Assembly (NCBI RefSeq): GCF_000315425.1
Contig: NZ_JH992922.1
Location: forward strand, 2,202,731-2,266,730
From: Massilia timonae CCUG 45783
GTDB taxonomy: Bacteria; Pseudomonadota; Gammaproteobacteria; Burkholderiales; Burkholderiaceae_D
Direction: 5' to 3'
Length of the DNA stretch: 64,000 bases
Below the pieces are notes generated by a model. The model did not search any database. It had not been told where the DNA came from and was given only the letters and a program-made list of their open reading frames with translations. The position numbers and the translations under genes were made by a program. Numbering within the stretch: the first letter of the stretch is position 1; every line of letters begins with the position of its first letter. Below are positions 1 to 64,000 of this stretch, piece by piece.

Positions 1-1352
<1,352 letters not shown>

Positions 1353-1374
1353 CCTTCAAGAACGGAGCGGATCC

Positions 1375-3906
1375 ATGTTCGTCCAGGCTCTTCGCATGAC
1401 GGCGCGCGACTGGCGCGCCGGTGAGCTGCGCTTCCTGCTGGTGGCGCTGATCGTCGCGGTCGCGGCACTGAGTTCGGTCGGCTTCTTCATCGACCGCATG
1501 CGCTCCGGCATGGACCGCGACGCCCACCAGCTGCTCGGCGCCGACCTGCTGGTCAATACCGACGACCCGGTGCGCCAGGAGTGGCGCGCCGAAGCGTTGA
1601 AGCGTGGCCTGCTGCTGGCCGACACTGTCACCTTCCCGAGCATGGCGCAAGCCGGCGAGGGCGACGACTCGCTGGCCCAGCTGTCGTCGATCAAGGCGGT
1701 GTCAAAAGGCTATCCGCTGCGCGGCCAGATGAGCATCACGACGGACCCTGTCGCCGCCGGCGGCGCGCAGGGCACGCCCACGCGCGAGGTGCCGGCGCGC
1801 GGCACGGTCTGGGTCGATCCCGGCCTGCTGCCGCAGCTGCGCACCGAGGTCGGCGCCATGCTCACCCTGGGCAACAGCCAGTTCCGCATCGCCCAGCTGA
1901 TCGCCACCGAACCGGACAAGGGCGCTTCGTTCGCCAACTTCGCGCCGCGCGTGATGCTGGCGCTGGAAGACCTGCAGGCCACCGGCCTGGTCGACGACTT
2001 CGCGCGCGTGAGCTTCCGCCTGATGGTCGCCTCGAAGGACGTGAACGACATGGCCGCGGTGCGCGACTACGAACAGTGGATACGCGCCCAGATCCGCGAC
2101 AACAACATCAAGGGCGTGCGCATCGAGACGCTGGAAAACGGCCGCCCCGAGATGCGCGCGACGCTCGATCGCGCGGGATTGTTCCTGTCGCTGGTGGGCC
2201 TGTTGTCGGCGATGCTGGCGGCGGTCGCGGTGGCGATGGCGGCGCGCCGCTTCATGGGCCGCCACCTGGACGCCTGCGCCATGCTGCGCTGCCTGGGCCT
2301 GACCCAGAACCAGGTCACCGTGCTGTACCTGCTCGAATTCGGATTCATCGGCCTCCTGGGCAGCGTGATCGGGGTGCTGGTCGGCTTCGGCGCCCACTTC
2401 GTGCTGCTCGAGATGATCGCCTCGCTGATCAAGACCGAGCTGCCGCCGGTGTCGATGCTGCCCGCGCTGCAGGGCGTGGCGACCGGTTTGATGCTGCTGG
2501 TCGGCTTCGCGCTGCCGCCGATTCTCCAGTTGCGCAACGTGCCGCACAACCGGGTGATCCGGCGCGAGCAGGGCGCGCCGCAGCCGGCCGCGCTGGCGAC
2601 CTATGGCCTCGGCGTCGGCGTGTTCTTCCTGCTGCTTTTGTGGCAGGCGGGCGACCCGACCCTGGCCCTGATCACCGCCGGCGGCTTCCTGGGCGGCTTC
2701 GCCTTCTTCGCCCTGGTGGCCTGGCTCGGCCTGCAAGGGCTGCGCCGGATGCGCGGCGCGTTCAAGAGCCAGGGCTGGCGCTTCGCCGTCACCTCGCTGC
2801 AGCGCCGTCCCGGCGCCACCGTGGTGCAGGTGGTGTCGCTGGCGCTGGGCCTGATGGCGCTGCTGCTGCTGACCGTGGTGCGCGGCGACCTGATGGCGGC
2901 CTGGCAGCTGGCCACGCCCGCCGATGCGCCGAACCGCTTCGTGATCAACATCCTGCCCGAGCAGAAGCAGGCGGTCGAAGGCCAGCTGCTGGCGGCCGGC
3001 GTCAAGGAACCCGTGCTGTACCCGATGATCCGTGGCCGCCTGACGGCCATCAATGGCAACGCGATCACGCGCGACACCTTCCAGGACGGCGAGGCGCGGC
3101 GCCTGGCCAACCGCGAATTCAACCTGTCGACGACCAATGTGCTGCCGCAGGCGAACGAGGTGGTGCAGGGCGAATGGTTCAGGGACGCGCCGGGCGTGGC
3201 CGAGGCCTCGGTCGAGCAGAGCATCATGGAGCGCCTCGGCCTGAAGCTGGGCGACACCATGCGCTTCGACATGGCGGGCTTGCTCGTCGACGCGAAGATC
3301 ACCAGCGTGCGCAAGCTCGAATGGGGCTCGATGCGCGCCAACTTCTTCGTCATCATTAATCCGGCGGCGATGGCCGATGCGCCGACCACCTACATGACCG
3401 CCTTCCATGTGCCGCCCGAGGGGGCGAACCTGGGCAATGCGCTGACCCGCAACCATCCGAACCTGACGGTGATCGATGTCTCGGGCATCATCCGCCAGCT
3501 GCAGGACGTGCTGGACCAGGTGGTGACGGCGGTCGAATTTTTGTTCCTGTTCACGCTCGCTTCCGGCGTGCTGGTGCTGTATGCGGCGCTGATGGGATCG
3601 CAATCCGAGCGCACGCGCGAAGCGGGCCTGCTGCGCGCGCTGGGCGCCACGCGCCAGCAGCTGGCGCAGGCGCAGCGCATCGAGTTCGTGCTGGTGGGCG
3701 GCCTGGCGGGCCTGCTGGCGGCGAGCGGCGCGGCGGCGCTGGGTTGGGCGCTGGCCACCTACCAGTTCAAGTTCCCGTGGGTGTTCGAGCCGGGCGTATG
3801 GATCGCGGGCCTGTTCGTCGGCGCGCTGTGCGCGATCGTCGGCGGCTGGCTGGGCCTGCGCGGGGTGTTGCGGCAGCCGCCGTTGCAAACGCTGCGCGAA
3901 GCGTAA
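1375..3906 (+). CDS. FtsX-like ABC transporter permease (YbbP type)
   Basis: Encodes an 843-residue inner-membrane permease of the MacB/FtsX superfamily. It has an N-terminal membrane anchor (about residues 20-40), a large periplasmic region, a first FtsX domain (about 265-390), further membrane segments (about 410-520), a second periplasmic part, and a C-terminal FtsX domain (about 720-843) with the SERTREAGLLRALGA motif typical of this group. Size and architecture match YbbP, which normally works with the ATPase YbbA in exporting hydrophobic or lipoprotein-like substrates. No ATPase gene lies next to it here. The start at 1375 has GGAG upstream and sits 22 bases after the deaminase stop, suggesting co-transcription. 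The substrate is unknown. Confidence 0.85.
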   Translation: MFVQALRMTARDWRAGELRFLLVALIVAVAALSSVGFFIDRMRSGMDRDAHQLLGADLLVNTDDPVRQEWRAEALKRGLLLADTVTFPSMAQAGEGDDSLAQLSSIKAVSKGYPLRGQMSITTDPVAAGGAQGTPTREVPARGTVWVDPGLLPQLRTEVGAMLTLGNSQFRIAQLIATEPDKGASFANFAPRVMLALEDLQATGLVDDFARVSFRLMVASKDVNDMAAVRDYEQWIRAQIRDNNIKGVRIETLENGRPEMRATLDRAGLFLSLVGLLSAMLAAVAVAMAARRFMGRHLDACAMLRCLGLTQNQVTVLYLLEFGFIGLLGSVIGVLVGFGAHFVLLEMIASLIKTELPPVSMLPALQGVATGLMLLVGFALPPILQLRNVPHNRVIRREQGAPQPAALATYGLGVGVFFLLLLWQAGDPTLALITAGGFLGGFAFFALVAWLGLQGLRRMRGAFKSQGWRFAVTSLQRRPGATVVQVVSLALGLMALLLLTVVRGDLMAAWQLATPADAPNRFVINILPEQKQAVEGQLLAAGVKEPVLYPMIRGRLTAINGNAITRDTFQDGEARRLANREFNLSTTNVLPQANEVVQGEWFRDAPGVAEASVEQSIMERLGLKLGDTMRFDMAGLLVDAKITSVRKLEWGSMRANFFVIINPAAMADAPTTYMTAFHVPPEGANLGNALTRNHPNLTVIDVSGIIRQLQDVLDQVVTAVEFLFLFTLASGVLVLYAALMGSQSERTREAGLLRALGATRQQLAQAQRIEFVLVGGLAGLLAASGAAALGWALATYQFKFPWVFEPGVWIAGLFVGALCAIVGGWLGLRGVLRQPPLQTLREA

Positions 3907-3963
3907 GCGCGATAATGCAGGCGCCGAGGACACGGTCCGCGGCGCCTGCGCTATCATGGCGGG

Positions 3964-4377
3964 ATGTCCGAACATCACACCGAAACCCCCGCCGAATCCC
4001 AGACCCTGTACGAGATGATGGGCGGCGGCGAGCGCCTGCGGGCGCTGGTCGACCGCTTCTATGACCTGATGCAGCTGGAGCCCGATTTCGCCGGCATCCA
4101 CGCCATGCACCCGGTGCCCAACGACAGCTCGCGCGAAAAGACCTTCATGTTCCTGTCCGGCTGGATGGGCGGCCCCGACCTGTACATCGAACGCTACGGC
4201 CACCCGCGCCTGCGCGCGCGCCACCTGCCGTTCGCGATCGGCAGCGCGGAGCGCGACCAGTGGCTGCGCTGCATGGCCTGGGCCATGGAAGACCTGGGCT
4301 ACGACGACACGCTGCGTGTGCGCATGATGAATTCCTTCTTCCAGACCGCGGACTGGATGCGCAACAAACCTGATTGA
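3964..4377 (+). CDS. Group II truncated haemoglobin
   Basis: Encodes a 137-residue truncated globin of group II (trHbO/GlbO-like). The sequence YGHPRLRARHLPFAIG is the characteristic F-helix region, and His87 (of RHLPF) is the likely proximal haem ligand. A Trp follows at about residue 101, as expected for the G-helix Trp that binds distal ligands in this group. These small cytoplasmic proteins bind O2 and other diatomic ligands and are linked to redox or nitrosative stress. The stop overlaps the region where rmuC begins, so the two genes are probably co-transcribed. Family assignment is firm; the physiological role is inference. Confidence 0.88.
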   Translation: MSEHHTETPAESQTLYEMMGGGERLRALVDRFYDLMQLEPDFAGIHAMHPVPNDSSREKTFMFLSGWMGGPDLYIERYGHPRLRARHLPFAIGSAERDQWLRCMAWAMEDLGYDDTLRVRMMNSFFQTADWMRNKPD

Positions 4378-4385
4378 GCGCCACC

Positions 4386-5705
4386 ATGACCGTCGCCGAA
4401 ATCCTCATCCTGGTCGGCCTCGTCGTCGTGGCCGGCCTGCTGGTTGTCGTCCTGCTGCGCATGCGCGGCAATGGCGACGGCGCCCACGTCGAACGCCTGG
4501 AACGCGAGCTGCGCCAGGAGCTGCAATCGAGCGCCCAGGCGACGCGCCAGGAACTGGCCGCTCACCTCGCTCAATATCACAATGCCACGGTCCAGCAACT
4601 GGACAGCATGCGCCAGCAGATGCAGCTGCACTCCAGTAGCGGGCGCGAGGAACAGGCGCGCGCGCTGAAGCGCTTCGCCGACACCCTGCAGCAGACGCTG
4701 GGCAATCTGACCGAATCGAACGCCCAGCGCATGCTCGAGGTGCGCAACACGCTCGAAACCAAGATCCGCGACCTGCAAAGCGATAATGCCAAACGCCTCG
4801 AAGAGATGCGCCAGACGGTCGACGAGAAACTGCATGCGACGCTGGAGACGCGCCTGTCCGAATCGTTCCGCCAGGTGTCGGAGCGCTTGGAAAAAGTGCA
4901 CCAGGGCCTGGGCGAGATGCAGCAGCTGGCGATCGGCGTGGGTGACCTGAAGCGGGTGCTCACCAACGTCAAGACCCGCGGCACATGGGGCGAGGTGCAA
5001 CTGGAGATGCTGCTGGAGCAGGTGCTCACCGTCGACCAGTACGCCAAGAACGTCGAGACGGTGGCCGGTTCGAACGCGCGGGTCGAGTTCGCGATCAAGC
5101 TGCCCGGCGTGGTCGACGGCGGCGCGCCGCTGTGGCTGCCGATCGACGCCAAGTTCCCCAAGGAGCAGTACGAACGCCTGCTGCTGGCCAGCGATGAAGC
5201 CGATGCCGATGGCGTGGCGCGCGCCGGCGCCGAGCTGGAACGGGCGGTGCGGGGCGAAGCGCGCACCATTTGCGATAAATACGTGTCGCCGCCGCAGACG
5301 ACCGACTTCGCCATCCTGTTCCTGCCGACCGAGGGCCTGTACGCCGAGGTGATGCGCCGTCCCGGCCTGGCCGACGAGCTGCAGCGCACCCTGCGGGTGA
5401 CGATCGCGGGGCCGTCGACGCTGGCGGCGCTGCTCAACAGCCTGCAGATGGGTTTCCGCACCCTGGCGCTGGAAAAACGCTCGTCCGAGGTGTGGCAGGT
5501 GCTGGGGGCGGTCAAGACCGAGTTCACCAAGTTCGGCGACGTGCTGGCCACCACCAAGCTGACGCTGGAAAAGGCGGCCAAGAACATCGAAAGCGCCGAG
5601 GTGCGCAGCCGCCAGATGGCGCGCAAATTGAAATCGGTGGAGGCGTTGCCGAGCGAGGCGGCGCAGTTGATGCTTGGGCCGGATGGCCTGGAGCGGGACG
5701 ATTGA
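4386..5705 (+). CDS. rmuC: DNA recombination protein RmuC
   Basis: Encodes a 439-residue RmuC-family protein, known for limiting inversions at short inverted repeats and predicted to have a PD-(D/E)XK nuclease-like domain. An N-terminal hydrophobic segment (about residues 4-24) is followed by a long Gln/Glu/Arg-rich coiled coil (about 30-170) and then the conserved RmuC domain with WGEVQLEMLL, LPIDAKFPKEQY and YVSPPQTTDFAILFLP. Alternative starts are TTG at 4374, overlapping the globin stop, or ATG at 4386; I prefer the ATG. The gene is convergent with the MoCo genes, and a strong hairpin separates the two. Confidence 0.92.
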   Translation: MTVAEILILVGLVVVAGLLVVVLLRMRGNGDGAHVERLERELRQELQSSAQATRQELAAHLAQYHNATVQQLDSMRQQMQLHSSSGREEQARALKRFADTLQQTLGNLTESNAQRMLEVRNTLETKIRDLQSDNAKRLEEMRQTVDEKLHATLETRLSESFRQVSERLEKVHQGLGEMQQLAIGVGDLKRVLTNVKTRGTWGEVQLEMLLEQVLTVDQYAKNVETVAGSNARVEFAIKLPGVVDGGAPLWLPIDAKFPKEQYERLLLASDEADADGVARAGAELERAVRGEARTICDKYVSPPQTTDFAILFLPTEGLYAEVMRRPGLADELQRTLRVTIAGPSTLAALLNSLQMGFRTLALEKRSSEVWQVLGAVKTEFTKFGDVLATTKLTLEKAAKNIESAEVRSRQMARKLKSVEALPSEAAQLMLGPDGLERDD

Positions 5706-5726
5706 TTGTTGAATAATGTGAAGCAT

Positions 5727-5757
5727 GTGGCATGGGCGGCTCCGCCGCCCATGCCAC
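5727..5757. terminator. Bidirectional hairpin between convergent rmuC and mobA-moeA
   Basis: A perfect 14-bp inverted repeat (GTGGCATGGGCGGC / GCCGCCCATGCCAC) with a 3-base TCC loop lies in the 74-base gap between two converging genes. There is no long T-run, so it may act as a bidirectional barrier or 3' stabiliser rather than a classical intrinsic terminator. A similar GGCTCCGCC-centred hairpin lies between the convergent genes at 32.8 kb. Confidence 0.6.
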
Positions 5758-5779
5758 GAGTTCAGTGCCTATCAAGCTG

Positions 5780-7675
5780 TCAGAACAACCCCTCGAACGG
5801 CAAGATATCCACCATCTCCCCCGCCGCGACACTGCCCTGCCCATCATGCAGCACGACCATGCAATTCGCCTCCGACATCGAGCGCAGGATGCCCGAGCCC
5901 TGCGACCCGGTGATGCGCACCTCCGGCTCGCCATCGGCCCCGCGCGCGACGATGCCGCGCTGGTATTCGGTGCGCCCCGGCTTCTTGCGGATCGCCTCGA
6001 TCGAGCGCGCACGCAGCAGCGGCAGCGGCGCCTCGGCGCCCATCATGCGCAGCAGCGCCTCGCGCGCGAAGAAGTAGAACGACACCATCACCGCCACCGG
6101 ATTGCCCGGCAGGCCGAATAAAAATGCGCTGCGGCCGTTGGACGACACCCGGCCGAAGGCCAGCGGCCGGCCCGGACGCATGCCGATCTTCCAGAACGTC
6201 ACGTCGCCCAGTTCGGCCATCACCTGCTTCGTGTAGTCGGCCGCGCCGACCGAGACGCCGCCCGAAGTAATAATGGCGTCGGCGTTCTCGCAGGCGGTGC
6301 GCAGCGCCTCTTCCAAAGCCTCGGGGCTGTCGCGCACCACGCCCATGTCGATGATCTCGCAGCCCAGGCGGGCCAGCATGCCGTAGATCGTGTAGCGGTT
6401 GCTGTCATACACACAACCCTCGTCGAGCGTTTCGCCGATCGAGCGCAGCTCGTCGCCGGTCGAGAAGAAGGCCACGCGCAGGCGGCGCTGCACGGGAATC
6501 TCGGCGAAGCCGAGCGAGGCGCACAGCCCCAGGTCGGCCGGGCGGATGACGCGGCCGGCCTTCAGGGCGGCGCTGCCGGCCTTCAGGTCTTCGCCGGCCA
6601 GGCGGCGGTTGTCCCCTGGACGGATCGCGCCGGCGCGCAGGGTGACGGTATCAATGGTCGTGCTCTCGGCGAATTCCTGCGGCAGCACGCTGTCGCAGCC
6701 GGCCGGCATCACGCCGCCGGTCATGATGCGCACGCATTCGCCAGGTCCTGGCGTGATGTCGAGCGGCTTGCCGGCGTAGGCGACGCCGACCACCTTCAGC
6801 GTGACCGTGCCTTCGGCCGGCAGGTCGCCGCCGCGCAGCGCGTAGCCGTCCATGGCCGAGTTGTCGTGCGCCGGCACATTGATCGGCGAGACCAGGTCGC
6901 GCGCCAGCACGCGGCCGAGGGATGAACGCAAAGCCACCATTTCCACCGCGCGCACGGGTTGCACGAAGTCGCGGATGATGCGCTGGGCGTCCTGCACGCG
7001 CAGCGCGTCCGGATCGTAGCCGTTGATGCAGCTCGCCACCTGGGCCAGGCTGGCAGGGAAGGGCGGGGAAGGGTCGTCCAGCCCGCGCAGCTCGTCCAGG
7101 GTATTGATGTTGCGGAAGGCGTCGGCGTCGTCGAAGACCACCTCGACCGCCTTCAGGTCGCGGTGCCAGCCGTCGACGCGGCGGCCGCCCTCGAGCAGGT
7201 AGGCCGACAGCTGCGGCAGCCGGTCCGCGCGCACCAGGCAGAACACGGGATGCGGCTGCGCGCGCTTGCCGGCTTCCTGCGTCGCGGCGTAGGCGACGTC
7301 GGCATCGGCTTCCTGCAGCGCGGCGAACAGGCGAGATGCCAGGTCGGCCGGCAGGAAGGGCGAGTCGCAAGGGACGGCCAGCAGGTAGGGCGTGGCGCAA
7401 TGGCGCAGGCCGGCTTCGAGACCGGCGAGCGGCCCGGGATAGGGTTCCACTCCGTCCGCGACTTCGTCGGGCAGCACCATCGCGTCGAAAGCGCGGTAGG
7501 CATCCAGGTTGCGGTTGGCGCTGATCGCCACCGGCCCGACCTGCGGCCGCAGGCGCGCCAGCACGTGCTCGACCATGGTGCTCGAGCGGAAGGGCTGCAA
7601 GCCCTTGTCGACATTGCCCATCCGCGAGCCGCGACCGCCCGCCAATACCAGTCCGCTGATCATCCCTTGTTCCAT
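5780..7675 (-). CDS. Fused molybdenum cofactor guanylyltransferase (MobA) - molybdopterin molybdenumtransferase (MoeA)
   Basis: One 631-residue open frame carries two complete enzymes. Residues 1 to about 205 are MobA: the nucleotide-binding LAGGRGSRMG motif, KGLQPF, CDSPF and the C-terminal FRNINTLDEL typical of MobA. Residues about 215-631 are MoeA: HDNSAMDGYALR, FSTGDELR, ITSGGVSVGAADYTK and FGLPGNPVAVMVSF. MoeA inserts molybdate into adenylated molybdopterin, and MobA then attaches GMP to give bis-MGD, so consecutive late steps would sit on one polypeptide. The junction reads DDPSPPFPASLAQVASC with no in-frame ATG and no ribosome site, so separate translation of MoeA looks unlikely. The start overlaps the moaA stop (TAATG), implying coupling. 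A sequencing indel removing a MobA stop is the main alternative. Confidence 0.87.
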   Translation of the reverse strand: MEQGMISGLVLAGGRGSRMGNVDKGLQPFRSSTMVEHVLARLRPQVGPVAISANRNLDAYRAFDAMVLPDEVADGVEPYPGPLAGLEAGLRHCATPYLLAVPCDSPFLPADLASRLFAALQEADADVAYAATQEAGKRAQPHPVFCLVRADRLPQLSAYLLEGGRRVDGWHRDLKAVEVVFDDADAFRNINTLDELRGLDDPSPPFPASLAQVASCINGYDPDALRVQDAQRIIRDFVQPVRAVEMVALRSSLGRVLARDLVSPINVPAHDNSAMDGYALRGGDLPAEGTVTLKVVGVAYAGKPLDITPGPGECVRIMTGGVMPAGCDSVLPQEFAESTTIDTVTLRAGAIRPGDNRRLAGEDLKAGSAALKAGRVIRPADLGLCASLGFAEIPVQRRLRVAFFSTGDELRSIGETLDEGCVYDSNRYTIYGMLARLGCEIIDMGVVRDSPEALEEALRTACENADAIITSGGVSVGAADYTKQVMAELGDVTFWKIGMRPGRPLAFGRVSSNGRSAFLFGLPGNPVAVMVSFYFFAREALLRMMGAEAPLPLLRARSIEAIRKKPGRTEYQRGIVARGADGEPEVRITGSQGSGILRSMSEANCMVVLHDGQGSVAAGEMVDILPFEGLF

Positions 7676-8787
7676 TATCCGCCTATATAGGACATTTCAA
7701 CCTTGCGCGCGCCGTCGCGCTGCCCGATGCCGGTCTCCGCCGTGCGTGTCTCGGAATAACGATCGGCCCGTCCGCGCCACAGCTGGGCGATGGCGCCAGA
7801 CAGCTCGAGGTCGCTGCGATCCGCGCGCAGCAACGCGCGCAGGTCGTGGCCGCGGGTGGCGAACAGGCAGGTATACAGCTTGCCCTCGGTCGACAGGCGC
7901 AGGCGCGAACAGTCGCCGCAGAAGGCCTGGGTGACGCTCGAAATGACGCCGATCTCGCCACCGCCATCCACGTAGCGCCAGCGCGAGGCGGTCTCGCCGC
8001 TGTAGTTGGCCGCGACGGGTTCGAGCGGCAGCTCGGCCGAGATGCGCCGCACGACCTCCTGCGACGGTACCACCTCGCGCATATTCCAGCCGTTCGAGGC
8101 GCCGACGTCCATGAATTCGATGAAGCGCAGGATGGTCGGCGAGCCCTTGAAGTGGCGCGCCATGGGCAGGAGCTGGTCGTCGTTGGTGCCGCCCTTGACC
8201 ACCATATTGACCTTGACCGGCCCCAGGCCGGCCGCGTGGGCGGCGTCGATGCCGTGCAGCACGTCGGCGACGGCGAAGTCGACGTCGTTCATGCTGCGGA
8301 ACACCTTGTCGTCCATCGCGTCGAGCGAGACCGTGACGCGGTCCAGGCCCGCATCCTTCAGCGCCTGGGCCTTGCGCGCCAGGATCGAGCCGTTGGTGGT
8401 GAGCGTGAGGTCGAGCGGACGGCCGCTCGGCGTCGGCAGCGCGCGCAGCATCGCGACCAGGCGCTCGAGGTTCTTGCGCAGCAGCGGCTCGCCGCCGGTC
8501 AGGCGCAGCTTTTCGACGCCGTGCGCGATGAACAGCCGCGCCACGCGCGTGATTTCCTCGAACGACAGCAGGTCGCCGTGCGGCAGGTACTGGTAATCCT
8601 TGTCGAAGACTTCCTTCGGCATGCAGTACACGCAACGGAAGTTGCAGCGGTCGGTGACCGAGATGCGCAGGTCGTGCAGGGGCCGGCCCAGCGCGTCGCT
8701 GAGCAGGCCAGTCGGTGCTTCGGGCACGGCCGGGACCTGCAGCGCGGAAGAGCGCAGGTCATTGATCAGAATGATTTTTTCAGCCAT
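7675..8787 (-). CDS. moaA: GTP 3',8-cyclase MoaA
   Basis: Encodes the 370-residue radical-SAM enzyme that, with MoaC, turns GTP into cyclic pyranopterin monophosphate, the first step of molybdenum cofactor synthesis. The N-terminal cluster motif CNFRCVYC (CxxxCxxC) binds the SAM-cleaving 4Fe-4S cluster. The C-terminal [11 protein letters not shown] motif with a later Cys (YTCLF) supplies the second, substrate-binding cluster, and the protein ends in the Gly-Gly tail needed for activity. It is the upstream gene of a two-gene MoCo unit, coupled to mobA-moeA by a 1-base stop/start overlap. Other MoCo genes are not in this window. Confidence 0.95.
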
Positions 8788-8864
8788 TTCAGTACGATAG
8801 CACGGGGCTGATGAAGCTGCCCGTACCAGATCCAGATGGAAATGCTACTGCTTGCTGCTCCAAT

Positions 8865-8899
8865 AAAAAACGTCGTTCCTGCAAGCGCAGGAACGACGT
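8865..8899 (-). terminator. Intrinsic terminator of rne
   Basis: Read on the minus strand, a perfect 13-bp stem (ACGTCGTTCCTGC with its complement) and a 4-base loop is followed directly by a run of six T. It lies 22 bases after the rne stop, so it is a textbook rho-independent terminator. Its stem shares CGTCGTTCC with the REP-like repeats at 56.3-56.5 kb. Confidence 0.9.
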
Positions 8900-8920
8900 G
8901 ATGGCGCAGCCGATGATTGC

Positions 8921-11900
8921 TTACTGGCGCGTATCGACCTGCACCAGCGGCTCGTCTACCGGCGCGACCACCGGCTTGCGGGCGCGACCCAGGCGGACCG
9001 GCGGCGCCACGGCCGCTTCCTGGGCGGCGCGCAGTTTTTCAGGGTCGGTCGATGCCAGTTGCAGGCCGGCCTGGGCCAGCACTTCGTCCAGCTTGGCCGG
9101 GGCTTCGACCGGCGCAGCCGCCAGGGCGGCGCCCGGCGCAGGTGCGCTGGCCACAGGCGCGGCGGCTGGCGTCGGGGCGACGCTGACCGCCGGTGCGGCT
9201 GCAGGCGCCGGCTCGACCGCCGACGCGGCGACCGGTTCGGCTGCCGGCGCGGTGTCGACGACGGGCGCCGGCGCCGGAGCAGCCGCAGGTGCATCAGCTT
9301 GAGCGGCCTCGGCGCGTGCTTCGGCAACCGACGCCGCGGTCGGGAACGGGTTCTGCTGCGCAGCAACCGAGGCTGCGGTCGGGAACGGGTTCTGTTGAGC
9401 GGCAACCGAGGCTGCGGTCGGGAACGGGTTCTGTTGAGCGGCAACCGAAGCTGCAGTCGGGAACGGGATCTGCTCGGCAGCAACCGGCGCCGGTGCGACA
9501 GGAGCAGGAGCGGGAGCAGGCGTAGGAGCGGCAGCCTGCTCGGCCTCAGCCTTCGCAGCCGCCACCGACGCCGCGGTCGGGAACGGCCATGCATCGTGCG
9601 TGGCGGCACGTGCCGGCTTGGCCTTCGCGGCCTTGGCGGCGGCGGCGACCTTGGCCGCTTCTTCATCGGCTACCGGGGCGAATGCCGGCGCTTCGTCCGC
9701 ACCTTCCAGCGCCTCGCCCTCGACCTGGTCACGGTCGCGACGATTGCGGTTACGGCCGCCACGGCGACGACGGCGGCGCGGCTCGTCGCCTTCGCCTTCG
9801 ATTTCCTCGCCATCCGGGCCGATCGTCGTCACCGACTTCACGACCTGCTGCACGATTTCCTGGGTGCCTTCCGGACCGCTGGTGCTCACTGCAACAGTGG
9901 CGCTCGACACGACCTGGCTCACGCTGACTTCGTCGAGCTTGGCTTCGATGGCCTGGGTGGTGCGCTCGACACGTTCGGTACGCTCGCGCGGCTGGCGTGG
10001 CTGGCGCTCCTTGCGCTCGCCGCCGCGTTCTGCACGCTCGGGACGCTCGGCGCCCTCGACGCGCGCCGCGCCTTCGACCTGCTCGCGCGGTTCACGCGGC
10101 TCGCGTGGCTTGCGCTCGCGCGGCTGGCGCGGCTGGCGGCCTTCGCGGGCCTCTTCGCCTGGTGCGCCCTTGGCGATTTCCTCGCCCGGCGCGCCCTTGG
10201 CGACCGTGGCCACCGCGTCGCGCTCTTCGCGCTCACGGCCCGGCTTGGCGCCGCGTTCGCCACGCTCGCCGTTGCGGCCACCGTTGCGGCCATTCTTGTT
10301 GCGGTTGTTGCGCTCGCCACGCTCGGCCGGCGCAGGCGCGGCCGGCTTCTCGGCCACCACTGGCGCCGGGGCCGGTTCTTCCGGCTTGCCGAAGAAGAAG
10401 TCGCGCAGGCGGGCGAAGAAACCTTTCTCGGCCGGGGCCGGGGCTGGGGCGGGGGCCGGCGCGGCGGCGGCTTTCGCCGGCTTGGCCGCTTCGCTGCGGT
10501 CGACCACCGGGGCCGGCTGGGCCGGGGTGATGGTCTTGACGACGGCTTCCTGGCGCGGCTTCGCTTCTTCCTTCTGGCGCTTGGCGTAAGCCATGTCGGT
10601 GTCGGCGGTCTCGGCCATCGCATAGCTGGCGTGCGCGTCTTCCAGGCGCGGATCGTCGTGCTTGATGCGCTCGAGCTTGTAGTGCGGGGTGTCCAGATGC
10701 TTGTTCGGGATCAGGATTACGGTGATGCGGTGGCGGTTCTCGATCTTGAGCACTTCGCCGCGCTTTTCGTTCAGCAGGAACGCGGCGACGTCGACCGGCA
10801 CCTGCACGTGGATCGCGGCCGAATTCTCTTTCATGGCCTCTTCCTGGATGATACGCAGGACTTGCAGGGCCGACGATTCGGTATCACGGATGTGGCCGGT
10901 GCCCGAGCAGCGCGGGCAGGTCACGTGCGAGCCTTCCGACAGCGAAGGACGCAGGCGCTGGCGCGACAGCTCCATCAGGCCGAAGCGCGAGATCTTGCCC
11001 ATCTGGACGCGGGCGCGGTCGTGATGCAGGGCGTCCTTGAGGCGCTGTTCGACTTCGCGCTGGTTCTTGGCCACTTCCATGTCGATGAAGTCGATCACGA
11101 TCAGGCCGCCCAGGTCGCGCAGGCGCAGCTGGCGGGCGACTTCGTCGGCCGCTTCGCAGTTGGTGTTGAAGGCGGTGGTTTCGATGTCCGAGCCGCGGGT
11201 GGCCCGCGCCGAGTTGACGTCGATGGAAACCAGGGCTTCGGTGTGGTCGATCACGATCGCGCCGCCCGATGGCAGCGGCACGGTGCGCGCGTAGGCGGTC
11301 TCGATCTGGTGTTCGATCTGGAAACGCGAGAACAGCGGCACGTCGTCGCTGTAGCGCTTCACGCGGTGCGCCATGTCGGGCATCACGTGGCTCATGAACT
11401 GCTGGGCCTGTTCGTAGATCTCGTCGGTGTCGATCAGCACTTCGCCGATGTCGGGCTGGAAGTAATCGCGGATGGCGCGGATGACCAGCGACGACTCCTG
11501 ATAGATCAGGAAGGCGCCCGGGGCCGACTTGCCGGCGCCTTCGATCGCGCGCCACAGCTGCATCAGGTAGTTCAAGTCCCACTGCAGCTCTTCGACGGTG
11601 CGGCCGATGCCGGCGGTGCGGGCGATCACCGACATGCCTTGCGGCAGGTCGAGCTTGTCCATGGTTTCGCGCAGTTCCTGGCGCTCTTCGCCTTCGACGC
11701 GGCGCGACACGCCGCCGCCGCGCGGGTTGTTCGGCATCAGGACCAGGTAGCGGCCGGCCAGCGAGATGAACGAGGTCAGGGCGGCGCCCTTGTTACCGCG
11801 TTCTTCCTTCTCGACCTGGACCATGATTTCCTGGCCTTCCTTCAGCGCTTCCTTGATGGTGCAGTTGCGCACGTCGACGCCCTCGCGGAAATACGAGCGG

Positions 11901-12121
11901 GCGACTTCTTTGAAGGGGAGGAATCCGTGGCGGTCTTCGCCGTAGGATACGAAGCAGGCTTCGAGGGAGGGTTCGATGCGGGTGATGACACCCTTGTAGA
12001 TGTTGGACTTGCGTTGCTCGCGACCGGCGGTCTCGATATCGATGTCGATCAGTTTTTGACCGTCGACAATCGCTACGCGCAGCTCCTCTTGCTGCGTAGC
12101 GTTAAACAACATACGTTTCAT
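8921..12121 (-). CDS. rne: Ribonuclease E
   Basis: Encodes a 1066-residue endoribonuclease E, the core of mRNA decay and of rRNA and tRNA processing. The N-terminal half is the conserved catalytic part: S1 RNA-binding domain (about residues 35-120), the 5'-sensor/RNase H-like region, the DNase I-like site with [12 protein letters not shown] and DFIDM acidic residues, and the zinc-link CPRCSGTG that joins dimers. From about residue 510 on the protein is low-complexity: Arg/Glu-rich blocks that may bind RNA, then a Pro/Ala-rich tail with repeats of PFPTAASVA. Such C-terminal regions scaffold the degradosome in other proteobacteria. A long leader with hairpins precedes it, compatible with RNase E autoregulation, which is inferred. 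Confidence 0.95.
9323..9484. repeat. 39-bp tandem repeats inside rne
   Basis: Four near-identical 39-bp units encode the 13-residue repeat [13 protein letters not shown] near the end of RNase E, the last unit varying to [10 protein letters not shown] fifth related PFPTAASVA copy lies at about 9561-9590. The middle copies are almost identical in DNA, suggesting recent slippage or unequal recombination. The in-frame length preserves the reading frame. Confidence 0.85.
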
Positions 12122-12812
12122 TTTTATAAACTCCGCGACCCGGGGGCCGTGTGATGGCCGCCCTCGCGGGCGGCGCAGCTACAGGGATGTATGCGGGGAT
12201 GGGAGTCCAGGAGGGGAAATGCCCGTGGCGTGCGATACAGCGGAAAACAGTGACCACCGCGAAAAACTGCGAGTGAACACCGCGTCGCTGCCGCAACAGG
12301 GCGCTGTGGGGCCGAACGTCATTGTCCACGCACGCCGCGACCTGCGCTGGCCGCCTGCCACCACGTTGGGGTGGCACAGCGGAGCGAGGGGGTGTGCTAA
12401 AACCAGCCCGGCTCGAAGCCGACGACCGTCCAGGACCTGGAGGCGAAAAGACAGCCTAACTCACAAGTCTCGAGGACGGCCTTGCATCGGGCCCGGCGAA
12501 AACGACAAGCGTTATCGACACCATCACCCGACAAGCAAGATTTGCTTGCCGGTACTTATCCTTAAGAATCCTGACAATCCAATCCTGCATCTTTGCGCGC
12601 AACCCGATTACAACTGCAGGTGCAACCCTGATCGGCGCAAGGATGTGCGTACACGTTACTTTCCATCGAATTTGCAATGAGCGGGGCCGATGGAGCGCGC
12701 CCCTGTGTAAAATATCGTTTTAATTCTTACACCAGCAGAGGTTTGACCGCCGCCTGTCGATTATATATTCAAAATGAAGGACTTAGAGAGAATTTCTGGG
12801 AAGACAGAGCGA
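12122..12812. other. Divergent rne-rluC intergenic region with long rne leader
   Basis: About 690 bases without a supportable gene separate rne (minus) from rluC (plus). Short open frames here have no recognisable features. Read toward rne, the segment contains at least two perfect hairpins: GCCGCCC-TCGC-GGGCGGC at 12157-12174, close to the rne start, and a 7-bp stem at 12532-12548 (CAAGCAA/TTGCTTG). A long structured 5' leader is a known target of RNase E autoregulation in E. coli, so the same is plausible here. The rluC end has a possible promoter at 12743-12769. Confidence 0.55.
12743..12769 (+). promoter_or_regulatory. Possible sigma-70 promoter of rluC
   Basis: TTGACC and TATATT are separated by 15 bases, slightly short of the usual 17. 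Transcription would begin about 12777, which would exclude the ATG at 12774 and leave a short leader before the ATG at 12813. It is supported by motif match only. Confidence 0.35.
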
Positions 12813-13796
12813 ATGGCGACCCAAAACGATGTTGTTCCCCCTTCATCACAACAGGCTCTGCAGGCGCAATTTGTCACGATCGGCGAAGAAGACGCCGGAC
12901 AGCGTATCGATAACTACCTGTTGCGTGTCTGCAAAGGTGTACCGAAGAGTCATATCTACCGCATCCTCCGTTCGGGTGAAGTGCGTGTCAACAAGGGCAG
13001 GATCGACCAGTTGTACCGCCTGGCCGAGGGCGATATGGTGCGTATCCCGCCGATCCGCATCGCCGAAAAAGCCAGCAACGACACCGTGCCGGGGACCGAA
13101 TTCCCGGTGGTGTTTGAAGACGCGCACTTGCTCGTCATTAACAAGCCTGCCGGCGTGGCCGTGCATGGCGGTTCCGGCGTGTCCTACGGCGTGATCGAGC
13201 AATTGCGCGCAGCGCGGCCACAAGCCAAGTTCCTGGAACTGGTGCACCGGCTCGACCGCGAAACCTCGGGCCTGCTCCTGATCGGCAAGAAGCGCAGCGC
13301 ACTGACCCACCTGCACGACCAGATGCGCGACGGGACCACCGACAAGCGTTATTTTGCGGCGGTGAAGGGCAACTGGCAGAACAAGCGCCAGCACGTCAAA
13401 TTGCCGCTGCATAAATACACGACGGCGGATGGCGAAAAGCGGGTCGTGGTCCAGGCCGGCGGCCAGGAAGCGCACACCATTTTCAATCTCTTGAAAAAAT
13501 GGCATGATTTCGCCCTGCTCGAAGCCGAACTCAAGACGGGCCGTACGCACCAGATCCGGGTGCATCTCGCCTCGAGCGGGTTCCCGATCCTGGGCGACGA
13601 AAAGTATGGCGACTTCGCTTTCAACAAACAGTTGCACAAGGCGGGCGGGGGACGCGGGGCGCTCAAGCGCATGTTCCTGCACGCGCACCAGATCACGTTC
13701 ACCCACCCGGACAGCGGCGAGCGGATGACCTTGCGCGCGCCGATGCCCGAAGAATGCGAACGGTTCCTGGTAAGCCTGGGAGAGCCAAGTGCGTGA
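12813..13796 (+). CDS. rluC: 23S rRNA pseudouridine synthase RluC
   Basis: Encodes a 327-residue RluA-family pseudouridine synthase that in E. coli modifies 23S rRNA positions 955, 2504 and 2580. It has an N-terminal S4 RNA-binding domain (about residues 20-80) and a catalytic domain with the HRLDRETSGLLL motif, whose Asp is the nucleophile, followed by KRYFAAVKG and the TGRTHQIRVHLAS motif. The position divergent from rne and before a HAD phosphatase gene matches the usual betaproteobacterial context and favours RluC over RluD. The frame opens at 12774, but the ATG at 12813 (MATQND) is preferred because GGGAAGA lies upstream and the other ATG has no ribosome site. Confidence 0.92.
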   Translation: MATQNDVVPPSSQQALQAQFVTIGEEDAGQRIDNYLLRVCKGVPKSHIYRILRSGEVRVNKGRIDQLYRLAEGDMVRIPPIRIAEKASNDTVPGTEFPVVFEDAHLLVINKPAGVAVHGGSGVSYGVIEQLRAARPQAKFLELVHRLDRETSGLLLIGKKRSALTHLHDQMRDGTTDKRYFAAVKGNWQNKRQHVKLPLHKYTTADGEKRVVVQAGGQEAHTIFNLLKKWHDFALLEAELKTGRTHQIRVHLASSGFPILGDEKYGDFAFNKQLHKAGGGRGALKRMFLHAHQITFTHPDSGERMTLRAPMPEECERFLVSLGEPSA

Positions 13797-13857
13797 TATG
13801 ACACCTGCGCACGATCGAACAACTAAGGAGACAGGCGCCCTGGGCCGCCGCTAAATA

Positions 13858-14517
13858 ATGGCAAGAAAACAATTTGACCTGATCGTGTTCGACTGGGACG
13901 GCACGCTGATGGACAGCACGGCGGCCATCGTCAAGTGCATCCAGGCGGCGGCGCGCGACCTCGGCCTGCCGGTCCCGAGCGACGCCTCGGCCGCCCACGT
14001 CATCGGTCTCGGCCTGGCCGAGGCGATGCAGGCGGTGATGCCCGACATCCAGCCGGCCATGTACCCGCGCATGGTCGAGCGCTACCGCTATCACTTCCTC
14101 ACCAAGGACCATGAACTGGTGCTGTTCAAGGGCGTTCGGGAGATGTTGGCCGATCTTGATAACGAGGGCTACTTTTTGGCGGTGGCCACCGGCAAGAGCC
14201 GGGTAGGCCTCAACCGGGCCCTGAACGCCACCGGCCTGTTGTCGATCTTCGACGCGACCCGTTGTGCGGATGAGACATTCTCGAAGCCCCATCCCGCCAT
14301 GCTGCAAGAACTGACCCGTGAACTGGGCCAGGACCTGCGCCGCACCGTGATGATCGGCGACACCACCCACGATCTCATGATGGCGAACAATGCCGGCGCG
14401 TCCGGCATCGCCGTCGAGTTCGGCGCACACCCGGTGGCCCAGCTGCAAGCCTGCCACCCGCTGTTCTCGGCGCGCTCGATTCCCGAGCTGCATGCCTGGC
14501 TGATCGAGCATGCCTGA
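13858..14517 (+). CDS. HAD-IA family hydrolase (phosphoglycolate-phosphatase-like)
   Basis: Encodes a 219-residue cytoplasmic haloacid-dehalogenase-superfamily phosphatase. Motif I is FDWDGTLMDS with the nucleophilic Asp, the Ser/Thr motif is in AVATGKSR, the Lys motif is in SKPHP, and motif IV is GDTTHDLMMA. The helical cap follows motif I, as in subfamily IA enzymes such as Gph. The true substrate cannot be read from the sequence; phosphoglycolate or another small phosphoester is likely. It follows rluC by 61 bases and overlaps the next gene by 8 bases, so it belongs to a compact operon with the Rieske and SppA genes. Confidence 0.85.
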   Translation: MARKQFDLIVFDWDGTLMDSTAAIVKCIQAAARDLGLPVPSDASAAHVIGLGLAEAMQAVMPDIQPAMYPRMVERYRYHFLTKDHELVLFKGVREMLADLDNEGYFLAVATGKSRVGLNRALNATGLLSIFDATRCADETFSKPHPAMLQELTRELGQDLRRTVMIGDTTHDLMMANNAGASGIAVEFGAHPVAQLQACHPLFSARSIPELHAWLIEHA

Positions 14518-14911
14518 ATCCGCGAGCGCGCAGATGGTGGACGATGAGCGCCTGTTCGTGTGCGATGCCGAGGGTTTATTGGACGGCGGCCGCGGCGTCC
14601 GCTTCGCGCTGCTGGCCTGGGGACAGCCGGCCACCGGTTTCGTGATCCGCCACCGCGGCCAGGTGCATGGCTACCTGAACCGCTGCGCCCATGTGCCGAT
14701 CGAGCTCGATTGGCGGGAAGGAGAGTTCTTCGAGTCCGGCGGCCAGTACCTGATGTGCGCCACCCACGGCGCGGTCTACGAGCCCGACAGCGGCAAATGC
14801 GCCGGCGGTCCGTGCCGCGGCGGGCGCCTGCATCCGATCGCCGTACACGAAGGCGCGGGCAAGATATACTGGCTGCCCGACGAGCGGTTCCGCGCGCCTG
14901 CGCAGGGATAG
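14510..14911 (+). CDS. Rieske [2Fe-2S] domain protein
   Basis: Encodes a 133-residue small Rieske ferredoxin-like protein. The two cluster-ligand motifs are visible: CAH in RCAHVPIELDW and CATHG in LMCATHGAVYEP, giving two Cys and two His ligands for a 2Fe-2S centre. There is no signal peptide or membrane segment, so it is probably a soluble cytoplasmic electron carrier or a small regulatory Rieske protein. It overlaps the HAD gene by 8 bases and is followed by the SppA-like protease, an arrangement common in Burkholderiales. The partner oxidoreductase is not evident. Confidence 0.85.
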   Translation: MPESASAQMVDDERLFVCDAEGLLDGGRGVRFALLAWGQPATGFVIRHRGQVHGYLNRCAHVPIELDWREGEFFESGGQYLMCATHGAVYEPDSGKCAGGPCRGGRLHPIAVHEGAGKIYWLPDERFRAPAQG

Positions 14912-14938
14912 CGCTCGCCTTCGACCCCATCCGACTTT

Positions 14939-15934
14939 ATGAGTGACCAAACGAACCACCCCGGCGACAGCCGGCTCGCATCGAATCCGACGATCGGCAA
15001 CTGGGAGCGCGAAACGCTCGAGAAACTGGTGTTCGCCACCGTCCAGGAGCGGCGCCGCGCCCGGCGCTGGAGCATTTTCTTCAAACTGAGCTTCCTCACT
15101 GTCGCCCTGCTGGCGCTGTGGGCGTATTACGACTTCAATTTCGGCAGCGGCGACGTCGAAAACCTGGGCCGCCACACGGCCCTGATCGAAATCAACGGCG
15201 AGATCGAAGCCGAGGGCAGCGGCGCGGCCGATACCGTGATCCCCTCGCTGAACAAAGCGTTTTCCGACCCCGGCTCGGCGGCGGTGGTGCTGCGCATCGA
15301 CAGCCCCGGCGGCAGCCCGGTCCAGGCCGGCATCATCGTGGACGAGATCCAGCGCCTCAAGCGCGGCTACCCCGACAAGCCCCTGTACGTGGTGGTGGAC
15401 GAGATCTGCGCCTCGGGCGGCTACTACATTGCCTCGGCGGCCGACCGCATCTACGTCAACAAGGCCTCGATCGTCGGCTCGGTCGGCGTGCTGATGGACA
15501 GCTTCGGCTTCACCGGCACCATGGACAAGCTCGGCATCGAGCGGCGCCTGCTGACGGCCGGCGAAAACAAGGGTTTCCTCGATCCGTTCAGTCCGCAATC
15601 CGAAAAACACCGCGAACACGCCCAGGAGATGCTCAACGAGATCCACCAGCAATTCATCGCGGTGGTGCGGGCAGGCCGCGGCAAGCGCCTGAAGGAAACC
15701 CCGGAAACCTTCTCCGGTCTGTACTGGACCGGCGCCAGGGCGGTGGACATGGGCCTGGCCGACGCCTTCGGCACCGTCGACACGGTGGCGCGCGACATCG
15801 TCAAGGCCGAGGACATCGTCGACTACACGGCGCACGAAGGCTTGCCAGAACGGGTGCTCAAGAAATTTGGCGCCGCGGTCGGCGAAAGCGCGGTCAAGGC
15901 GGCCTACCACGGAGCCGTGCCGAAATTGCGCTGA
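14939..15934 (+). CDS. sppA: S49 family signal peptide peptidase (SppA-like)
   Basis: Encodes a 331-residue short-form SppA serine protease of the inner membrane. A single membrane segment (about residues 42-62) anchors a periplasmic Clp-like protease domain. The catalytic Ser159 lies in CASGGYYIAS and the predicted general-base Lys211 in AGENKGFLDPF, matching the Ser-Lys dyad of single-domain SppA proteins. The family degrades cleaved signal peptides and other membrane-associated fragments. Charged N-terminal residues before the membrane segment suggest an N-in orientation. It is the last gene of the rluC-HAD-Rieske-sppA group, and a candidate small RNA begins right after it. Confidence 0.9.
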   Translation: MSDQTNHPGDSRLASNPTIGNWERETLEKLVFATVQERRRARRWSIFFKLSFLTVALLALWAYYDFNFGSGDVENLGRHTALIEINGEIEAEGSGAADTVIPSLNKAFSDPGSAAVVLRIDSPGGSPVQAGIIVDEIQRLKRGYPDKPLYVVVDEICASGGYYIASAADRIYVNKASIVGSVGVLMDSFGFTGTMDKLGIERRLLTAGENKGFLDPFSPQSEKHREHAQEMLNEIHQQFIAVVRAGRGKRLKETPETFSGLYWTGARAVDMGLADAFGTVDTVARDIVKAEDIVDYTAHEGLPERVLKKFGAAVGESAVKAAYHGAVPKLR

Positions 15935-15945
15935 ACATTTTGTCC

Positions 15946-15973
15946 TTGAATACCGACGGCTAACGGCTATAGT
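15946..15973 (+). promoter_or_regulatory. Sigma-70-type promoter of a candidate small RNA
   Basis: TTGAAT (15946-15951) and TATAGT (15968-15973) are separated by 16 bases, a good match to a housekeeping promoter. It lies just after the sppA stop and points into a gene-free stretch ending in a strong terminator hairpin. Transcription would start near 15980. Confidence 0.55.
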
Positions 15974-15979
15974 GGAACG

Positions 15980-16170
15980 GTAGCGCGAGCAGCAAGGGTA
16001 GAGGGGCAAACGCTTCGACCGGCCCGGACGGCGACACGCTATCCACCGCACGCGATGCGGTTTTCGAGAGAATTCAATTCCTCACGGTAGTACGTCCCTG
16101 GGAGGCTTGCCGCATGGCGTGCCTGCCGCAGGAACGGAAACGACGGCCTTGGCCGTCGTTTCCATTTATA
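15980..16170 (+). ncRNA. Candidate small RNA of unknown family
   Basis: A roughly 190-base gene-free segment is bounded by a good promoter upstream and a strong terminator hairpin (16136-16163) downstream, with no open frame. Internal helices are possible: GGTAGCG near the 5' end with CGCTATC at about 16037, ACCGCA-CGCGA-TGCGGT at about 16042-16058, and a CCTC/GAGG hairpin before the terminator. The length resembles 6S RNA, but I could not match 6S, SRP RNA, tmRNA, RNase P RNA or a known riboswitch, so no name is given. It could instead be the 3' leader/terminator region of sppA. Confidence 0.45.
16136..16170 (+). terminator. Terminator hairpin of the candidate small RNA
   Basis: GGAAACGACGGCC and its exact complement flank a 2-base TT centre (13-bp palindrome, effectively a CCTTGG loop), followed by ATTTATA. 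The T-run is short, but the stem is strong and the location, in a gene-free stretch, is appropriate. Confidence 0.65.
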
Positions 16171-16284
16171 CCTCATCGGTTTGTACCTCATCGGTACGGC
16201 TACTGCGCTCCTCCAGTTTTTCCGTCGCCCTGTTTTCCGGTCTCATCGAGGTGCCTCCGGCGTCCTGCCGGAAGGCATGCCGGT
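16171..16284. other. Gap without visible features
   Basis: Between the small RNA candidate and the hypothetical minus-strand gene I see no gene, repeat or clear regulatory site. Several open frames cross it on both strands, but none has family resemblance. Confidence 0.4.
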
Positions 16285-16707
16285 TCAGGTACAAGTGCCG
16301 CACTGACGGGCATCGCCATCGCGATCCGAACGGCAGGGGGGCTGCGAATTCTGCTGCGTAGGGTATTGGCTGTTTTGTCGGGAGACCTGCAATCCACCTT
16401 GTGACAAGCCGACCTGTGGTGGATGCCACATCGACGGCTTTCGGAAAGGTATCTGCTCTTCATGCTGGGCAAAGCCGCCACGGTCGAGCCAAGCCTGGTG
16501 GTCGCGCACGGTGCGGGCATACCAGGCGGCGCGCAGCGGTGGGTGGCCGCCGTGCAGGTGGGGAAGTCCGCCGCCGCGCCAGCGCGCCATGGCGAGTCGG
16601 GTCGGGAAAAGCGCCGCATGGTCCTTGGCGAGCCGTTGGCGCGCACAATGGGCCTCATGAGCGGAAAGCTTTCCATTTGCTGTGTCGAGATCGTCGTTCA
16701 CGTTCAT
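16285..16707 (-). CDS. Hypothetical protein
   Basis: A 140-residue open frame that I do not recognise. The ATG at 16707 is preceded by AAAGGA at a good distance, and the first 85 residues look protein-like: charged at the start, then FPTRLAMARWRGGGLPHLH, LRAAWYARTVRDHQAWL and a Gly-rich turn. The last 50 residues are poorer in character (Gln/Ser/Pro-rich), so the native protein may be shorter or frame-disrupted. There is no signal peptide or membrane segment. It is divergent from rsuA. It may be a small accessory protein or a relic; support is the ribosome site and residue composition only. Confidence 0.4.
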   Translation of the reverse strand: MNVNDDLDTANGKLSAHEAHCARQRLAKDHAALFPTRLAMARWRGGGLPHLHGGHPPLRAAWYARTVRDHQAWLDRGGFAQHEEQIPFRKPSMWHPPQVGLSQGGLQVSRQNSQYPTQQNSQPPCRSDRDGDARQCGTCT

Positions 16708-16851
16708 TCCTATCCTTTGGCTATGGCCGCCCCCTTTCAAGGACGTCGTAGGTGCCGTTAGGCGGATTCCTAACGTGTTGAAGTCTATCAATGCGAATTT
16801 CGAAAGGCTTGACGCTGCTCAAATGAACGGGTGCATGCAAAATGGGGTGGA

Positions 16852-16887
16852 GGTAACGGTAACAGATTGACCCGATAACGCTAACAG
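16852..16887. repeat. Imperfect 14-bp direct repeats upstream of rsuA
   Basis: GGTAACGGTAACAG (16852-16865) and GATAACGCTAACAG (16874-16887) match at 12 of 14 positions and start 22 bp apart, about two helical turns. They lie 56-91 bases before the rsuA start, so they could be a pair of binding sites for a transcription factor. No regulator is identifiable. Confidence 0.4.
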
Positions 16888-16942
16888 TCTTGCCTGGCAA
16901 TGCTTTCCCAAGGGGCGTGCGCATCTGGTAAAGTCTCGGCCC

Positions 16943-17659
16943 ATGAGTAAATTGTCCCTAGACCGTATTCTGCAATCGCAGGGATTCGGCACCCGCAAAT
17001 ATTGCCGCGCGCTGATCGAGGACGGCGACGTCGCCGTCAACGGCGAGACCGTCGACAGCTATAAAGCCACGTTCGACACCGATGGCCTGGTCCTGACCGT
17101 GTTCGACGAAGAATGGCCGTATCGCGAGCACGTCTATATCGCGCTGTACAAGCCGGCCAACTTCGAATGCTCGCGTAAACCAAGCCACCATCCGGGTGTG
17201 CTGACCCTGCTGCCGGAACAGTTTACCTGGCGCGAGGTGCAGCCGGTCGGCCGCCTCGACCACGACACCACGGGCATGCTCCTGATGTCGGACGACGGTC
17301 CGTTCATCCACGCCCAGTCCTCGCCCAAGCGCCACGTGCCCAAGGTTTACCAGGCCACGACCGCCGAGCCGGTCACCGCCGAACTGGTCGCCCACATGCT
17401 GGCCGGCGTGCAGCTGAACGACGAGCCGGCGCCCCTGAAGGCGGTGTCCTGTGTCCAGCGCGGCGAGCACACCCTCGAGATCGTCCTGGAGCAGGGCAAA
17501 TACCACCAGGTCAAGCGGATGCTGGCCGCCGCCGGCAACCATTGCAGCGCGCTGCACCGCTCGCAGATCGGCGGCCTGACGCTGGAATCGCTCGGTCTCG
17601 AAGAGGGCGAATGGTGCTTCCTCGACCAGGCCCAGCTCGACTTGCTGGTGCCTGCCTGA
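16943..17659 (+). CDS. rsuA: 16S rRNA pseudouridine synthase (RsuA family)
   Basis: Encodes a 238-residue RsuA-family pseudouridine synthase; RsuA makes pseudouridine 516 in 16S rRNA. It has an N-terminal S4 RNA-binding domain (residues 1-60, LDRILQSQGFGTR start), a linker, and the catalytic domain with GRLDHDTTGMLL, where Asp106 is the predicted nucleophile. YHQVKRMLAAAGNH is the second family motif. RsuA is preferred over RluB/RluE/RluF because of the S4 domain and compact length, but subfamily assignment by eye is not certain. A weak CCCGC/GCGGG hairpin lies just after the stop. Confidence 0.87.
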   Translation: MSKLSLDRILQSQGFGTRKYCRALIEDGDVAVNGETVDSYKATFDTDGLVLTVFDEEWPYREHVYIALYKPANFECSRKPSHHPGVLTLLPEQFTWREVQPVGRLDHDTTGMLLMSDDGPFIHAQSSPKRHVPKVYQATTAEPVTAELVAHMLAGVQLNDEPAPLKAVSCVQRGEHTLEIVLEQGKYHQVKRMLAAAGNHCSALHRSQIGGLTLESLGLEEGEWCFLDQAQLDLLVPA

Positions 17660-17799
17660 TCGATCCCGCAAACAGGCGGGCTTAACTGCATGCCTGGATG
17701 CAATACGTGCGACACCCAGAAGAAATATCCGCGACACTTACGCGCGATGGCAACTGAATACCAGTTGCTGCGCGAACGTTTTGATATAAAACAATAAAT

Positions 17800-18936
17800 A
17801 TGCACGCCTATCGCCCGAGAATTTCTCATACCATCGCCCTGGTTCCTCTCTTGCTGGCACTGCCGGCATTGGCCCAGACCGCACCGCACACCCTGGCCGA
17901 ATGCGCCGCCATCGCCGACGGCAGCCAGCGCCTGGCCTGCTTCGACGGCGTTGCCGCCAGCCAGGCGGCCGCCGCTGCCGGCGCCGGTCCGGCCACCGCC
18001 GCCGTCGCCACGCCTGCCACCCCGGCCGCCGTGCCGCCGGTGCCGACCACGGCGCCAGTGGCCGAGGGCGCTTTCGATGCTCCGCGCACCAGCGCGGTGG
18101 ACCGCACCGCCTCGGTCGATCCGGTAGTGCAGGCCGCGTCCCAGTACACCTTGAGCAGCCACTGGGAGCTCGACCCGCGCGACAAGCGTGGCGTGTTCAA
18201 GTTCCGTCCGCACCGCCCGAGCTACCTGATGGCGACCCGCACCCACCGCCCGAACGAAGAGCCGTACCGCGACTTCCTGGCCGCGGATCCGGATGCCGAG
18301 GGCCTGTCGAAGGCCGAGCTGGAGTTCCAGCTCAGCTTCAAGATGAAGATGGTCGAGACGCTGTTCGAACTGCCGGTCGACGTCTGGTTCGGCTATACCC
18401 AGAACAGCTTCTGGCAGGCGGCCAACCATGAGGCGTCCAGCCCGTTCCGCGAAACCAATTACCAGCCCGAGGTCATGTTCGTCACGCCGCTCGACTACGC
18501 GCTGGCGGGCGTCAACGTGCGCTTCCTGAACCTGGGCTTCGTGCACCAGTCGAATGGCCAGTCGTCGACGCTGTCGCGCAGCTGGAACCGGTTCTATGCC
18601 CAGGTCGGCCTGGAGCGCGGCCCGCTGACCATGACGGCCAAGGTCTGGAAGCGCGTCAACGAATCGTTCGACGACGACAACAACCCGGACATCATCGACT
18701 ACATGGGCCGCTTCGAGCTCGAAGGCAATTACCGCTTGAATGGTGGCCACGAGCTGTCGGCCATGGTGCGCCGTAACTTCAGCACCGACAAGGGTGCGGT
18801 CCAGGTCGGATGGGCCTTCCCGCTGGCGGGCCCGGTCAAGGGCTATGTCAATGCCTTCGCCGGTTATGGCCAGAGCATGATCGACTATAACTACTTCCAG
18901 CGTGCGCTCGGCGCCGGCATCATCGTCAAGTACTGA
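17800..18936 (+). CDS. pldA: Outer membrane phospholipase A
   Basis: Encodes a 378-residue OMPLA-type phospholipase. A signal peptide (about residues 1-25, ending ALAQT) is followed by an Ala/Pro-rich linker (about 40-100) and the 12-strand barrel domain (about 115-378). The active-site motif HQSNGQSS places catalytic His249 and Ser251, with the supporting Asn in SRSWNRFYAQ. The protein ends in the alternating aromatic pattern and terminal Tyr typical of outer-membrane barrels. OMPLA hydrolyses phospholipids that reach the outer leaflet, keeping outer-membrane asymmetry, and is active as a Ca-dependent dimer. The long Ala/Pro linker is larger than in E. coli PldA. Confidence 0.93.
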   Translation: MHAYRPRISHTIALVPLLLALPALAQTAPHTLAECAAIADGSQRLACFDGVAASQAAAAAGAGPATAAVATPATPAAVPPVPTTAPVAEGAFDAPRTSAVDRTASVDPVVQAASQYTLSSHWELDPRDKRGVFKFRPHRPSYLMATRTHRPNEEPYRDFLAADPDAEGLSKAELEFQLSFKMKMVETLFELPVDVWFGYTQNSFWQAANHEASSPFRETNYQPEVMFVTPLDYALAGVNVRFLNLGFVHQSNGQSSTLSRSWNRFYAQVGLERGPLTMTAKVWKRVNESFDDDNNPDIIDYMGRFELEGNYRLNGGHELSAMVRRNFSTDKGAVQVGWAFPLAGPVKGYVNAFAGYGQSMIDYNYFQRALGAGIIVKY

Positions 18937-18991
18937 GCCCGAAGTACTGAGCCGTACCGTAGAATGGCGGCCTCGCACCAGGAGGCCTCCC

Positions 18992-19984
18992 ATGAAACTC
19001 GCCACGCTCGACGACGGCACCCGCGACGGCCAGCTGGCCGTGGTGTCGCGTGACCTGAAAACCGCCCACGTCGCCGACGGCATCGCGCCCAGCCTGCGCG
19101 CCGCCCTCGACGACTGGGCCTTCATCGCGCCCCAGCTCGACGTTCTTTATCGTCAACTGAATGAGGGCAAGGCGCGCCGTCCCTTCGACTTCGACCCGGC
19201 CCGCTGCATGGCCCCGCTGCCGCGCGCGAGCGGGCGCGTGTGCGGCGCCGCCTACCTGTATCACCACGAACTGGAACGCCGCGCCGCTGGCGCCGAATTG
19301 CCGGCAGCCTGGCGCGACGAGCCGCAACTGGCGCGGGCGGCCGGCGACGGCTTCCTGGGGCCGCGGCAAGACCTGGTGCTGGCGCGCGAGGAGTGGGGCA
19401 TCGACTTCGGCGCCGAACTGGCGGTCGTGAGCGGCGACCTGGCGCAGGGCGCGACGCCGGACGCGGCGCATGGACAGATCCGCCTGCTGTTGCTGGCCAA
19501 TGACGTCACCTTGCAGAACCTGGTGGCGGATGAGCGCGCCGCCGGCCTGGGCCTGTTGCATGCCAAGCCGGCGACCGCTTTCGCGCCGGTGGCGGTGACG
19601 CCGGACGAGCTGGGCGAGGCCTGGCGCGGCGGCAGGGCCGCGCTGCCGTTGCGGGTGGTGTGGAACGGCAATCCGGTCGGGACCCTGGAGGCGGGGGAGG
19701 ACATGGCCTTCAGCTTCCCGCAACTGCTGGCGGCGCTGGCCGCCGGCCGCAAGGTCACGGCGGGCACCATTCTCGGCGCGGGCGTGGTCGCGAACCGCGC
19801 GACGCGCCGCCACACGCCGGGTTACGCCAGCATCGCCACGCAGCGCTGGCAGGAAACGATCGATGGCGGCGAAGCCGTCACCCAGTACCTGCGGTTCGGC
19901 GACACGGTGCGCATCGAGATGCTCGATGAGAACGGCAAATCGTTGTTCGGGGCGATCGAGCAGACGGTACGGCCGGCGGTGTAG
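18992..19984 (+). CDS. Fumarylacetoacetate hydrolase family protein
   Basis: Encodes a 330-residue cytoplasmic FAH-superfamily enzyme. The conserved core reads EWGIDFGAELAVVSGDL and later NDVTLQNL and AFSFPQLLAAL, with the acidic residues that bind the divalent metal; TILGAGVVANR is the usual GTILGTGT-like segment. The family cleaves carbon-carbon bonds in beta-diketo acids (fumarylacetoacetate) or acts as isomerase/decarboxylase in aromatic degradation. It resembles the bacterial 330-residue FAH group used in tyrosine catabolism, but no homogentisate genes are adjacent, so the exact substrate is open. A perfect AGGAGG at 18980-18985 fixes the ATG at 18992. It is convergent with the next gene. 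Confidence 0.87.
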   Translation: MKLATLDDGTRDGQLAVVSRDLKTAHVADGIAPSLRAALDDWAFIAPQLDVLYRQLNEGKARRPFDFDPARCMAPLPRASGRVCGAAYLYHHELERRAAGAELPAAWRDEPQLARAAGDGFLGPRQDLVLAREEWGIDFGAELAVVSGDLAQGATPDAAHGQIRLLLLANDVTLQNLVADERAAGLGLLHAKPATAFAPVAVTPDELGEAWRGGRAALPLRVVWNGNPVGTLEAGEDMAFSFPQLLAALAAGRKVTAGTILGAGVVANRATRRHTPGYASIATQRWQETIDGGEAVTQYLRFGDTVRIEMLDENGKSLFGAIEQTVRPAV

Positions 19985-20006
19985 CCGGCTGCGGCCCCGG
20001 CCGACC

Positions 20007-21185
20007 CTACCGCCAAAATCCACTATCGTCGCGCTCGCCCCGCATGTCCACTTCGACCGGCCGGCTGACCCGGCGCAGCGCATCGGCACGCAGCAGCCGG
20101 CCGTCCGGCTCGTGCAGCCGGTACCAGAGAAAGGCCACGCCGGACAGGGACAGGCGTTCGCCGCCGAACAGGTTGCCGCGCACCTGGGTCAGGCCTTCCA
20201 GCCGCAGGTCGACGTCCAACACCAGGGCGCCGGCGCTGCGTTCGGCCTGGCCAAGGTAGCGCGCCGCGGTAAACAAGGGGCTTTTGTCACTGGCTTCGCC
20301 TGCCCGTAAGCCCTCGGTGAAGGCGTCGACCGCCTTCAGTTGCGCCCTGGCGGCGGCCTCGACGGCCTGCAGTTCTTTCTTGAGTTCGCCTTTGGCGGCG
20401 TCGGCCAGCACTTCCAGCCGCGCCGCGTGCTGGGCCAGCACCGACCGTTCCGCCGCCACCAGCCTGACCTGGTCGAGCAGGCGCGCATGCCGCGCAATGT
20501 CGAGTTCGCCCATATAGCCGCCGCTCAGTCCGGCCAGGCGGGCGGGGCAGGAACGCGCCAGCGCGCTGGCGAACAGGGCGCGCGCGCCGTCGCCGTAGGC
20601 GCTGCCGGCCAGCGTCGCGTCGCTCTTGAACAGGCTGGCGAGGTCGGCCCCGGCGCGGAGTAATACCGTGGGCGCGGTGAGCCAGATCAACGGTATCGCC
20701 GTGCGGCGGTCAGCCGATTCCGGGGTGTGCGCGTTAATGTAGCGTTGCAGCTCGAGATTGCGCGCGGCCAATTCCTGCGCGGTGCGCGCGAGGGCGCCGT
20801 CGACGGTGCGCGCCGCCACCACGCCCTGGCTGACGATCGGGTCGTACAGGATGACCTGGCGGTCCTGGGGCAGGCCGGCGCAGACTTCAATGGCGAGTTC
20901 CAGCGCCAGGTCGAAGGCGCGCGCCAGCCCGGCGGCGCCGAGTTTGGCGGCGTCGACGTTGCCGCTCAATGCCTTGGCCTGGGCCGGCGGCAGGCGCGCC
21001 AGCAGTTCGGCGCGCTCGGCTTCGGCCAGCGCCTGCCGGGTTTCGGCTTCCAGCAGGCGGGCCTGGGCTTCCAGCAATTCGGGGGAAGGGGCGGCCTGCG
21101 ACCGGGCCAGACCCGGGTGCAGCGCGCTCAGGCATAACACAATATAAAAAATGAAACTAAATGGCTTGCGATTATGTTTCGCCAT
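20007..21185 (-). CDS. Secreted protein of unknown function
   Basis: Encodes a 392-residue protein that I do not recognise. It has a clear signal peptide (about residues 1-31: a Lys/Arg start, hydrophobic FIFYIVLCLSAL, then ARSQA). This is followed by an Ala/Glu/Leu-rich coiled coil (about 34-75), a mixed alpha/beta region with VILYDPIVSQGVV, another helical stretch (about 250-300), and a C-terminal domain with LVLDVDLRLEGLTQVRGN and LSGVAFLWYRL that looks like a beta fold. A periplasmic or surface location is likely. It is divergent from the sugar-phosphate transferase gene; no partner is evident. Confidence 0.75.
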   Translation of the reverse strand: MAKHNRKPFSFIFYIVLCLSALHPGLARSQAAPSPELLEAQARLLEAETRQALAEAERAELLARLPPAQAKALSGNVDAAKLGAAGLARAFDLALELAIEVCAGLPQDRQVILYDPIVSQGVVAARTVDGALARTAQELAARNLELQRYINAHTPESADRRTAIPLIWLTAPTVLLRAGADLASLFKSDATLAGSAYGDGARALFASALARSCPARLAGLSGGYMGELDIARHARLLDQVRLVAAERSVLAQHAARLEVLADAAKGELKKELQAVEAAARAQLKAVDAFTEGLRAGEASDKSPLFTAARYLGQAERSAGALVLDVDLRLEGLTQVRGNLFGGERLSLSGVAFLWYRLHEPDGRLLRADALRRVSRPVEVDMRGERDDSGFWR

Positions 21186-21456
21186 GGTTCACCTTGTTTG
21201 TGAGCGAGAAATAAATCTATCTAAATATCACTGAAGAAAAGTGTAACAATTTGTCGAGAAATATTAGGAGAAGTTTCAGGGCGATTGATTGGCAGATCGC
21301 AACGTCCCTAGAATCGTCGAATTGTTCTTGCACAATCAATAGCTTGCATGACGTAACAGTGCGTTTGTGACATTGGGATAGAATCCGTGGCCGAGCACGT
21401 TTGCCGGAAGATCAACAAGAAATGCGCTAGAATTGACGAGTTAACAAAGTGGTTCT

Positions 21457-22731
21457 ATGAGTATTAATAACCTGCCCATGGCTGGCCTGGAAATCGGCTT
21501 TGCCACATCGCTGATCTGCTCCCTCCTGCTCGTGTTCACCACACGCTGGCACGGGCGCTATTCGCTCGACGCGACGCGCGGTGTACAGAAATTCCACATC
21601 ACCCCGACCCCGCGCATCGGCGGCGCCGCGATCATGATCGGCCTGTGGATGGCGCTGGGCGTGCTGCCGCAGGCGCAGCAGGAACTATTGCTGCCGGTGC
21701 TGATCGCCTCGCTGCCGGCCTTCGTGTTCGGCCTGGCCGAAGACCTGACCCGCACCGTGTCGGTGCGCGCGCGCCTGCTGGCGACCATGGCCAGCGGCGC
21801 GGTCTGCTGGTTCCTGACCGGCGTCACCCTCCAATACACCGGCCTGGCGCCGCTCGACGGCTTGCTGGGCTGGCTGCCGTTCTCGGTGCTGTTCACCGCC
21901 TTCGCGGTGGGCGGCGTGGCCAATGCGGTCAACATCATCGACGGTTTCAACGGCCTGGCCAGCGGCACGGTCGTGATCGGCCTGGCCACCCTGGGCCTGA
22001 TCGCCCTGGGCGCCGGCGACGTCCACCTGGCCCAGCTGTGCTTCGTGATCTGCGCCGTGACGGCCGGTTTCTTCGTCGTCAATTTCCCGTTTGGCAAACT
22101 GTTCCTCGGCGACGGCGGCGCCTACCTGCTGGGCTTCCTGCTGGCCTGGCTGTCGGTGATGCTGGTCTACCGCAATCCCTCGGTCTCGGCCTGGGCCCCG
22201 CTGCTGGCCTGCGCCTATCCGGTCTTCGAAACCCTGTTCACCATCTGCCGCCGCCTGTGGTGCCGCCGCCATCCGGGCCATCCGGACAGCTGGCACCTGC
22301 ACAGCCTGGTCAAGACGGCGATCACCGCGCGCTACCTGCGCATGCTGCCGGCGCCGCTGCGCAATGCCTGCGTGTCGCCGGTGTCGTGGAGCATCGCCCT
22401 GGTGCCGGCCGCGCTGGCAGTCAACCATGCGAATACCCCTGCCGTGCTGATGCAGGGCGTGGTCGCCAGTTTCGCGCTGTACCTGGTCGTGTACGGCCTG
22501 GTGGTCGCCGCCTGGCGCGCCCGCCGCCGCCAGCCGGCGCACGTGGCCGCCGCCCCGCTGGCGCCGGCCACCACGTCCACCGTCAAGGTGGTCAAGCCCG
22601 TGGTCGCCCCGATCGCGCCGGTGATCGTGTCCGCCCGCATCGCCAAGCCGACCGCGGCCAACCAGCCGGCCCCGCTGTCCGACCTCGGCCGCGAGCAGCC
22701 GGCCCCGGCCTTCGTCCGCCGCCGCATGTAA
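21457..22731 (+). CDS. MraY/WecA-family undecaprenyl-phosphate sugar-1-phosphate transferase
   Basis: Encodes a 424-residue polytopic inner-membrane enzyme of glycosyltransferase family 4 that moves a sugar-1-phosphate from UDP-sugar to undecaprenyl phosphate, starting a surface polysaccharide. Motifs include PRIGGAAIMIG, the acidic GLAEDLTRTVSVR, the catalytic NIIDGFNGLASG and the cytoplasmic His-rich RRHPGHPDSWHLHSL loop. About ten membrane segments are visible, then a Pro/Ala/Val-rich cytoplasmic tail (about 350-424). Closest in type to WecA/WbpL/TuaO-like enzymes; the sugar (GlcNAc, FucNAc or QuiNAc) cannot be assigned. Three TAGAAT hexamers (21309, 21379, 21428) in the AT-rich upstream stretch could be -10 boxes. 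A GC hairpin follows the stop. Confidence 0.87.
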   Translation: MSINNLPMAGLEIGFATSLICSLLLVFTTRWHGRYSLDATRGVQKFHITPTPRIGGAAIMIGLWMALGVLPQAQQELLLPVLIASLPAFVFGLAEDLTRTVSVRARLLATMASGAVCWFLTGVTLQYTGLAPLDGLLGWLPFSVLFTAFAVGGVANAVNIIDGFNGLASGTVVIGLATLGLIALGAGDVHLAQLCFVICAVTAGFFVVNFPFGKLFLGDGGAYLLGFLLAWLSVMLVYRNPSVSAWAPLLACAYPVFETLFTICRRLWCRRHPGHPDSWHLHSLVKTAITARYLRMLPAPLRNACVSPVSWSIALVPAALAVNHANTPAVLMQGVVASFALYLVVYGLVVAAWRARRRQPAHVAAAPLAPATTSTVKVVKPVVAPIAPVIVSARIAKPTAANQPAPLSDLGREQPAPAFVRRRM

Positions 22732-22741
22732 TGCCAGGCAT

Positions 22742-22765
22742 CCGGCCGCGAACAGCGGCCGGTTT
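22742..22765 (+). terminator. Hairpin after the sugar-phosphate transferase gene
   Basis: CCGGCCGC-GAACA-GCGGCCGG is a perfect 8-bp GC stem with a 5-base loop followed by TTT, 11 bases after the stop. The T-run is short, so it is a moderate terminator candidate that would isolate the gene from flhB. Confidence 0.55.
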
Positions 22766-22860
22766 CCCATCCTGTTTTATATCTAGCCGCACGGCAATTC
22801 CGGCGATAATTTCATTTGCGCGGTACAAAGGCGCATGTGACATAGTTTGGCGGAGTAGGC

Positions 22861-24036
22861 ATGTCGGAAGATAGCGACGCAGAAAAGACAGAAGACGCAT
22901 CGCCCCGGAAGATCGAGAAGGCGCGCGAGGAAGGCGACGTTCCCAGATCGCGGGAGCTGGCCACCTTTACCGTCCTGATGACTGCCGGGGCTTGCCTGTG
23001 GGCCTTTGGCGGCATGCTCGTCGGCAAATTGAGCCTGGCGCTCAAGTCCGGCCTGTCGCTCGACCGCGAACAGGTCTTTAATCCCGCCATCCTGATCGAG
23101 CGCATCCTCAATGACCTGGTCGCCGTGCTGCTGGCGTGCCTGCCGATCGCCGGCGCCATCATGGCCATCGCCCTGGTCTCGCCGCTCCTGATCGGCGGCT
23201 GGCTGTTCTCGTCCAAGGCTTTCATGCCCAACTTCATGAAGCTGAACCCGATCAAGGGTATTGGCAATATGTTCTCGAAAAACGCCCTGGTCGAGCTGCT
23301 CAAGGCGGTCGCCAAGACCATCGTCGTGGGCGTGGTGGCGTATATCGTCGTCAGCGGCCAGAAGGAGGCGATGCTGGGCCTGGCGGTCGAGCCCCTCAAT
23401 GAAAGCAGCGCCCACGTGGGCGCCATGATCGGCAAATCCTTCCTGTTCATCGTCGGCGCGCTGGGCTTCATCGCCCTGATCGACGGTCCTTACCAGTTAT
23501 GGCACTGGAAAGACAAACTGAAAATGACGCGCCAGGAAATGATCCAGGAATCCAAGGAGTCGGACGGCAATCCTCAGATTAAGGGGAAGATTCGCCAGTT
23601 GCAGCGCGAAATGGCCCGCGGACGGATGATGCAAAATGTACCTACTGCAGATGTGATCGTCACTAACCCGACCCACTATGCGGTGGCGCTGAAGTATACG
23701 GACGGCAAGGGCGCGCCGCGGGTCGTGGCCAAGGGCATCGACGACGTGGCCGCCAAGATCCGCGAGCTGGGCCAGGAACACAAGGTCACGCTGATGGAAG
23801 CCCCGGCCCTGGCCCGCGCCCTGTACAAGCATACCGATATCGACGAAGAGATCCCGGAAAAGCTGTACTCGGCGGTGGCGGAAGTGCTGGCCTATGTCTA
23901 CCAGCTGCGCGCCTACAAGAAGGGAGAAGGGGACTACCCGGATCGCCCGACGAAGTTGAAAGTGCCCGACGAGATGGACCCGCTGAACCCGGCGTCGCAA
24001 CAGCCAGCGCCACCCAAGCCAGGGGGGCCGAATTGA
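22861..24036 (+). CDS. flhB: Flagellar biosynthesis protein FlhB
   Basis: Encodes the 391-residue flagellar export-gate component that switches substrate specificity from rod/hook to filament proteins. It has four membrane segments (about residues 30-215) and a cytoplasmic domain with the autocleavage motif NPTH at Asn269-Pro270, the same position as in Salmonella. The charged start (EDSDAEKTEDASPRKIEKAREEG pattern) is typical. A Pro-rich tail ends the protein. It is the first gene of the flhB-flhA block, 21 bases before flhA, so the two are co-transcribed. A chaperone-like role is not implied. Confidence 0.96.
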   Translation: MSEDSDAEKTEDASPRKIEKAREEGDVPRSRELATFTVLMTAGACLWAFGGMLVGKLSLALKSGLSLDREQVFNPAILIERILNDLVAVLLACLPIAGAIMAIALVSPLLIGGWLFSSKAFMPNFMKLNPIKGIGNMFSKNALVELLKAVAKTIVVGVVAYIVVSGQKEAMLGLAVEPLNESSAHVGAMIGKSFLFIVGALGFIALIDGPYQLWHWKDKLKMTRQEMIQESKESDGNPQIKGKIRQLQREMARGRMMQNVPTADVIVTNPTHYAVALKYTDGKGAPRVVAKGIDDVAAKIRELGQEHKVTLMEAPALARALYKHTDIDEEIPEKLYSAVAEVLAYVYQLRAYKKGEGDYPDRPTKLKVPDEMDPLNPASQQPAPPKPGGPN

Positions 24037-24057
24037 ACTGAACACGGAGTGAACTGA

Positions 24058-26175
24058 ATGACCAACAGCATGAAACTGCCAGCCTGGATGAGCGGCCTCG
24101 GTGCACGAGGCGGCAAGGCGGCAGCCGCGCCGATCCTGATCATCATGCTGCTGGCAATGATGATCCTGCCGTTGCCGGCCTTCGTGCTCGACGTGTTCTT
24201 CAGCTTCAATATCGCGCTGTCGATCATCGTGCTGCTGACCGCACTGTATACGGTCAAGCCGCTTGACTTCCTGGCCTTCCCGGCCATCCTGCTGGTCTCG
24301 ACCATGTTGCGCCTGGCGCTCAATGTGGCTTCTACTCGAATTGTCCTGACCGAAGGCCACACCGGCTCGGCGGCGGCCGGCAAGGTGGTCGAGGCCTTCG
24401 GCCATTTCCTGATTGGCGGTAACTACACCGTCGGTATCGTCGTCTTCATCATTCTGACCATCATCAACTTCTCGGTCGTGACCAAGGGCGCCGGCCGTAT
24501 CGCCGAAGTCGGCGCACGCTTCGCCCTGGACGCGATGCCTGGCAAGCAGATGGCGATCGACGCCGACCTGAACGCCGGCCTGATCGGCGAAGCCGAAGCC
24601 CGCAAGCGCCGCCAGGAAGTCGCGCAGGAAGCCGAGTTCTACGGCGCCATGGACGGCGCCTCGAAATACGTGAAGGGTGACGCCGTCGCCGGCATCATGA
24701 TTACCGTGATCAATGTGGTTGCCGGCCTGATCGTCGGCGTGGTGATGCACGACCTGGCGGTCGGTGAAGCGACCAAGATCTACACCCTGCTGGCTATCGG
24801 TGACGGCCTGGTGGCGCAGATTCCATCGCTGATCATCTCGATCGCGGCCGGTATGGTCGTGTCGCGCGTCGCCAACGACGAAGACGTGAGCTCGCAGCTG
24901 ACCAACCAGCTGATGGCGCGTCCGGAATCGATGTACATCACCGCCGCCATCATCGGCGGCCTGGGGATGATCCCGGGCATGCCGAACCTGGTGTTCCTGC
25001 TGCTGGCGGGCTCGCTGGCCGGCGCCGGCTACCTGATCTCGAAGCGCCGCAAGGAAGCGCCGGCCAAGGAAGAAGCGGCCGCCGCGGCCGCCGCCGAGGC
25101 CACCGCCGCCAAGCAGGCCCCGGCCGAGAGCGAAGAAGCGACCTGGCAGGACGTCATGCCGGTCGACACCCTGGGCCTCGAAGTCGGCTATCGCCTGATC
25201 CCGCTGGTCGACAAGAACCAGGGCGGCGAGCTGCTCAAGCGTATCAAGGGCATCCGCAAGAAGTTCGCGCAAGAAGTGGGCTTCCTGGCGCCGCCGGTGC
25301 ACATCCGCGACAACCTGGAACTCAAGCCATCGGCCTACCGCATCACCCTGAAGGGCGTGGAAGTGGGCAGCGGCGAAGCGCTGAACGGCCAGTTCCTGGC
25401 GATCAACCCGGGCATGGCCAGCGGCACCTTGCCTGGCCTGGTGACCACCGATCCGGCCTTCGGCCTGCCGGCCACCTGGATCGAAGCCGGCCTGCGCGAC
25501 GAAGCGCAGAGCATGGGCTACACCGTGGTCGACGCCGGCACCGTGGTGGCGACCCACCTGAACCACCTGATCACGATGCACGCCTCGGAACTGCTGGGCC
25601 GTATGGAAGTGCAGGCGCTGCTGGACCACCTGGGCAAGGAAACGCCGAAGCTGGTCGAAGACCTGGTGCCGAAGGTCGTGTCGCTGTCGACCCTGCAGAA
25701 AGTGCTGCAGAACCTGCTGGTCGAAGGCGTGCACATCCGCGACATGCGCTCGATCATCGAGGCGCTGTCGGAGCACGCGAACATGACGCAGGACCCGTCG
25801 GAACTGACCGCCGTGGTGCGTGTGGCCCTGGGCCGCGCCATCGTCCAGCAGCTGTTCCCGGGCGAGAACGAGTTGTCGGTGATGACCCTGGACAACCGCC
25901 TCGAGCGTCTGCTGATGCAGGCGATGGGCGCCGGCGGCGACGGCACCGGCATCGAGCCGGGCCTGGCCGACACCATCGCCCAGCAGGCGGCCCATTCGGC
26001 CAACCAGCAGGAGCAGATGGGCCACACCCCGGTGCTGCTGGTGCCGGCCCCGCTGCGCGTGCTGCTGTCGCGCTTCCTGCGCCGCGCCGTGCCGCAGCTG
26101 AAGGTGCTGTCGCATGCAGAAGTGCCGGAGACCAAGACGATTCGGGTGACCAGCCTGGTGGGTGTGCCGATGTAA
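24058..26175 (+). CDS. flhA: Flagellar biosynthesis protein FlhA
   Basis: Encodes the 705-residue FlhA export-gate subunit, which forms a nonameric ring beneath the flagellar basal body and uses the proton gradient for export. The first 330 residues contain the eight membrane segments, including the FHIPEP-family region (GNYTVGIVVFIILTIINF and the loop KGAGRIAEVGARF). After an Ala/Glu-rich linker (about 330-360) comes the cytoplasmic docking domain for chaperone-substrate complexes. It overlaps no gene, but only 82 bases separate its stop from the end of an opposite-strand cassette that splits flhA from flhF, which usually follow each other. Confidence 0.96.
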   Translation: MTNSMKLPAWMSGLGARGGKAAAAPILIIMLLAMMILPLPAFVLDVFFSFNIALSIIVLLTALYTVKPLDFLAFPAILLVSTMLRLALNVASTRIVLTEGHTGSAAAGKVVEAFGHFLIGGNYTVGIVVFIILTIINFSVVTKGAGRIAEVGARFALDAMPGKQMAIDADLNAGLIGEAEARKRRQEVAQEAEFYGAMDGASKYVKGDAVAGIMITVINVVAGLIVGVVMHDLAVGEATKIYTLLAIGDGLVAQIPSLIISIAAGMVVSRVANDEDVSSQLTNQLMARPESMYITAAIIGGLGMIPGMPNLVFLLLAGSLAGAGYLISKRRKEAPAKEEAAAAAAAEATAAKQAPAESEEATWQDVMPVDTLGLEVGYRLIPLVDKNQGGELLKRIKGIRKKFAQEVGFLAPPVHIRDNLELKPSAYRITLKGVEVGSGEALNGQFLAINPGMASGTLPGLVTTDPAFGLPATWIEAGLRDEAQSMGYTVVDAGTVVATHLNHLITMHASELLGRMEVQALLDHLGKETPKLVEDLVPKVVSLSTLQKVLQNLLVEGVHIRDMRSIIEALSEHANMTQDPSELTAVVRVALGRAIVQQLFPGENELSVMTLDNRLERLLMQAMGAGGDGTGIEPGLADTIAQQAAHSANQQEQMGHTPVLLVPAPLRVLLSRFLRRAVPQLKVLSHAEVPETKTIRVTSLVGVPM

Positions 26176-26180
26176 GCGGG

Positions 26181-26206
26181 CAGGGCGGCGTGCGAATGCT
26201 GCCCTG
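26181..26206. terminator. Possible bidirectional hairpin between flhA and the cassette
   Basis: CAGGGCGGC and GCTGCCCTG can form a 9-bp stem with one mismatch around an 8-base loop, shortly after the flhA stop and between converging genes. It lacks a T-run, so termination is only suggested. Confidence 0.35.
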
Positions 26207-26257
26207 GTCAGTCACCTTCATGTAATGCGACCGTCAATGCCGCGCTGGGAGCGTCGA

Positions 26258-26536
26258 CTATCGATCGACTGTGCGGTTGCGGATACGTTGCCAAATAAGG
26301 ATGCCCGAATATGTGAGTCCCAGGACGAGAGGAAACGCGACGGCGAGTCCGAGCAGTACCTCGAGATCCCGAATTTCTTCCGCATTGTTTGCGCCATACA
26401 GATCAACAAGCCATATCGCGAATGGCTGGGGGATCGTCGGGAGCCGGCTTGAATTGACGATCCATAGATGTGTAAGGGCGAAGCTGGCAAAAACGACCCA
26501 TAGCGCGAGAATGAGTCGTTGGTTTGTCTTTTTCAT
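26258..26536 (-). CDS. Small two-segment membrane protein, probable immunity protein of the Tlde1-like toxin
   Basis: Encodes a 92-residue protein with two hydrophobic segments (about residues 8-27 and 62-82) around a roughly 35-residue loop that would face the periplasm (KKTNQR start inside). Its ATG overlaps the toxin stop in an ATGA arrangement, so the two are translationally coupled. Small membrane-anchored proteins made immediately after a Tlde1-type peptidoglycan toxin usually protect the producer in the periplasm, which is the inferred role. I recognise no named family. Base composition is AT-richer than the flanking flagellar genes, indicating transfer together with the toxin gene. 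Confidence 0.7.
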   Translation of the reverse strand: MKKTNQRLILALWVVFASFALTHLWIVNSSRLPTIPQPFAIWLVDLYGANNAEEIRDLEVLLGLAVAFPLVLGLTYSGILIWQRIRNRTVDR

Positions 26537-26991
26537 CGGACGGTCACTCTTCCATAGACTTTTAGTGTGCTGCCAGGAATACTCTTCTGGCCCACGGCTT
26601 TCAAGATGGCGCGCAATGAGTTGAAGTCGGCTTGGGTTGCGACGGTTATACAGCCCTTGCTGACGCCTATGCCTGCCTTCGGATGCAGCCGGAAATTTCC
26701 TCGCTTGACGCTGTCACAGAAGACTTCATCGTCAATTTTCGTGTCTATGGCATACAGAGCGAACCAGTCAGATTTGTCACTGTAGAGATCGCGTAGTGGT
26801 CCCAGAAGTCCTCCGGATTGCCGATCTAAAATGTAGTAGGCCCCTGGTGGAATAGGGCCAAGGTTCGGGTTGCAAGCAAATGCACGTCGGTTTATCTGAT
26901 CGCCCTTCCCTGAGAAGGCAGGAAATTGCATTGAGCCCATCTTAAACAGGCTCATAGGTTTGTCGTTCAGTTCAAACGTACACTCGATCAT
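26533..26991 (-). CDS. DUF2778 / Tlde1-like L,D-transpeptidase-fold toxin
   Basis: Encodes a 152-residue protein with the hallmarks of DUF2778 (Tlde1, a type VI secretion effector that attacks peptidoglycan tetrapeptides): NPNLGPIPPGAYYI, the pair RLHPKAG with His103, and the catalytic SKGCITV with Cys114. Cys and His have the HxxxxxGxSxGC-like spacing of L,D-transpeptidases. The ATG at 26991 is chosen because GGAG lies upstream and the conserved region (FELNDKPMSLF) begins right there; the frame extends to 27069 without support. There is no signal peptide, as expected for an effector injected by a secretion system. The neighbours are its likely immunity protein and a third small protein. Confidence 0.8.
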   Translation of the reverse strand: MIECTFELNDKPMSLFKMGSMQFPAFSGKGDQINRRAFACNPNLGPIPPGAYYILDRQSGGLLGPLRDLYSDKSDWFALYAIDTKIDDEVFCDSVKRGNFRLHPKAGIGVSKGCITVATQADFNSLRAILKAVGQKSIPGSTLKVYGRVTVR

Positions 26992-27090
26992 CGGCCATCT
27001 CCATGAACGCTGTGCTCTCAAGCTTTCGATCATAGGTAAATGGCGTATGCCGTCGATGAGCGTGCGCAAAACTGGCCTGTTTGGCGGCAG

Positions 27091-27438
27091 TCACTTGACG
27101 ACCACCATGCGCTCAACCAGTCCAAGGTCGGTAATGGTCACCAGCACGTCGAGCGGAACGTCCGAGTCGGCGTGCAGATAGAACTCGACGCCGCCTGGCC
27201 CGCCCTCGGAATCGTGCGGTGCGATATTGGTCACGTACACGTTCGCCCGGCCCAGGTGGGGGCGTCCGGGAGAGGAATCGTGGGGATAGGCCGGGGCGCC
27301 CGGCTCGGTCTCGGCGTTCCACTCGACGGCGGTGATCATGACGGCGGAGCGCTCGCACATCTTTTGCCAGTCCCAGTTGTAATTGCATCGCACGCGGTTC
27401 TGGATGTTGCGATACAACAGTCGAATCGATTTGACCAT
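27091..27438 (-). CDS. Small protein of unknown function in the Tlde1-like cassette
   Basis: Encodes a 115-residue protein, not recognised by name. The ATG at 27438 has a strong GGAGG ribosome site; the longer frame from 27552 is unsupported. It starts with a helical, basic stretch (MVKSIRLLYRNIQNRV), then a charged segment, and a beta-rich C-terminal half (RANVYVTNIAPHD, GGVEFYLHADSDVPLDVLVTITDLG). It has no signal peptide or membrane segment. It is the first gene of the minus-strand trio, about 100 bases before the toxin. It may be an adaptor or carrier for effector delivery, but that is inferred from position only. The gene is more GC-rich than the two following genes. Confidence 0.65.
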   Translation of the reverse strand: MVKSIRLLYRNIQNRVRCNYNWDWQKMCERSAVMITAVEWNAETEPGAPAYPHDSSPGRPHLGRANVYVTNIAPHDSEGGPGGVEFYLHADSDVPLDVLVTITDLGLVERMVVVK

Positions 27439-27708
27439 GGTGTCCTCCCGGCGCCAGCGACAGGCGGCCTGTCTTGCATACTTGGACCTCTCTTCAGGGG
27501 CAAAGATCGCCCGGCCCCGGACGCCTGTTGACGACAACCCTCCGCTTGTCATCCGGTCAAAAGGTATCGCTTTTGCCGATTCCGATGAAATAGGCCCTTT
27601 TCCCCATCCTTTTCCCCTGATGGTTTCCTGAGGGCATCGTCAATAATGCTTCCTATCGATGGGCATCGTGCCCGTCATGCAGAACCAGATTGAAGCGCGG
27701 AGAACCAG

Positions 27709-29085
27709 ATGAAGGTTAAGAAATTTACGGCAGCAACGTCCCGAGATGCATTGCGCAAGGTGCGCGAAGCCCTTGGTCCGGATGCCGTCATCCTCTCCAA
27801 CCGTCCAGTCGACGGCCAGGTCGAGATCCTGGCGCTGGACAACGATGACGTGGCCTCGCTGGCCGCGCCGGCCGCCGATTCGGAAATGGCCCAGCCGGCG
27901 CCGCAACTGCAGCACTTCGACTACCTGGCCCCAATGCCGGCTGCGGCCCCCGCCGCCGCCCCGGCCTTCCTGTCGCGCCGCCTGCAGGACGCCGCCCCGG
28001 CCGCGCCCGCCGCGCCGATCGCGCCAGCCTACGCGGAAGTGGCCCCGACCTACGCCGAGCGCCGCGCCCCGGCCCCGGAGCCGACCATCGACATGAGCGC
28101 CATGACCTCGATGATGAGCGCCGCCATCGCCCAGGCCAAGGAATCGGCCGCCGCCGAGATGAACGGCATGATGAGCGAGATCCGCGGCCTGATGGAAACC
28201 CAGCTGGCCGAACTGTCGTGGAACGCCACCGCCCAGCGCGAGCCGCACAAGGCGACCGTGCTGCGCGAGATGCTGGCCGCCGGTTTCTCGGCCACCCTGG
28301 CGCGCTTCCTGATCGAAAAAATGCCGGCGACCAAGGATGCCGCGGAAGCCATGCGCTGGGTGAAGACGGTGCTGGCGCGTAACCTGACCACCATCGGCAA
28401 CGAAGACGCGCTGCTGGAGCAGGGCGGCGTGTACGCCCTGGTCGGCCCGACCGGCGTCGGCAAGACCACCACCACCGCCAAGCTGGCCGCGCGCTGCGTG
28501 ATGCGCCACGGCCCGGACAAGCTGGCCCTGATCACCACCGACGCCTACCGTATCGGCGGCCACGAGCAGCTGCGCATCTACGGCAAGATCCTGGGCGTGA
28601 TGGTGCACTCGGTGAAGGATGAGGCCGACCTGCGCATCGCCCTGAAGGAATTGCGCAACAAGCACACCGTGCTGATCGACACCATCGGCATGTCGCAGCG
28701 CGACCACATGGTGGCCGAGCAGGTCGCCATGCTGTCCGGCTCGGGCGCCGACGTGAAGCGCCTGCTGTGCCTGAACTCGACCTCGACCAACGAAACGCTG
28801 AACGAAGTGGTGCGCGCCTACCAGGGCAGCGGCCTGCACGGCGCCATCATGACCAAGATGGACGAAGCCGCATCGATCGGCGGCGTGCTCGACGTCGTGA
28901 TCCGCCAGAAGCTGAACCTGCACTACATCTCGAACGGCCAGCGCGTGCCGGAAGACCTGCACGTGGCCGACCGCAACCTGCTGGTCGACCGCGCTTTCCG
29001 CAACCGCGGCAACGGCGCAAACGAAGCCGACATGCCGCTGATGATGGCTGCGGCACAAGCCGCGCGCGAGGTGAACCGTGGCTAG
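27709..29085 (+). CDS. flhF: Flagellar biosynthesis GTPase FlhF
   Basis: Encodes a 458-residue SRP-type GTPase that places and numbers flagella at the cell pole. An N-terminal region starts MKVKKFTAATSRDALRKV, followed by an Ala/Pro-rich linker (about residues 60-130), the helical N domain (about 150-235), and the G domain. The G domain has the P-loop GPTGVGKTTTT, TTDAYRIGGHEQL and IDTIGMSQRD motifs. The gene overlaps flhG by 8 bases. It is separated from flhA by the opposite-strand cassette, which implies its own promoter in the 270-base gap upstream. No strong promoter was seen there; a GATGGGCA-TCG-TGCCCGTC inverted repeat lies at 27657-27675. Confidence 0.95.
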   Translation: MKVKKFTAATSRDALRKVREALGPDAVILSNRPVDGQVEILALDNDDVASLAAPAADSEMAQPAPQLQHFDYLAPMPAAAPAAAPAFLSRRLQDAAPAAPAAPIAPAYAEVAPTYAERRAPAPEPTIDMSAMTSMMSAAIAQAKESAAAEMNGMMSEIRGLMETQLAELSWNATAQREPHKATVLREMLAAGFSATLARFLIEKMPATKDAAEAMRWVKTVLARNLTTIGNEDALLEQGGVYALVGPTGVGKTTTTAKLAARCVMRHGPDKLALITTDAYRIGGHEQLRIYGKILGVMVHSVKDEADLRIALKELRNKHTVLIDTIGMSQRDHMVAEQVAMLSGSGADVKRLLCLNSTSTNETLNEVVRAYQGSGLHGAIMTKMDEAASIGGVLDVVIRQKLNLHYISNGQRVPEDLHVADRNLLVDRAFRNRGNGANEADMPLMMAAAQAAREVNRG

Positions 29086-29899
29086 TTTCGATTTCGACCA
29101 GGCCGAAGGCCTGCGCCGCATGCTGCAGGGCCCGCGTCCGCGCGTGGTCACCTTCCTGTCGGCCACGCCTGAAGACGACAAGGGCGCCATGCTGGTCAAC
29201 CTGGGCGCCTCGCTGGCCCAGGCCGGCAACGACGTGCTGATCGTCGACGCCTGCGAAGTGGAATACGGCGTCGCGCGCCGGCTCGGCATGAACCGGCGCG
29301 CCTCGCTGCTGCAGGTGGCGCGCCAGGAAAGCGCATTGAACCAGGTGATCCGCCCGGCGCCGCAAGGTTTTTCGGTGGTGCCGATGGGTGCGCCCGAAAC
29401 CGCAGCCGAGGCACGCCGCCTGGGCAATACCTTCGACGTGCTGGCGCTGCAAACCGGCATCGTGATCGTCGACGCCGAGCTCGGCCCGGACGGCGATTTC
29501 CCGGTGGCCTCGATGCTCGATTCCGAGATCGTGGTGCAGGTGTCCACCAGCGCGGCGTCGATCACGAACGCCTATGCGCTGATCAAGCGGCTGTCGCAGC
29601 AACTGGGCCGGCGCCCATTCGGTATCCTTGTTACCGGTGCGACAGAGGCAGAGGCCAAGGTGGTATACGATAATATGTCAGCAGCAGCAACACGTTACCT
29701 TGCCGTCAAGCTCAGTTTCATGGGCTCGGTGCCAGCCGACGAGTGCCTAGCAAGGGCCGCACGCCTGGGCCGGGCCGTGGTCGACGCCTTCCCGCTGGCC
29801 GGCGCGTCGGTGGCGTTTCGCCAGCTGGCAGGCAAGTTCGCGCTGCACGCCATGCCGCAGTTCGGCAAGCAGGGGAGCGCGGCCCACTTTGGTTCGTAA
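29078..29899 (+). CDS. flhG: MinD-like FlhG/FleN family protein with degenerate nucleotide-binding loop
   Basis: Encodes a 273-residue protein in the position of FlhG/FleN, the MinD-family ATPase that limits flagellar number by acting on FlhF. The overall fold is recognisable: GAMLVNLGASLAQAGNDVLIVDAC and IVIVDAELGPDG. However, the usual deviant Walker A (GKGGVGKT) reads SATPEDDKGAML: the signature Lys pair and the GKT are missing, and the DAD of the next motif is DAC. ATP binding is therefore doubtful, and it may act as a pseudo-ATPase or bind differently. The start overlaps flhF by 8 bases, and fliA follows 46 bases later. Confidence 0.82.
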   Translation: MASFDFDQAEGLRRMLQGPRPRVVTFLSATPEDDKGAMLVNLGASLAQAGNDVLIVDACEVEYGVARRLGMNRRASLLQVARQESALNQVIRPAPQGFSVVPMGAPETAAEARRLGNTFDVLALQTGIVIVDAELGPDGDFPVASMLDSEIVVQVSTSAASITNAYALIKRLSQQLGRRPFGILVTGATEAEAKVVYDNMSAAATRYLAVKLSFMGSVPADECLARAARLGRAVVDAFPLAGASVAFRQLAGKFALHAMPQFGKQGSAAHFGS

Positions 29900-29945
29900 T
29901 CGACATCGGCAATAGAAGACACGTAGAGAGAAGACTGACACCAGC

Positions 29946-30674
29946 ATGTACACGGTCAAAGGGAAAGCGGACAAGAATTCTTTGCTGACGGAGCATATGC
30001 CGTTGGTAAAGCGTCTTGCCCACCACATGAAGGCCAAGCTGCCGCCTTCGGTGGAGGTGGATGACCTGGTGCAAGCTGGCATGATCGGCCTGCTGGACGC
30101 CATCAACCGCTACGAAGACAACCACGGCGCGCAGTTCGAGACCTATGCGGTGCTGCGCATCCGCGGCGCCATGCTCGACGAATTGCGCAGCAGCGACTGG
30201 ATGCCGCGCAGCACGCGCCAGAACATGCGCAAGGTCGAGACCGCGATGCACGAGCTGCAGCAGCGCCTGGGCCGGCCGCCGAGCGAATCCGAAGTGGCCA
30301 AGTCGCTCAAGCTCTCGCTCGAGGATTACCAGGAGATGCTGGCCGACTCGGGCGGCCACCAGCTGGTCTATTACGAAGATTTCCACGACGACGACGGCGA
30401 CGGCAACTTCCTCGACCGCTACGCGGTGGACGACAGCGACCCCTTGCGCGGCCTGATGGAGACCGACTTCCGCCACGCGGTGATCGAGGCCATCGACAAC
30501 CTGCCGCCGCGCGAGAAACTGTTGATGGGCTTGTACTACGAAGAGGAATTGAACCTGAAGGAAATCGGCGCCGTCATGGGCGTGAGTGAATCGCGGGTGT
30601 CGCAGCTGCACACCCAGGCCGTCGCGCGCCTGCGCACCACCTTGCGAGAGCATATATGGACTGGGCCAGCGTAG
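29946..30674 (+). CDS. fliA: RNA polymerase sigma factor FliA (sigma-28)
   Basis: Encodes the 242-residue flagellar sigma factor for late flagellar and chemotaxis genes. Region 2 is visible at HMPLVKRLAHHMKAKLPPSVEVDDLVQAGMIGL (several 20-residue blocks), with the -10 recognition part RIRGAMLDELRSSDW. Region 3 is at RPPSESEVAKSL, and region 4 carries LPPREKLLMGLYYEEELNLKEIGAVMGVSESRVSQ, including the helix-turn-helix. The ring-closing partner, anti-sigma FlgM, is encoded at 57.0 kb in this window, where a near-consensus FliA promoter is also found. The gene sits between flhG and motC and overlaps motC by 19 bases. Confidence 0.95.
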   Translation: MYTVKGKADKNSLLTEHMPLVKRLAHHMKAKLPPSVEVDDLVQAGMIGLLDAINRYEDNHGAQFETYAVLRIRGAMLDELRSSDWMPRSTRQNMRKVETAMHELQQRLGRPPSESEVAKSLKLSLEDYQEMLADSGGHQLVYYEDFHDDDGDGNFLDRYAVDDSDPLRGLMETDFRHAVIEAIDNLPPREKLLMGLYYEEELNLKEIGAVMGVSESRVSQLHTQAVARLRTTLREHIWTGPA

Positions 30675-31399
30675 GCGGCCTGGTGCTGGCGATCGCCGGC
30701 ATTTTCCTCGGCTACACGCTCGACGGCGGCAAGTTTGCATCGCTGATGCAGCCGGCCGCCTTCGCCATTGTCGTGGTCGGCACTTTCGGTGCGGTGCTGC
30801 TGCAGAGCGAGACGCGCACCTTCCTGCGCGGCCTCGGCATGCTGCGCTGGGTGTTCGTGCCGCCCAAGAACGGCCGCCAGAAACTGTCGCGCGACATCAC
30901 GCTGTGGAGCCAGTCGGCGCGCCGCGACGGCCTGCTGTCGCTGGAACAGTACATGAACAAGGCCGACCCCTTCGTGGCCAAGGGCCTGCGCCTGGTGGTG
31001 GACGGCATCGCGCCGGACAAGCTGCGCAGCCTGCTGGAACACGAGATCAACGGCTATGAATTCGCCCAGCGGCAAGCGGCGCGCATCTGGGAATCGGCGG
31101 CCGGCTATGCGCCGACGATCGGCATCCTGGGCGCCGTGCTGGGCCTGATCCACGTGATGGAAAACCTGTCCGACCCGGCGCGCCTGGGCTCGGGCATCGC
31201 GGTCGCCTTCGTCTCGACCGTGTACGGCGTGGGCCTGGCCAACCTGTTCTTCTACCCGGTCGGCAACAAGCTCAAGGCGATCGTCAACGACCGGGTCTCG
31301 CAGTACGAGATCCTGGCCGAGGTGTTCGCCGATCTCGCCAGCGGCGACCACGGCCGCGTGGTCGACGAGCGCGTCGCCAGCCTGCTGGCGCGCCACTGA
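30656..31399 (+). CDS. motC: Flagellar motor stator protein MotC (MotA family)
   Basis: Encodes a 247-residue MotA/PomA-type stator subunit. It has four membrane segments (about residues 5-25, 30-50, 150-170, 183-205) and a cytoplasmic loop with charged residues (about 60-145). SGIAVAFVSTVYGVGLANLFFYPVGNKLK is the conserved C-terminal membrane region (two motif blocks). The position after fliA together with motD matches the MotCD stator of Pseudomonas rather than MotAB, which is usually near the chemotaxis genes. MotC and MotD form the ion channel that drives rotation. The start overlaps fliA by 19 bases, indicating coupling. Confidence 0.92.
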   Translation: MDWASVGGLVLAIAGIFLGYTLDGGKFASLMQPAAFAIVVVGTFGAVLLQSETRTFLRGLGMLRWVFVPPKNGRQKLSRDITLWSQSARRDGLLSLEQYMNKADPFVAKGLRLVVDGIAPDKLRSLLEHEINGYEFAQRQAARIWESAAGYAPTIGILGAVLGLIHVMENLSDPARLGSGIAVAFVSTVYGVGLANLFFYPVGNKLKAIVNDRVSQYEILAEVFADLASGDHGRVVDERVASLLARH

Positions 31400-31413
31400 C
31401 GGCAAGCGACATC

Positions 31414-32169
31414 ATGGCCCGCAAGCGCTACGACGACGACGTCCCGCAAGAGCACCACGAGCGCTGGCTGATCTCCTACGCCGACCTGATCACCTTGCTG
31501 TTCGCCTTCTTCGTGGTGATGTACGCGATCTCCATCGTCAACGAAGGCAAGTACCAGGTGCTGTCCGACGCCCTGGGCGACGCCTTTGGCGGACGCGGCG
31601 CGGCGACCCAGGTGAATACCAACGTCGAGCCGGTGCTGCCGCTGTCGCACATCATCAACCGCAAGCGCAACGAGGCCGCGCGCCGCGAGCAGGAGCGCAT
31701 GGGCGTGATGGCGCGCGAGCTGTCGGCGACCCTGCTGCCGCTGGTGAAATCGGGCCAGGTGCGGGTGACCCAGAACGCGCGCGGCGTCAGCGTCGAGATC
31801 AATGCCAGCGTGCTGTTCGAGCAGGGCGAAGCGGCGCTCGACCCGGAGGCGCGCGAAGTGCTGGGCGCGGTGGCCGGCCTGCTCAGGGACGATACCCACC
31901 GCATCGAGGTCGAGGGCCATACCGACGACGTGCCGATCGCCAGCCCGGTGTATCCGTCGAACTGGGAACTGTCGACCGCGCGCGCATCGAGCGTGGTGCG
32001 CCTGTTCATCGACAACGGCCTGCCGCCGACGCGCCTGTCGGCGATCGGCTTTGCCGACACGCGGCCGGTGGCGCCGAACACGGACGTGGCCGGACAGACC
32101 CGCAACCGGCGGGTGGCGGTGACCATCCTGGCGGCCTTGCCTGAAACAGGCGGTAACATTCTTCCCTGA
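31414..32169 (+). CDS. motD: Flagellar motor stator protein MotD (MotB family, OmpA domain)
   Basis: Encodes a 251-residue MotB-type stator subunit. A charged cytoplasmic start precedes a single membrane helix (about residues 20-40) containing the ion-binding Asp24 in the motif SYADLITLLFAFFVVMY. The periplasmic part ends in an OmpA-like peptidoglycan-binding domain with VEGHTDDVPIASPVYPSN and ELSTARASSVVRL. It anchors the stator to the cell wall. It is 14 bases after motC and followed by a good terminator at 32204-32232, which ends the flhF-flhG-fliA-motC-motD transcription unit. Confidence 0.93.
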   Translation: MARKRYDDDVPQEHHERWLISYADLITLLFAFFVVMYAISIVNEGKYQVLSDALGDAFGGRGAATQVNTNVEPVLPLSHIINRKRNEAARREQERMGVMARELSATLLPLVKSGQVRVTQNARGVSVEINASVLFEQGEAALDPEAREVLGAVAGLLRDDTHRIEVEGHTDDVPIASPVYPSNWELSTARASSVVRLFIDNGLPPTRLSAIGFADTRPVAPNTDVAGQTRNRRVAVTILAALPETGGNILP

Positions 32170-32203
32170 ACTGCAGCGATAACTCATGTCATAATCGAAA
32201 GGC

Positions 32204-32232
32204 GGTTGCCGCGCTCGCGGCAGCCCTTTTTT
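32204..32232 (+). terminator. Intrinsic terminator after motD
   Basis: GGTTGCCGC-GCTC-GCGGCAGCC forms a 9-bp stem (one G-T pair) with a 4-base loop followed by CTTTTTTG. The position 35 bases after the motD stop and the T-run make it a convincing terminator for the flagellar operon. Confidence 0.82.
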
Positions 32233-32268
32233 GAAAACCATGGTGGCCCCGTGTCGGAAGGAGGCGAG

Positions 32269-32772
32269 ATGCATGTCAAACGAAGCATGCCGGCAGCTGT
32301 GCTGGCGACGTTGCTGGCGCTGGGCGGCCTGGTCGGCGCGGTCAAGGCCGTGGAGGCCAAGGTGAACGTGCATCACCGGCTCGAGGTCGAGACCGGCGCC
32401 AAGTCGGTCAAGGTGCGGGTGCTGATCGAGAACCGCGGCGACCAGTCGGTGTGGATCCCGCGCGAGATCGCCCTGGGCGACGACCTGACCGCCCCGCGCT
32501 TCAACCTGCGCACGCCCGAGGAAGAAGTGGCCTACACCGGCCGCATGGTCAAGCGCGCCGCGCCGGGCCCGGCCGACTACCTCGAGGTCAAGCCGCAGAC
32601 CACCCACCTGAACACGATCGACATCACCCAGGCCTATGCCTTCAAGCCGGGGCAGCACAGCTACGAGATCCGCTATGCCGGGCCGTGGCTGAGTAGCCTG
32701 GGCAAACTCGATGCGGCCAGCATCAAGAGCAGTCCGGCGATTCCGGTGAAGTTTTCGTTTACGCAGCGGTAG
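32269..32772 (+). CDS. Secreted stand-alone paralogue of the M35 protease N-terminal domain
   Basis: Encodes a 167-residue secreted protein: signal peptide (about residues 1-27, MHVKRSMPAAVLATLLALGG) then a beta-sandwich-like domain. It is clearly related to the N-terminal domain of the neighbouring M35-type protease: both have a VRV.IEN/VRVTLTN strand and share KRAAPGPADY nearly exactly, with matching spacing of the following strands (IDITQAYAF / VELSRLYEM; YEIRYAG / YTIRYHS). In the protease this part precedes the catalytic domain, so a role as inhibitor, chaperone or binding module is possible. AAGGAGG at 32258 fixes the ATG. Convergent with the protease gene. Confidence 0.75.
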   Translation: MHVKRSMPAAVLATLLALGGLVGAVKAVEAKVNVHHRLEVETGAKSVKVRVLIENRGDQSVWIPREIALGDDLTAPRFNLRTPEEEVAYTGRMVKRAAPGPADYLEVKPQTTHLNTIDITQAYAFKPGQHSYEIRYAGPWLSSLGKLDAASIKSSPAIPVKFSFTQR

Positions 32773-32785
32773 AGCCTACTACCTG

Positions 32786-32823
32786 ACCGGTTGGGTGGAT
32801 GGCTCCGCCGCCACCCAACCGGT
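32786..32823. terminator. Bidirectional hairpin between convergent domain paralogue and M35 protease genes
   Basis: ACCGGTTGGGTGG and CCACCCAACCGGT form a perfect 13-bp stem around a 12-base loop containing GGCTCCGCCG. It fills the 58-base gap between two converging genes and resembles the hairpin at 5727-5757 in its central GGCTCCGCC. No T-run is present. Confidence 0.6.
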
Positions 32824-32830
32824 CCGGCCA

Positions 32831-33880
32831 TCATTGTTGCGCCGGCGTATTCTCCCCAAAATACTCATGTGAATCGGCGTTGTTGATCGCCCGCTCCGGC
32901 GCCGTGCGCGCCAGTTCGGCCGCGCCGGCCTGGCCGTACACGTGGTCGTCGGTCGCCGCCACCACGTCGAAATGGCTGAGCTCGTGCAGCAGGGTGCCGC
33001 CGCGCGAATCGGTGCCGGTCACGGCCGCGGCCCAGAACGCCCTGCACACCCACACGGTGTAGGGCCGCGCCGGGTACACATAGGCGAAATACGGTTCGTC
33101 GCAATCGCAGTCGATCTTGACGGGCTTGTTCTCGAACGCGTCCTTGATGGCCGTGAAATTGCTGGTGACCTTGGCGCCGCGCGCGGCGTCGAGGGCGCCG
33201 AACCAGGTCGTGTAGCGCTCGCCATATTGCTTGCCGGACGTCAGATAGGCGTGGCTGTCGGCCGTCATCGCGCGGCCCGCGTCCATCGCCGTCACCAATT
33301 GCTCCTGCTGGGCGTTCGAGCAGTTGGCGTAGCTCAGGCCGGCCCCGCCCGGTTCCGGCGCCATGGCGGCCGGCTTGGCGCCGCGCGGCAGGCGGCCGTC
33401 GACCCAGATGCTGACCGGCTTCGAGACCAGCTCGCCGACCACCGCCTGGACGCCGGCGCCCGGCGCCGGCATGGCCGCGCTGTGGTAGCGGATCGTGTAG
33501 CTGCCGGTCACGCTCATCTCGTACAGCCGCGACAGCTCGACCGTCTTGCTGAGCGAAGCGCCGGGATCCAGGCGCACGTAGTCCGCCGGACCGGGCGCCG
33601 CGCGCTTGATGCGCCGGCCGAGATAGCGCACCGGCTGGCCGTCGCGCCGCACCTCGAACAAGGGCGCCTCCACCCCATCCAGCGGCGTGCGCCAGCGCAG
33701 CAGGTGCTGGGCGGCGCCCGACGAATTGGTGAGCGTGACGCGCACCATCACGTCGTCGCCACGCTCGACGGTGGGCTTCACCGGCGTGACGGTGACGTCG
33801 ACGGCGGCCGCGGGGCTGCTGGACAACGCCAGCACCAGGGCTGTGGCGGCGGCCGAAGGCAAGAGAGGGTGGGGGGACAT
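32831..33880 (-). CDS. M35-type (aspzincin) secreted metalloendopeptidase
   Basis: Encodes a 349-residue secreted zinc protease. A signal peptide (about residues 1-26, ending PAAAVD) is followed by an N-terminal beta-sandwich-like domain (about 27-145) and a catalytic domain (about 165-349). HELSH at His299/Glu300/His303 supplies two zinc ligands and the catalytic Glu, and the downstream ATDDHVYG motif supplies the Asp ligand, as in deuterolysin/peptidyl-Lys endopeptidase enzymes. Several Cys (NCSNAQ, CDCDEPYFAYVYP) suggest disulfides. The ATG at 33880 has AGGAG upstream; the frame extends to 33958 without support. The gene faces a stand-alone homologue of its own N-terminal domain. Confidence 0.87.
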   Translation of the reverse strand: MSPHPLLPSAAATALVLALSSSPAAAVDVTVTPVKPTVERGDDVMVRVTLTNSSGAAQHLLRWRTPLDGVEAPLFEVRRDGQPVRYLGRRIKRAAPGPADYVRLDPGASLSKTVELSRLYEMSVTGSYTIRYHSAAMPAPGAGVQAVVGELVSKPVSIWVDGRLPRGAKPAAMAPEPGGAGLSYANCSNAQQEQLVTAMDAGRAMTADSHAYLTSGKQYGERYTTWFGALDAARGAKVTSNFTAIKDAFENKPVKIDCDCDEPYFAYVYPARPYTVWVCRAFWAAAVTGTDSRGGTLLHELSHFDVVAATDDHVYGQAGAAELARTAPERAINNADSHEYFGENTPAQQ

Positions 33881-34189
33881 GGCGGGCTCCTGAAATGATG
33901 ACGATTCCCCACTGTCACCCCATCTATGCGCTGCATCTTGTGCTGGTGCAACGTCCATCGCTTCTCGACTTAAACCAAGTTAATTGGCCGGCGAACACTA
34001 AGACAAATAAACAACAGATCGCCAGTAAGTGACAGACCGCCATGAAGCTATTTGCTATCATGCAACTAAGATATCCAGCAGGTTATTAATTCTTGGTCAA
34101 GACAGTTGACCAGAGGCGTTTCCCATGATTACCCAGATGAGAAGTGGTACGGCCAGGTCGATGCGGTTCTTGCAGGCGCGGAGGATTGC
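33881..34189. other. Divergent gap between the protease and the globin sensor gene
   Basis: About 310 bases, AT-richer than the surroundings, without a supportable gene. It must hold the promoters of the M35-type protease (minus) and the globin-coupled sensor (plus), but I found no confident -35/-10 pair or repeat. A TTG codon at 34106 opens the sensor frame, but the ATG at 34190 has the better ribosome site. Confidence 0.5.
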
Positions 34190-36766
34190 ATGAGGGAAAC
34201 CCGGGAAATGATCGACGCCCTCGCACGAGAGATCGGCCTGGACGACGAAGAAATCGCGGCGCGCCGCAGTTTTCTGCAATTCGACGAGCGCGACGCCGCC
34301 GTCCTGCGCGAGGTGCACGCCTTGCTGGACCAGGAACGCGACACCTTCTCGGACAGTTTTTATGCGCACCTGCTGGCCTTCCCGCGCCTGCGCGAGCTGC
34401 TGGCCGACAGCGAAACCACCTCGCGCCTGCGGCGCGCACAGGCCGGCTACTTCAGCAGCCTGACGGCCGGCGACTACGGCCCGGCCTACATCCACGAGCG
34501 CCTGCGCGTGGGCGCCACCCACCAGCGCATCGGGCTCGACCCGAAATGGTATATCGGCGCCTACCGCAAATACCTCTCTGAACTGTCCAGCCTGCTGTGG
34601 CAAAAGCTGGACCATGATCCGGCGCGCTTCATCGAGGCCTGGGATGCGGTGCTGAAGGTGGTCTGCTTCGACATCGGGCTGGCGCTGGACACCTACGCCC
34701 ACGCCGACCAGCGCAATGTGCGCCAGAACCGCGACTACCTGGAACAGGTGATCGACGGCATGCCGGCCGGCCTGGTGGTGGTGGATGCCGACCGCAAGGT
34801 GCGCTCGATGAACCGCACGATGGCCGACCTGGTCGGCGCGCCGGAAGAAGCCGCCGCGGCCGGGCACCCGCTCGAGCAATGGCTGCCCGCCCCCGAGCTG
34901 GCGGCGCGCGTCGACGAGGCGCTGCGCACCGGCGCGCCGCAGGACAACGTGCTGGTGACGCTGGACGGCCGCGCCGACGGCGTGCGCTACGTCGAGTTCA
35001 ACATCCGCCGCACCCAGCAGGCGGGCGGCCACATGCTGCTCCTGATCGGCCAGGACATCACTTTCCGCCGCAAGGCGCGCCTGCGCCTGCAGGAGAGCGA
35101 GGAGTTCTTCCGGCTCACCTTCAGCCAGGCCGCGGTGGGCATCGTGCTGCTGGGCCCGGACGGCCGCCTGCTGCGCGTGAACCGCAAGATGGCGCAGATC
35201 CTGGGCTACAGCGAAGTGGAGCTGCTGCAGCGCTTCTTCCAGCAACTGACCCATGAAGCCGACCTGCCCGACGAGCTGGCGCTGGTAAAACGCCTGCGCG
35301 CCGGAGAAATCGGCGACTACCAGCGCGAGCGGCGCCTGCTGCGGCGCGACGGCACGCCGATCTGGGTGAACATCAGCGTCTCGATGATGCGCGACGCCAA
35401 CGGCAACCAGCGCTTCATCTCGGTGGTCGAGGACATCTCGCGCCGCAAGAGCGCCGAAGAAGCGCTGCTGCGCATGGCCAACCACGACGCTCTGACCGGC
35501 CTGCCGAACCGGGTGCTGCTGCAGGACCGCCTGGCACAAGCCATCGTGCACGCGCACCGCGCCGGCACGCAGGTGGCGGTGATGTTCATCGACCTGGACC
35601 GCTTCAAGCACGTCAACGACAGCCTGGGCCACGACGCCGGCGACCAGATGATCGTCGAGATCGCGCGCCGCCTGGCGAGCAGCCTGCGCGAGAGCGACAC
35701 GGTGGCGCGCCAGGGCGGCGACGAATTCGTGGTGGTGCTGCCCGAGCTGGCCGGCGAAACCGATGCGGCCAAGGTGGCGCAGAAGCTGCTGGATAACCTG
35801 TTCCAGCCGCTGATGTTGTGCGGGCAGGAGGTCTTCCCGACCGGTTCGATCGGCATCGCGATGTATCCGCGCGACGGCCTGGACGCCGCGACCCTGCTCA
35901 AGTGCGCCGACAGCGCCATGTACCAGTCAAAAGGCACGGGCGGCAACCACTACAGTTTCTACATGGCCGACATGGGCGCCCAGTCGGTGGAGCACCTGCG
36001 CATGGAAGGCGCGCTGCAACGCGCGCTGCAGCGCCAGGAATTCCTGCTGCACTACCAGCCGGTGGTGGACATCGCAAGCGGCAACGTGAGCGGCGTGGAA
36101 GCGCTGCTGCGCTGGAAGCCGCACGGCCGGCCGATGGTGGCGCCATCGGACTTCATCCCGCTGGCCGAGGAAACCGGCCTGATCGTGCCGATCGGCGAAT
36201 GGGTGCTGGAAACCGCGATGGCGCAGCAGGTGGCCTGGCTGCGCCGCGGCCTGCCGCCGGTGCGCGTGAGCGTGAACCTGTCGGCGCGCCAGTTCCTGGG
36301 CCAGGACGTGGCCCAGCGCGTGGCCGAGTTGCTGAACAAGACCGGCTGCGATCCGCGCTGGCTGACGCTGGAGATCACCGAGAGCGTGCTGATGCAGAAC
36401 CCGGCCGCCGCCGCCGAGACCATGGCCAGGCTGGCGAACATGGGCGTGCAGCTGGCGATCGACGATTTCGGGACCGGGTATTCGAGCCTGGCGAGCCTGA
36501 AGCGCTTCCCGATCCACAGCCTGAAGATCGACCGCTCTTTCGTGAGCGACCTGACCCAGGACGCGGACGACGCCGCGATCGTCAACGCGGTGATCGCGCT
36601 GGCGCATTCGATGAAGCTGAACGTGATCGCGGAAGGGGTGGAGACGTCGGAGCAGCTGGCCTTTTTGCACGAGCATGGGTGCGACCAGATGCAGGGGTAT
36701 TGTTTCAGCAGGCCGGTGGAGCCGCAGGGGATCGAGGCGTTGTTGAAGGCGGCGGAGGCGGCGTGA
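34190..36766 (+). CDS. Globin-coupled diguanylate cyclase/phosphodiesterase (globin-PAS-PAS-GGDEF-EAL)
   Basis: Encodes an 858-residue soluble signalling protein. Residues about 20-175 form a globin-coupled-sensor domain with the proximal His111 in the motif GATHQRIGLDPKWYIGAYRKYL. Two PAS domains follow (about 185-305 and 310-430). The GGDEF domain (about 435-600) has an intact GGDEF at 509-513 and an RxxD (RESD) inhibitory site five residues before it. The EAL domain (about 610-855) has EALLRW at 637 and ends with DDFGTGYSSL and KIDRSFV motifs, so both c-di-GMP synthesis and breakdown look possible. O2 binding to haem is expected to control the balance. GGAGG at 34180 fixes the ATG. It links oxygen to motility/biofilm choice. 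Confidence 0.9.
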   Translation: MRETREMIDALAREIGLDDEEIAARRSFLQFDERDAAVLREVHALLDQERDTFSDSFYAHLLAFPRLRELLADSETTSRLRRAQAGYFSSLTAGDYGPAYIHERLRVGATHQRIGLDPKWYIGAYRKYLSELSSLLWQKLDHDPARFIEAWDAVLKVVCFDIGLALDTYAHADQRNVRQNRDYLEQVIDGMPAGLVVVDADRKVRSMNRTMADLVGAPEEAAAAGHPLEQWLPAPELAARVDEALRTGAPQDNVLVTLDGRADGVRYVEFNIRRTQQAGGHMLLLIGQDITFRRKARLRLQESEEFFRLTFSQAAVGIVLLGPDGRLLRVNRKMAQILGYSEVELLQRFFQQLTHEADLPDELALVKRLRAGEIGDYQRERRLLRRDGTPIWVNISVSMMRDANGNQRFISVVEDISRRKSAEEALLRMANHDALTGLPNRVLLQDRLAQAIVHAHRAGTQVAVMFIDLDRFKHVNDSLGHDAGDQMIVEIARRLASSLRESDTVARQGGDEFVVVLPELAGETDAAKVAQKLLDNLFQPLMLCGQEVFPTGSIGIAMYPRDGLDAATLLKCADSAMYQSKGTGGNHYSFYMADMGAQSVEHLRMEGALQRALQRQEFLLHYQPVVDIASGNVSGVEALLRWKPHGRPMVAPSDFIPLAEETGLIVPIGEWVLETAMAQQVAWLRRGLPPVRVSVNLSARQFLGQDVAQRVAELLNKTGCDPRWLTLEITESVLMQNPAAAAETMARLANMGVQLAIDDFGTGYSSLASLKRFPIHSLKIDRSFVSDLTQDADDAAIVNAVIALAHSMKLNVIAEGVETSEQLAFLHEHGCDQMQGYCFSRPVEPQGIEALLKAAEAA

Positions 36767-36873
36767 AAGCATGCGGCTTGCCGCGGTCATTATGCGCAGC
36801 GCGTGAGAAAGCACGCATTTTGCATGAAACCATTTTGGTATCCTGTCACGCTGATTGAACCTGCCAGCCTTTC

Positions 36874-37527
36874 ATGCCATTCTGGATCCTGATCCCCGTT
36901 CTCGCGCTTGCACTGCTACCAGCGTACAGCGCGGCCCAGCCACAGCCTCAGGACACGGCAAGCGCCGCATGCTCTCACGACCGCGCGCGCCTGCTGGCCC
37001 TGGACGAGCACAGCTTCGACCAGGACTTGAGCGGCGGCTGGCGCGCGATTGCCGACAAGGGCGGCGAATGCGAACTTGTGGCGGCCGATCTGCTGCGCGA
37101 TTACCGTCAGCTGCACAAGAACGATTCCACCATGCTGCTCTGGCACGAAGGACAGATGCGCGCCTTTGCCGGACAGTATGCGCAAGCGATCGAACTGATG
37201 CGGCGTTCGCGCGGGCCTGGAGAAGAAGACAAGGGCGGCTGGAAGGCGTACGTCGATGCCACGGTCGCTTTCCTGGGCCGGGACGAGGCCGCTCTCGAAA
37301 AGGCGCGCCAGCGGCTTGCCGCGCTCGCACCTCCCCCCGGGGAAAAGCTGGTCATCAAGGATGGCTACTTCGAGGTGAAAACGGCGGACGGCCAGACCCT
37401 GAACATGCGCTGGCCGCCGAATATCGATGTGGTCGAAGGATTGCAGAACTGTTTCGACCAGCCTTACAAGATTGCTTATGCGATGGAGTGCCGCACTAGA
37501 AAGACTCGGCCGGCGAACGAAACCTAG
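36874..37527 (+). CDS. Secreted protein of unknown function
   Basis: Encodes a 217-residue protein with a signal peptide (about residues 1-21, MPFWILIPVLALALLPAYSAAQ without cutting). The mature part is mostly helical with four Cys (in ACSHD, GECEL, QNCFD and MECRT) that could form two disulfides. Repeating helical elements (ADLLRDYRQLH, LWHEGQMRAFAGQYAQAIELM, DATVAFLGRDEAALEKARQRL) resemble TPR-like hairpins, though no standard TPR consensus is seen. A periplasmic location is likely. It follows the globin sensor by 107 bases on the same strand. I do not recognise a family. Confidence 0.72.
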   Translation: MPFWILIPVLALALLPAYSAAQPQPQDTASAACSHDRARLLALDEHSFDQDLSGGWRAIADKGGECELVAADLLRDYRQLHKNDSTMLLWHEGQMRAFAGQYAQAIELMRRSRGPGEEDKGGWKAYVDATVAFLGRDEAALEKARQRLAALAPPPGEKLVIKDGYFEVKTADGQTLNMRWPPNIDVVEGLQNCFDQPYKIAYAMECRTRKTRPANET

Positions 37528-37572
37528 ACGGGCTGCAGGGCATGGCAGAGTGGGGTGCGCGGTGCTTCCACA

Positions 37573-37602
37573 TTGACAAAGTCTCTCGATCGCTCGGACA
37601 AT
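37573..37602 (+). promoter_or_regulatory. Possible promoter of the dTDP-rhamnose operon
   Basis: A perfect TTGACA at 37573 is followed after 18 bases by GACAAT, which matches the -10 consensus at four of six positions. It lies about 200 bases before rfbB, in the 270-base gap after the previous gene. Motif match only. Confidence 0.4.
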
Positions 37603-37797
37603 GGTGCTGGATATTATGTTTGCAATCTCCAGCACGACCAAACGGATGCATGTACGCACGTGAAGCATGATCGCAGCAGGCTCCCTGTTGCGCCTGCGGT
37701 CTCAAGACCGAATGGTTCTCGTCAATGACAACTTTCAGACGCGAGCCGACGCCCCGGCCCGGCTCGACGTCCAACCAACTACCCAGGAATCGCGGGA

Positions 37798-38874
37798 ATG
37801 ACCATCCTCGTGACGGGCGGAGCGGGCTTCATCGGCTCGAACTTCGTCATCGACTGGCTGGCCCAACACGATGAGCCAGTCGTCAATCTCGACAAACTGA
37901 CCTACGCCGGCAATCTCCAGAATCTCGCCAGCCTCGAAGGCAACCGACGCCACCACTTCGTGCGCGGCGACATCGGCGACGGCGCCCTGGTGGCGCGTCT
38001 GCTGGCCGAACATCAGGTACGGGCGGTGCTCAACTTCGCCGCCGAAAGCCATGTCGACCGTTCCATCGAAGGCCCGGGCGCCTTTATCCAGACCAATATC
38101 GTGGGCACGTTCAACCTGCTCGAAGCGGTGCGGGCCTACTGGAACGGGTTGGACGACAAGGCGCGCGGCGCATTCCGCTTCCTGCACGTGTCGACCGACG
38201 AAGTGTACGGTTCGCTCTCGGGCGACGCGCCGGCCTTCAACGAGCAGAATCGCTATGAGCCGAACAGCCCATATTCGGCCAGCAAGGCGGCGTCGGATCA
38301 CCTGGTGCGCGCCTACCACCACACGTATGGCCTGCCGGTCCTGACGACCAACTGCTCCAATAACTACGGCCCGTTCCACTTCCCGGAAAAGCTGATCCCG
38401 CTGGTGATCCACAATGCGCTGGCGGGCAAGCCACTGCCGATCTATGGCGATGGCCAGCAGATCCGCGATTGGCTGTACGTCACGGATCACTGCAGCGCCA
38501 TCCGCCGCGTGCTGGCCGAAGGCCGGCTGGGCGAGACTTATAACGTGGGCGGCTGCAACGAGAAGGCGAATATCGACGTGGTGCGCACCTTGTGCGCGAT
38601 CCTCGACGAGCTGCGTCCGCGCGCCGACGGCGCATCGTATGCGGCGCAGATGACGTTCGTGAAGGACCGCCCGGGCCACGACCGCCGCTACGCGATCGAT
38701 GCGGGCAAGCTGGAACGCGAGCTGGGCTGGCGTCCGGCGGAGACCTTCGACACCGGCATCCGCAAGACGGTCGAGTGGTATCTGGCCAATGAGGAGTGGG
38801 TGCGCAACGTCACCAGCGGCGCCTACCTCGAGTGGGTCGACCGGCAATATGCGGACGGACGGCCGACCGCATGA
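37798..38874 (+). CDS. rfbB: dTDP-glucose 4,6-dehydratase
   Basis: Encodes the 358-residue NAD-dependent enzyme (RfbB/RmlB) that converts dTDP-glucose to dTDP-4-keto-6-deoxyglucose in dTDP-L-rhamnose synthesis. The Rossmann motif [11 protein letters not shown] is at the start, [11 protein letters not shown] contains the catalytic Thr-Asp-Glu triad, and [12 protein letters not shown] contains the Tyr-x3-Lys pair. It is first in a tightly packed rfbBDAC operon, overlapping rfbD (ATGA). The product feeds rhamnose-containing O-antigen, exopolysaccharide or glycoprotein, and glycosyltransferases lie downstream. Confidence 0.96.
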
Positions 38875-39776
38875 AGATCCTGTTGCTCGGCAAGGATGGC
38901 CAGGTCGGCTGGGAGCTGCAGCGTGCGCTGGCGCCGCTGGGCGAGCTGCGTGCGTGTGGCCGTGGCGAAGCCGATTTCGCCGTCCCCGAGTCGCTGCGTG
39001 CGCTGGTGCGCGATGTCGCGCCCGACGTGATCGTCAACGCCGCGGCCTACACGGCGGTGGACCGGGCCGAAAGCGACCGGGACGCCGCGCACGATTGCAA
39101 TGCGGTCGCGCCCGGCGTCCTGGCAGAAGAAGCCGCTGCCCTTGGCGCCTGGCTGGTGCATTATTCGACCGACTATGTGTTCGACGGATCGAAAGAGGGC
39201 GCGTGGGTCGAGACCGACGCCGTCAATCCGCTGTCGGTGTATGGCCAGACCAAGGTCGACGGCGAGGAACGGATCCGCGCGAGCGGCGCCATGCACCTGA
39301 TCTTGCGCACCAGCTGGGTATTCGCTCCGCGCGGCGGCAACTTTGCCAAGACCATGCTGCGCCTGGCAAAGGAGCGCGACTCCCTGAGCGTGGTCGCCGA
39401 CCAGCATGGCGCGCCAACCGGCGCCGAACTGCTGGCCGATGCCACGGCGCTGGCGCTGCATCGCATCGCGGCCCTGGGGGCTGACGCGCGCCGCCTGTCC
39501 GGCACCTATCACGTCGCCGCAAGCGGCAGCACCACCTGGCATGCGTATGCCACACATGTGCTGGCGCAGGCGCAGGAGCATGGCGCGGTGTTGAAAGTGG
39601 CGCCGGATGCCGTGCAGCCGATCGCTACCAGCGCATTTCCGACGCCGGCCATGCGACCGGCGAACTCGCGCCTGGATTGCAGCAAATTTTGCGCGAGTTT
39701 CGGATTGGTGCTGCCCGACTGGCGCCACCACGTGAACCGCATGATCGCCGAGTTGTCGGCGCAAGGAAACCTATGA
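38871..39776 (+). CDS. rfbD: dTDP-4-dehydrorhamnose reductase
   Basis: Encodes the 301-residue NADPH-dependent reductase (RfbD/RmlD) for the last step, dTDP-4-keto-L-rhamnose to dTDP-L-rhamnose. The start [16 protein letters not shown] is the typical Gly-rich NADP site, [13 protein letters not shown] follows, and YSTDYVFDG and YGQTKVDGE carry the catalytic residues. It overlaps the rfbB stop by 4 bases and the rfbA start by 4 bases (ATGA), so translation is coupled. The RmlD step lies before rfbA in gene order, as in many gamma- and betaproteobacteria. Confidence 0.95.
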
Positions 39777-40666
39777 GCGAACCCGTGAAACGCAAGGGCA
39801 TCATCCTGGCCGGCGGCAGCGGCACCCGGCTGCATCCGGCGACGCTGGCGATTTCGAAGCAGCTCCTGCCGGTATTCGACAAGCCGATGATCTACTATCC
39901 GCTGAGCACGCTGATGCTGGGCGGGATCCGCGACATCCTGATCATCTCGACGCCGCAGGACACGCCGCGCTTCCAGCAACTGCTGGGCGACGGCGCGCGC
40001 TGGGGCCTGAACCTGTCGTACGCCGAGCAGGCATCGCCGGACGGCCTGGCGCAGGCTTTCCTGATCGGCGAACGCTTTCTTGGCGATGCGCCGTCGGCCC
40101 TGGTCCTGGGCGATAACCTGTTTTATGGGCATAACCTCCATACCTTGCTCGACCGCGCGAACGCCCGTACCGATTGCGCCAGCGTCTTCGCCTATCATGT
40201 CCAGGATCCCGAACGGTATGGCGTGATCGAATTCGATCGCGAAGGAAAGGCCGTGAGCCTGGAAGAGAAGCCAGCCGTGCCGCGCTCGAACTACGCGGTC
40301 ACGGGGCTGTACTTCTACGACGAGAACGTGGCGCGGCTGGCGCGCACGCTCAAGCCGTCCGCGCGCGGCGAGCTCGAGATCACGGACCTGAACCGCCTGT
40401 ACATGGAAATGGGCAAGCTGCACGTCGAGATCATGGGCCGCGGTTATGCCTGGCTCGATACCGGCACCCACGAATCGCTGCTCGATGCGAGCCAGTTCAT
40501 CGCGACGATCGAGCACCGGCAAGGCCTGAAAGTGGCATGTCCGGAAGAGATCGCCTACCGCAAGGGCTGGATCGACGCCGCCCAGCTCGAGACGCTGGCG
40601 GACCCCATGAAGAAAAACGGCTACGGCCAATACCTGTTGCGTGTTTTGAAAGAAACGGTGTTTTGA
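39773..40666 (+). CDS. rfbA: Glucose-1-phosphate thymidylyltransferase
   Basis: Encodes a 297-residue nucleotidyltransferase (RfbA/RmlA) making dTDP-glucose from glucose-1-phosphate and dTTP, the first committed step of the pathway. The N-terminal signature [20 protein letters not shown] binds the nucleotide, [15 protein letters not shown] follows, and GDNLFYGH is the metal/sugar-binding region. The ATG at 39773 overlaps the rfbD stop. RmlA is normally feedback-inhibited by dTDP-rhamnose. The stop overlaps rfbC (TGATG). Confidence 0.96.
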
Positions 40667-41211
40667 TGCAGATTACCCGCTTGGCCATTCCCGACGTCCT
40701 GCGTATCGAACCTCGCGTGTTCGGTGACGAACGCGGATTCTTCTACGAGAGCTTCCACCAGGCCCGGTTCGAGGAAGCGATCGGCCGGCAAGTCACCTTC
40801 GTGCAGGACAACCATTCGAAATCGGCGCACAACGTGCTGCGCGGCCTGCATTACCAGATCCGGCAGCCGCAGGGCAAGCTGGTGCGCGTCGTCGCCGGCA
40901 GCGTGTTCGACGTGGCGGTGGACTTGCGCCGCTCGTCGTCGACGTTCGGGCAGTGGGTTGGAGAAGTGCTGAGCGCCGAGAACAAGGCGCAGATGTGGGT
41001 GCCGGAAGGGTTTGCGCACGGCTTCGTGGTGCTGTCGGAGTCGGCTGAGTTCGTGTACAAGACGACCGATTATTATGCGCCGGAGCACGAGCGGTGCATT
41101 TTGTGGGATGATTCGACCTTGGCAATTGAGTGGCCAAATTCCATAGTTCCAATCGTTTCAGCAAAAGATAAAGAAGGAAAAGCATTTTCGATGGCTGATA
41201 TTTTTCCCTAA
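40666..41211 (+). CDS. rfbC: dTDP-4-dehydrorhamnose 3,5-epimerase
   Basis: Encodes a 181-residue cupin-fold RmlC epimerase that converts dTDP-4-keto-6-deoxyglucose into dTDP-4-keto-L-rhamnose. Conserved text: GDERGFFYESF, the catalytic-His motif RGLHYQ, GSVFDVAVDLRRSS, and WVPEGFAHGF with the active-site His and Tyr further on. The ATG overlaps the rfbA stop by one base, so all four enzymes for dTDP-L-rhamnose come from one operon. After this gene base composition changes abruptly to AT-rich. Confidence 0.95.
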   Translation: MQITRLAIPDVLRIEPRVFGDERGFFYESFHQARFEEAIGRQVTFVQDNHSKSAHNVLRGLHYQIRQPQGKLVRVVAGSVFDVAVDLRRSSSTFGQWVGEVLSAENKAQMWVPEGFAHGFVVLSESAEFVYKTTDYYAPEHERCILWDDSTLAIEWPNSIVPIVSAKDKEGKAFSMADIFP

Positions 41212-41550
41212 ATAAGATGATAGCTACGTCAATACGTATCTTCAAAATTCAATCTGCTAATCGATAGGGAATTCTAATTGGGGTGTCATGCATTAATTTT
41301 TCATCGTCCTTCAGTCGACTTATATTTATAAATTTCGTATCAACAAATGCCGCCGCTATACTGTGTCGGCAATAAAATGCGCAGTACTCTACAGTATTTA
41401 CTCGCCTATATCCAAGCGATAGCTTAAATTTTTCCCTCTTCTAATGGTTCAAGAATCCATTGAGCGTTATTTGGGTCTGTAATTCTAGCGCGAGTAAATA
41501 ATTTCGTTAGATGAAGGGGGATTTTTGTCTGACTTGGGTTCCGCATGACT
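41212..41550. other. AT-rich gap between rfbC and the glycosyltransferase island
   Basis: About 340 bases between converging transcription units. An AT-rich composition starts here and runs to about 47.1 kb. A minus-strand frame of 112 codons ends at 41424 and continues past the end of the glycosyltransferase gene, but its first part is a shadow of that gene, so it is not called. There is no clear terminator with a long stem. Confidence 0.45.
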
Positions 41551-43380
41551 TCATAGATGAGTGCGGCGAATTTTGTTAAGCTCAAAATTGTAAATTTCAC
41601 CCACAGTGCGGAAGTTATAACTACTTTGGATTTTTTGTTGTGCTCTACGTACGATAGATTTAAACTCGTCGGGCCTCTCAACCACTGCGCGCATGCAAAG
41701 TGCTGCGTGAGAAATATTTGGGTTAGCCCAAAATTTCCCATCTCCGTAAGTGTAGTCACCATCTTCGAGAGGAATCGGCTCGAAATCGACCAAATAGGAA
41801 TTTAGATGATTTGTATAGTCTAGATTTCCTGAGTAGGCTGTCGTGATAACTGGTGTTCCTAGTAACATTGACTCGGCTATATTTCGTCCAAAACCTTCCG
41901 CTCTATGTAGGGAAATAAAACAATCACAAACGTTATAGAGAGCGACCAAGTCCTCTCTGCTTAAAGTGCGTTCGATAATGTGAATTCGAGGATCAATTCC
42001 ACTTAGCGAACGCAGTCTTTCCCACTCAGAATTATAACTTCGAGGTGGATGAACTTTGATGACTAATCCAACTTTTGACGCGTCCGGATATTTCGTTAGC
42101 GGAAAGGCGGATAAAAACGCATCTACACAAGCAGATGGATTTTTTCGCTTCGCGCTTGAGTTCAAATCAAAGCTAAAAAGAAAAAGAGTCGCGTACTCAG
42201 GTAGACCAAAGTTTGTTCGTGTGAGCGCACTTTGTTCTGGGACCGCCACTGCCATTGGAAGGAGCTTTACTGGAATCGGGCTGCGGGAGAAGATTGATTT
42301 GTAACTGTGCATGCTTGAAGCCCACACTTCATCAACCAAAGAATAAAGGTGCTGCCATTCATGGGGCCATTCTTCGAGCTCCCAAGGCCAATATCCGATA
42401 TTAAAGGTCGAAGAGAAGTGACGTGCTCCATTCTCCGCAAAATATCTGCCAGTTTCCAAAGCTGTTAAGCTGAAAATGTTTATGTCATGTTTGATCTCCT
42501 CGCAGACATATTCCAACATGGAAATGTCATTCTGAGGTACATCATTGCCAGGGCGAAAATTAATTAAGGCTGTGGGAATTCCTGCCGAGGTTAGGGATTT
42601 TGTAGCCATGCGAGCGTCCTCTCCAATTCCCAATTGTCCAAAGGCATATCCTATTACGTTTACGCCTTGTGACAAATTAAGTAGAGCGGGGGGCAGATCA
42701 CTGCTTTTCGATAATTGAAGTAGTAGCCTCAGAGCAGGTGTAGTAAAAATCTCTTCATACCAGTTAAGATATTCCGATTTCATACCTGGCAATGGAAATG
42801 TATCTTGTAAATCTTGTCTCGCTTCATATACAAGTTTTTGGATACAGTTAAGCCCTGCCACTTCGCTCGGTGAGTAAAAATACTCTTTCTGCCAGTCCGG
42901 CATAGGTATATCGCTCAGTCCAGTCTCGTCGCGACCATGCGTCAAATACCATAGTACAAATTGTGCGCGGCCCATACGATGTGCCAAATCGAATGGCAGA
43001 TCCTTTCTACCTTGTTTCACCAGTAGCATGAGCTTGGAAATTGCGTGTATCGGGTCGGTTCTAGTAAAAGAAGTCGCAATATCCGCCTTGTTTGAAAGAC
43101 GCGTCCAATATGTGTTCGCTTCCGCAAGAGCTACGTATTCATGCCGTCCATGACATACGCACCACATTAAAAAGTCCAGCCTACTAGTGACGGTATCTAG
43201 TGGGAAACTCTTCTGAAGATCGGCCTCACGAAACTGCCAGATCAGGAGCATCACACCTAATATAGGCGCAGGCAATCCGTCAGATAAGGTATCGACAGGT
43301 TCGTAATATCGGTGCCATCGTTGTGGCTGGTTGCCGTCAATGAAGTCCATATGTAAGTTAAGATGTTCAATCGGATTCAT
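41551..43380 (-). CDS. GT4-like glycosyltransferase
   Basis: Encodes a 609-residue protein. Residues 1 to about 230 are helical and related in style to the middle part of the 793-residue neighbour. The C-terminal glycosyltransferase (about 235-600) has the GT-B layout: GVNVIGYAFGQLGIGEDAR at its start, NIGYWPWELEEWP, then DLNSSAKRKNP (donor side), and HRAEGFGRNIAESMLLGTPVITTAYSGNLDY with the EGFG...E motif for the nucleotide-sugar. Fold and motifs resemble glycosyltransferases of surface glycan or glycoprotein synthesis. The acceptor is unknown. It is the last gene of an AT-rich, minus-strand island and is probably transferred from elsewhere. Confidence 0.82.
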   Translation of the reverse strand: MNPIEHLNLHMDFIDGNQPQRWHRYYEPVDTLSDGLPAPILGVMLLIWQFREADLQKSFPLDTVTSRLDFLMWCVCHGRHEYVALAEANTYWTRLSNKADIATSFTRTDPIHAISKLMLLVKQGRKDLPFDLAHRMGRAQFVLWYLTHGRDETGLSDIPMPDWQKEYFYSPSEVAGLNCIQKLVYEARQDLQDTFPLPGMKSEYLNWYEEIFTTPALRLLLQLSKSSDLPPALLNLSQGVNVIGYAFGQLGIGEDARMATKSLTSAGIPTALINFRPGNDVPQNDISMLEYVCEEIKHDINIFSLTALETGRYFAENGARHFSSTFNIGYWPWELEEWPHEWQHLYSLVDEVWASSMHSYKSIFSRSPIPVKLLPMAVAVPEQSALTRTNFGLPEYATLFLFSFDLNSSAKRKNPSACVDAFLSAFPLTKYPDASKVGLVIKVHPPRSYNSEWERLRSLSGIDPRIHIIERTLSREDLVALYNVCDCFISLHRAEGFGRNIAESMLLGTPVITTAYSGNLDYTNHLNSYLVDFEPIPLEDGDYTYGDGKFWANPNISHAALCMRAVVERPDEFKSIVRRAQQKIQSSYNFRTVGEIYNFELNKIRRTHL

Positions 43381-43591
43381 GGTAAACTTCTAGGCAATTC
43401 AAAAATGGCAGATTGAAATATCTCGACTGGCTAAGGGTAGATCGCCTGTACAGAAAGCGGAACTTAATGCTATAAACAAAGTCAGGTATCAAACGAAAGT
43501 GATAAAGAAATGACGTGGCATCGTCGCGAAGCATTACATCAGAATACTTTTACTCCGTATAGACCACCTAAGGGAGCGATTCGAATTTCGC

Positions 43592-44548
43592 TCACACTTT
43601 AAGATTGTCAATAGTTGATGGAATGGTGGTATAGTCCTGATACCCATTAATTGAAAAGGGTAAAGCGTTTAGTAGGTTATTGCTTATAGAATTCCATTTT
43701 GAATAGGGTTCCCAGCTACGCTCCAAGAACCTTTGGGCTTCTTCTACGTTAACGCCGTCAGGCGGACACACATAAACCGGGGCCGTTGTCCTGCCTAATC
43801 CTGAATAATAGTCACGGATTCGGTGGTCTATATCTACCGTCGCATCAAATATGTTGTAAACGCCTGATCTAAATGTTCCGCTTGTAAGATATGCGCACGG
43901 AATGTCAAAGATATCGGCAATAATAAGTCCATGCAAGCTCCGAGAGAGAATATATTTGTAAGATGCGATTTCTTTCACCTTCGCTAGAACGTCCTTAGCT
44001 GTCGGAAGCGTTATTGGCGAAATGATCGATAGATCTTCCGAACCGAGCTTGTAGTGATGAAGGTCATCTCGCGTACTCGCGGTATTGTCATAACGTGTTA
44101 GCTCGGAAAGATGGCACACCAACCCAATCTTTCCTTGCTTTTCTCCTTTGATATATGTGTTCAGCATTCGTCTTAAAAGTATTGCTGGATCGCCATAAGT
44201 CGCGGGAACATCAATGCCGAATGCTCTTAAAGTATGTGCCGTAATCTGGCCACGGACAGCATGTATCCGGTAGAAGACATTTGTAAGCAATGGGTCAAAA
44301 TAGTGGCGCTCATTGGGCATGGCGGATACACGTACATCTAATCCCGTACCCCATACATCGGCAGTGCCATTGCGAAAATCTTGAAGAATTGTGCCAATAG
44401 CTACAAGTTTGTGCTCGTCACTATCGAAATTGGAGTGTGAAATTTGCTCGCCCGTCAACAAATGCAAGATGATTGGATTCAAAGCATCGCCGAAATTTGC
44501 GTACGGTACGCGAGCAGTACTGGCTGCATAAGCAAGTTTTATTGGCAT
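43592..44548 (-). CDS. Polysaccharide pyruvyl transferase family protein
   Basis: Encodes a 318-residue cytoplasmic enzyme of the pyruvyl-transferase family (CsaB/WcaK/EpsO-like), which adds pyruvate ketals to sugars of exopolysaccharides or cell-wall glycans. Markers: NFGDALNPIILHLL near the start, VAIGTILQ and VWGTGLD, the HAVRGQITAHTLRAFGI region, YGDPAILL, and SRSLHGLIIADIFDIPCAYL near the C-terminus. Pyruvylation adds negative charge to a glycan and can anchor S-layer-type proteins. It lies between two GT4-like genes in the AT-rich island, 15 bases after the 793-residue protein's stop. The glycan substrate is not known. Confidence 0.83.
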   Translation of the reverse strand: MPIKLAYAASTARVPYANFGDALNPIILHLLTGEQISHSNFDSDEHKLVAIGTILQDFRNGTADVWGTGLDVRVSAMPNERHYFDPLLTNVFYRIHAVRGQITAHTLRAFGIDVPATYGDPAILLRRMLNTYIKGEKQGKIGLVCHLSELTRYDNTASTRDDLHHYKLGSEDLSIISPITLPTAKDVLAKVKEIASYKYILSRSLHGLIIADIFDIPCAYLTSGTFRSGVYNIFDATVDIDHRIRDYYSGLGRTTAPVYVCPPDGVNVEEAQRFLERSWEPYSKWNSISNNLLNALPFSINGYQDYTTIPSTIDNLKV

Positions 44549-44563
44549 TATGTACGATCCTTC

Positions 44564-46945
44564 TTATATTAATAAACCCGCTTCACGTAGTGCATTGGTA
44601 TATCGCTGCGATAGTTGTTCGTAGCAATAAAAATCTCGGAAGGCGTTATTTTTCTCTTTAGAAGCCACATCATCTCTTCCTTTGTAATGACAGTCAGTCA
44701 TCAGTTGACTAAGCTTCTTGATATTTATTTCTGCCCATTGCGCGCCTGGAACTGGATAAACAAATTTTCCACATGGCACATCAATCAGCGAGTATTCAGC
44801 CATGATCATGTTCGACAATGGCGCAAAGTCTGTAACTCCGCTGTAACCAGTAGCAATAACTGTCTTGTCATAAAATAGCCCATATGCTGGCAAATAACCG
44901 AATCCTTCTGCTCGGTGGGTGGATACGATCACATCGACAGTTGCGACTAATTCGAACATCTCCTCATCAGTAATGTAAGAGTCGATCACAACGATGCGTT
45001 CGTCACCCGAAATTGCCTTTAATATTTGCGCCCACTGGTTAAAAGGATCACCCCAATGTCCTGGCTTGTGCGGCGTCGTCTTTATGATAAGTTGTACATT
45101 TTCCGTCCCTTGGAATGCTGTTTGGAATGCTCGCACCGCCGCAAGTGGATTTTTCCGCTCTAACCCAGAGTTTATGTCATAGGTGATAAGGAAAGACGTG
45201 CTCTCTTCTGATATCCCAAACTTTTTCGGGTTGGGCTTATCAAATTTTGGCACGGAGATGGCTTTGCCAACGTAACGAATTTTTTTTGAGCTATATGGGG
45301 AGTAGATCTGCTTGACAAATGACGTAGGAGCCCAGATTTCATCAACCAGTTCAAGACCAAGCAAGTGACATTCTGGGATTGTTTCTAATTCCCAAAGATA
45401 AAAGCCTACAACATATGCTTGATCGAGATCAATGTGCTTCGACAGAGCAGCTAGAGCTTCTGGAGCCTTATCTGCATTAATGTGTAGAATTACTATGTCA
45501 CGCACCAGCGGTGATGCCGCGGATTGAGCCATATTGCCAGTGACATTTAACATGCTCCCATCAGGTAGCACCTTATGCGTGGGAATTCCCGCCATGTTAA
45601 GTGCTTTAACCGACATATGTGCGTTTTTAGTCAGGCCGCTCTCGTAATCCCAATGAGAAATGACGTAACATTTTCCGTCTTTTACGTTATTCTCATTGCT
45701 TTGAATCGTGGGCGTAGGATCAAAATATAGATTGTGAGCAGGATATAAAGGGAGCCATTTCGATTTGAACCATCGATTAATTATTTCTGCATCATCAACT
45801 GGCTTACTCTCGCCAGGCTTGATGTGAGATTTTATATAGTAAGTCCAAATCAACAACGCAAATCGGCTGACGCTTCCATTAATTACGTCAACTTTATGCT
45901 TGAGGAATGAAATTACTTCTTCACCCATCAAATGTGCTTCATCTTCCTGCGCATGCAGAGCGACATCGAACAAAAAGGCGAGGTAGTGAATTGGCTTGTC
46001 GATCTCATAATGATTCGAGTAAGATCGTCTATATTTTATTTCCCCATATTTGCTCATTCGAGGCAGGCGTATGCCATTTAAGAGGGAAAATTTATTGATA
46101 TTAGATGTTAGCCAAACAGGTAGGATGGATTTCTCTAGCGGGACATTGGTCGCGAGCAGTGTGCTAATGAATCCAAAGAAATTTTCTTTACTGTCCAGTT
46201 CTATGCAATTCAGCTTAATTGCGTTTCGATGTAACCATAGTGAATACGCCATCGAATAATGTGACATATCCGGAATTGCTGGGAATGCAGGTGCAAAAAT
46301 CGAGCCTAACGCCGTTGTTGGCAAGTGCTTCTTTACAGGTGAGTGATAATCGAATAAATACCACGCGATGTTATCCATTACGTGATGTGATTGATTGTCA
46401 AAAAAACCTGCACCTCCTTGACGCTCCATTCCAAATGACCATTCTAGAATTGACGGAAGGTTCGTTGGAGACAGTGATCTTTTAGAAAATGATTTTCTCA
46501 GGCGGTTGGATGGTTTAAGATTTGACGTAGCATTGGCCTGATTTTTTAAATTTATTTCTTTGAATTGGCGGTATTTTTCGAAACGGAAGGTGTTTGTTAA
46601 CTGAGTTATGCAACGGTCCCATTCCTGCGGGCTGTATTTGCTGCCTTCTAGAACATGGTCAGTATGTAATACACGCACCTCAAGCGGGCCTTGCTCCGCT
46701 TCTGGTGTCAATGGAATTCTGAACGCACAGGAGCCATTGCCGACCTTGTGTGCGACCAAGTCTTCTCTGCCTATATTTGCGCTCCCACTTGCTATTAGAT
46801 CATCATCTGCGTAGACACCTAGCGCAACCGGCTGATTAGGCTGGGCTTTAAAAAAAATCCACCCGCATGCCGCGCCGTCGAGGTACCCATCAAAATGATA
46901 TTGAAACTGTGTAGAAGTGTCTGGAGTATTTGAGGTCGTTGTCAT
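44564..46945 (-). CDS. Multi-domain GT4-like glycosyltransferase
   Basis: Encodes a 793-residue protein. Residues about 15-100 form a small module (YHFDGYLDGAACGWIFFKAQ, LGVYADDDLIASGSANIGRED) similar to modules at the start of the 778-residue glycosyltransferase next door. A helical middle region follows (about 120-420), then a GT-B glycosyltransferase (about 430-790) with VVGFYLWELETIPECH, DINSGLERKNPLAAVRAF and HRAEGFGYLPAYGLFYDKTVIATGYSG. The motif set parallels that of the 609-residue gene, so these two are relatives with different N-termini. It heads the most AT-rich stretch. A leader of about 150 AT-rich bases precedes it, with a possible TTGAAC/TAATCA promoter. Confidence 0.82.
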   Translation of the reverse strand: MTTTSNTPDTSTQFQYHFDGYLDGAACGWIFFKAQPNQPVALGVYADDDLIASGSANIGREDLVAHKVGNGSCAFRIPLTPEAEQGPLEVRVLHTDHVLEGSKYSPQEWDRCITQLTNTFRFEKYRQFKEINLKNQANATSNLKPSNRLRKSFSKRSLSPTNLPSILEWSFGMERQGGAGFFDNQSHHVMDNIAWYLFDYHSPVKKHLPTTALGSIFAPAFPAIPDMSHYSMAYSLWLHRNAIKLNCIELDSKENFFGFISTLLATNVPLEKSILPVWLTSNINKFSLLNGIRLPRMSKYGEIKYRRSYSNHYEIDKPIHYLAFLFDVALHAQEDEAHLMGEEVISFLKHKVDVINGSVSRFALLIWTYYIKSHIKPGESKPVDDAEIINRWFKSKWLPLYPAHNLYFDPTPTIQSNENNVKDGKCYVISHWDYESGLTKNAHMSVKALNMAGIPTHKVLPDGSMLNVTGNMAQSAASPLVRDIVILHINADKAPEALAALSKHIDLDQAYVVGFYLWELETIPECHLLGLELVDEIWAPTSFVKQIYSPYSSKKIRYVGKAISVPKFDKPNPKKFGISEESTSFLITYDINSGLERKNPLAAVRAFQTAFQGTENVQLIIKTTPHKPGHWGDPFNQWAQILKAISGDERIVVIDSYITDEEMFELVATVDVIVSTHRAEGFGYLPAYGLFYDKTVIATGYSGVTDFAPLSNMIMAEYSLIDVPCGKFVYPVPGAQWAEINIKKLSQLMTDCHYKGRDDVASKEKNNAFRDFYCYEQLSQRYTNALREAGLLI

Positions 46946-47102
46946 TTTCAGGATATTGGTAGCGCGAGAGACAAGTGGCGGCTATTAGTTGCAGAATTTT
47001 GATGATTCTCGCATTTATTTATTCGTCGGCATTAACCATTGAATTATGATTATTAATCTTATAATTTATTGTTCAAATTGGTTAATCGATGTGCAATTAT
47101 TT
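46946..47102. other. AT-rich spacer upstream of the 793-residue glycosyltransferase gene
   Basis: Very AT-rich stretch between two minus-strand genes. On the minus strand TTGAAC is followed 17-18 bases later by a TAATAA/TAATCA-like element, so a separate promoter for the AT-rich genes is plausible. This would let the acquired genes be transcribed independently of the upstream GC-rich genes. No hairpin terminator was found. Confidence 0.35.
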
Positions 47103-49439
47103 TTATATATGAGAGATGGTATTTCTCCTGGGGCGTCGGCTACGTGCTGGGATCGCAAGTCCTCCAAAAGCACTGCTATTCGGATCTAGATTCAAACTTG
47201 GGTGGTATGCGGGGTCATCAGAAAGAACTGCAGACCACTTTTTACGTAACTGATCAATTTCACGTTGCGAACGCGCCTTTTTCTGTGGCGTGTCCTCATT
47301 GCCTCGGCTGGCCGACTCTGCATGCAATAATTTTGCATACGGTGTCCAGACAATCGCCATCCCAGCTGCTCGTACCTTCAAGCATAGGTCGACGTCATTG
47401 AATGCCACCGGGAATGCAATCATATCCATTCCGCCAAGATCAAAAAAATCCTGCCGGCGCAAGAACAAGCAAGCTGCTGTACAACCGCTGACCTGCTGCA
47501 CAAGCTGATTTCGTCCATGATTGCCCCAATCTGCGTCAGCTAAGCGATTGCCGAAATGCCCTGCCACATCTCCTACACCAAGTAGCACTCCGCCATGCTG
47601 CACCATGCCGTTAGGCCAAAGCAGCTTGGCGCCTACTGCACCGATTTCCGGTCGAAGCAGTTGGGCTACGATCTCGTCTAGCCAGCCTTCATGCAGCGCT
47701 TCAATGTCATTATTGATCAAGCCAACAATGTCGCCACTGGCCTGTGCGATCGCCCGATTGTTGAGGTCCGCATAGTTGAACGGCCCTGGCATCGACAGAA
47801 CGCGTATTCCTTGTTGCGAGACCTCCGCAAAGTAGTTGTGCGTTGCGTCATCTGCGGAGCCGTTGTCGATCACAATGATCTCAAGTTTTGGCCATGCGGT
47901 GAACTGCTGGATAGTGCTGATGCAACGCTGCAGCAGGTCGACGCGGTCGCGGGTGGGAATTACAAGGCTAACAGTCATGTCTCGCGCACTTTCCGGCAGC
48001 AAATACCGCACGCGGCGGGCTGCATGTGTAACGTCAGTTGGCAGCTTTTCCAGCTCTTCGATTCGTGCCATCGGTTCCACGTCGCGCAGTGCGCGTGAAA
48101 CCGCGGTGAAACGCGTGCTACGCTCATCCGCGCTGAGTGGCGTCAGCATGCGATACAACACGCGCGGTACATGTACTACGCTGGTCGAGCCCACCGCCCA
48201 TACTGACGCAAGTGCGGACCATGCGAAATCCGCAGGCGTACGTATTTCCTGCAGGCCTTGCGCCACACCGCGGCGTATCAGCAGCAGTTCCAGCGGATAG
48301 TCGCTAGCCACCGCATAGTCGGGATTCCACGCCGGCTTGAGCCAAGGCGTGCCGTCAGTTTCGCTGTCGGTATAAACCACCTGCGCCTGTGGCAGCGCGA
48401 ATCCCTCTAACGCCCAAGCCAGCGCATGCGGCGCCAAGGTGTCTCCGGCACGCACGCAGCAGACAACGTCGCAGTTCGATTCCAGCGCCTGTGCCAGCAG
48501 GGCCGCGAATGGCTGGCCGGAGAAGGCTTTCACAGTCATGCCGTGTTGCAACTGCAGGCTGGCCAGCGTGCGCTCCAGCGCCGCCGCATCCGTATCGCCC
48601 GTCACGATCACGGCGGTAGTCAGTGTCGGCAGGATGGCCGGGCCTTCGCGATCGAAGCGCGCCGACCATTCCGGCCAGGCCGACATCGGCAGACTGCGCG
48701 GCAGGTGACGTTGATAGATATCGGCCACCTTCAGCAGCAGTTCGTCGGCATCGTCCGGCAGCAAGCCGACGAGGCCATCCATCGAGCAGCAGACCGTCAA
48801 CGGGCTGCCGTTCAACGGCCGTCCCTCGTCATCCACCACGCGCACACTGTGCATGGCGCCGTCCGCCAGTGACGCCGGCAGGGCGAGGTCAAAGCCATGC
48901 GCGCCGTCGACATAGCCGCGCATCGACGGATGAATGATGTTGGCAGCGGCTTGCGCCACCATCTCTTGGCCGACGAACGCGCGCACCGTCACGGTTCGTT
49001 TCTGGTCTGCCGGATCGAGCGCCCACCCATGCAGGCGCAGGCCGCCGTCGCCGACGACGGTATTGATGGCGGCCGCTGGCGCCTTCGGTTCTTCGAGTCG
49101 GAAACTACCTGTCAACGTGACCTCGGTGTTGGCCACGCGTGCCGAGATCACGCCGCCAGACGACGCCGGGAGCGCACCAAGATCGGCCACGAAGCCATGG
49201 CACAGGTCCGGAGCGCCCAGCGCTTCCAGCTCCGCAGCCAGATCGGTGCGCGCCACGTCAGCCAGGATGCAGGCGACCGGCACATCGTCACGACAGATTT
49301 CCACGATCACGCGCATGTCGGGACGCGTGCGATCGAAGGCCCACCCGTACACCAGCTGTTTGTACATGCCATCGAGCGCACCATGCCAGCGCGCGGCGCC
49401 GATAGTCGCCTCATCAAGAATTTCGGTTTCGTTTTTCAT
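47103..49439 (-). CDS. Two-domain GT2 glycosyltransferase with N-terminal tandem modules
   Basis: Encodes a 778-residue protein. Two repeated N-terminal modules (about residues 17-110 and 118-215) both carry a GWAFD/GWALD core followed by valine-rich strands and an HGF ending. They are followed by a degenerate GT2-like segment (about 270-440, with YTDSETDG and PAWNPDYA) and a complete GT-A family 2 domain (about 480-700). That domain has VSLVIPTRDRVDLLQRCI, IIVIDNGSADDAT, the LINNDIEAL metal-site equivalent and the acceptor motif NDVDLCLKVRAAG. It probably elongates a surface glycan. The 5' half is GC-rich like the host and the 3' part is AT-richer, so the island boundary may lie within this gene. 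Confidence 0.85.
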   Translation of the reverse strand: MKNETEILDEATIGAARWHGALDGMYKQLVYGWAFDRTRPDMRVIVEICRDDVPVACILADVARTDLAAELEALGAPDLCHGFVADLGALPASSGGVISARVANTEVTLTGSFRLEEPKAPAAAINTVVGDGGLRLHGWALDPADQKRTVTVRAFVGQEMVAQAAANIIHPSMRGYVDGAHGFDLALPASLADGAMHSVRVVDDEGRPLNGSPLTVCCSMDGLVGLLPDDADELLLKVADIYQRHLPRSLPMSAWPEWSARFDREGPAILPTLTTAVIVTGDTDAAALERTLASLQLQHGMTVKAFSGQPFAALLAQALESNCDVVCCVRAGDTLAPHALAWALEGFALPQAQVVYTDSETDGTPWLKPAWNPDYAVASDYPLELLLIRRGVAQGLQEIRTPADFAWSALASVWAVGSTSVVHVPRVLYRMLTPLSADERSTRFTAVSRALRDVEPMARIEELEKLPTDVTHAARRVRYLLPESARDMTVSLVIPTRDRVDLLQRCISTIQQFTAWPKLEIIVIDNGSADDATHNYFAEVSQQGIRVLSMPGPFNYADLNNRAIAQASGDIVGLINNDIEALHEGWLDEIVAQLLRPEIGAVGAKLLWPNGMVQHGGVLLGVGDVAGHFGNRLADADWGNHGRNQLVQQVSGCTAACLFLRRQDFFDLGGMDMIAFPVAFNDVDLCLKVRAAGMAIVWTPYAKLLHAESASRGNEDTPQKKARSQREIDQLRKKWSAVLSDDPAYHPSLNLDPNSSAFGGLAIPARSRRPRRNTISHI

Positions 49440-49455
49440 TCAGGGAAAGCAGGTA

Positions 49456-51480
49456 TCAGGCGGCCTTGGCGCCTGCGTTGCGGGTAAGCCAATCGTTCAG
49501 CCAGGCGGCGGCATCGAAGCCGTCGTCGAGGAGCACGGGACGCAGCTTGGGAGGCAGGCCCGCAGGGTCGTCGGTCAGCACGGCGCGGCAGCCGGCAACC
49601 TGGAGCAGGCGTACGTCGTCCAGCAGCGGCAGGGCATCGCCCTGCAGTTGCGGCACGTGGTCGACCACGCCGGTATGAAGGAGTGCGTCGCTCGCGCGAC
49701 CGATCACCAGCAGCCGCATACGCAGCTGCGGTCGGCTGGCAATCATGCGCGCCAGCGCCAGCACTTGTCGCGCCGCCGGCGCCGGCGGGTCGTGCCGCCA
49801 GACCGCGATGCGCTGCATGGAGGAAGGCAGCGCCGGCAGCGTCGCCGGCAAAGGCTTCTTCGCCACGGTCTGCGGCAAGGCGGCGGTGTGCTGCGCCGCA
49901 TCGGCCTTGCGCAGCCAGCCGGATGCGCGCGACTGTGCGAGCGCATCGCGCAACTGAAGGCGTGCGGCGGCCAGCGGATCGCCGTGCTGGAAGGCGGTAA
50001 ATTCGGAGTAATAGTCGGGATAGCGCGCCACCACCACGCCCCGGTTCTGCGCCACGCGCAGCGTCTTCTCGGCACGGAACGACACCGTACCTTCGTGCGC
50101 GACGAACACGCCGGTGGCCTGCAGGTGGCGCCAGCCGGCCGCGCGGGCGCGCATGCACCAGTCGACTTCTTCGCCGTAGCCGCGGATCAGCGCGGTGCCG
50201 TCGAGCATGCCGATCGCGTCGAGCACCGTGCGCCGGATCAGCATCGTGAAACCGCAGCAGGACGGCAGTTCGATGTCGGCGCCGCCCGGGGCGGCGCGCA
50301 CTTCGGCCGCCACCTGGTCGAGCAGCGCGAGTTCGCGCGTGTCCGGGGCGGGCGCGGCCTGGCTCATCACCGGGAAGCTGCTGATCTCGCCGTTATTGGT
50401 CCAGGGCGTGACCGAGGCGACGTCCGGTGTCGCGTACAGGGCGCGCGCCAGGCGGTCGATCCAGTCGCCGTGCACCTGGGTGTCGGCATTGAGCAGCAGC
50501 ACGTCGTGGTCCGGATGGGCGCGCATGCCGCGATTGACCGTCTCGATGAAACCGAGGTTGCAGGCATTGCGCAGCAGCGTGATGGCGCCGGCCGCCGCCT
50601 GCTTGTCGAGCCAGGCGGAAAGCGCGGGCTCGGGACTGCAGTCGTCCACCACCACGATCCGCGCCGGCGTGCCGTTGAGCGGCAGGCTGGTCTTCACGCT
50701 CTCGATGCAGGCGCGCACCAGCGCCAGCTCGCGGTAGACGGGAATCACGACCGATACCGGCCGAACGTCGGTATCGGCAGGGTTCGTCGCGGCCGGCTCC
50801 GAGCCGGCGCGAACGGTCGGCGTCTCGTAGAACGCCAGCGGCGAGCCGGGCAGCAGTTGCCGGCGTCCGTCGGGTTGCAGCAGGGTGACCGACCACACGG
50901 TGCCGGGGCGCGGCGGCGTCAAGCGTACGCGGGCGCCGTCGCCGGGCACCTCGAACTGGTACTGGGTGGTCTCGTCGGACAGCAGCAGGGTCGCGCGTGG
51001 CGCGCCATTGCCGAGGAAAACCATCGCCTCGATCGCGTCGTCGTTCTTCCAGCAAGCGCCGGTATGGGTGACGCCGGCCGCGCGCAGGATGGGCATCAGG
51101 CTTTCGTGGCGCCCCGCGCGGCAGCGCGCGGGCAGGAATGCCGGGCCCAGGCTGGCGACGTCGGCGCGGCCGCCGTCCTTCAGCCAGGCCTGCAGCATGA
51201 CGTCCTGCAGCAGGGGATTCTCCGCTTCGCTCAGCCATGCGGCGTGCCAGGCGCGAGAGGCCATGAACGGATAGGCCGTTTGCAGGATCTTGGCGCGCAG
51301 GATGGCGGGAATGCGGTTCATGGGCAAGCGGCGGCATACGTATTCGGCGGCCAACAGCGCATCGGCGTGCTGGCCAGCCGTGAACAATTCCACAGCTCGC
51401 GTCAGAAGTGCATCGTCCCGCAGGCGAGACGTGCACGTAGAGAGGAAAAAGGGGGCAGGGCCCCCTTTTGGGTGTTGCAT
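49456..51480 (-). CDS. GT2 glycosyltransferase
   Basis: Encodes a 674-residue protein. An N-terminal helical region (about residues 20-110, TPR-like: AVELFTAGQHADALLAAEYVC) is followed by a beta-rich linker and a GT-A family 2 domain (about 240-470). The GT2 domain has VSVVIPVYRELALVRACI, IVVVDDCSPEP, LLLNADTQVHGDW with the DxD-like metal site, and GYGEEVDWCMRARAAGW. A C-terminal domain (about 550-674) looks like part of a second glycosyltransferase fold. Codons 4-12 coincide with a terminator-like hairpin, so either attenuation occurs or the true start lies a little later. It is 12 bases after the DUF4214 gene and 16 bases before the 778-residue gene, so the three form one operon. Confidence 0.84.
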   Translation of the reverse strand: MQHPKGGPAPFFLSTCTSRLRDDALLTRAVELFTAGQHADALLAAEYVCRRLPMNRIPAILRAKILQTAYPFMASRAWHAAWLSEAENPLLQDVMLQAWLKDGGRADVASLGPAFLPARCRAGRHESLMPILRAAGVTHTGACWKNDDAIEAMVFLGNGAPRATLLLSDETTQYQFEVPGDGARVRLTPPRPGTVWSVTLLQPDGRRQLLPGSPLAFYETPTVRAGSEPAATNPADTDVRPVSVVIPVYRELALVRACIESVKTSLPLNGTPARIVVVDDCSPEPALSAWLDKQAAAGAITLLRNACNLGFIETVNRGMRAHPDHDVLLLNADTQVHGDWIDRLARALYATPDVASVTPWTNNGEISSFPVMSQAAPAPDTRELALLDQVAAEVRAAPGGADIELPSCCGFTMLIRRTVLDAIGMLDGTALIRGYGEEVDWCMRARAAGWRHLQATGVFVAHEGTVSFRAEKTLRVAQNRGVVVARYPDYYSEFTAFQHGDPLAAARLQLRDALAQSRASGWLRKADAAQHTAALPQTVAKKPLPATLPALPSSMQRIAVWRHDPPAPAARQVLALARMIASRPQLRMRLLVIGRASDALLHTGVVDHVPQLQGDALPLLDDVRLLQVAGCRAVLTDDPAGLPPKLRPVLLDDGFDAAAWLNDWLTRNAGAKAA
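51446..51469 (-). terminator. Terminator-like hairpin inside the start of the GT2 gene (possible attenuator)
   Basis: On the minus strand AAAAGGGGGC-CCT-GCCCCCTTTT forms a perfect 10-bp stem with a 3-base loop and ends in five T. It lies 24 bases after the DUF4214 stop and overlaps codons 4-12 of the GT2 frame. It could end most transcripts of the DUF4214 gene while letting a fraction read into the glycosyltransferases. Confidence 0.65.
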
Positions 51481-51492
51481 CGTGCTACTTAA

Positions 51493-52524
51493 TTACACGG
51501 TTGGGTCGATGATGGTGACCGTACCGACGATCTCCACTTCGGCGCCGTCGACCGACGCTTCCGCGAACGCGGTTGCCACGTCAGCGCGCGAAGCACCGTC
51601 TTCCAGGCGATCCAGCCAGTAATCGGCGCCGGCTGCATCGGCTGGACGGCCGAACAGGCCTGCGTACAGGGCGTCGACGAACTCGGCGTCGTCCTGGTCC
51701 TTGGCGGTGTACTCGGCCGACTCCAGGAAGCCCGAAGCGATCGTGTGCAGGGTGGTGGTGCCATCGGCGTGGTCGTACCAGAACTCCAGACCGCCGGCGT
51801 CCGCGTTACGGCCCAGCAGTGCGTGGTACAGGTTGGCCACGGCTGCCTGCTTCTCGTTGGCAGCGAAGATCAGCACGTCGTCGCCATCCAGCTGGACGAA
51901 GTCGACGTCGCTCATGGTCACCGACACGCCGGTCGCGGCGTTGACGATGGTGGCTTTGCCGCCTTCGGTGGTGATGACGAAGTCTTCTTCGGCGCCCGCT
52001 GCCTGGACGACGGTCTTGTCGTTGCCCACGACGGTGCTGCTGCCTTCGGCTGCGATCACCAGGGTGCGGCCCGAACCTGCGACGACGGTGTCTTCGTCAC
52101 CGGCGACCACTTGGGTGTTCACGCCATCGGCGATGGTGATGGTGTCGGCGCCTGCGGTGCCCACCACGACGCGCGCGATCTCTTCGCCGGCCACGGTCGC
52201 TGCCGACGAGTTGCCGGTTGCATCTGGTGCTGGAGCGGTGCCGATGGTTGCGTCAACGCCGCCATTGCCCTGGAAGAAGATCGCAGGGACGTCACCGGTC
52301 ACGGTGAGGGTGGTCTGCTGGGTAGGCGAGGTCTCGATGAACACGACATCGACGCCTGCTGCCGCGGTGATCGTGGCATTGTTGGCGGCGGTGACATTGT
52401 CAGCAACAACGGTGCCGCTTGCTGGCAGCAGGTCCAGAATGCTTGCAATGGTTTCATCGCTGAAGAATTGCGCCGAGGTAGCTTTCAGCTGGTTGCTGAT
52501 CGCGGTGGCGTTGGTATCGTACAT
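51493..52524 (-). CDS. DUF4214 domain protein, probably secreted
   Basis: Encodes a 343-residue acidic protein with almost no Cys or Lys. Residues about 80-215 are beta-strand repeats rich in Thr/Val/Ala/Gly (VVVGTAGADTITIADG, VVAGDEDTVVAGSGRTLVIA), like degenerate calcium-binding hemolysin repeats. The C-terminal part carries two DUF4214 units: YHALLGRNADAGGLEFWYD and YAGLFGRPADAAGADYWLDRL. There is no N-terminal signal peptide, so type I secretion via a C-terminal signal is likely. Such proteins are abundant in Massilia-like bacteria and often near glycosyltransferases, suggesting a surface protein that is glycosylated or displayed. GGAG lies before the ATG. It heads the operon. Confidence 0.8.
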   Translation of the reverse strand: MYDTNATAISNQLKATSAQFFSDETIASILDLLPASGTVVADNVTAANNATITAAAGVDVVFIETSPTQQTTLTVTGDVPAIFFQGNGGVDATIGTAPAPDATGNSSAATVAGEEIARVVVGTAGADTITIADGVNTQVVAGDEDTVVAGSGRTLVIAAEGSSTVVGNDKTVVQAAGAEEDFVITTEGGKATIVNAATGVSVTMSDVDFVQLDGDDVLIFAANEKQAAVANLYHALLGRNADAGGLEFWYDHADGTTTLHTIASGFLESAEYTAKDQDDAEFVDALYAGLFGRPADAAGADYWLDRLEDGASRADVATAFAEASVDGAEVEIVGTVTIIDPTV

Positions 52525-53006
52525 GTACTACTCCTAAGTAGGATCAAAATTCCCGGTATGACCGGACGCTCCAGGCGCACAAGCACTGCCTGTGGACCTT
52601 GCTTGCGCACCCTAGATATCGTGGACCCGTCGTGACAGGGGCGGCTCCCGATGCAATGCTGCAAACGGGAAATCGATACAAATCGAAGAGTTCGGCACGA
52701 GCTTCGCCGGCATTGCCATGGGCTAAGTTGAGAGCGTTATCAATACAGGCCAACAACCTCGGCCCCACCGATTCACGGAGTTTCCATGATGCAGTGCGCA
52801 ATCGTCGGGGATTCTACATGGATCGTTCTTCAACAAAACTCTCCGATTGTTTCATGGTCATAAAATGTATTCAATTGTGCATGATGTATTTACGCAAAAA
52901 TGAAACAAGATTATGAACAGATACATGTACTATACCAATAGTATTCCTTTTATGAAACATTTTCGGGCGAAATTGGTGCCGTGCCGCATCGACATTTTTT
53001 AGATCA
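52525..53006. other. Intergenic region holding the DUF4214 promoter
   Basis: About 480 bases between the minus-strand DUF4214 gene and the end of the minus-strand ClC gene. No gene is supported; short frames here look random. The part around 52840-52960 is AT-rich and probably holds the promoter of the DUF4214 operon, implying a leader of up to a few hundred bases. A perfect 6-bp inverted repeat TACTAT-ACCA-ATAGTA lies at 52928-52943 and may be a protein-binding site. No terminator with a T-run was found after the ClC gene. Confidence 0.45.
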
Positions 53007-54380
53007 CTATCGATCATGCCGGCCGGCATCGCTGGCGTCAGCCGCGTCGTTCGTATCACGCTGCGGCCGCGGCGGCAACTGGATTGCCGCCAGCGCCCCA
53101 TACAGCGGTGGGCCGAGCACGCGCGACACCGTGCTCGCCACGACCGCGCAAGCCATCAGGCTCAGCACCATGCCATGCCCGTCGACCATCTCCATGACGA
53201 TGATGAAGGCCGTCAGCGGCGCCTGGGTCGCCGCAGCGAGGAAGCCGACCATTCCCAGCGCGATCAGCGCCGGAGCGTGCGGATAGCCGGTCAGCACGGC
53301 GATGTCATGGCCCAGGGCGGCGCCGATCGACAGCGATGGCGCGAAAATCCCGGCCGGCACCCCCGACCACGCGGTCAGCCAGGTGGCCACGAACTTGAAC
53401 AGGGCGAATGCGACCGGCACGCTGGCTTCGTTCTCCAGCAAGCCGCGGGTCGCCTCGTTGCCGCTGCCATAGGTGGCGCCCCCGCTGACGATGCCGATGA
53501 TGGCGACCACGAGGCCGCAGCCGAGGGCGAAACGCACCGGGTAGCGGGCGCGCCAGCGGCTGGGCAGGTCGGGAGAGGTTCCGCGCAGGCTGGCCAGCAG
53601 CAGCCGCGCGAACAGGCCGCCGGCGAAGCCGCACACCATGGCCGCCAGCAAGCCCGGCCACAGCAGGGCCAGGCCGATCGGTCCGGGGTGGATCACGCCG
53701 AAGTGGGGGCCGTTGCCGTGAACCGAGACGGCGATCAGGCCGGCCAGCACGATGCCGGCGACGATCAGGCCGCTGTTGCGCTGCTCGGGCGTGCGCGACA
53801 GCTCTTCGATCGCGAACATGATGCCCGCCAGCGGGGTATTGAAGGCGGCGGCGATGCCGGCCGCGCCGCCCGCCACTAATAAAGAGTGCGCGCTGATGCC
53901 GCTGCGCCGCGGCAGCCAGCGCCGGGCCGACAGCATCACGCCGGCTGCGATCTGCACCGACGGGCCTTCGCGCCCCAGCGACAAGCCGCCCAGCAGGCCG
54001 GCCGAGGTCAGGCCGATCTTGGCCAGGCTCAGCTTGAGCGACACGAGGAGGGGACGGCGTCCGCCCGACAGCGCGGGATCGAGCGCCGCCATCACTTGCG
54101 GGATGCCGGAGCCGCCGGCGCCGCGCACATAACGGCGCGTCACCCAGACGATGGCGGCGCAGCACAGCGGCGTCCAGAGCAGCGGCGCCCACCATGCCAT
54201 TTCATTGAGTTGCTGGAATTGTCCGAAGGCGGATTCGGCGAGCCAGGTGAAGGCCACCACGACCAGTCCGGCGATGGCGGCCATGCTGACCACGACGATC
54301 CGGGTGCGCCAGAGGTGGGGAGAAACGAATTCACGCCGGAAGGCGGAGCGCACATCGTGCGAAGAGGGTTCGGGCGCCAT
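53007..54380 (-). CDS. ClC-family chloride channel/transporter (ClcB-like)
   Basis: Encodes a 457-residue inner-membrane ClC protein with about ten or more helices. The anion-selectivity motifs are in order: GSGIPQV, GREGPSVQIAAG (the Glu is the gating residue of exchangers), and GVPAGIFAPSLSIGA. The sequence around PALIALGMVGFLAAATQAPLTAFIIVMEM is the usual C-terminal helix region. The Glu in GREGP suggests a chloride/proton antiporter rather than a channel; the second, internal proton Glu was not checked by structure. It resembles ClcB/EriC-type transporters used in acid resistance. The ATG at 54380 is preferred over a TTG at 54449. Confidence 0.9.
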   Translation of the reverse strand: MAPEPSSHDVRSAFRREFVSPHLWRTRIVVVSMAAIAGLVVVAFTWLAESAFGQFQQLNEMAWWAPLLWTPLCCAAIVWVTRRYVRGAGGSGIPQVMAALDPALSGGRRPLLVSLKLSLAKIGLTSAGLLGGLSLGREGPSVQIAAGVMLSARRWLPRRSGISAHSLLVAGGAAGIAAAFNTPLAGIMFAIEELSRTPEQRNSGLIVAGIVLAGLIAVSVHGNGPHFGVIHPGPIGLALLWPGLLAAMVCGFAGGLFARLLLASLRGTSPDLPSRWRARYPVRFALGCGLVVAIIGIVSGGATYGSGNEATRGLLENEASVPVAFALFKFVATWLTAWSGVPAGIFAPSLSIGAALGHDIAVLTGYPHAPALIALGMVGFLAAATQAPLTAFIIVMEMVDGHGMVLSLMACAVVASTVSRVLGPPLYGALAAIQLPPRPQRDTNDAADASDAGRHDR

Positions 54381-54477
54381 GATGGCCGGGAATTTATCGG
54401 AGCCATCATTATAAACATTTGGACGAATGTATTGCTGTTCGGCGTGCAATCAGGACGCCGAAATATGCCGTGGTATC

Positions 54478-54500
54478 CGCCCCGCCACATTGGCGGGGCG
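54478..54500. terminator. GC hairpin between the ClC gene and the small hydrophilic protein gene
   Basis: CGCCCCGCC-ACATT-GGCGGGGCG is a perfect 9-bp stem with a 5-base loop, 28 bases after the stop of the upstream minus-strand gene. It has no T-run, so termination is only probable. Confidence 0.45.
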
Positions 54501-54528
54501 ACACGCTGCTGGAACTGAGCTTTGTAAA

Positions 54529-54966
54529 CTACCGCGGGCCATCCCCCGGCGTCCCCGAACTCTCGGCGCCCTCGGCCAGCCGCTCGCTGATCTTGTCATC
54601 GCTGGCACGTCCCACATAATCCTGCGTCGCCCGGTCGTAGTGGGTGCCGGGCGAGCCGCCGGTCGCTGCGCCGCCGATCGCCGACTGGCCGTTCTGCCTG
54701 TCTTCGGACTTGCCCAGCACGCCGCCGGGAATCGGCCCGGATGCATTGCCATGGCTGCTCTGCGCCGCGCCGGCCGGGCCGACGTTGCTTTCGGGCGAAG
54801 CCTTGGCGAAGTTGCTCTGGATGCCGGATTGCTGGTTGCCCGAGCCGATGCTCGAGGTGCCGTTCGTATCGTCGGTCACGAAGCCCGCATAGGAATCGGC
54901 GCGGCCCTGGCGCAGGTCCTGGTCCGGATTGTCCTGCCGGGTGTCCTTCGGTTTTTTATCTTCCAT
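54529..54966 (-). CDS. Small hydrophilic, probably disordered protein
   Basis: Encodes a 145-residue protein with no signal peptide or membrane segment. The composition is dominated by Gly, Ser, Asp, Gln, Asn and Pro, and the start is strongly charged (MEDKKPKDTRQDNPDQDLRQ). It resembles the small hydrophilic or stress-related proteins of this bacterial group, but I do not recognise a named family. GGAGG lies just before the ATG. Its function is unknown; a protective or intrinsically disordered role is only a guess. Confidence 0.65.
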   Translation of the reverse strand: MEDKKPKDTRQDNPDQDLRQGRADSYAGFVTDDTNGTSSIGSGNQQSGIQSNFAKASPESNVGPAGAAQSSHGNASGPIPGGVLGKSEDRQNGQSAIGGAATGGSPGTHYDRATQDYVGRASDDKISERLAEGAESSGTPGDGPR

Positions 54967-55092
54967 GATGCCCTCCTTGGCACAGCTGACAAAATGACCA
55001 GATGGGACCGCGGGTCGTCGTTCCCAATAGGAGGGGAGAGCGCCGGCACGTAGGACTTTCCGTGCAAGCTGGTCGGTCGTGCGGGGCGGGTC

Positions 55093-56274
55093 TTAGCCGG
55101 CCTGGCGCGGGCGCATCGGCTGCAACTGCGGCGCCAGCGCGATCACCTTGTCGCGGCCGGCCGACTTGGCCGCGTACAGCGCGGCGTCGGCGCGCGCCAG
55201 GGTCGCCTTGAACGGCTCGTCGGCCTGGGTCGCGGTCACGCCGATGCTCAGGGTCAGCGGGGCTTGTCCGGCATGGCGCTCCAGGGTGGCGGCCAGCTCG
55301 CGCAGCTCGGCCTGCAGCTTTTCGCCCACGGTGCAGGCCTGGGCCAGGGTGGTTTCGGGCAGCAGCACCGCGAACTCGTCGCCGCCCAGGCGCGCCATGC
55401 AGTCGGCCGCGCGCAGCGAGGCGCGGGCGCGTTCGGCCACCAGCTGCAGGGCGACGTCGCCGGCTTCGTGGCCGCCGCTGTCGTTGATTTCCTTGAAATG
55501 GTCGAGGTCGATCAGCATCAGGGCCAGCGGCTGGCCGTTGCGCCGGCTGCGCGCCAGCTCGCGCTCGGCGATGTCGAAGAAGGCCTTGCGCGACCAGGCG
55601 CCGGTCAGGTGGTCGTGGTTGGCGATGTACTCGGCCTGCTGCAGGATATAGCGGTGCATGGTCAACAGGCCGCCCAGCGTCAGCGCCGGCAGCGCCAGCG
55701 CGGCGGCGGTCAGGATCGCCAGGCTGGCGCTGCTCGGCTGCAGCAGCGAGCCGGGTGGTTCGGCCGCCAGCAGCAGCCAGGCCATGCGCACGGCGTGGCC
55801 CGCCACGACCAGGCCGCACATGAGCAGCACGAAGCGCTGCACCTTGTTCAGGGCGGCGGGCGCCAGCACGCTGCGCGCGATGTCGGCGCAGACGGCGGCC
55901 TGGAACAGCGAGGCGACGGCGCTGCGCGCGGCGAAGGAATCGAAGCGGTAGTGAAAGAGCGCGATCAGCAGGCCGACCGCGCCCACCAGCAGCGCCAGCG
56001 GCGCGAGGCGCGCCGGCAGGCCGGCCAGCTGGCGGTAGCCGGCCGCCAGCGCGGCGCCGGCGCCGGCATAGGCCATGTTCGCCACTTCATAGGCCAGCAG
56101 CGGCGGCAGTTCGCGCCCGAAGGCGTACAGCAGATTGCCCACCAGGCCCAGCACGGCCGAGGCCAGCATGGCGCGCATGCCCCGCACGTTCTCCGATCCC
56201 GCGGCCAGCAGGGCCAGGAAGACGAGAAAGCAGAGCAGGGCGGCGATCAGGAAGATCTGCTGGGTGGCGAGCAT
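55093..56274 (-). CDS. Membrane diguanylate cyclase
   Basis: Encodes a 393-residue inner-membrane protein with six to seven predicted membrane segments (about residues 5-215) and a cytoplasmic GGDEF domain (about 225-385). The active-site motif is ARLGGDEFAVLL, and RAAD five residues before GGDEF provides an intact inhibitory site. No EAL domain is present, so it should make c-di-GMP from two GTP and be inhibited by product. The membrane part looks like a 7TM-type sensor of unknown ligand. It lies between a small hydrophilic protein gene and the flagellar flgN gene, on the same strand, with a REP pair just upstream. Confidence 0.9.
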   Translation of the reverse strand: MLATQQIFLIAALLCFLVFLALLAAGSENVRGMRAMLASAVLGLVGNLLYAFGRELPPLLAYEVANMAYAGAGAALAAGYRQLAGLPARLAPLALLVGAVGLLIALFHYRFDSFAARSAVASLFQAAVCADIARSVLAPAALNKVQRFVLLMCGLVVAGHAVRMAWLLLAAEPPGSLLQPSSASLAILTAAALALPALTLGGLLTMHRYILQQAEYIANHDHLTGAWSRKAFFDIAERELARSRRNGQPLALMLIDLDHFKEINDSGGHEAGDVALQLVAERARASLRAADCMARLGGDEFAVLLPETTLAQACTVGEKLQAELRELAATLERHAGQAPLTLSIGVTATQADEPFKATLARADAALYAAKSAGRDKVIALAPQLQPMRPRQAG

Positions 56275-56333
56275 GTGACAGGCCTGTGCGCTCGGAGCGT
56301 TCAGATAGCAGGGAAATTTCGGTCGTTAGCGGC

Positions 56334-56450
56334 AAAACGCCGTCGTTCCCGCGGAGGCGGGAACCCAAGGTCTTAGCGCAGCCACGGTAGGTTGAAGACT
56401 GCGGCAGCTCATGCATACTTGGGTTCCCGCCTTCGCGGGAACGACGTTTT
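56334..56450. repeat. Inverted pair of REP-like elements
   Basis: Two near-identical elements in opposite orientation (56334-56369 and 56418-56450), 48 bases apart. Each contains TTCCCGC-GAAG(or GGAG)-GCGGGAA, a 7-bp stem, flanked by AAAACG...TCG and ACCCAAG. They differ by a 3-base insertion and one base. The arrangement resembles a BIME, a REP doublet, between flgN and the diguanylate cyclase gene. A related stem serves as the rne terminator at 8865-8899. Confidence 0.85.
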
Positions 56451-56525
56451 GGTGTTCGTTGCCGATGGCGTGAGGCGGTATTATGCCCTTGAAAATTTGC
56501 CGGCGGGAATGTTTATGTCGGCTTT

Positions 56526-56996
56526 TCAGCCAACGACATACCGCTTCGACGCCCCCAGCCCCACGGTCTGGCCGCTGGCGCCGTAGATCGCGCCGGTCGG
56601 CGCATTGGTGGGGGTGCGCAGGGCGTTGAGCACGCCCTGGTTGTGCGCCAGTTGCTTGCTGATCAGCATGCCGTTGACGCGGTTGAGTTCTTTTGCTTCG
56701 CGGGCCACGTCCAGCATGCGTTCCCATTGTTCCCGCGCGCCGCCATCGTCGCTGGCGGCCAGCCATGGTCCCATGCCCGCTTCCGATCCCTCGCATCCGG
56801 CTGCCCGCAGCGCCGCGTGGCGCTGTTGCGACAGGTTCGACAGGCTGGCCAGCAGGGCGTTCTTCTGCGTGGTCAGGCTGGACAGTTCGTCGGCGTCGAG
56901 CGCGACCAGGGATTGCTGTTCCTGTTTCATCAATGCCACGAGGGCGTCGAGGTGCTGGTGTTCGGCTGCAATGGTCTGGGTCGGGCTCGGAGTCAT
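56526..56996 (-). CDS. flgN: Flagellar export chaperone FlgN
   Basis: Encodes a 156-residue helical cytoplasmic protein, the export chaperone for the hook-filament junction proteins FlgK and FlgL. It shows the usual FlgN pattern: an N-terminal amphipathic helix (EHQHLDALVALMKQEQQSLVALD), ELSSLTTQKNALLASLSNLSQQRHAAL, and NRVNGMLISKQLAHNQGVLNALR near the C-terminus. It follows flgM by 3 bases and would be co-transcribed with it. FlgN also feeds into FlgM translation in enterobacteria, but there is no evidence for that here. Confidence 0.88.
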   Translation of the reverse strand: MTPSPTQTIAAEHQHLDALVALMKQEQQSLVALDADELSSLTTQKNALLASLSNLSQQRHAALRAAGCEGSEAGMGPWLAASDDGGAREQWERMLDVAREAKELNRVNGMLISKQLAHNQGVLNALRTPTNAPTGAIYGASGQTVGLGASKRYVVG

Positions 56997-56999
56997 GGT

Positions 57000-57314
57000 T
57001 TAGCGTTGTCTTGAATGGAGCAAGTCGCGTACGGTTTCTAGCAAGCCGTCCGCCACTTTCTCGGAGTTGACTTGGAACTGGCCATCGGCGATGGCCATCT
57101 TGATGCGTTCGACCTTCTTCGCGTCGAACACCTGCGCGCCGCCGCCCACCGCATTGGCCATGGCCTGGCCCTGCGAGGACAGCCGCACGCTGTCGGTCTG
57201 CGCCTGGGTCGTCGGCGCCGTCGTTGCGGCCTTGTCGGCGCCACGCGCGGTATTCGTCTGCGTGGTCGCCGGCTGGAGGCCGGGGTTGCCCTTGAGCGTA
57301 TCGTTGATTTTCAC
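57000..57314 (-). CDS. flgM: Anti-sigma-28 factor FlgM
   Basis: Encodes a 104-residue small protein, the anti-sigma factor that holds FliA until the hook is finished and is then exported. The C-terminal half, DAKKVERIKMAIADGQFQVNSEKVADGLLETV, has the helical FliA-binding region, while the N-terminal half is Thr/Ala-rich and flexible. A near-consensus FliA promoter lies about 50 bases upstream, so FlgM is autoregulated through FliA. It is encoded downstream of flgA and just before flgN. Its target sigma factor is at 29946-30674 of this window. Confidence 0.92.
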   Translation of the reverse strand: MKINDTLKGNPGLQPATTQTNTARGADKAATTAPTTQAQTDSVRLSSQGQAMANAVGGGAQVFDAKKVERIKMAIADGQFQVNSEKVADGLLETVRDLLHSRQR

Positions 57315-57363
57315 AGCATCATCCTTCTCGGTTCGAAGCTACAAGCTCCGGGATCTGCTTGAT

Positions 57364-57390
57364 GTAACGGCTGCGCCTTTACAAACTTTA
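57364..57390 (-). promoter_or_regulatory. FliA (sigma-28) promoter of flgM-flgN
   Basis: On the minus strand TAAAGTTT, eleven bases, then GCCGTTAC closely matches the sigma-28 consensus TAAAGTTT-N11-GCCGATAA (14 of 16 positions, exact spacing). It lies about 50 bases before the flgM start, in the flgA-flgM gap. It explains late-stage expression of flgM and flgN. Confidence 0.88.
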
Positions 57391-57431
57391 GCGATCGAGC
57401 ACGATTTCGATGCCGCGAAAATCACATTTCT

Positions 57432-58133
57432 TTACAGAACTATTTCCACCATCCCGCCGTTGCGCGCCAGGCCGCTGACGACGGTGCCGGACTGGGTGCG
57501 CACCTGCACCACCTGGCCGTCGCTGGCGTTGTTGATCGCCTTCGCCTCGCTCGTGACCGAGAAGTTCGAACCGCGCGATACCAGTCGTACCGCCTGGCCC
57601 TGCTTGATCACCTGCTGCGCGCGCAAGGTATCCGTGCGCAGCGCGGTGCCGGCCGGCAGCGAGATGGTCGGGGTGCGGCCGATCGCCTGCGCCATGTCGG
57701 TGATGATGCCGTTCGGCATGGCGGCGATGTCGGCCTTCACCAGCACCAGCTGGGACGCGTCCAGCGGCTGGCCCTGGGCCAGCGGCACGGCGGCGGCGAC
57801 GTAGTCGGCCACCACGCTCACCTGCGCCTGCAGGTACAGCGACCAGGCCGGGGCGGTGCAGCGCACGCCCACCGTGGTCTTGCCCCAGGGGCGGGCGCCG
57901 GGTTGCAGGAAGGCTTCCGGCGCCGGGCAGGCTGGCAGGCTCAGGCGTGGGTCGACGCCGCCGACCTTCACCGTCACCTGGCCCGGCAGGCCGGCGCTCT
58001 GGGTCTTCAGGAACTGTTCGGCGACCGCGCGCAGGCCTTCCGGCTTCTGGCGTCCGGCGCCGGATGTCTGTTGCGCCTGCGCGCCGCCGAACACGAGGGC
58101 GAGCAGCGAAAAGGCGACAAGTTGCTGTTTCAT
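57432..58133 (-). CDS. flgA: Flagellar P-ring assembly chaperone FlgA
   Basis: Encodes a 233-residue periplasmic FlgA, needed for assembly of the FlgI P-ring. It has a signal peptide (about residues 1-20, MKQQLVAFSLLALVFGGAQA), an N-terminal domain, and the conserved SAF-like C-terminal domain with YVAAAVPLAQGQPLDASQLV, GRTPTISLPAGTALRTDTL, QVIKQGQAVRLVS, and GQVVQVRTQSGTVV near the end. It is divergent from flgB (168-base gap) and precedes flgM. The divergent arrangement flgN-flgM-flgA / flgB is conserved among proteobacteria, and it supports assignment. Confidence 0.93.
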   Translation of the reverse strand: MKQQLVAFSLLALVFGGAQAQQTSGAGRQKPEGLRAVAEQFLKTQSAGLPGQVTVKVGGVDPRLSLPACPAPEAFLQPGARPWGKTTVGVRCTAPAWSLYLQAQVSVVADYVAAAVPLAQGQPLDASQLVLVKADIAAMPNGIITDMAQAIGRTPTISLPAGTALRTDTLRAQQVIKQGQAVRLVSRGSNFSVTSEAKAINNASDGQVVQVRTQSGTVVSGLARNGGMVEIVL

Positions 58134-58301
58134 CGGGATTCCAGTCGATGGGAGAATCGGAATGCTGCCATCTTAGGCCCAATGATTCCGTAGCGAAACA
58201 TTGAATAGCGGGGGATTTTTACCTCCTTATCCGTCGATTGGTGTTGCAGCCTGGTCCGTATCATCGCTTCTGTCCTAACCAGCCCAAGACCCGGAGGCAG
58301 C

Positions 58302-58718
58302 ATGATCGGCAATCTCGACAACTACCTGCGTTTCAATGAAACCGCACTGTCCCTGCGCTCGCAGCGCCAGGAACTGCTGGCGTCGAACATCGCCAACGCC
58401 GACACGCCCAACTACAAGGCCCGCGACATCGACTTCGCCAGCGCCCTGCAGAATGCGATGGCGGGCGGCAAGAACGCCGGCGCGATGAACACCACCAATA
58501 ACAGCCACATCCCGCGCGGCGCCGCCACCGGCGACACCCTGGCCAACGGCACCCCGGTGCTGTACCGCGGCGTGGTGCAGGGCAGCGTCGACGGCAATAC
58601 CGTCGACATGGACGTCGAGCGCAACCAGTTCGCCGACAACGCGCTGCGCTACGAGGCCGGGATCATGATGATCAACAGCCAGCTGAAGGGCCTGATGACG
58701 GCGCTGCAGAGCCAATAA
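58302..58718 (+). CDS. flgB: Flagellar basal-body rod protein FlgB
   Basis: Encodes the 138-residue proximal rod protein FlgB. The N-terminal rod motif is present (LLASNIANADTPNYKARDIDF), and the C-terminal helix (YEAGIMMINSQLKGLMTALQ) completes the coiled-coil pair typical of rod and hook proteins. It is the first gene of the long flgBCDEFGHI operon; a GGAGG ribosome site lies before the ATG. The gap upstream holds an AATAGCG core resembling half of an FlhDC box, too weak to call. Confidence 0.95.
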   Translation: MIGNLDNYLRFNETALSLRSQRQELLASNIANADTPNYKARDIDFASALQNAMAGGKNAGAMNTTNNSHIPRGAATGDTLANGTPVLYRGVVQGSVDGNTVDMDVERNQFADNALRYEAGIMMINSQLKGLMTALQSQ

Positions 58719-58727
58719 GGACTGACG

Positions 58728-59129
58728 ATGTCGCTATTTAATATCTTCAATGTGTCGGGCTCGGCGATGAGCGCCCAGGCCCAGCGCCTGAACACCACCG
58801 CCAGCAACCTGGCCAACGCCGACAGCGCCACCTCGCCCACCGGCGAAGCCTACCGCGCCAAGGCGGTCGTGTTCGAGTCGGTGCCGACCGCCTCGGGCGC
58901 CACCGGCGTGCGCGTGCGCGAAGTGGTCGAAGACCCGTCGCCGCTCAAGCAGGTCTACGATCCCAAGCATCCGATGGCCGACGACAAGGGCTATGTAGCG
59001 ATGCCTAATGTAAATGTGGTCGACGAGATGGTGAACATGCTGTCGGCCTCGCGCTCCTACCAGACCAACGTCGAAACCATGAACGCAGCCAAGACCATGC
59101 TGCTCAAGACCCTGACCATCGGCCAATAA
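58728..59129 (+). CDS. flgC: Flagellar basal-body rod protein FlgC
   Basis: Encodes the 133-residue proximal rod protein FlgC. It has the paired N- and C-terminal helices: [20 protein letters not shown] at the start, and [29 protein letters not shown] (two motif blocks) at the end, plus the diagnostic [20 protein letters not shown] region. It follows flgB by 9 bases in the same operon. FlgB, FlgC, FlgF and FlgG together form the axial rod; all four genes are in this window. Confidence 0.95.
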
Positions 59130-59143
59130 CCTTCCTATCTACC

Positions 59144-59860
59144 ATGACCAGCCCGATCAGCTCCCAGAGCCCGACTTCGAATATCGCCGACCTGCAGGCG
59201 GCAATGAACGCCAAGGCCAAGACCGAGACCGACAGCGTCCAGGCCGACACCGACAAGTTCATGACCATGCTGGTCACCCAGCTCAAGAACCAGGATCCGC
59301 TCAGCCCGATGGACAACGCGCAGATGACCAGCCAGCTGGCCCAGCTGCAGACCGTGACCGGCGTGAACAAGCTCAACACGACCCTGGAGTCGCTCAAGGC
59401 CAGCTACCAGTCGACCGAGTCGCTGCAGGCCACCCAGCTGATCGGCAACGGCGTGCTGGTCGAGGGCGAAGACATCCTGCTGCACAAGAGCCAGGCGATC
59501 CTGGGCGTGGAGCTGGCAACCCCGGCCGACAAGGTGCAGGTCGTGGTCGTCGATTCCAAGACCGGCAAGGACGTGGCGTCGCTGGAACTGGGCGAGCAGG
59601 ATGCCGGCATCGTGCCGATCGCCTGGGATGGCGTGCCGGACGCCACCAAGGTCGACGCCGACGGCAAGCCGATCGTGCTGCCCGACGGCGCCTACACCTT
59701 CCGCGTGATCGCCAGCCGCGGCGGTGAAGTCCTCAAGGATGCCAAGACCCTGTCCTTCGACAGCGTCGCCAGCGTCACCACCGGTGGCAAGGATGGCGTC
59801 AAGTTGAACCTGCCGGGCAAGGGCGCTGTCACCCTGGCCGATATCAAACAAGTCATGTAA
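59144..59860 (+). CDS. flgD: Flagellar hook assembly scaffold FlgD
   Basis: Encodes the 238-residue hook-cap protein FlgD, which caps the growing hook and is discarded on completion. The N-terminal conserved block is DKFMTMLVTQLKNQDPLSPMDNAQMTSQLAQLQTVTG (several motif blocks); a linker is followed by a Tudor/fibronectin-like cap domain (about residues 90-230) with PADKVQVVVVDSKTGKDV and DGAYTFRVIASRGGE. It is 14 bases after flgC and 39 bases before flgE. Length and domain order are normal. Confidence 0.95.
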   Translation: MTSPISSQSPTSNIADLQAAMNAKAKTETDSVQADTDKFMTMLVTQLKNQDPLSPMDNAQMTSQLAQLQTVTGVNKLNTTLESLKASYQSTESLQATQLIGNGVLVEGEDILLHKSQAILGVELATPADKVQVVVVDSKTGKDVASLELGEQDAGIVPIAWDGVPDATKVDADGKPIVLPDGAYTFRVIASRGGEVLKDAKTLSFDSVASVTTGGKDGVKLNLPGKGAVTLADIKQVM

Positions 59861-59899
59861 GCCGAGCCGCTTACTCTACCCTTATTCAGGAGTACTACC

Positions 59900-61450
59900 A
59901 TGTCTTTCCAACAAGGCTTGAGCGGCTTGAATGCTGCAGCTAAATCGCTCGACGTTATCGGCAACAATATCGCCAACGCCAGCACCGTCGGTTTCAAAGG
60001 GTCGACCACCCAGTTCGCCGACGTCTATGCGAGTGCGCTCAACGGCGCGGGCGGCACCCAGGCCGGTATCGGCGTCAAGGTCGCAGCCATTGCCCAGCAA
60101 TTCACCCAAGGTAATATCGAAACCACGAACAATCCGCTCGACATCGCCATCAACGGTTCCGGTTTCTTCCGCGTCGAGCAGGCCGGCGTGGTGCAATATT
60201 CGCGCAACGGCCAGTTTTCGCTCGACAAGCAGGGCTATATCGTCAACCCCCAGGGCGCCAAGCTGACCGGTTACGGTCTCGGCGCCAACGGCCAGCTGGC
60301 CGCCGGCGCGCCGGTGCCGCTGCGCATCGACACCTCGGACCAGCCGCCGAAGGTCTCCACCAAGGGCCTGATCCAGCTGCAGCTCGACTCGCGCTCGACC
60401 GCGCCGGCCAACTCGCCGTTCGACCCGAGCGACCCGACCACCTACAACAAGCAGGTGCCGATGGCCGTGTATGACACGCTGGGCAATTCGCACACGCTGT
60501 CGACCTATTACGTGCGCGACAAGGACAATCCGGAGGTCTGGAATGTCTACGCGTCGAAGGACGGCACCGAACTGAACGCATTGGCAGCCGTCGGCGTGAC
60601 CCAGACCGACGAAGCATCGGTCGAGGCAAACGCGACGTGGACCACCGCCAACAACGCGGTGCCGAAAGACGCGACCGCCGTTGCTGGCGCGGCGGCCGGG
60701 TATGCGCGCGCCGCCGCAGCAGCGATCGCGGCTAAGGCAGGTGAACTCGATGTGAAGTATGCGGCGTCGGGCAATGCCGCCGAGGTCAGCGCAGCCGCGC
60801 TCGCCGCAGCCGCGGTGCCGGGCGCGACCCCGGCCGACATCGATGCCGCGATCGCCAAGGAACTCAAGATGGAAGGGCAGAAAGTCGGCTCCCTGGTATT
60901 CAATACCAACGGCTCGCTGAACATGGCCGAAAGCGGCAACTCGGACGGCAAGAACGGCAAGTTCGACTTCGTCATCCCGGTGGTGCCGTCGACCGGCGCC
61001 GAGTCGGTGCTGAATGTGCAGATCGATTTCGCCGGCACCACCCAGTACGGCACCGCCACCAGCGAAAAACGCATCGAGCAGGATGGCTACAAGCCGGGCG
61101 CGCTGCAGCGTTTCACCACCGGCGCCGACGGCACCATCCTGGGCCAGTACAGCAACGGCCAGACCAAGGCGCTGGGCCAGGTCGTGCTGGCCAACTTCAC
61201 CAACCCGAACGGGCTGGAACCGCTGGGCAATAATGCCTGGGCCGAATCGGCCAACTCGGGCGTGCCGCTGATCGGCATCGCCGGCACCGGGGGGATGGGC
61301 GTGCTGCAGTCGAACGCCACCGAAGCGTCGAGCGTCGACCTGACCGCCGAACTGGTCAACATGATCACCGCGCAGCGCGTGTACCAGGCCAACTCGCAGA
61401 CCATCAAGACGCAGGATTCGGTGATGCAGACGCTGGTCAACCTGCGTTAA
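59900..61450 (+). CDS. flgE: Flagellar hook protein FlgE
   Basis: Encodes a 516-residue hook protein, longer than the usual 400-430 residues. The conserved N-terminus (LSGLNAAAKSLDVIGNNIANASTVGFKG) and C-terminus (VDLTAELVNMITAQRVYQANSQTIKTQDSVMQTLV, in blocks) form the inner D0 shell. Between residues about 250 and 328 lies an Ala-rich stretch with ARAAAAAIAAKAGELD and AAEVSAAALAAAAVPG, which looks helical and would lie in the outer, exposed domain. This insertion explains the added length. Otherwise the protein is standard. It follows flgD and precedes flgF. Confidence 0.95.
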   Translation: MSFQQGLSGLNAAAKSLDVIGNNIANASTVGFKGSTTQFADVYASALNGAGGTQAGIGVKVAAIAQQFTQGNIETTNNPLDIAINGSGFFRVEQAGVVQYSRNGQFSLDKQGYIVNPQGAKLTGYGLGANGQLAAGAPVPLRIDTSDQPPKVSTKGLIQLQLDSRSTAPANSPFDPSDPTTYNKQVPMAVYDTLGNSHTLSTYYVRDKDNPEVWNVYASKDGTELNALAAVGVTQTDEASVEANATWTTANNAVPKDATAVAGAAAGYARAAAAAIAAKAGELDVKYAASGNAAEVSAAALAAAAVPGATPADIDAAIAKELKMEGQKVGSLVFNTNGSLNMAESGNSDGKNGKFDFVIPVVPSTGAESVLNVQIDFAGTTQYGTATSEKRIEQDGYKPGALQRFTTGADGTILGQYSNGQTKALGQVVLANFTNPNGLEPLGNNAWAESANSGVPLIGIAGTGGMGVLQSNATEASSVDLTAELVNMITAQRVYQANSQTIKTQDSVMQTLVNLR

Positions 61451-61514
61451 CGACTGGATATGCCGGCGGTGGGTAAACCACCGTCGCACCACCGCAACAA
61501 ACAAAGGACCGACC

Positions 61515-62255
61515 ATGGACCGCCTGATCTACACCGCCGCCTCCGGCGCCAAGCACATCCTCGAACAGCAGGCCACGACCTCGAACAACCTGGCCAACGT
61601 CAGCACCACGGGCTTCCGTGCCCAGCTCGACGTGTTCCGTTCGGCGCCGGTGCAGGGTCCGGGCCTGCCGACGCGCGCCTTCGTGGTCGACTCGACCGCC
61701 GGCAACGACTTTTCGTCGGGCGCGTTGCAGGTCACGGGCCGCGACCTGGACGTGGCGGTGAAGGGGCAGGGCTGGCTGGCGGTGCAGATGCCGGACGGCA
61801 CCGAGGCGTATACCCGCAACGGTTCGCTGCAGATGAGCCCGAACGGCGTGCTGACCACGGCGTCGGGCCAGACCATCGCCGGCGAGGGCGGTCCGATCAC
61901 GATTCCGCCCGACGCCACCGTGACGGTCGGCGGCGACGGCACCGTCTCGACCATCTCCAACGTCGATTCGCCGGCCGCGCCGGCCGTGCTGGGCCGCCTG
62001 AAGCTGGTCAATCCGCTTGACGCCGACCTGGTGCGCGGCGACGACGGCCTGTTCCGCCTGAAGGATGGCGGCAACGCCCAGCTCGACCCCAATGTGCGGG
62101 TGGCGGGCGGCGCGCTCGAGGGCAGCAACGTCAATCCGGTCGATTGCATGGTCGACATGATCTCCCTGGCAAGGTCGTTCGACACGCAAATGAGCCTGTT
62201 GAAGAACGCCGAGAATAACGCCGCAAAAGCGACCCAGATCCTCGCTTTGAATTGA
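61515..62255 (+). CDS. flgF: Flagellar basal-body rod protein FlgF
   Basis: Encodes a 246-residue rod protein FlgF. It shares the hook/rod N-terminal motif ([23 protein letters not shown], in blocks), the middle region with MPDGTEAYTRNGSLQ, and the C-terminal motif GALEGSNVNPVDCMVDMISLARSFDTQ. The length and the single Asn-Pro-Val-Asp variant (NPVD) are usual for FlgF. AAAGGA lies upstream of the ATG. It sits in the operon between flgE and flgG. Confidence 0.94.
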   Translation: MDRLIYTAASGAKHILEQQATTSNNLANVSTTGFRAQLDVFRSAPVQGPGLPTRAFVVDSTAGNDFSSGALQVTGRDLDVAVKGQGWLAVQMPDGTEAYTRNGSLQMSPNGVLTTASGQTIAGEGGPITIPPDATVTVGGDGTVSTISNVDSPAAPAVLGRLKLVNPLDADLVRGDDGLFRLKDGGNAQLDPNVRVAGGALEGSNVNPVDCMVDMISLARSFDTQMSLLKNAENNAAKATQILALN

Positions 62256-62319
62256 TAGTTGCCCCGGCATAATTCTATTGTGCGTGGCGGTGTTCGCCTG
62301 CCACCAATAGGAGAATGCC

Positions 62320-63102
62320 ATGATTCGTTCGCTGTACATCGCCAAGACCGGTCTGGAAGCCCAGCAGACCAACCTGGACGTCATTTCGAACAACCTCGCC
62401 AACGTCAGCACCAACGGCTTCAAGAAGTCGCGCGCCGTGTTCGAGGACCTGCTGTACCAGAACGTACGCCAGCCAGGCGCCCAGTCGTCGCAGCAGACCA
62501 ACCTGCCATCGGGCCTGCAGATCGGCACCGGTGTGCGCACCGTCGCCACCGAGCGCATCCACACCCAGGGCAACCCCCAGCTGACCGGCAATGACAAGGA
62601 CGTCATGGTCAACGGTCCCGGCTACTTCCCGGTCCTGATGCCGGACGGCACCCAGGCGTATACCCGCGACGGCTCCTTCCAGAAAGACCAGAACGGCCAG
62701 CTCGTCACCTCGAGCGGCTTCGTGGTCCAGCCCGCCATCACCGTGCCGGCCAATGCCGAATCGATCAGCGTCGGCCGCGACGGCACCGTGTCGGTCAAGA
62801 TCGCCGGCGAAACCGCGATGACCCAGATCGGCGCCCTGCAACTGGCGACCTTCATCAATCCCGCCGGCCTCGAGTCGCGCGGCGAGAACCTGTACGTCGA
62901 AACCACCTCGTCGGGCGCACCGAACCTGAACGTGCCAGGCACCAATGGCGCAGGCAACCTGATGCAAGGGTATGTCGAAGCGTCGAACGTCAACGTGGTC
63001 GAAGAAATGGTCGCCATGATCCAGACCCAGCGCGCCTACGAGATCAACAGCAAGGCGATCACGACTTCCGACCAGATGCTCCAGAAACTGTCGCAGCTCT
63101 AA
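62320..63102 (+). CDS. flgG: Flagellar distal rod protein FlgG
   Basis: Encodes the 260-residue distal rod protein FlgG, the most conserved rod subunit at this size. Motifs: [40 protein letters not shown], the FlgG-specific segment after it ([14 protein letters not shown]), [18 protein letters not shown], and the C-terminal [28 protein letters not shown] in blocks. GGAG lies before the ATG. It is followed by flgH after 10 bases. Confidence 0.96.
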
Positions 63103-63112
63103 TCCAGTCCTC

Positions 63113-63766
63113 ATGAAAACCCTGTCTCTGTCCTTCCTCGCCGCGGTGGCGCTGCTTGCCGGTTGCAACACCGCGCCGACCACCATCGTGCAAGGCCCGA
63201 CCAGCGCCCGTCCGATGCTGGTCGACACCACCCCAGCCACCGACGGCGCCATCTTCAACGTCAACAGCTACCGCCCGATGTTCGAAGACCGCCGCGCGCG
63301 CCACATCGGCGACCTGCTGACCGTGAACATCAGCGAGCGCACCAGCGCCACCAAGACCGGCGCCAGCTCGGGCAACAAGACCGGCAGCGCCAGCTTCACC
63401 GCGCCTGGCCTGCTGGCCGGCACCATCGGCGCCGGCGTCGACCTCGAGTCGGGCACCAAGTATGCCGACGGCGACAACCAGAGCGCCTCGAACAATTTCA
63501 GCGGCACCATCGGCGTGACCGTCACCGAAGTGCTGCCCAACGGTAACCTGATCGTGGCCGGCGAAAAGCAGGTCGCGATGAACAAGGGCACCGAGTTCAT
63601 CCGTTTCTCGGGCATGGTCAGCCCGGACACGATCCAGGCCGGCAATACGGTCTCGTCGGCGGTGATCGCCGATGCGCGGGTCGAATACCGCACCAACAGC
63701 CGTCTCGACCGCGCCGAGGTGACCTCGATGCTGTCGCGCTTCTTCCTGTCGATGCTGCCGTTCTAA
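63113..63766 (+). CDS. flgH: Flagellar L-ring lipoprotein FlgH
   Basis: Encodes a 217-residue outer-membrane lipoprotein that forms the L-ring. A lipoprotein signal peptide ends with LLAGC, with the lipidated Cys at residue 18. Conserved FlgH text follows: MFEDRRARHIGDLLTVNISERTSA (blocks), TVTEVLPNGNLIVAGEKQV and the C-terminal VRYRTNS-like segment ADARVEYRTNSRLDRAEVTSMLSRFFLSMLPF in blocks. It is 10 bases after flgG and 15 bases before flgI, so it is within the same operon. Confidence 0.95.
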   Translation: MKTLSLSFLAAVALLAGCNTAPTTIVQGPTSARPMLVDTTPATDGAIFNVNSYRPMFEDRRARHIGDLLTVNISERTSATKTGASSGNKTGSASFTAPGLLAGTIGAGVDLESGTKYADGDNQSASNNFSGTIGVTVTEVLPNGNLIVAGEKQVAMNKGTEFIRFSGMVSPDTIQAGNTVSSAVIADARVEYRTNSRLDRAEVTSMLSRFFLSMLPF

Positions 63767-63781
63767 TTTAAAGAGTCATTC

Positions 63782-64000
63782 ATGCGTAAGATCACCGTCT
63801 TCATGCTGCTCGCCGCCGCGCTTGCGGGGACTGCTCCAGTGGCCCAGGCCGAGCGCCTGAAGGACCTGGCGACCATCGCCGGCGTGCGCCAGAACCAGTT
63901 GTCGGGCTACGGCATCGTCGTGGGCCTGGACGGCACCGGCGACCAGACCACGCAAACCCCGTTCACCGTGCAGTCGATCAAGGCGATGCTGCAGCAGAAG
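63782..64000 (+). CDS. flgI: Flagellar P-ring protein FlgI (partial, runs off the window)
   Basis: The first 73 codons of a P-ring protein are present; the gene continues past the window end. It begins with a signal peptide (about residues 1-23, ending VAQAER) and the conserved FlgI start [32 protein letters not shown] (in blocks). FlgA, encoded at 57432-58133, is its assembly chaperone. It was not completed because the window ends here. Confidence 0.92.

Follow-up and report, generated by a model that had tools for sequence, protein, structure and literature searches.

Does the Massilia timonae CCUG 45783 genome encode MobA and MoeA, two proteins of late molybdenum cofactor (Moco) synthesis, as a single polypeptide, and, if so, what might the joining of the two do? 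The question is raised by a reading frame found in a stretch of 64,000 nucleotides of this genome, which is hereafter referred to as the window. The ORF listing of the window contains a single ORF of 631 amino acids at 7675..5780 on the minus strand, starting with an ATG. The MobA half (molybdenum cofactor guanylyltransferase; 7082..7675, minus strand, residues 1–198, TIGR02665) is followed by a linker, LDDPSPPFPASLAQ (7040..7081, minus strand, residues 199–212), and by the MoeA half (molybdopterin molybdotransferase; 5783..7039, minus strand, residues 213–631, NF007960), with the stop codon at 5780–5782. Pfam domains above gathering scores are NTP_transf_3 (residues 8–168), MoeA_N (226–389), MoCF_biosynth (404–541) and MoeA_C (556–627). 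Among NCBIfam models, TIGR02665 (MobA) matched residues 6–196 with 204.9 bits (cut-off 151.85; model positions 1–185 of 186) and NF007960 (MoeA) matched residues 225–627 with 564.2 bits (cut-off 440; model positions 1–401 of 401). The original prediction of one 631-residue frame with a complete MobA and a complete MoeA is thus confirmed, both parts scoring above curated cut-offs. Its assignment of the two enzymes to late bis-MGD synthesis agrees with these matches and with the established pathway, in which molybdate is inserted by MoeA, and MobA joins two Mo-MPT and attaches GMP. Directly upstream of the fusion lies moaA (GTP 3',8-cyclase; 7675..8787, minus strand), which matches TIGR02666 with 379 bits, above cut-off. 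The moaA stop (TAA) overlaps the ATG of the fusion in the sequence TAATG, an arrangement that makes coupled translation of the two genes probable.

The comparison with other Massilia genomes that had been called for by the original prediction revealed that the fusion is shared. A single frame, free of stops and spanning practically all of the query, was present in 58 of 61 genus genomes (M. timonae and 60 others), a match of some kind being found in 60. The three exceptions are G038, with the gene in three overlapping pieces and two frames, G055, where the contig ends within the gene, and G006 (83% complete), which had no match. The G038 locus (L120) is the only one seen in a congener with frame breaks; its matches lie in two frames of a single-contig assembly, which may reflect either sequencing error or decay. 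A set of named loci, which includes many of the same assemblies, so that the two counts are not independent, was restricted to the best 80 of 214 relatives; one stop-free frame was found in 76 of these. The 76 fused loci are labeled Massilia, Telluria, Rugamonas, Pseudoduganella and Janthinobacterium, some of them Duganella, Herbaspirillum, Oxalobacteraceae, Burkholderiaceae or Pseudomonadota. The other four, with one to three internal stops, bear the labels Oxalicibacterium, Herminiimonas (two) and Undibacterium.

The top-scoring solved structures for the MobA and MoeA halves were 1fr9 (MobA) and 1fc5 (MoeA), both from E. coli, and each was aligned to its half. The MobA half contains motifs LAGGRGSRMG, PCDSP and NINTL, and alignment with 1fr9 revealed that its presumed nucleotide- and metal-binding motif residues are present. 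Of the motif positions checked, 13 out of 15 are invariant in all 81 fused sequences. MobA positions K24, D104, N189 and N191, which align with presumed E. coli catalytic residues, are kept in 81/81 sequences, R15 in 72/81 and N54 in 76/81. MoeA positions D276, T319, E409, D449 and D480, aligned with presumed E. coli active-site residues, are also kept in 81/81. Both lysines of the E. coli KPGKP motif are arginines here, R500 (80/81 fused sequences) and R503 (81/81). The N-terminal tail of the MoeA half, VASCINGYDPDALRV, resembles the sequence close to the beginning of MoeA in relatives that encode it separately.

Exactly one TIGR02665 match (E 1e-20 or better) was found in 59 of the 61 genus genomes, at the fused-gene loci; at this threshold there was no match in G006 and G055, both of which are incomplete. 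The M. timonae genome has seven matches to PF00384, a molybdoenzyme family. Six of these loci were scanned as fragments, for which reason all six scores are below whole-protein cut-offs; the best models were formate dehydrogenase alpha (three loci, one of them scoring close to nitrate reductase models), DMSO-reductase family, FdhF/YdeP family and NuoG, the last of which is not a molybdoenzyme. Since the fused MobA half is the sole MobA found in a genome that carries PF00384 molybdoenzyme genes, it is likely the source of bis-MGD in this organism. The seventh PF00384 match (L245, 193..3267, minus strand, G000:C5) is a 1024-residue frame that resembles formate dehydrogenase and contains a single in-frame TGA within VUHGPTVAG, a selenocysteine enzyme motif; the frame probably encodes such an enzyme.

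We consider it likely, with a probability of roughly 0.75, that the gene is genuine and encodes one bifunctional late enzyme, whose MoeA part would make Mo-MPT and whose tethered MobA would make bis-MGD. The gene would have been formed when the mobA stop and the moeA start, in neighbors located behind moaA, were lost in frame. In the resulting protein the C-terminal MoeA would put molybdate into adenylated molybdopterin, yielding Mo-MPT, and the N-terminal MobA would take Mo-MPT, join two of them and add GMP to produce bis-MGD. We infer activity of both halves and a benefit of the tether for the handover. Direct handover from MoeA to MobA within the fusion is plausible because such a transfer has been published: one report cites the passing of Moco/Mo-MPT from Rhodobacter MoeA to MobA and suggests that MoeA, MogA, MobA and XdhC form a complex (PMC2997495), and in another MoeA1 and MobA of Methylorubrum give a two-hybrid signal (PMC13197769). 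By holding MobA beside the site of Mo-MPT synthesis, the tether would favor bis-MGD over other uses of Mo-MPT.

The stretch between residue 196 and the YDP motif of MoeA has ten different lengths among 58 congeners (a count that leaves out G038 with its frame breaks), and the frame is never broken. Differences in the linker at the three codon positions amount to 0.226, 0.178 and 0.420, a coding pattern, in 173 pairs from 53 species, which share ancestry and hence are not independent. The dN/dS ratio was 0.37 for the linker, 0.13 for the MoeA tail, 0.17 for MobA and 0.14 for MoeA. The linker is therefore variable in length yet under purifying selection. The longest joints, 41 residues from the MobA end to YDP and with an in-frame ATG within, were seen in L129 (G015) and L137 (G002). 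At the other extreme, fusions of genus g6 (L058–L062, L115, L116) are without the linker and the MoeA N-terminal tail, and the MobA end abuts the MoeA core.

Spread of the fusion was analyzed in samples of the family, order and phylum. At least 30 fused genes were found in the family sample (145 genomes, 44 genera): 8 in g1, 5 in g4, 7 in g40, 7 in g6, one among the seven g12 genomes, one among the seven g7 genomes, and one in G078 of g19. In the order sample (300 genomes) there were at least five whole-query stop-free matches, four of them in genus g1 and the fifth in G479, from another family. Among the matches listed for the phylum sample (398 genomes; E 1e-75 or better, a threshold that would miss very divergent fusions), whole-query matches occurred only in G000 and G012, both of g1 (Massilia). 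Nine loci, selected for a long MoeA frame or for a match along the full span, were inspected: four (L252, L253, L254, L259) have, by eye, a MobB-like start before MoeA, and none of the other five shows MobA and MoeA in one uninterrupted frame. A search of plasmids gave 200 records, all below 60% identity, 13 of which cover at least 80% of the query; a fused relative may be among them. The view that MobA and MoeA are usually encoded separately thus fits the order and phylum samples, but within the clade the fusion is the normal state.

A total of 135 loci was classified as 82 fused (frameshifted G038 included), 44 separate and 9 without mobA near moeA, which were left out. In the 44 separate loci of related Burkholderiales the same genes lie in the same order and on the same strand, with moaA upstream in most, but a stop codon and an own moeA start stand between them. 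The two genes are already in one frame in 15 of these 44 pairs, a set partly chosen because the match spanned the query; one third is the chance expectation. Separate genes are also found inside the clade, in 6 of 7 sampled g12 genomes, where they overlap by ATGA (4/6) or are spaced by about 20 bases (2/6). Relatives in which two separate genes occupy this position, which had been considered a sign against the fusion, were therefore absent from the genus sample but present in other genera; this bears on the timing of joining and not on the reality of the fusion here. The natural fusion and relatives with the same genes apart form a ready pair to test MoeA-MobA tethering.

On a tree of MobA+MoeA (125 rows) at least four changes between the fused and separate states are needed. 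Of the 81 fused rows, 78 are in one group of 84, which also holds six separate g12 rows; G078, G191 and G479 are fused yet lie outside of the main group, on long branches and with placement flagged as unsure. A gyrB+rpoB tree of 30 genomes (frames set by tblastn; one gene each for G129 and G134; uneven letter composition in three rows) has three changes of state, and a single clade of fused species was rejected when all of them were forced together (p-AU 0.0029). The MoaA+MobA+MoeA tree (61 rows) has two changes; here holding the fused rows together costs 26 log units, with a borderline p-AU of 0.051. The g12 genomes, G180 included, are not one clade on either the gyrB+rpoB or the moaA-mobA-moeA tree, though their unity was not rejected (p 0.21 and 0.09). 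Since fused species do not form one clade, joining or splitting must have happened more than once: these trees would be accounted for either by one fusion followed by at least one split or by several fusions. In g12, separation of the genes may be either secondary or ancestral, in the latter case with several fusions having occurred around this group.

The same sequence would result if a stop codon had been lost neutrally, and we regard neutral joining as nearly as likely as handover. The fusion would then be real and both halves would work, but adjacent genes would simply have lost a stop and a start, with equal dosage as the most that was gained. We give this explanation somewhat less than an even chance. 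The proportion of separate pairs already in one frame agrees with it, as do the drift of linker length and sequence, the separate genes that persist or returned in g12, and the linker of G191, which contains two in-frame ATGs, as if an old start survived. What it accommodates less readily is that MobA and MoeA are consecutive and in contact in the pathway, as described in two reports (PMC13197769, PMC2997495), and that nearly all species sampled from a large clade have retained the fusion, with several changes of state. The variable linker and the separate genes of g12 indicate in any case that the tether can be dispensed with.

Given that MoeA is dimeric and that two Mo-MPT are required for bis-MGD, a dimer of the fused protein could have two Mo-MPT within reach of two MobA. 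The bifunctional enzyme might, tentatively, be taken further, as a repeatedly arisen covalent factory in which bis-MGD is assembled without free Mo-MPT. If true, repeated joining in Burkholderiales would have been selected and not accidental. One source states that two Mo-MPT must be bound on MobA and that bis-Mo-MPT formation is not completely resolved (PMC9103625).

A second MoeA-like match was found in 59 of 61 genus genomes (in pieces in G060), so that the fused MoeA need not be the source of Mo-MPT. In M. timonae this second MoeA stands alone, scores 385 bits against the family cut-off of 440, and adjoins moaD and a threonine-synthase-like gene (ThrC by eye). A MocA-like protein is encoded elsewhere in the genome (80.9 bits, below the cut-off of 186). 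Both genes would suit a division of labor in which the fused copy is reserved for bis-MGD and the second MoeA, encoded with moaD, feeds other cofactor forms; specialized MoeA paralogues are reported for Methylorubrum (PMC13197769). We find this doubtful, since relatives with separate mobA and moeA also carry second MoeA-like matches, which hence do not follow the fusion.

It is improbable that the open frame yields two proteins, through an internal MoeA start at a GTG or through proteolysis of the linker. As the original prediction stated, the joint is without an in-frame ATG, but in-frame GTG codons exist at residues 213, 227 and 238, the first two of which could be starts of a separate MoeA. 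However, GTG 213 is replaced by a codon other than ATG, GTG or TTG in 27 of 58 genus members and GTG 227 in 11 of 58, so that a possible start is not consistently conserved among congeners at either position. No Shine-Dalgarno-like motif precedes GTG 213 (codons 227 and 238 were outside the motif census), in a test of low power, as just 4 of 44 separate moeA genes were positive. Of the 82 fused loci, 16 have an in-frame ATG near the joint, in no case accompanied by a Shine-Dalgarno-like motif, compared to 43 of 44 separate loci, four with the motif; with ATG, GTG and TTG all considered, 3 of 82 fused loci have a codon with the motif, which by the same weak test leaves some room for internal starts. 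Linker residues 201–206 have pLDDT below 50 in an AlphaFold model of moderate quality (mean pLDDT 77.6, pTM 0.49; the arrangement of the halves is not trustworthy), as a cleavable linker might, but purifying selection on the linker in the fused frame argues against two products. Finally, joining of two genes by a sequencing or assembly error, such as an indel at the joint, can be dismissed because the same open joint is present in 57 further congeners as well as in the named loci.

Fusions among late Moco proteins are already known. Gephyrin and Cnx1 of eukaryotes carry MogA-like and MoeA-like parts, two consecutive late steps on one chain, and are often cited for product handover. Compared to MobA-MoeA, adenylylation is joined with MoeA there, one step earlier, and MobA is absent. 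A second MogA-like domain was not found in the window protein by Pfam, its one MoCF_biosynth stretch (404–541) being inside MoeA. NCBIfam has models for MobB-MoeA, MobA-MobB and MoaC-MobA fusions; none of the 23 NCBIfam models that match the window protein is a MobA-MoeA model. The MobB-MoeA fusion (NF011060, PRK14491) likewise has MoeA as a C-terminal half joined in frame to a late-step protein, but its N-terminal half is MobB and not a guanylyltransferase. The window protein scored 471.5 bits with NF011060 (cut-off 532), over the MoeA part only, and Pfam detected no MobB domain in it. The MobA-MobB fusion (NF011056, NF011057) resembles the window protein in that MobA forms the N-terminal half and a second late-step protein follows, but the partner is MobB and there is no MoeA; an example is Geobacter GSU3147 (PMC2700814). 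The MobA-MoeA pairing is a variant for which we found no paper naming it in the title or the start of the abstract, which is weak evidence of absence as most subscription journals are outside the coverage. For annotation, the sole MobA of such genomes may hide in a gene named moeA, or the reverse.

A parallel joining, in a similar gene order, was seen in the four loci L252, L253, L254 and L259, from the same class or phylum, where the MobB-MoeA-like frame (MobB by eye) is directly preceded by a match to MobA. Elsewhere in the window, a frame at 8921..12121 (minus strand), RNase E-like by eye, has several near-identical FPTAASVA units in the C-terminal part of its translation.
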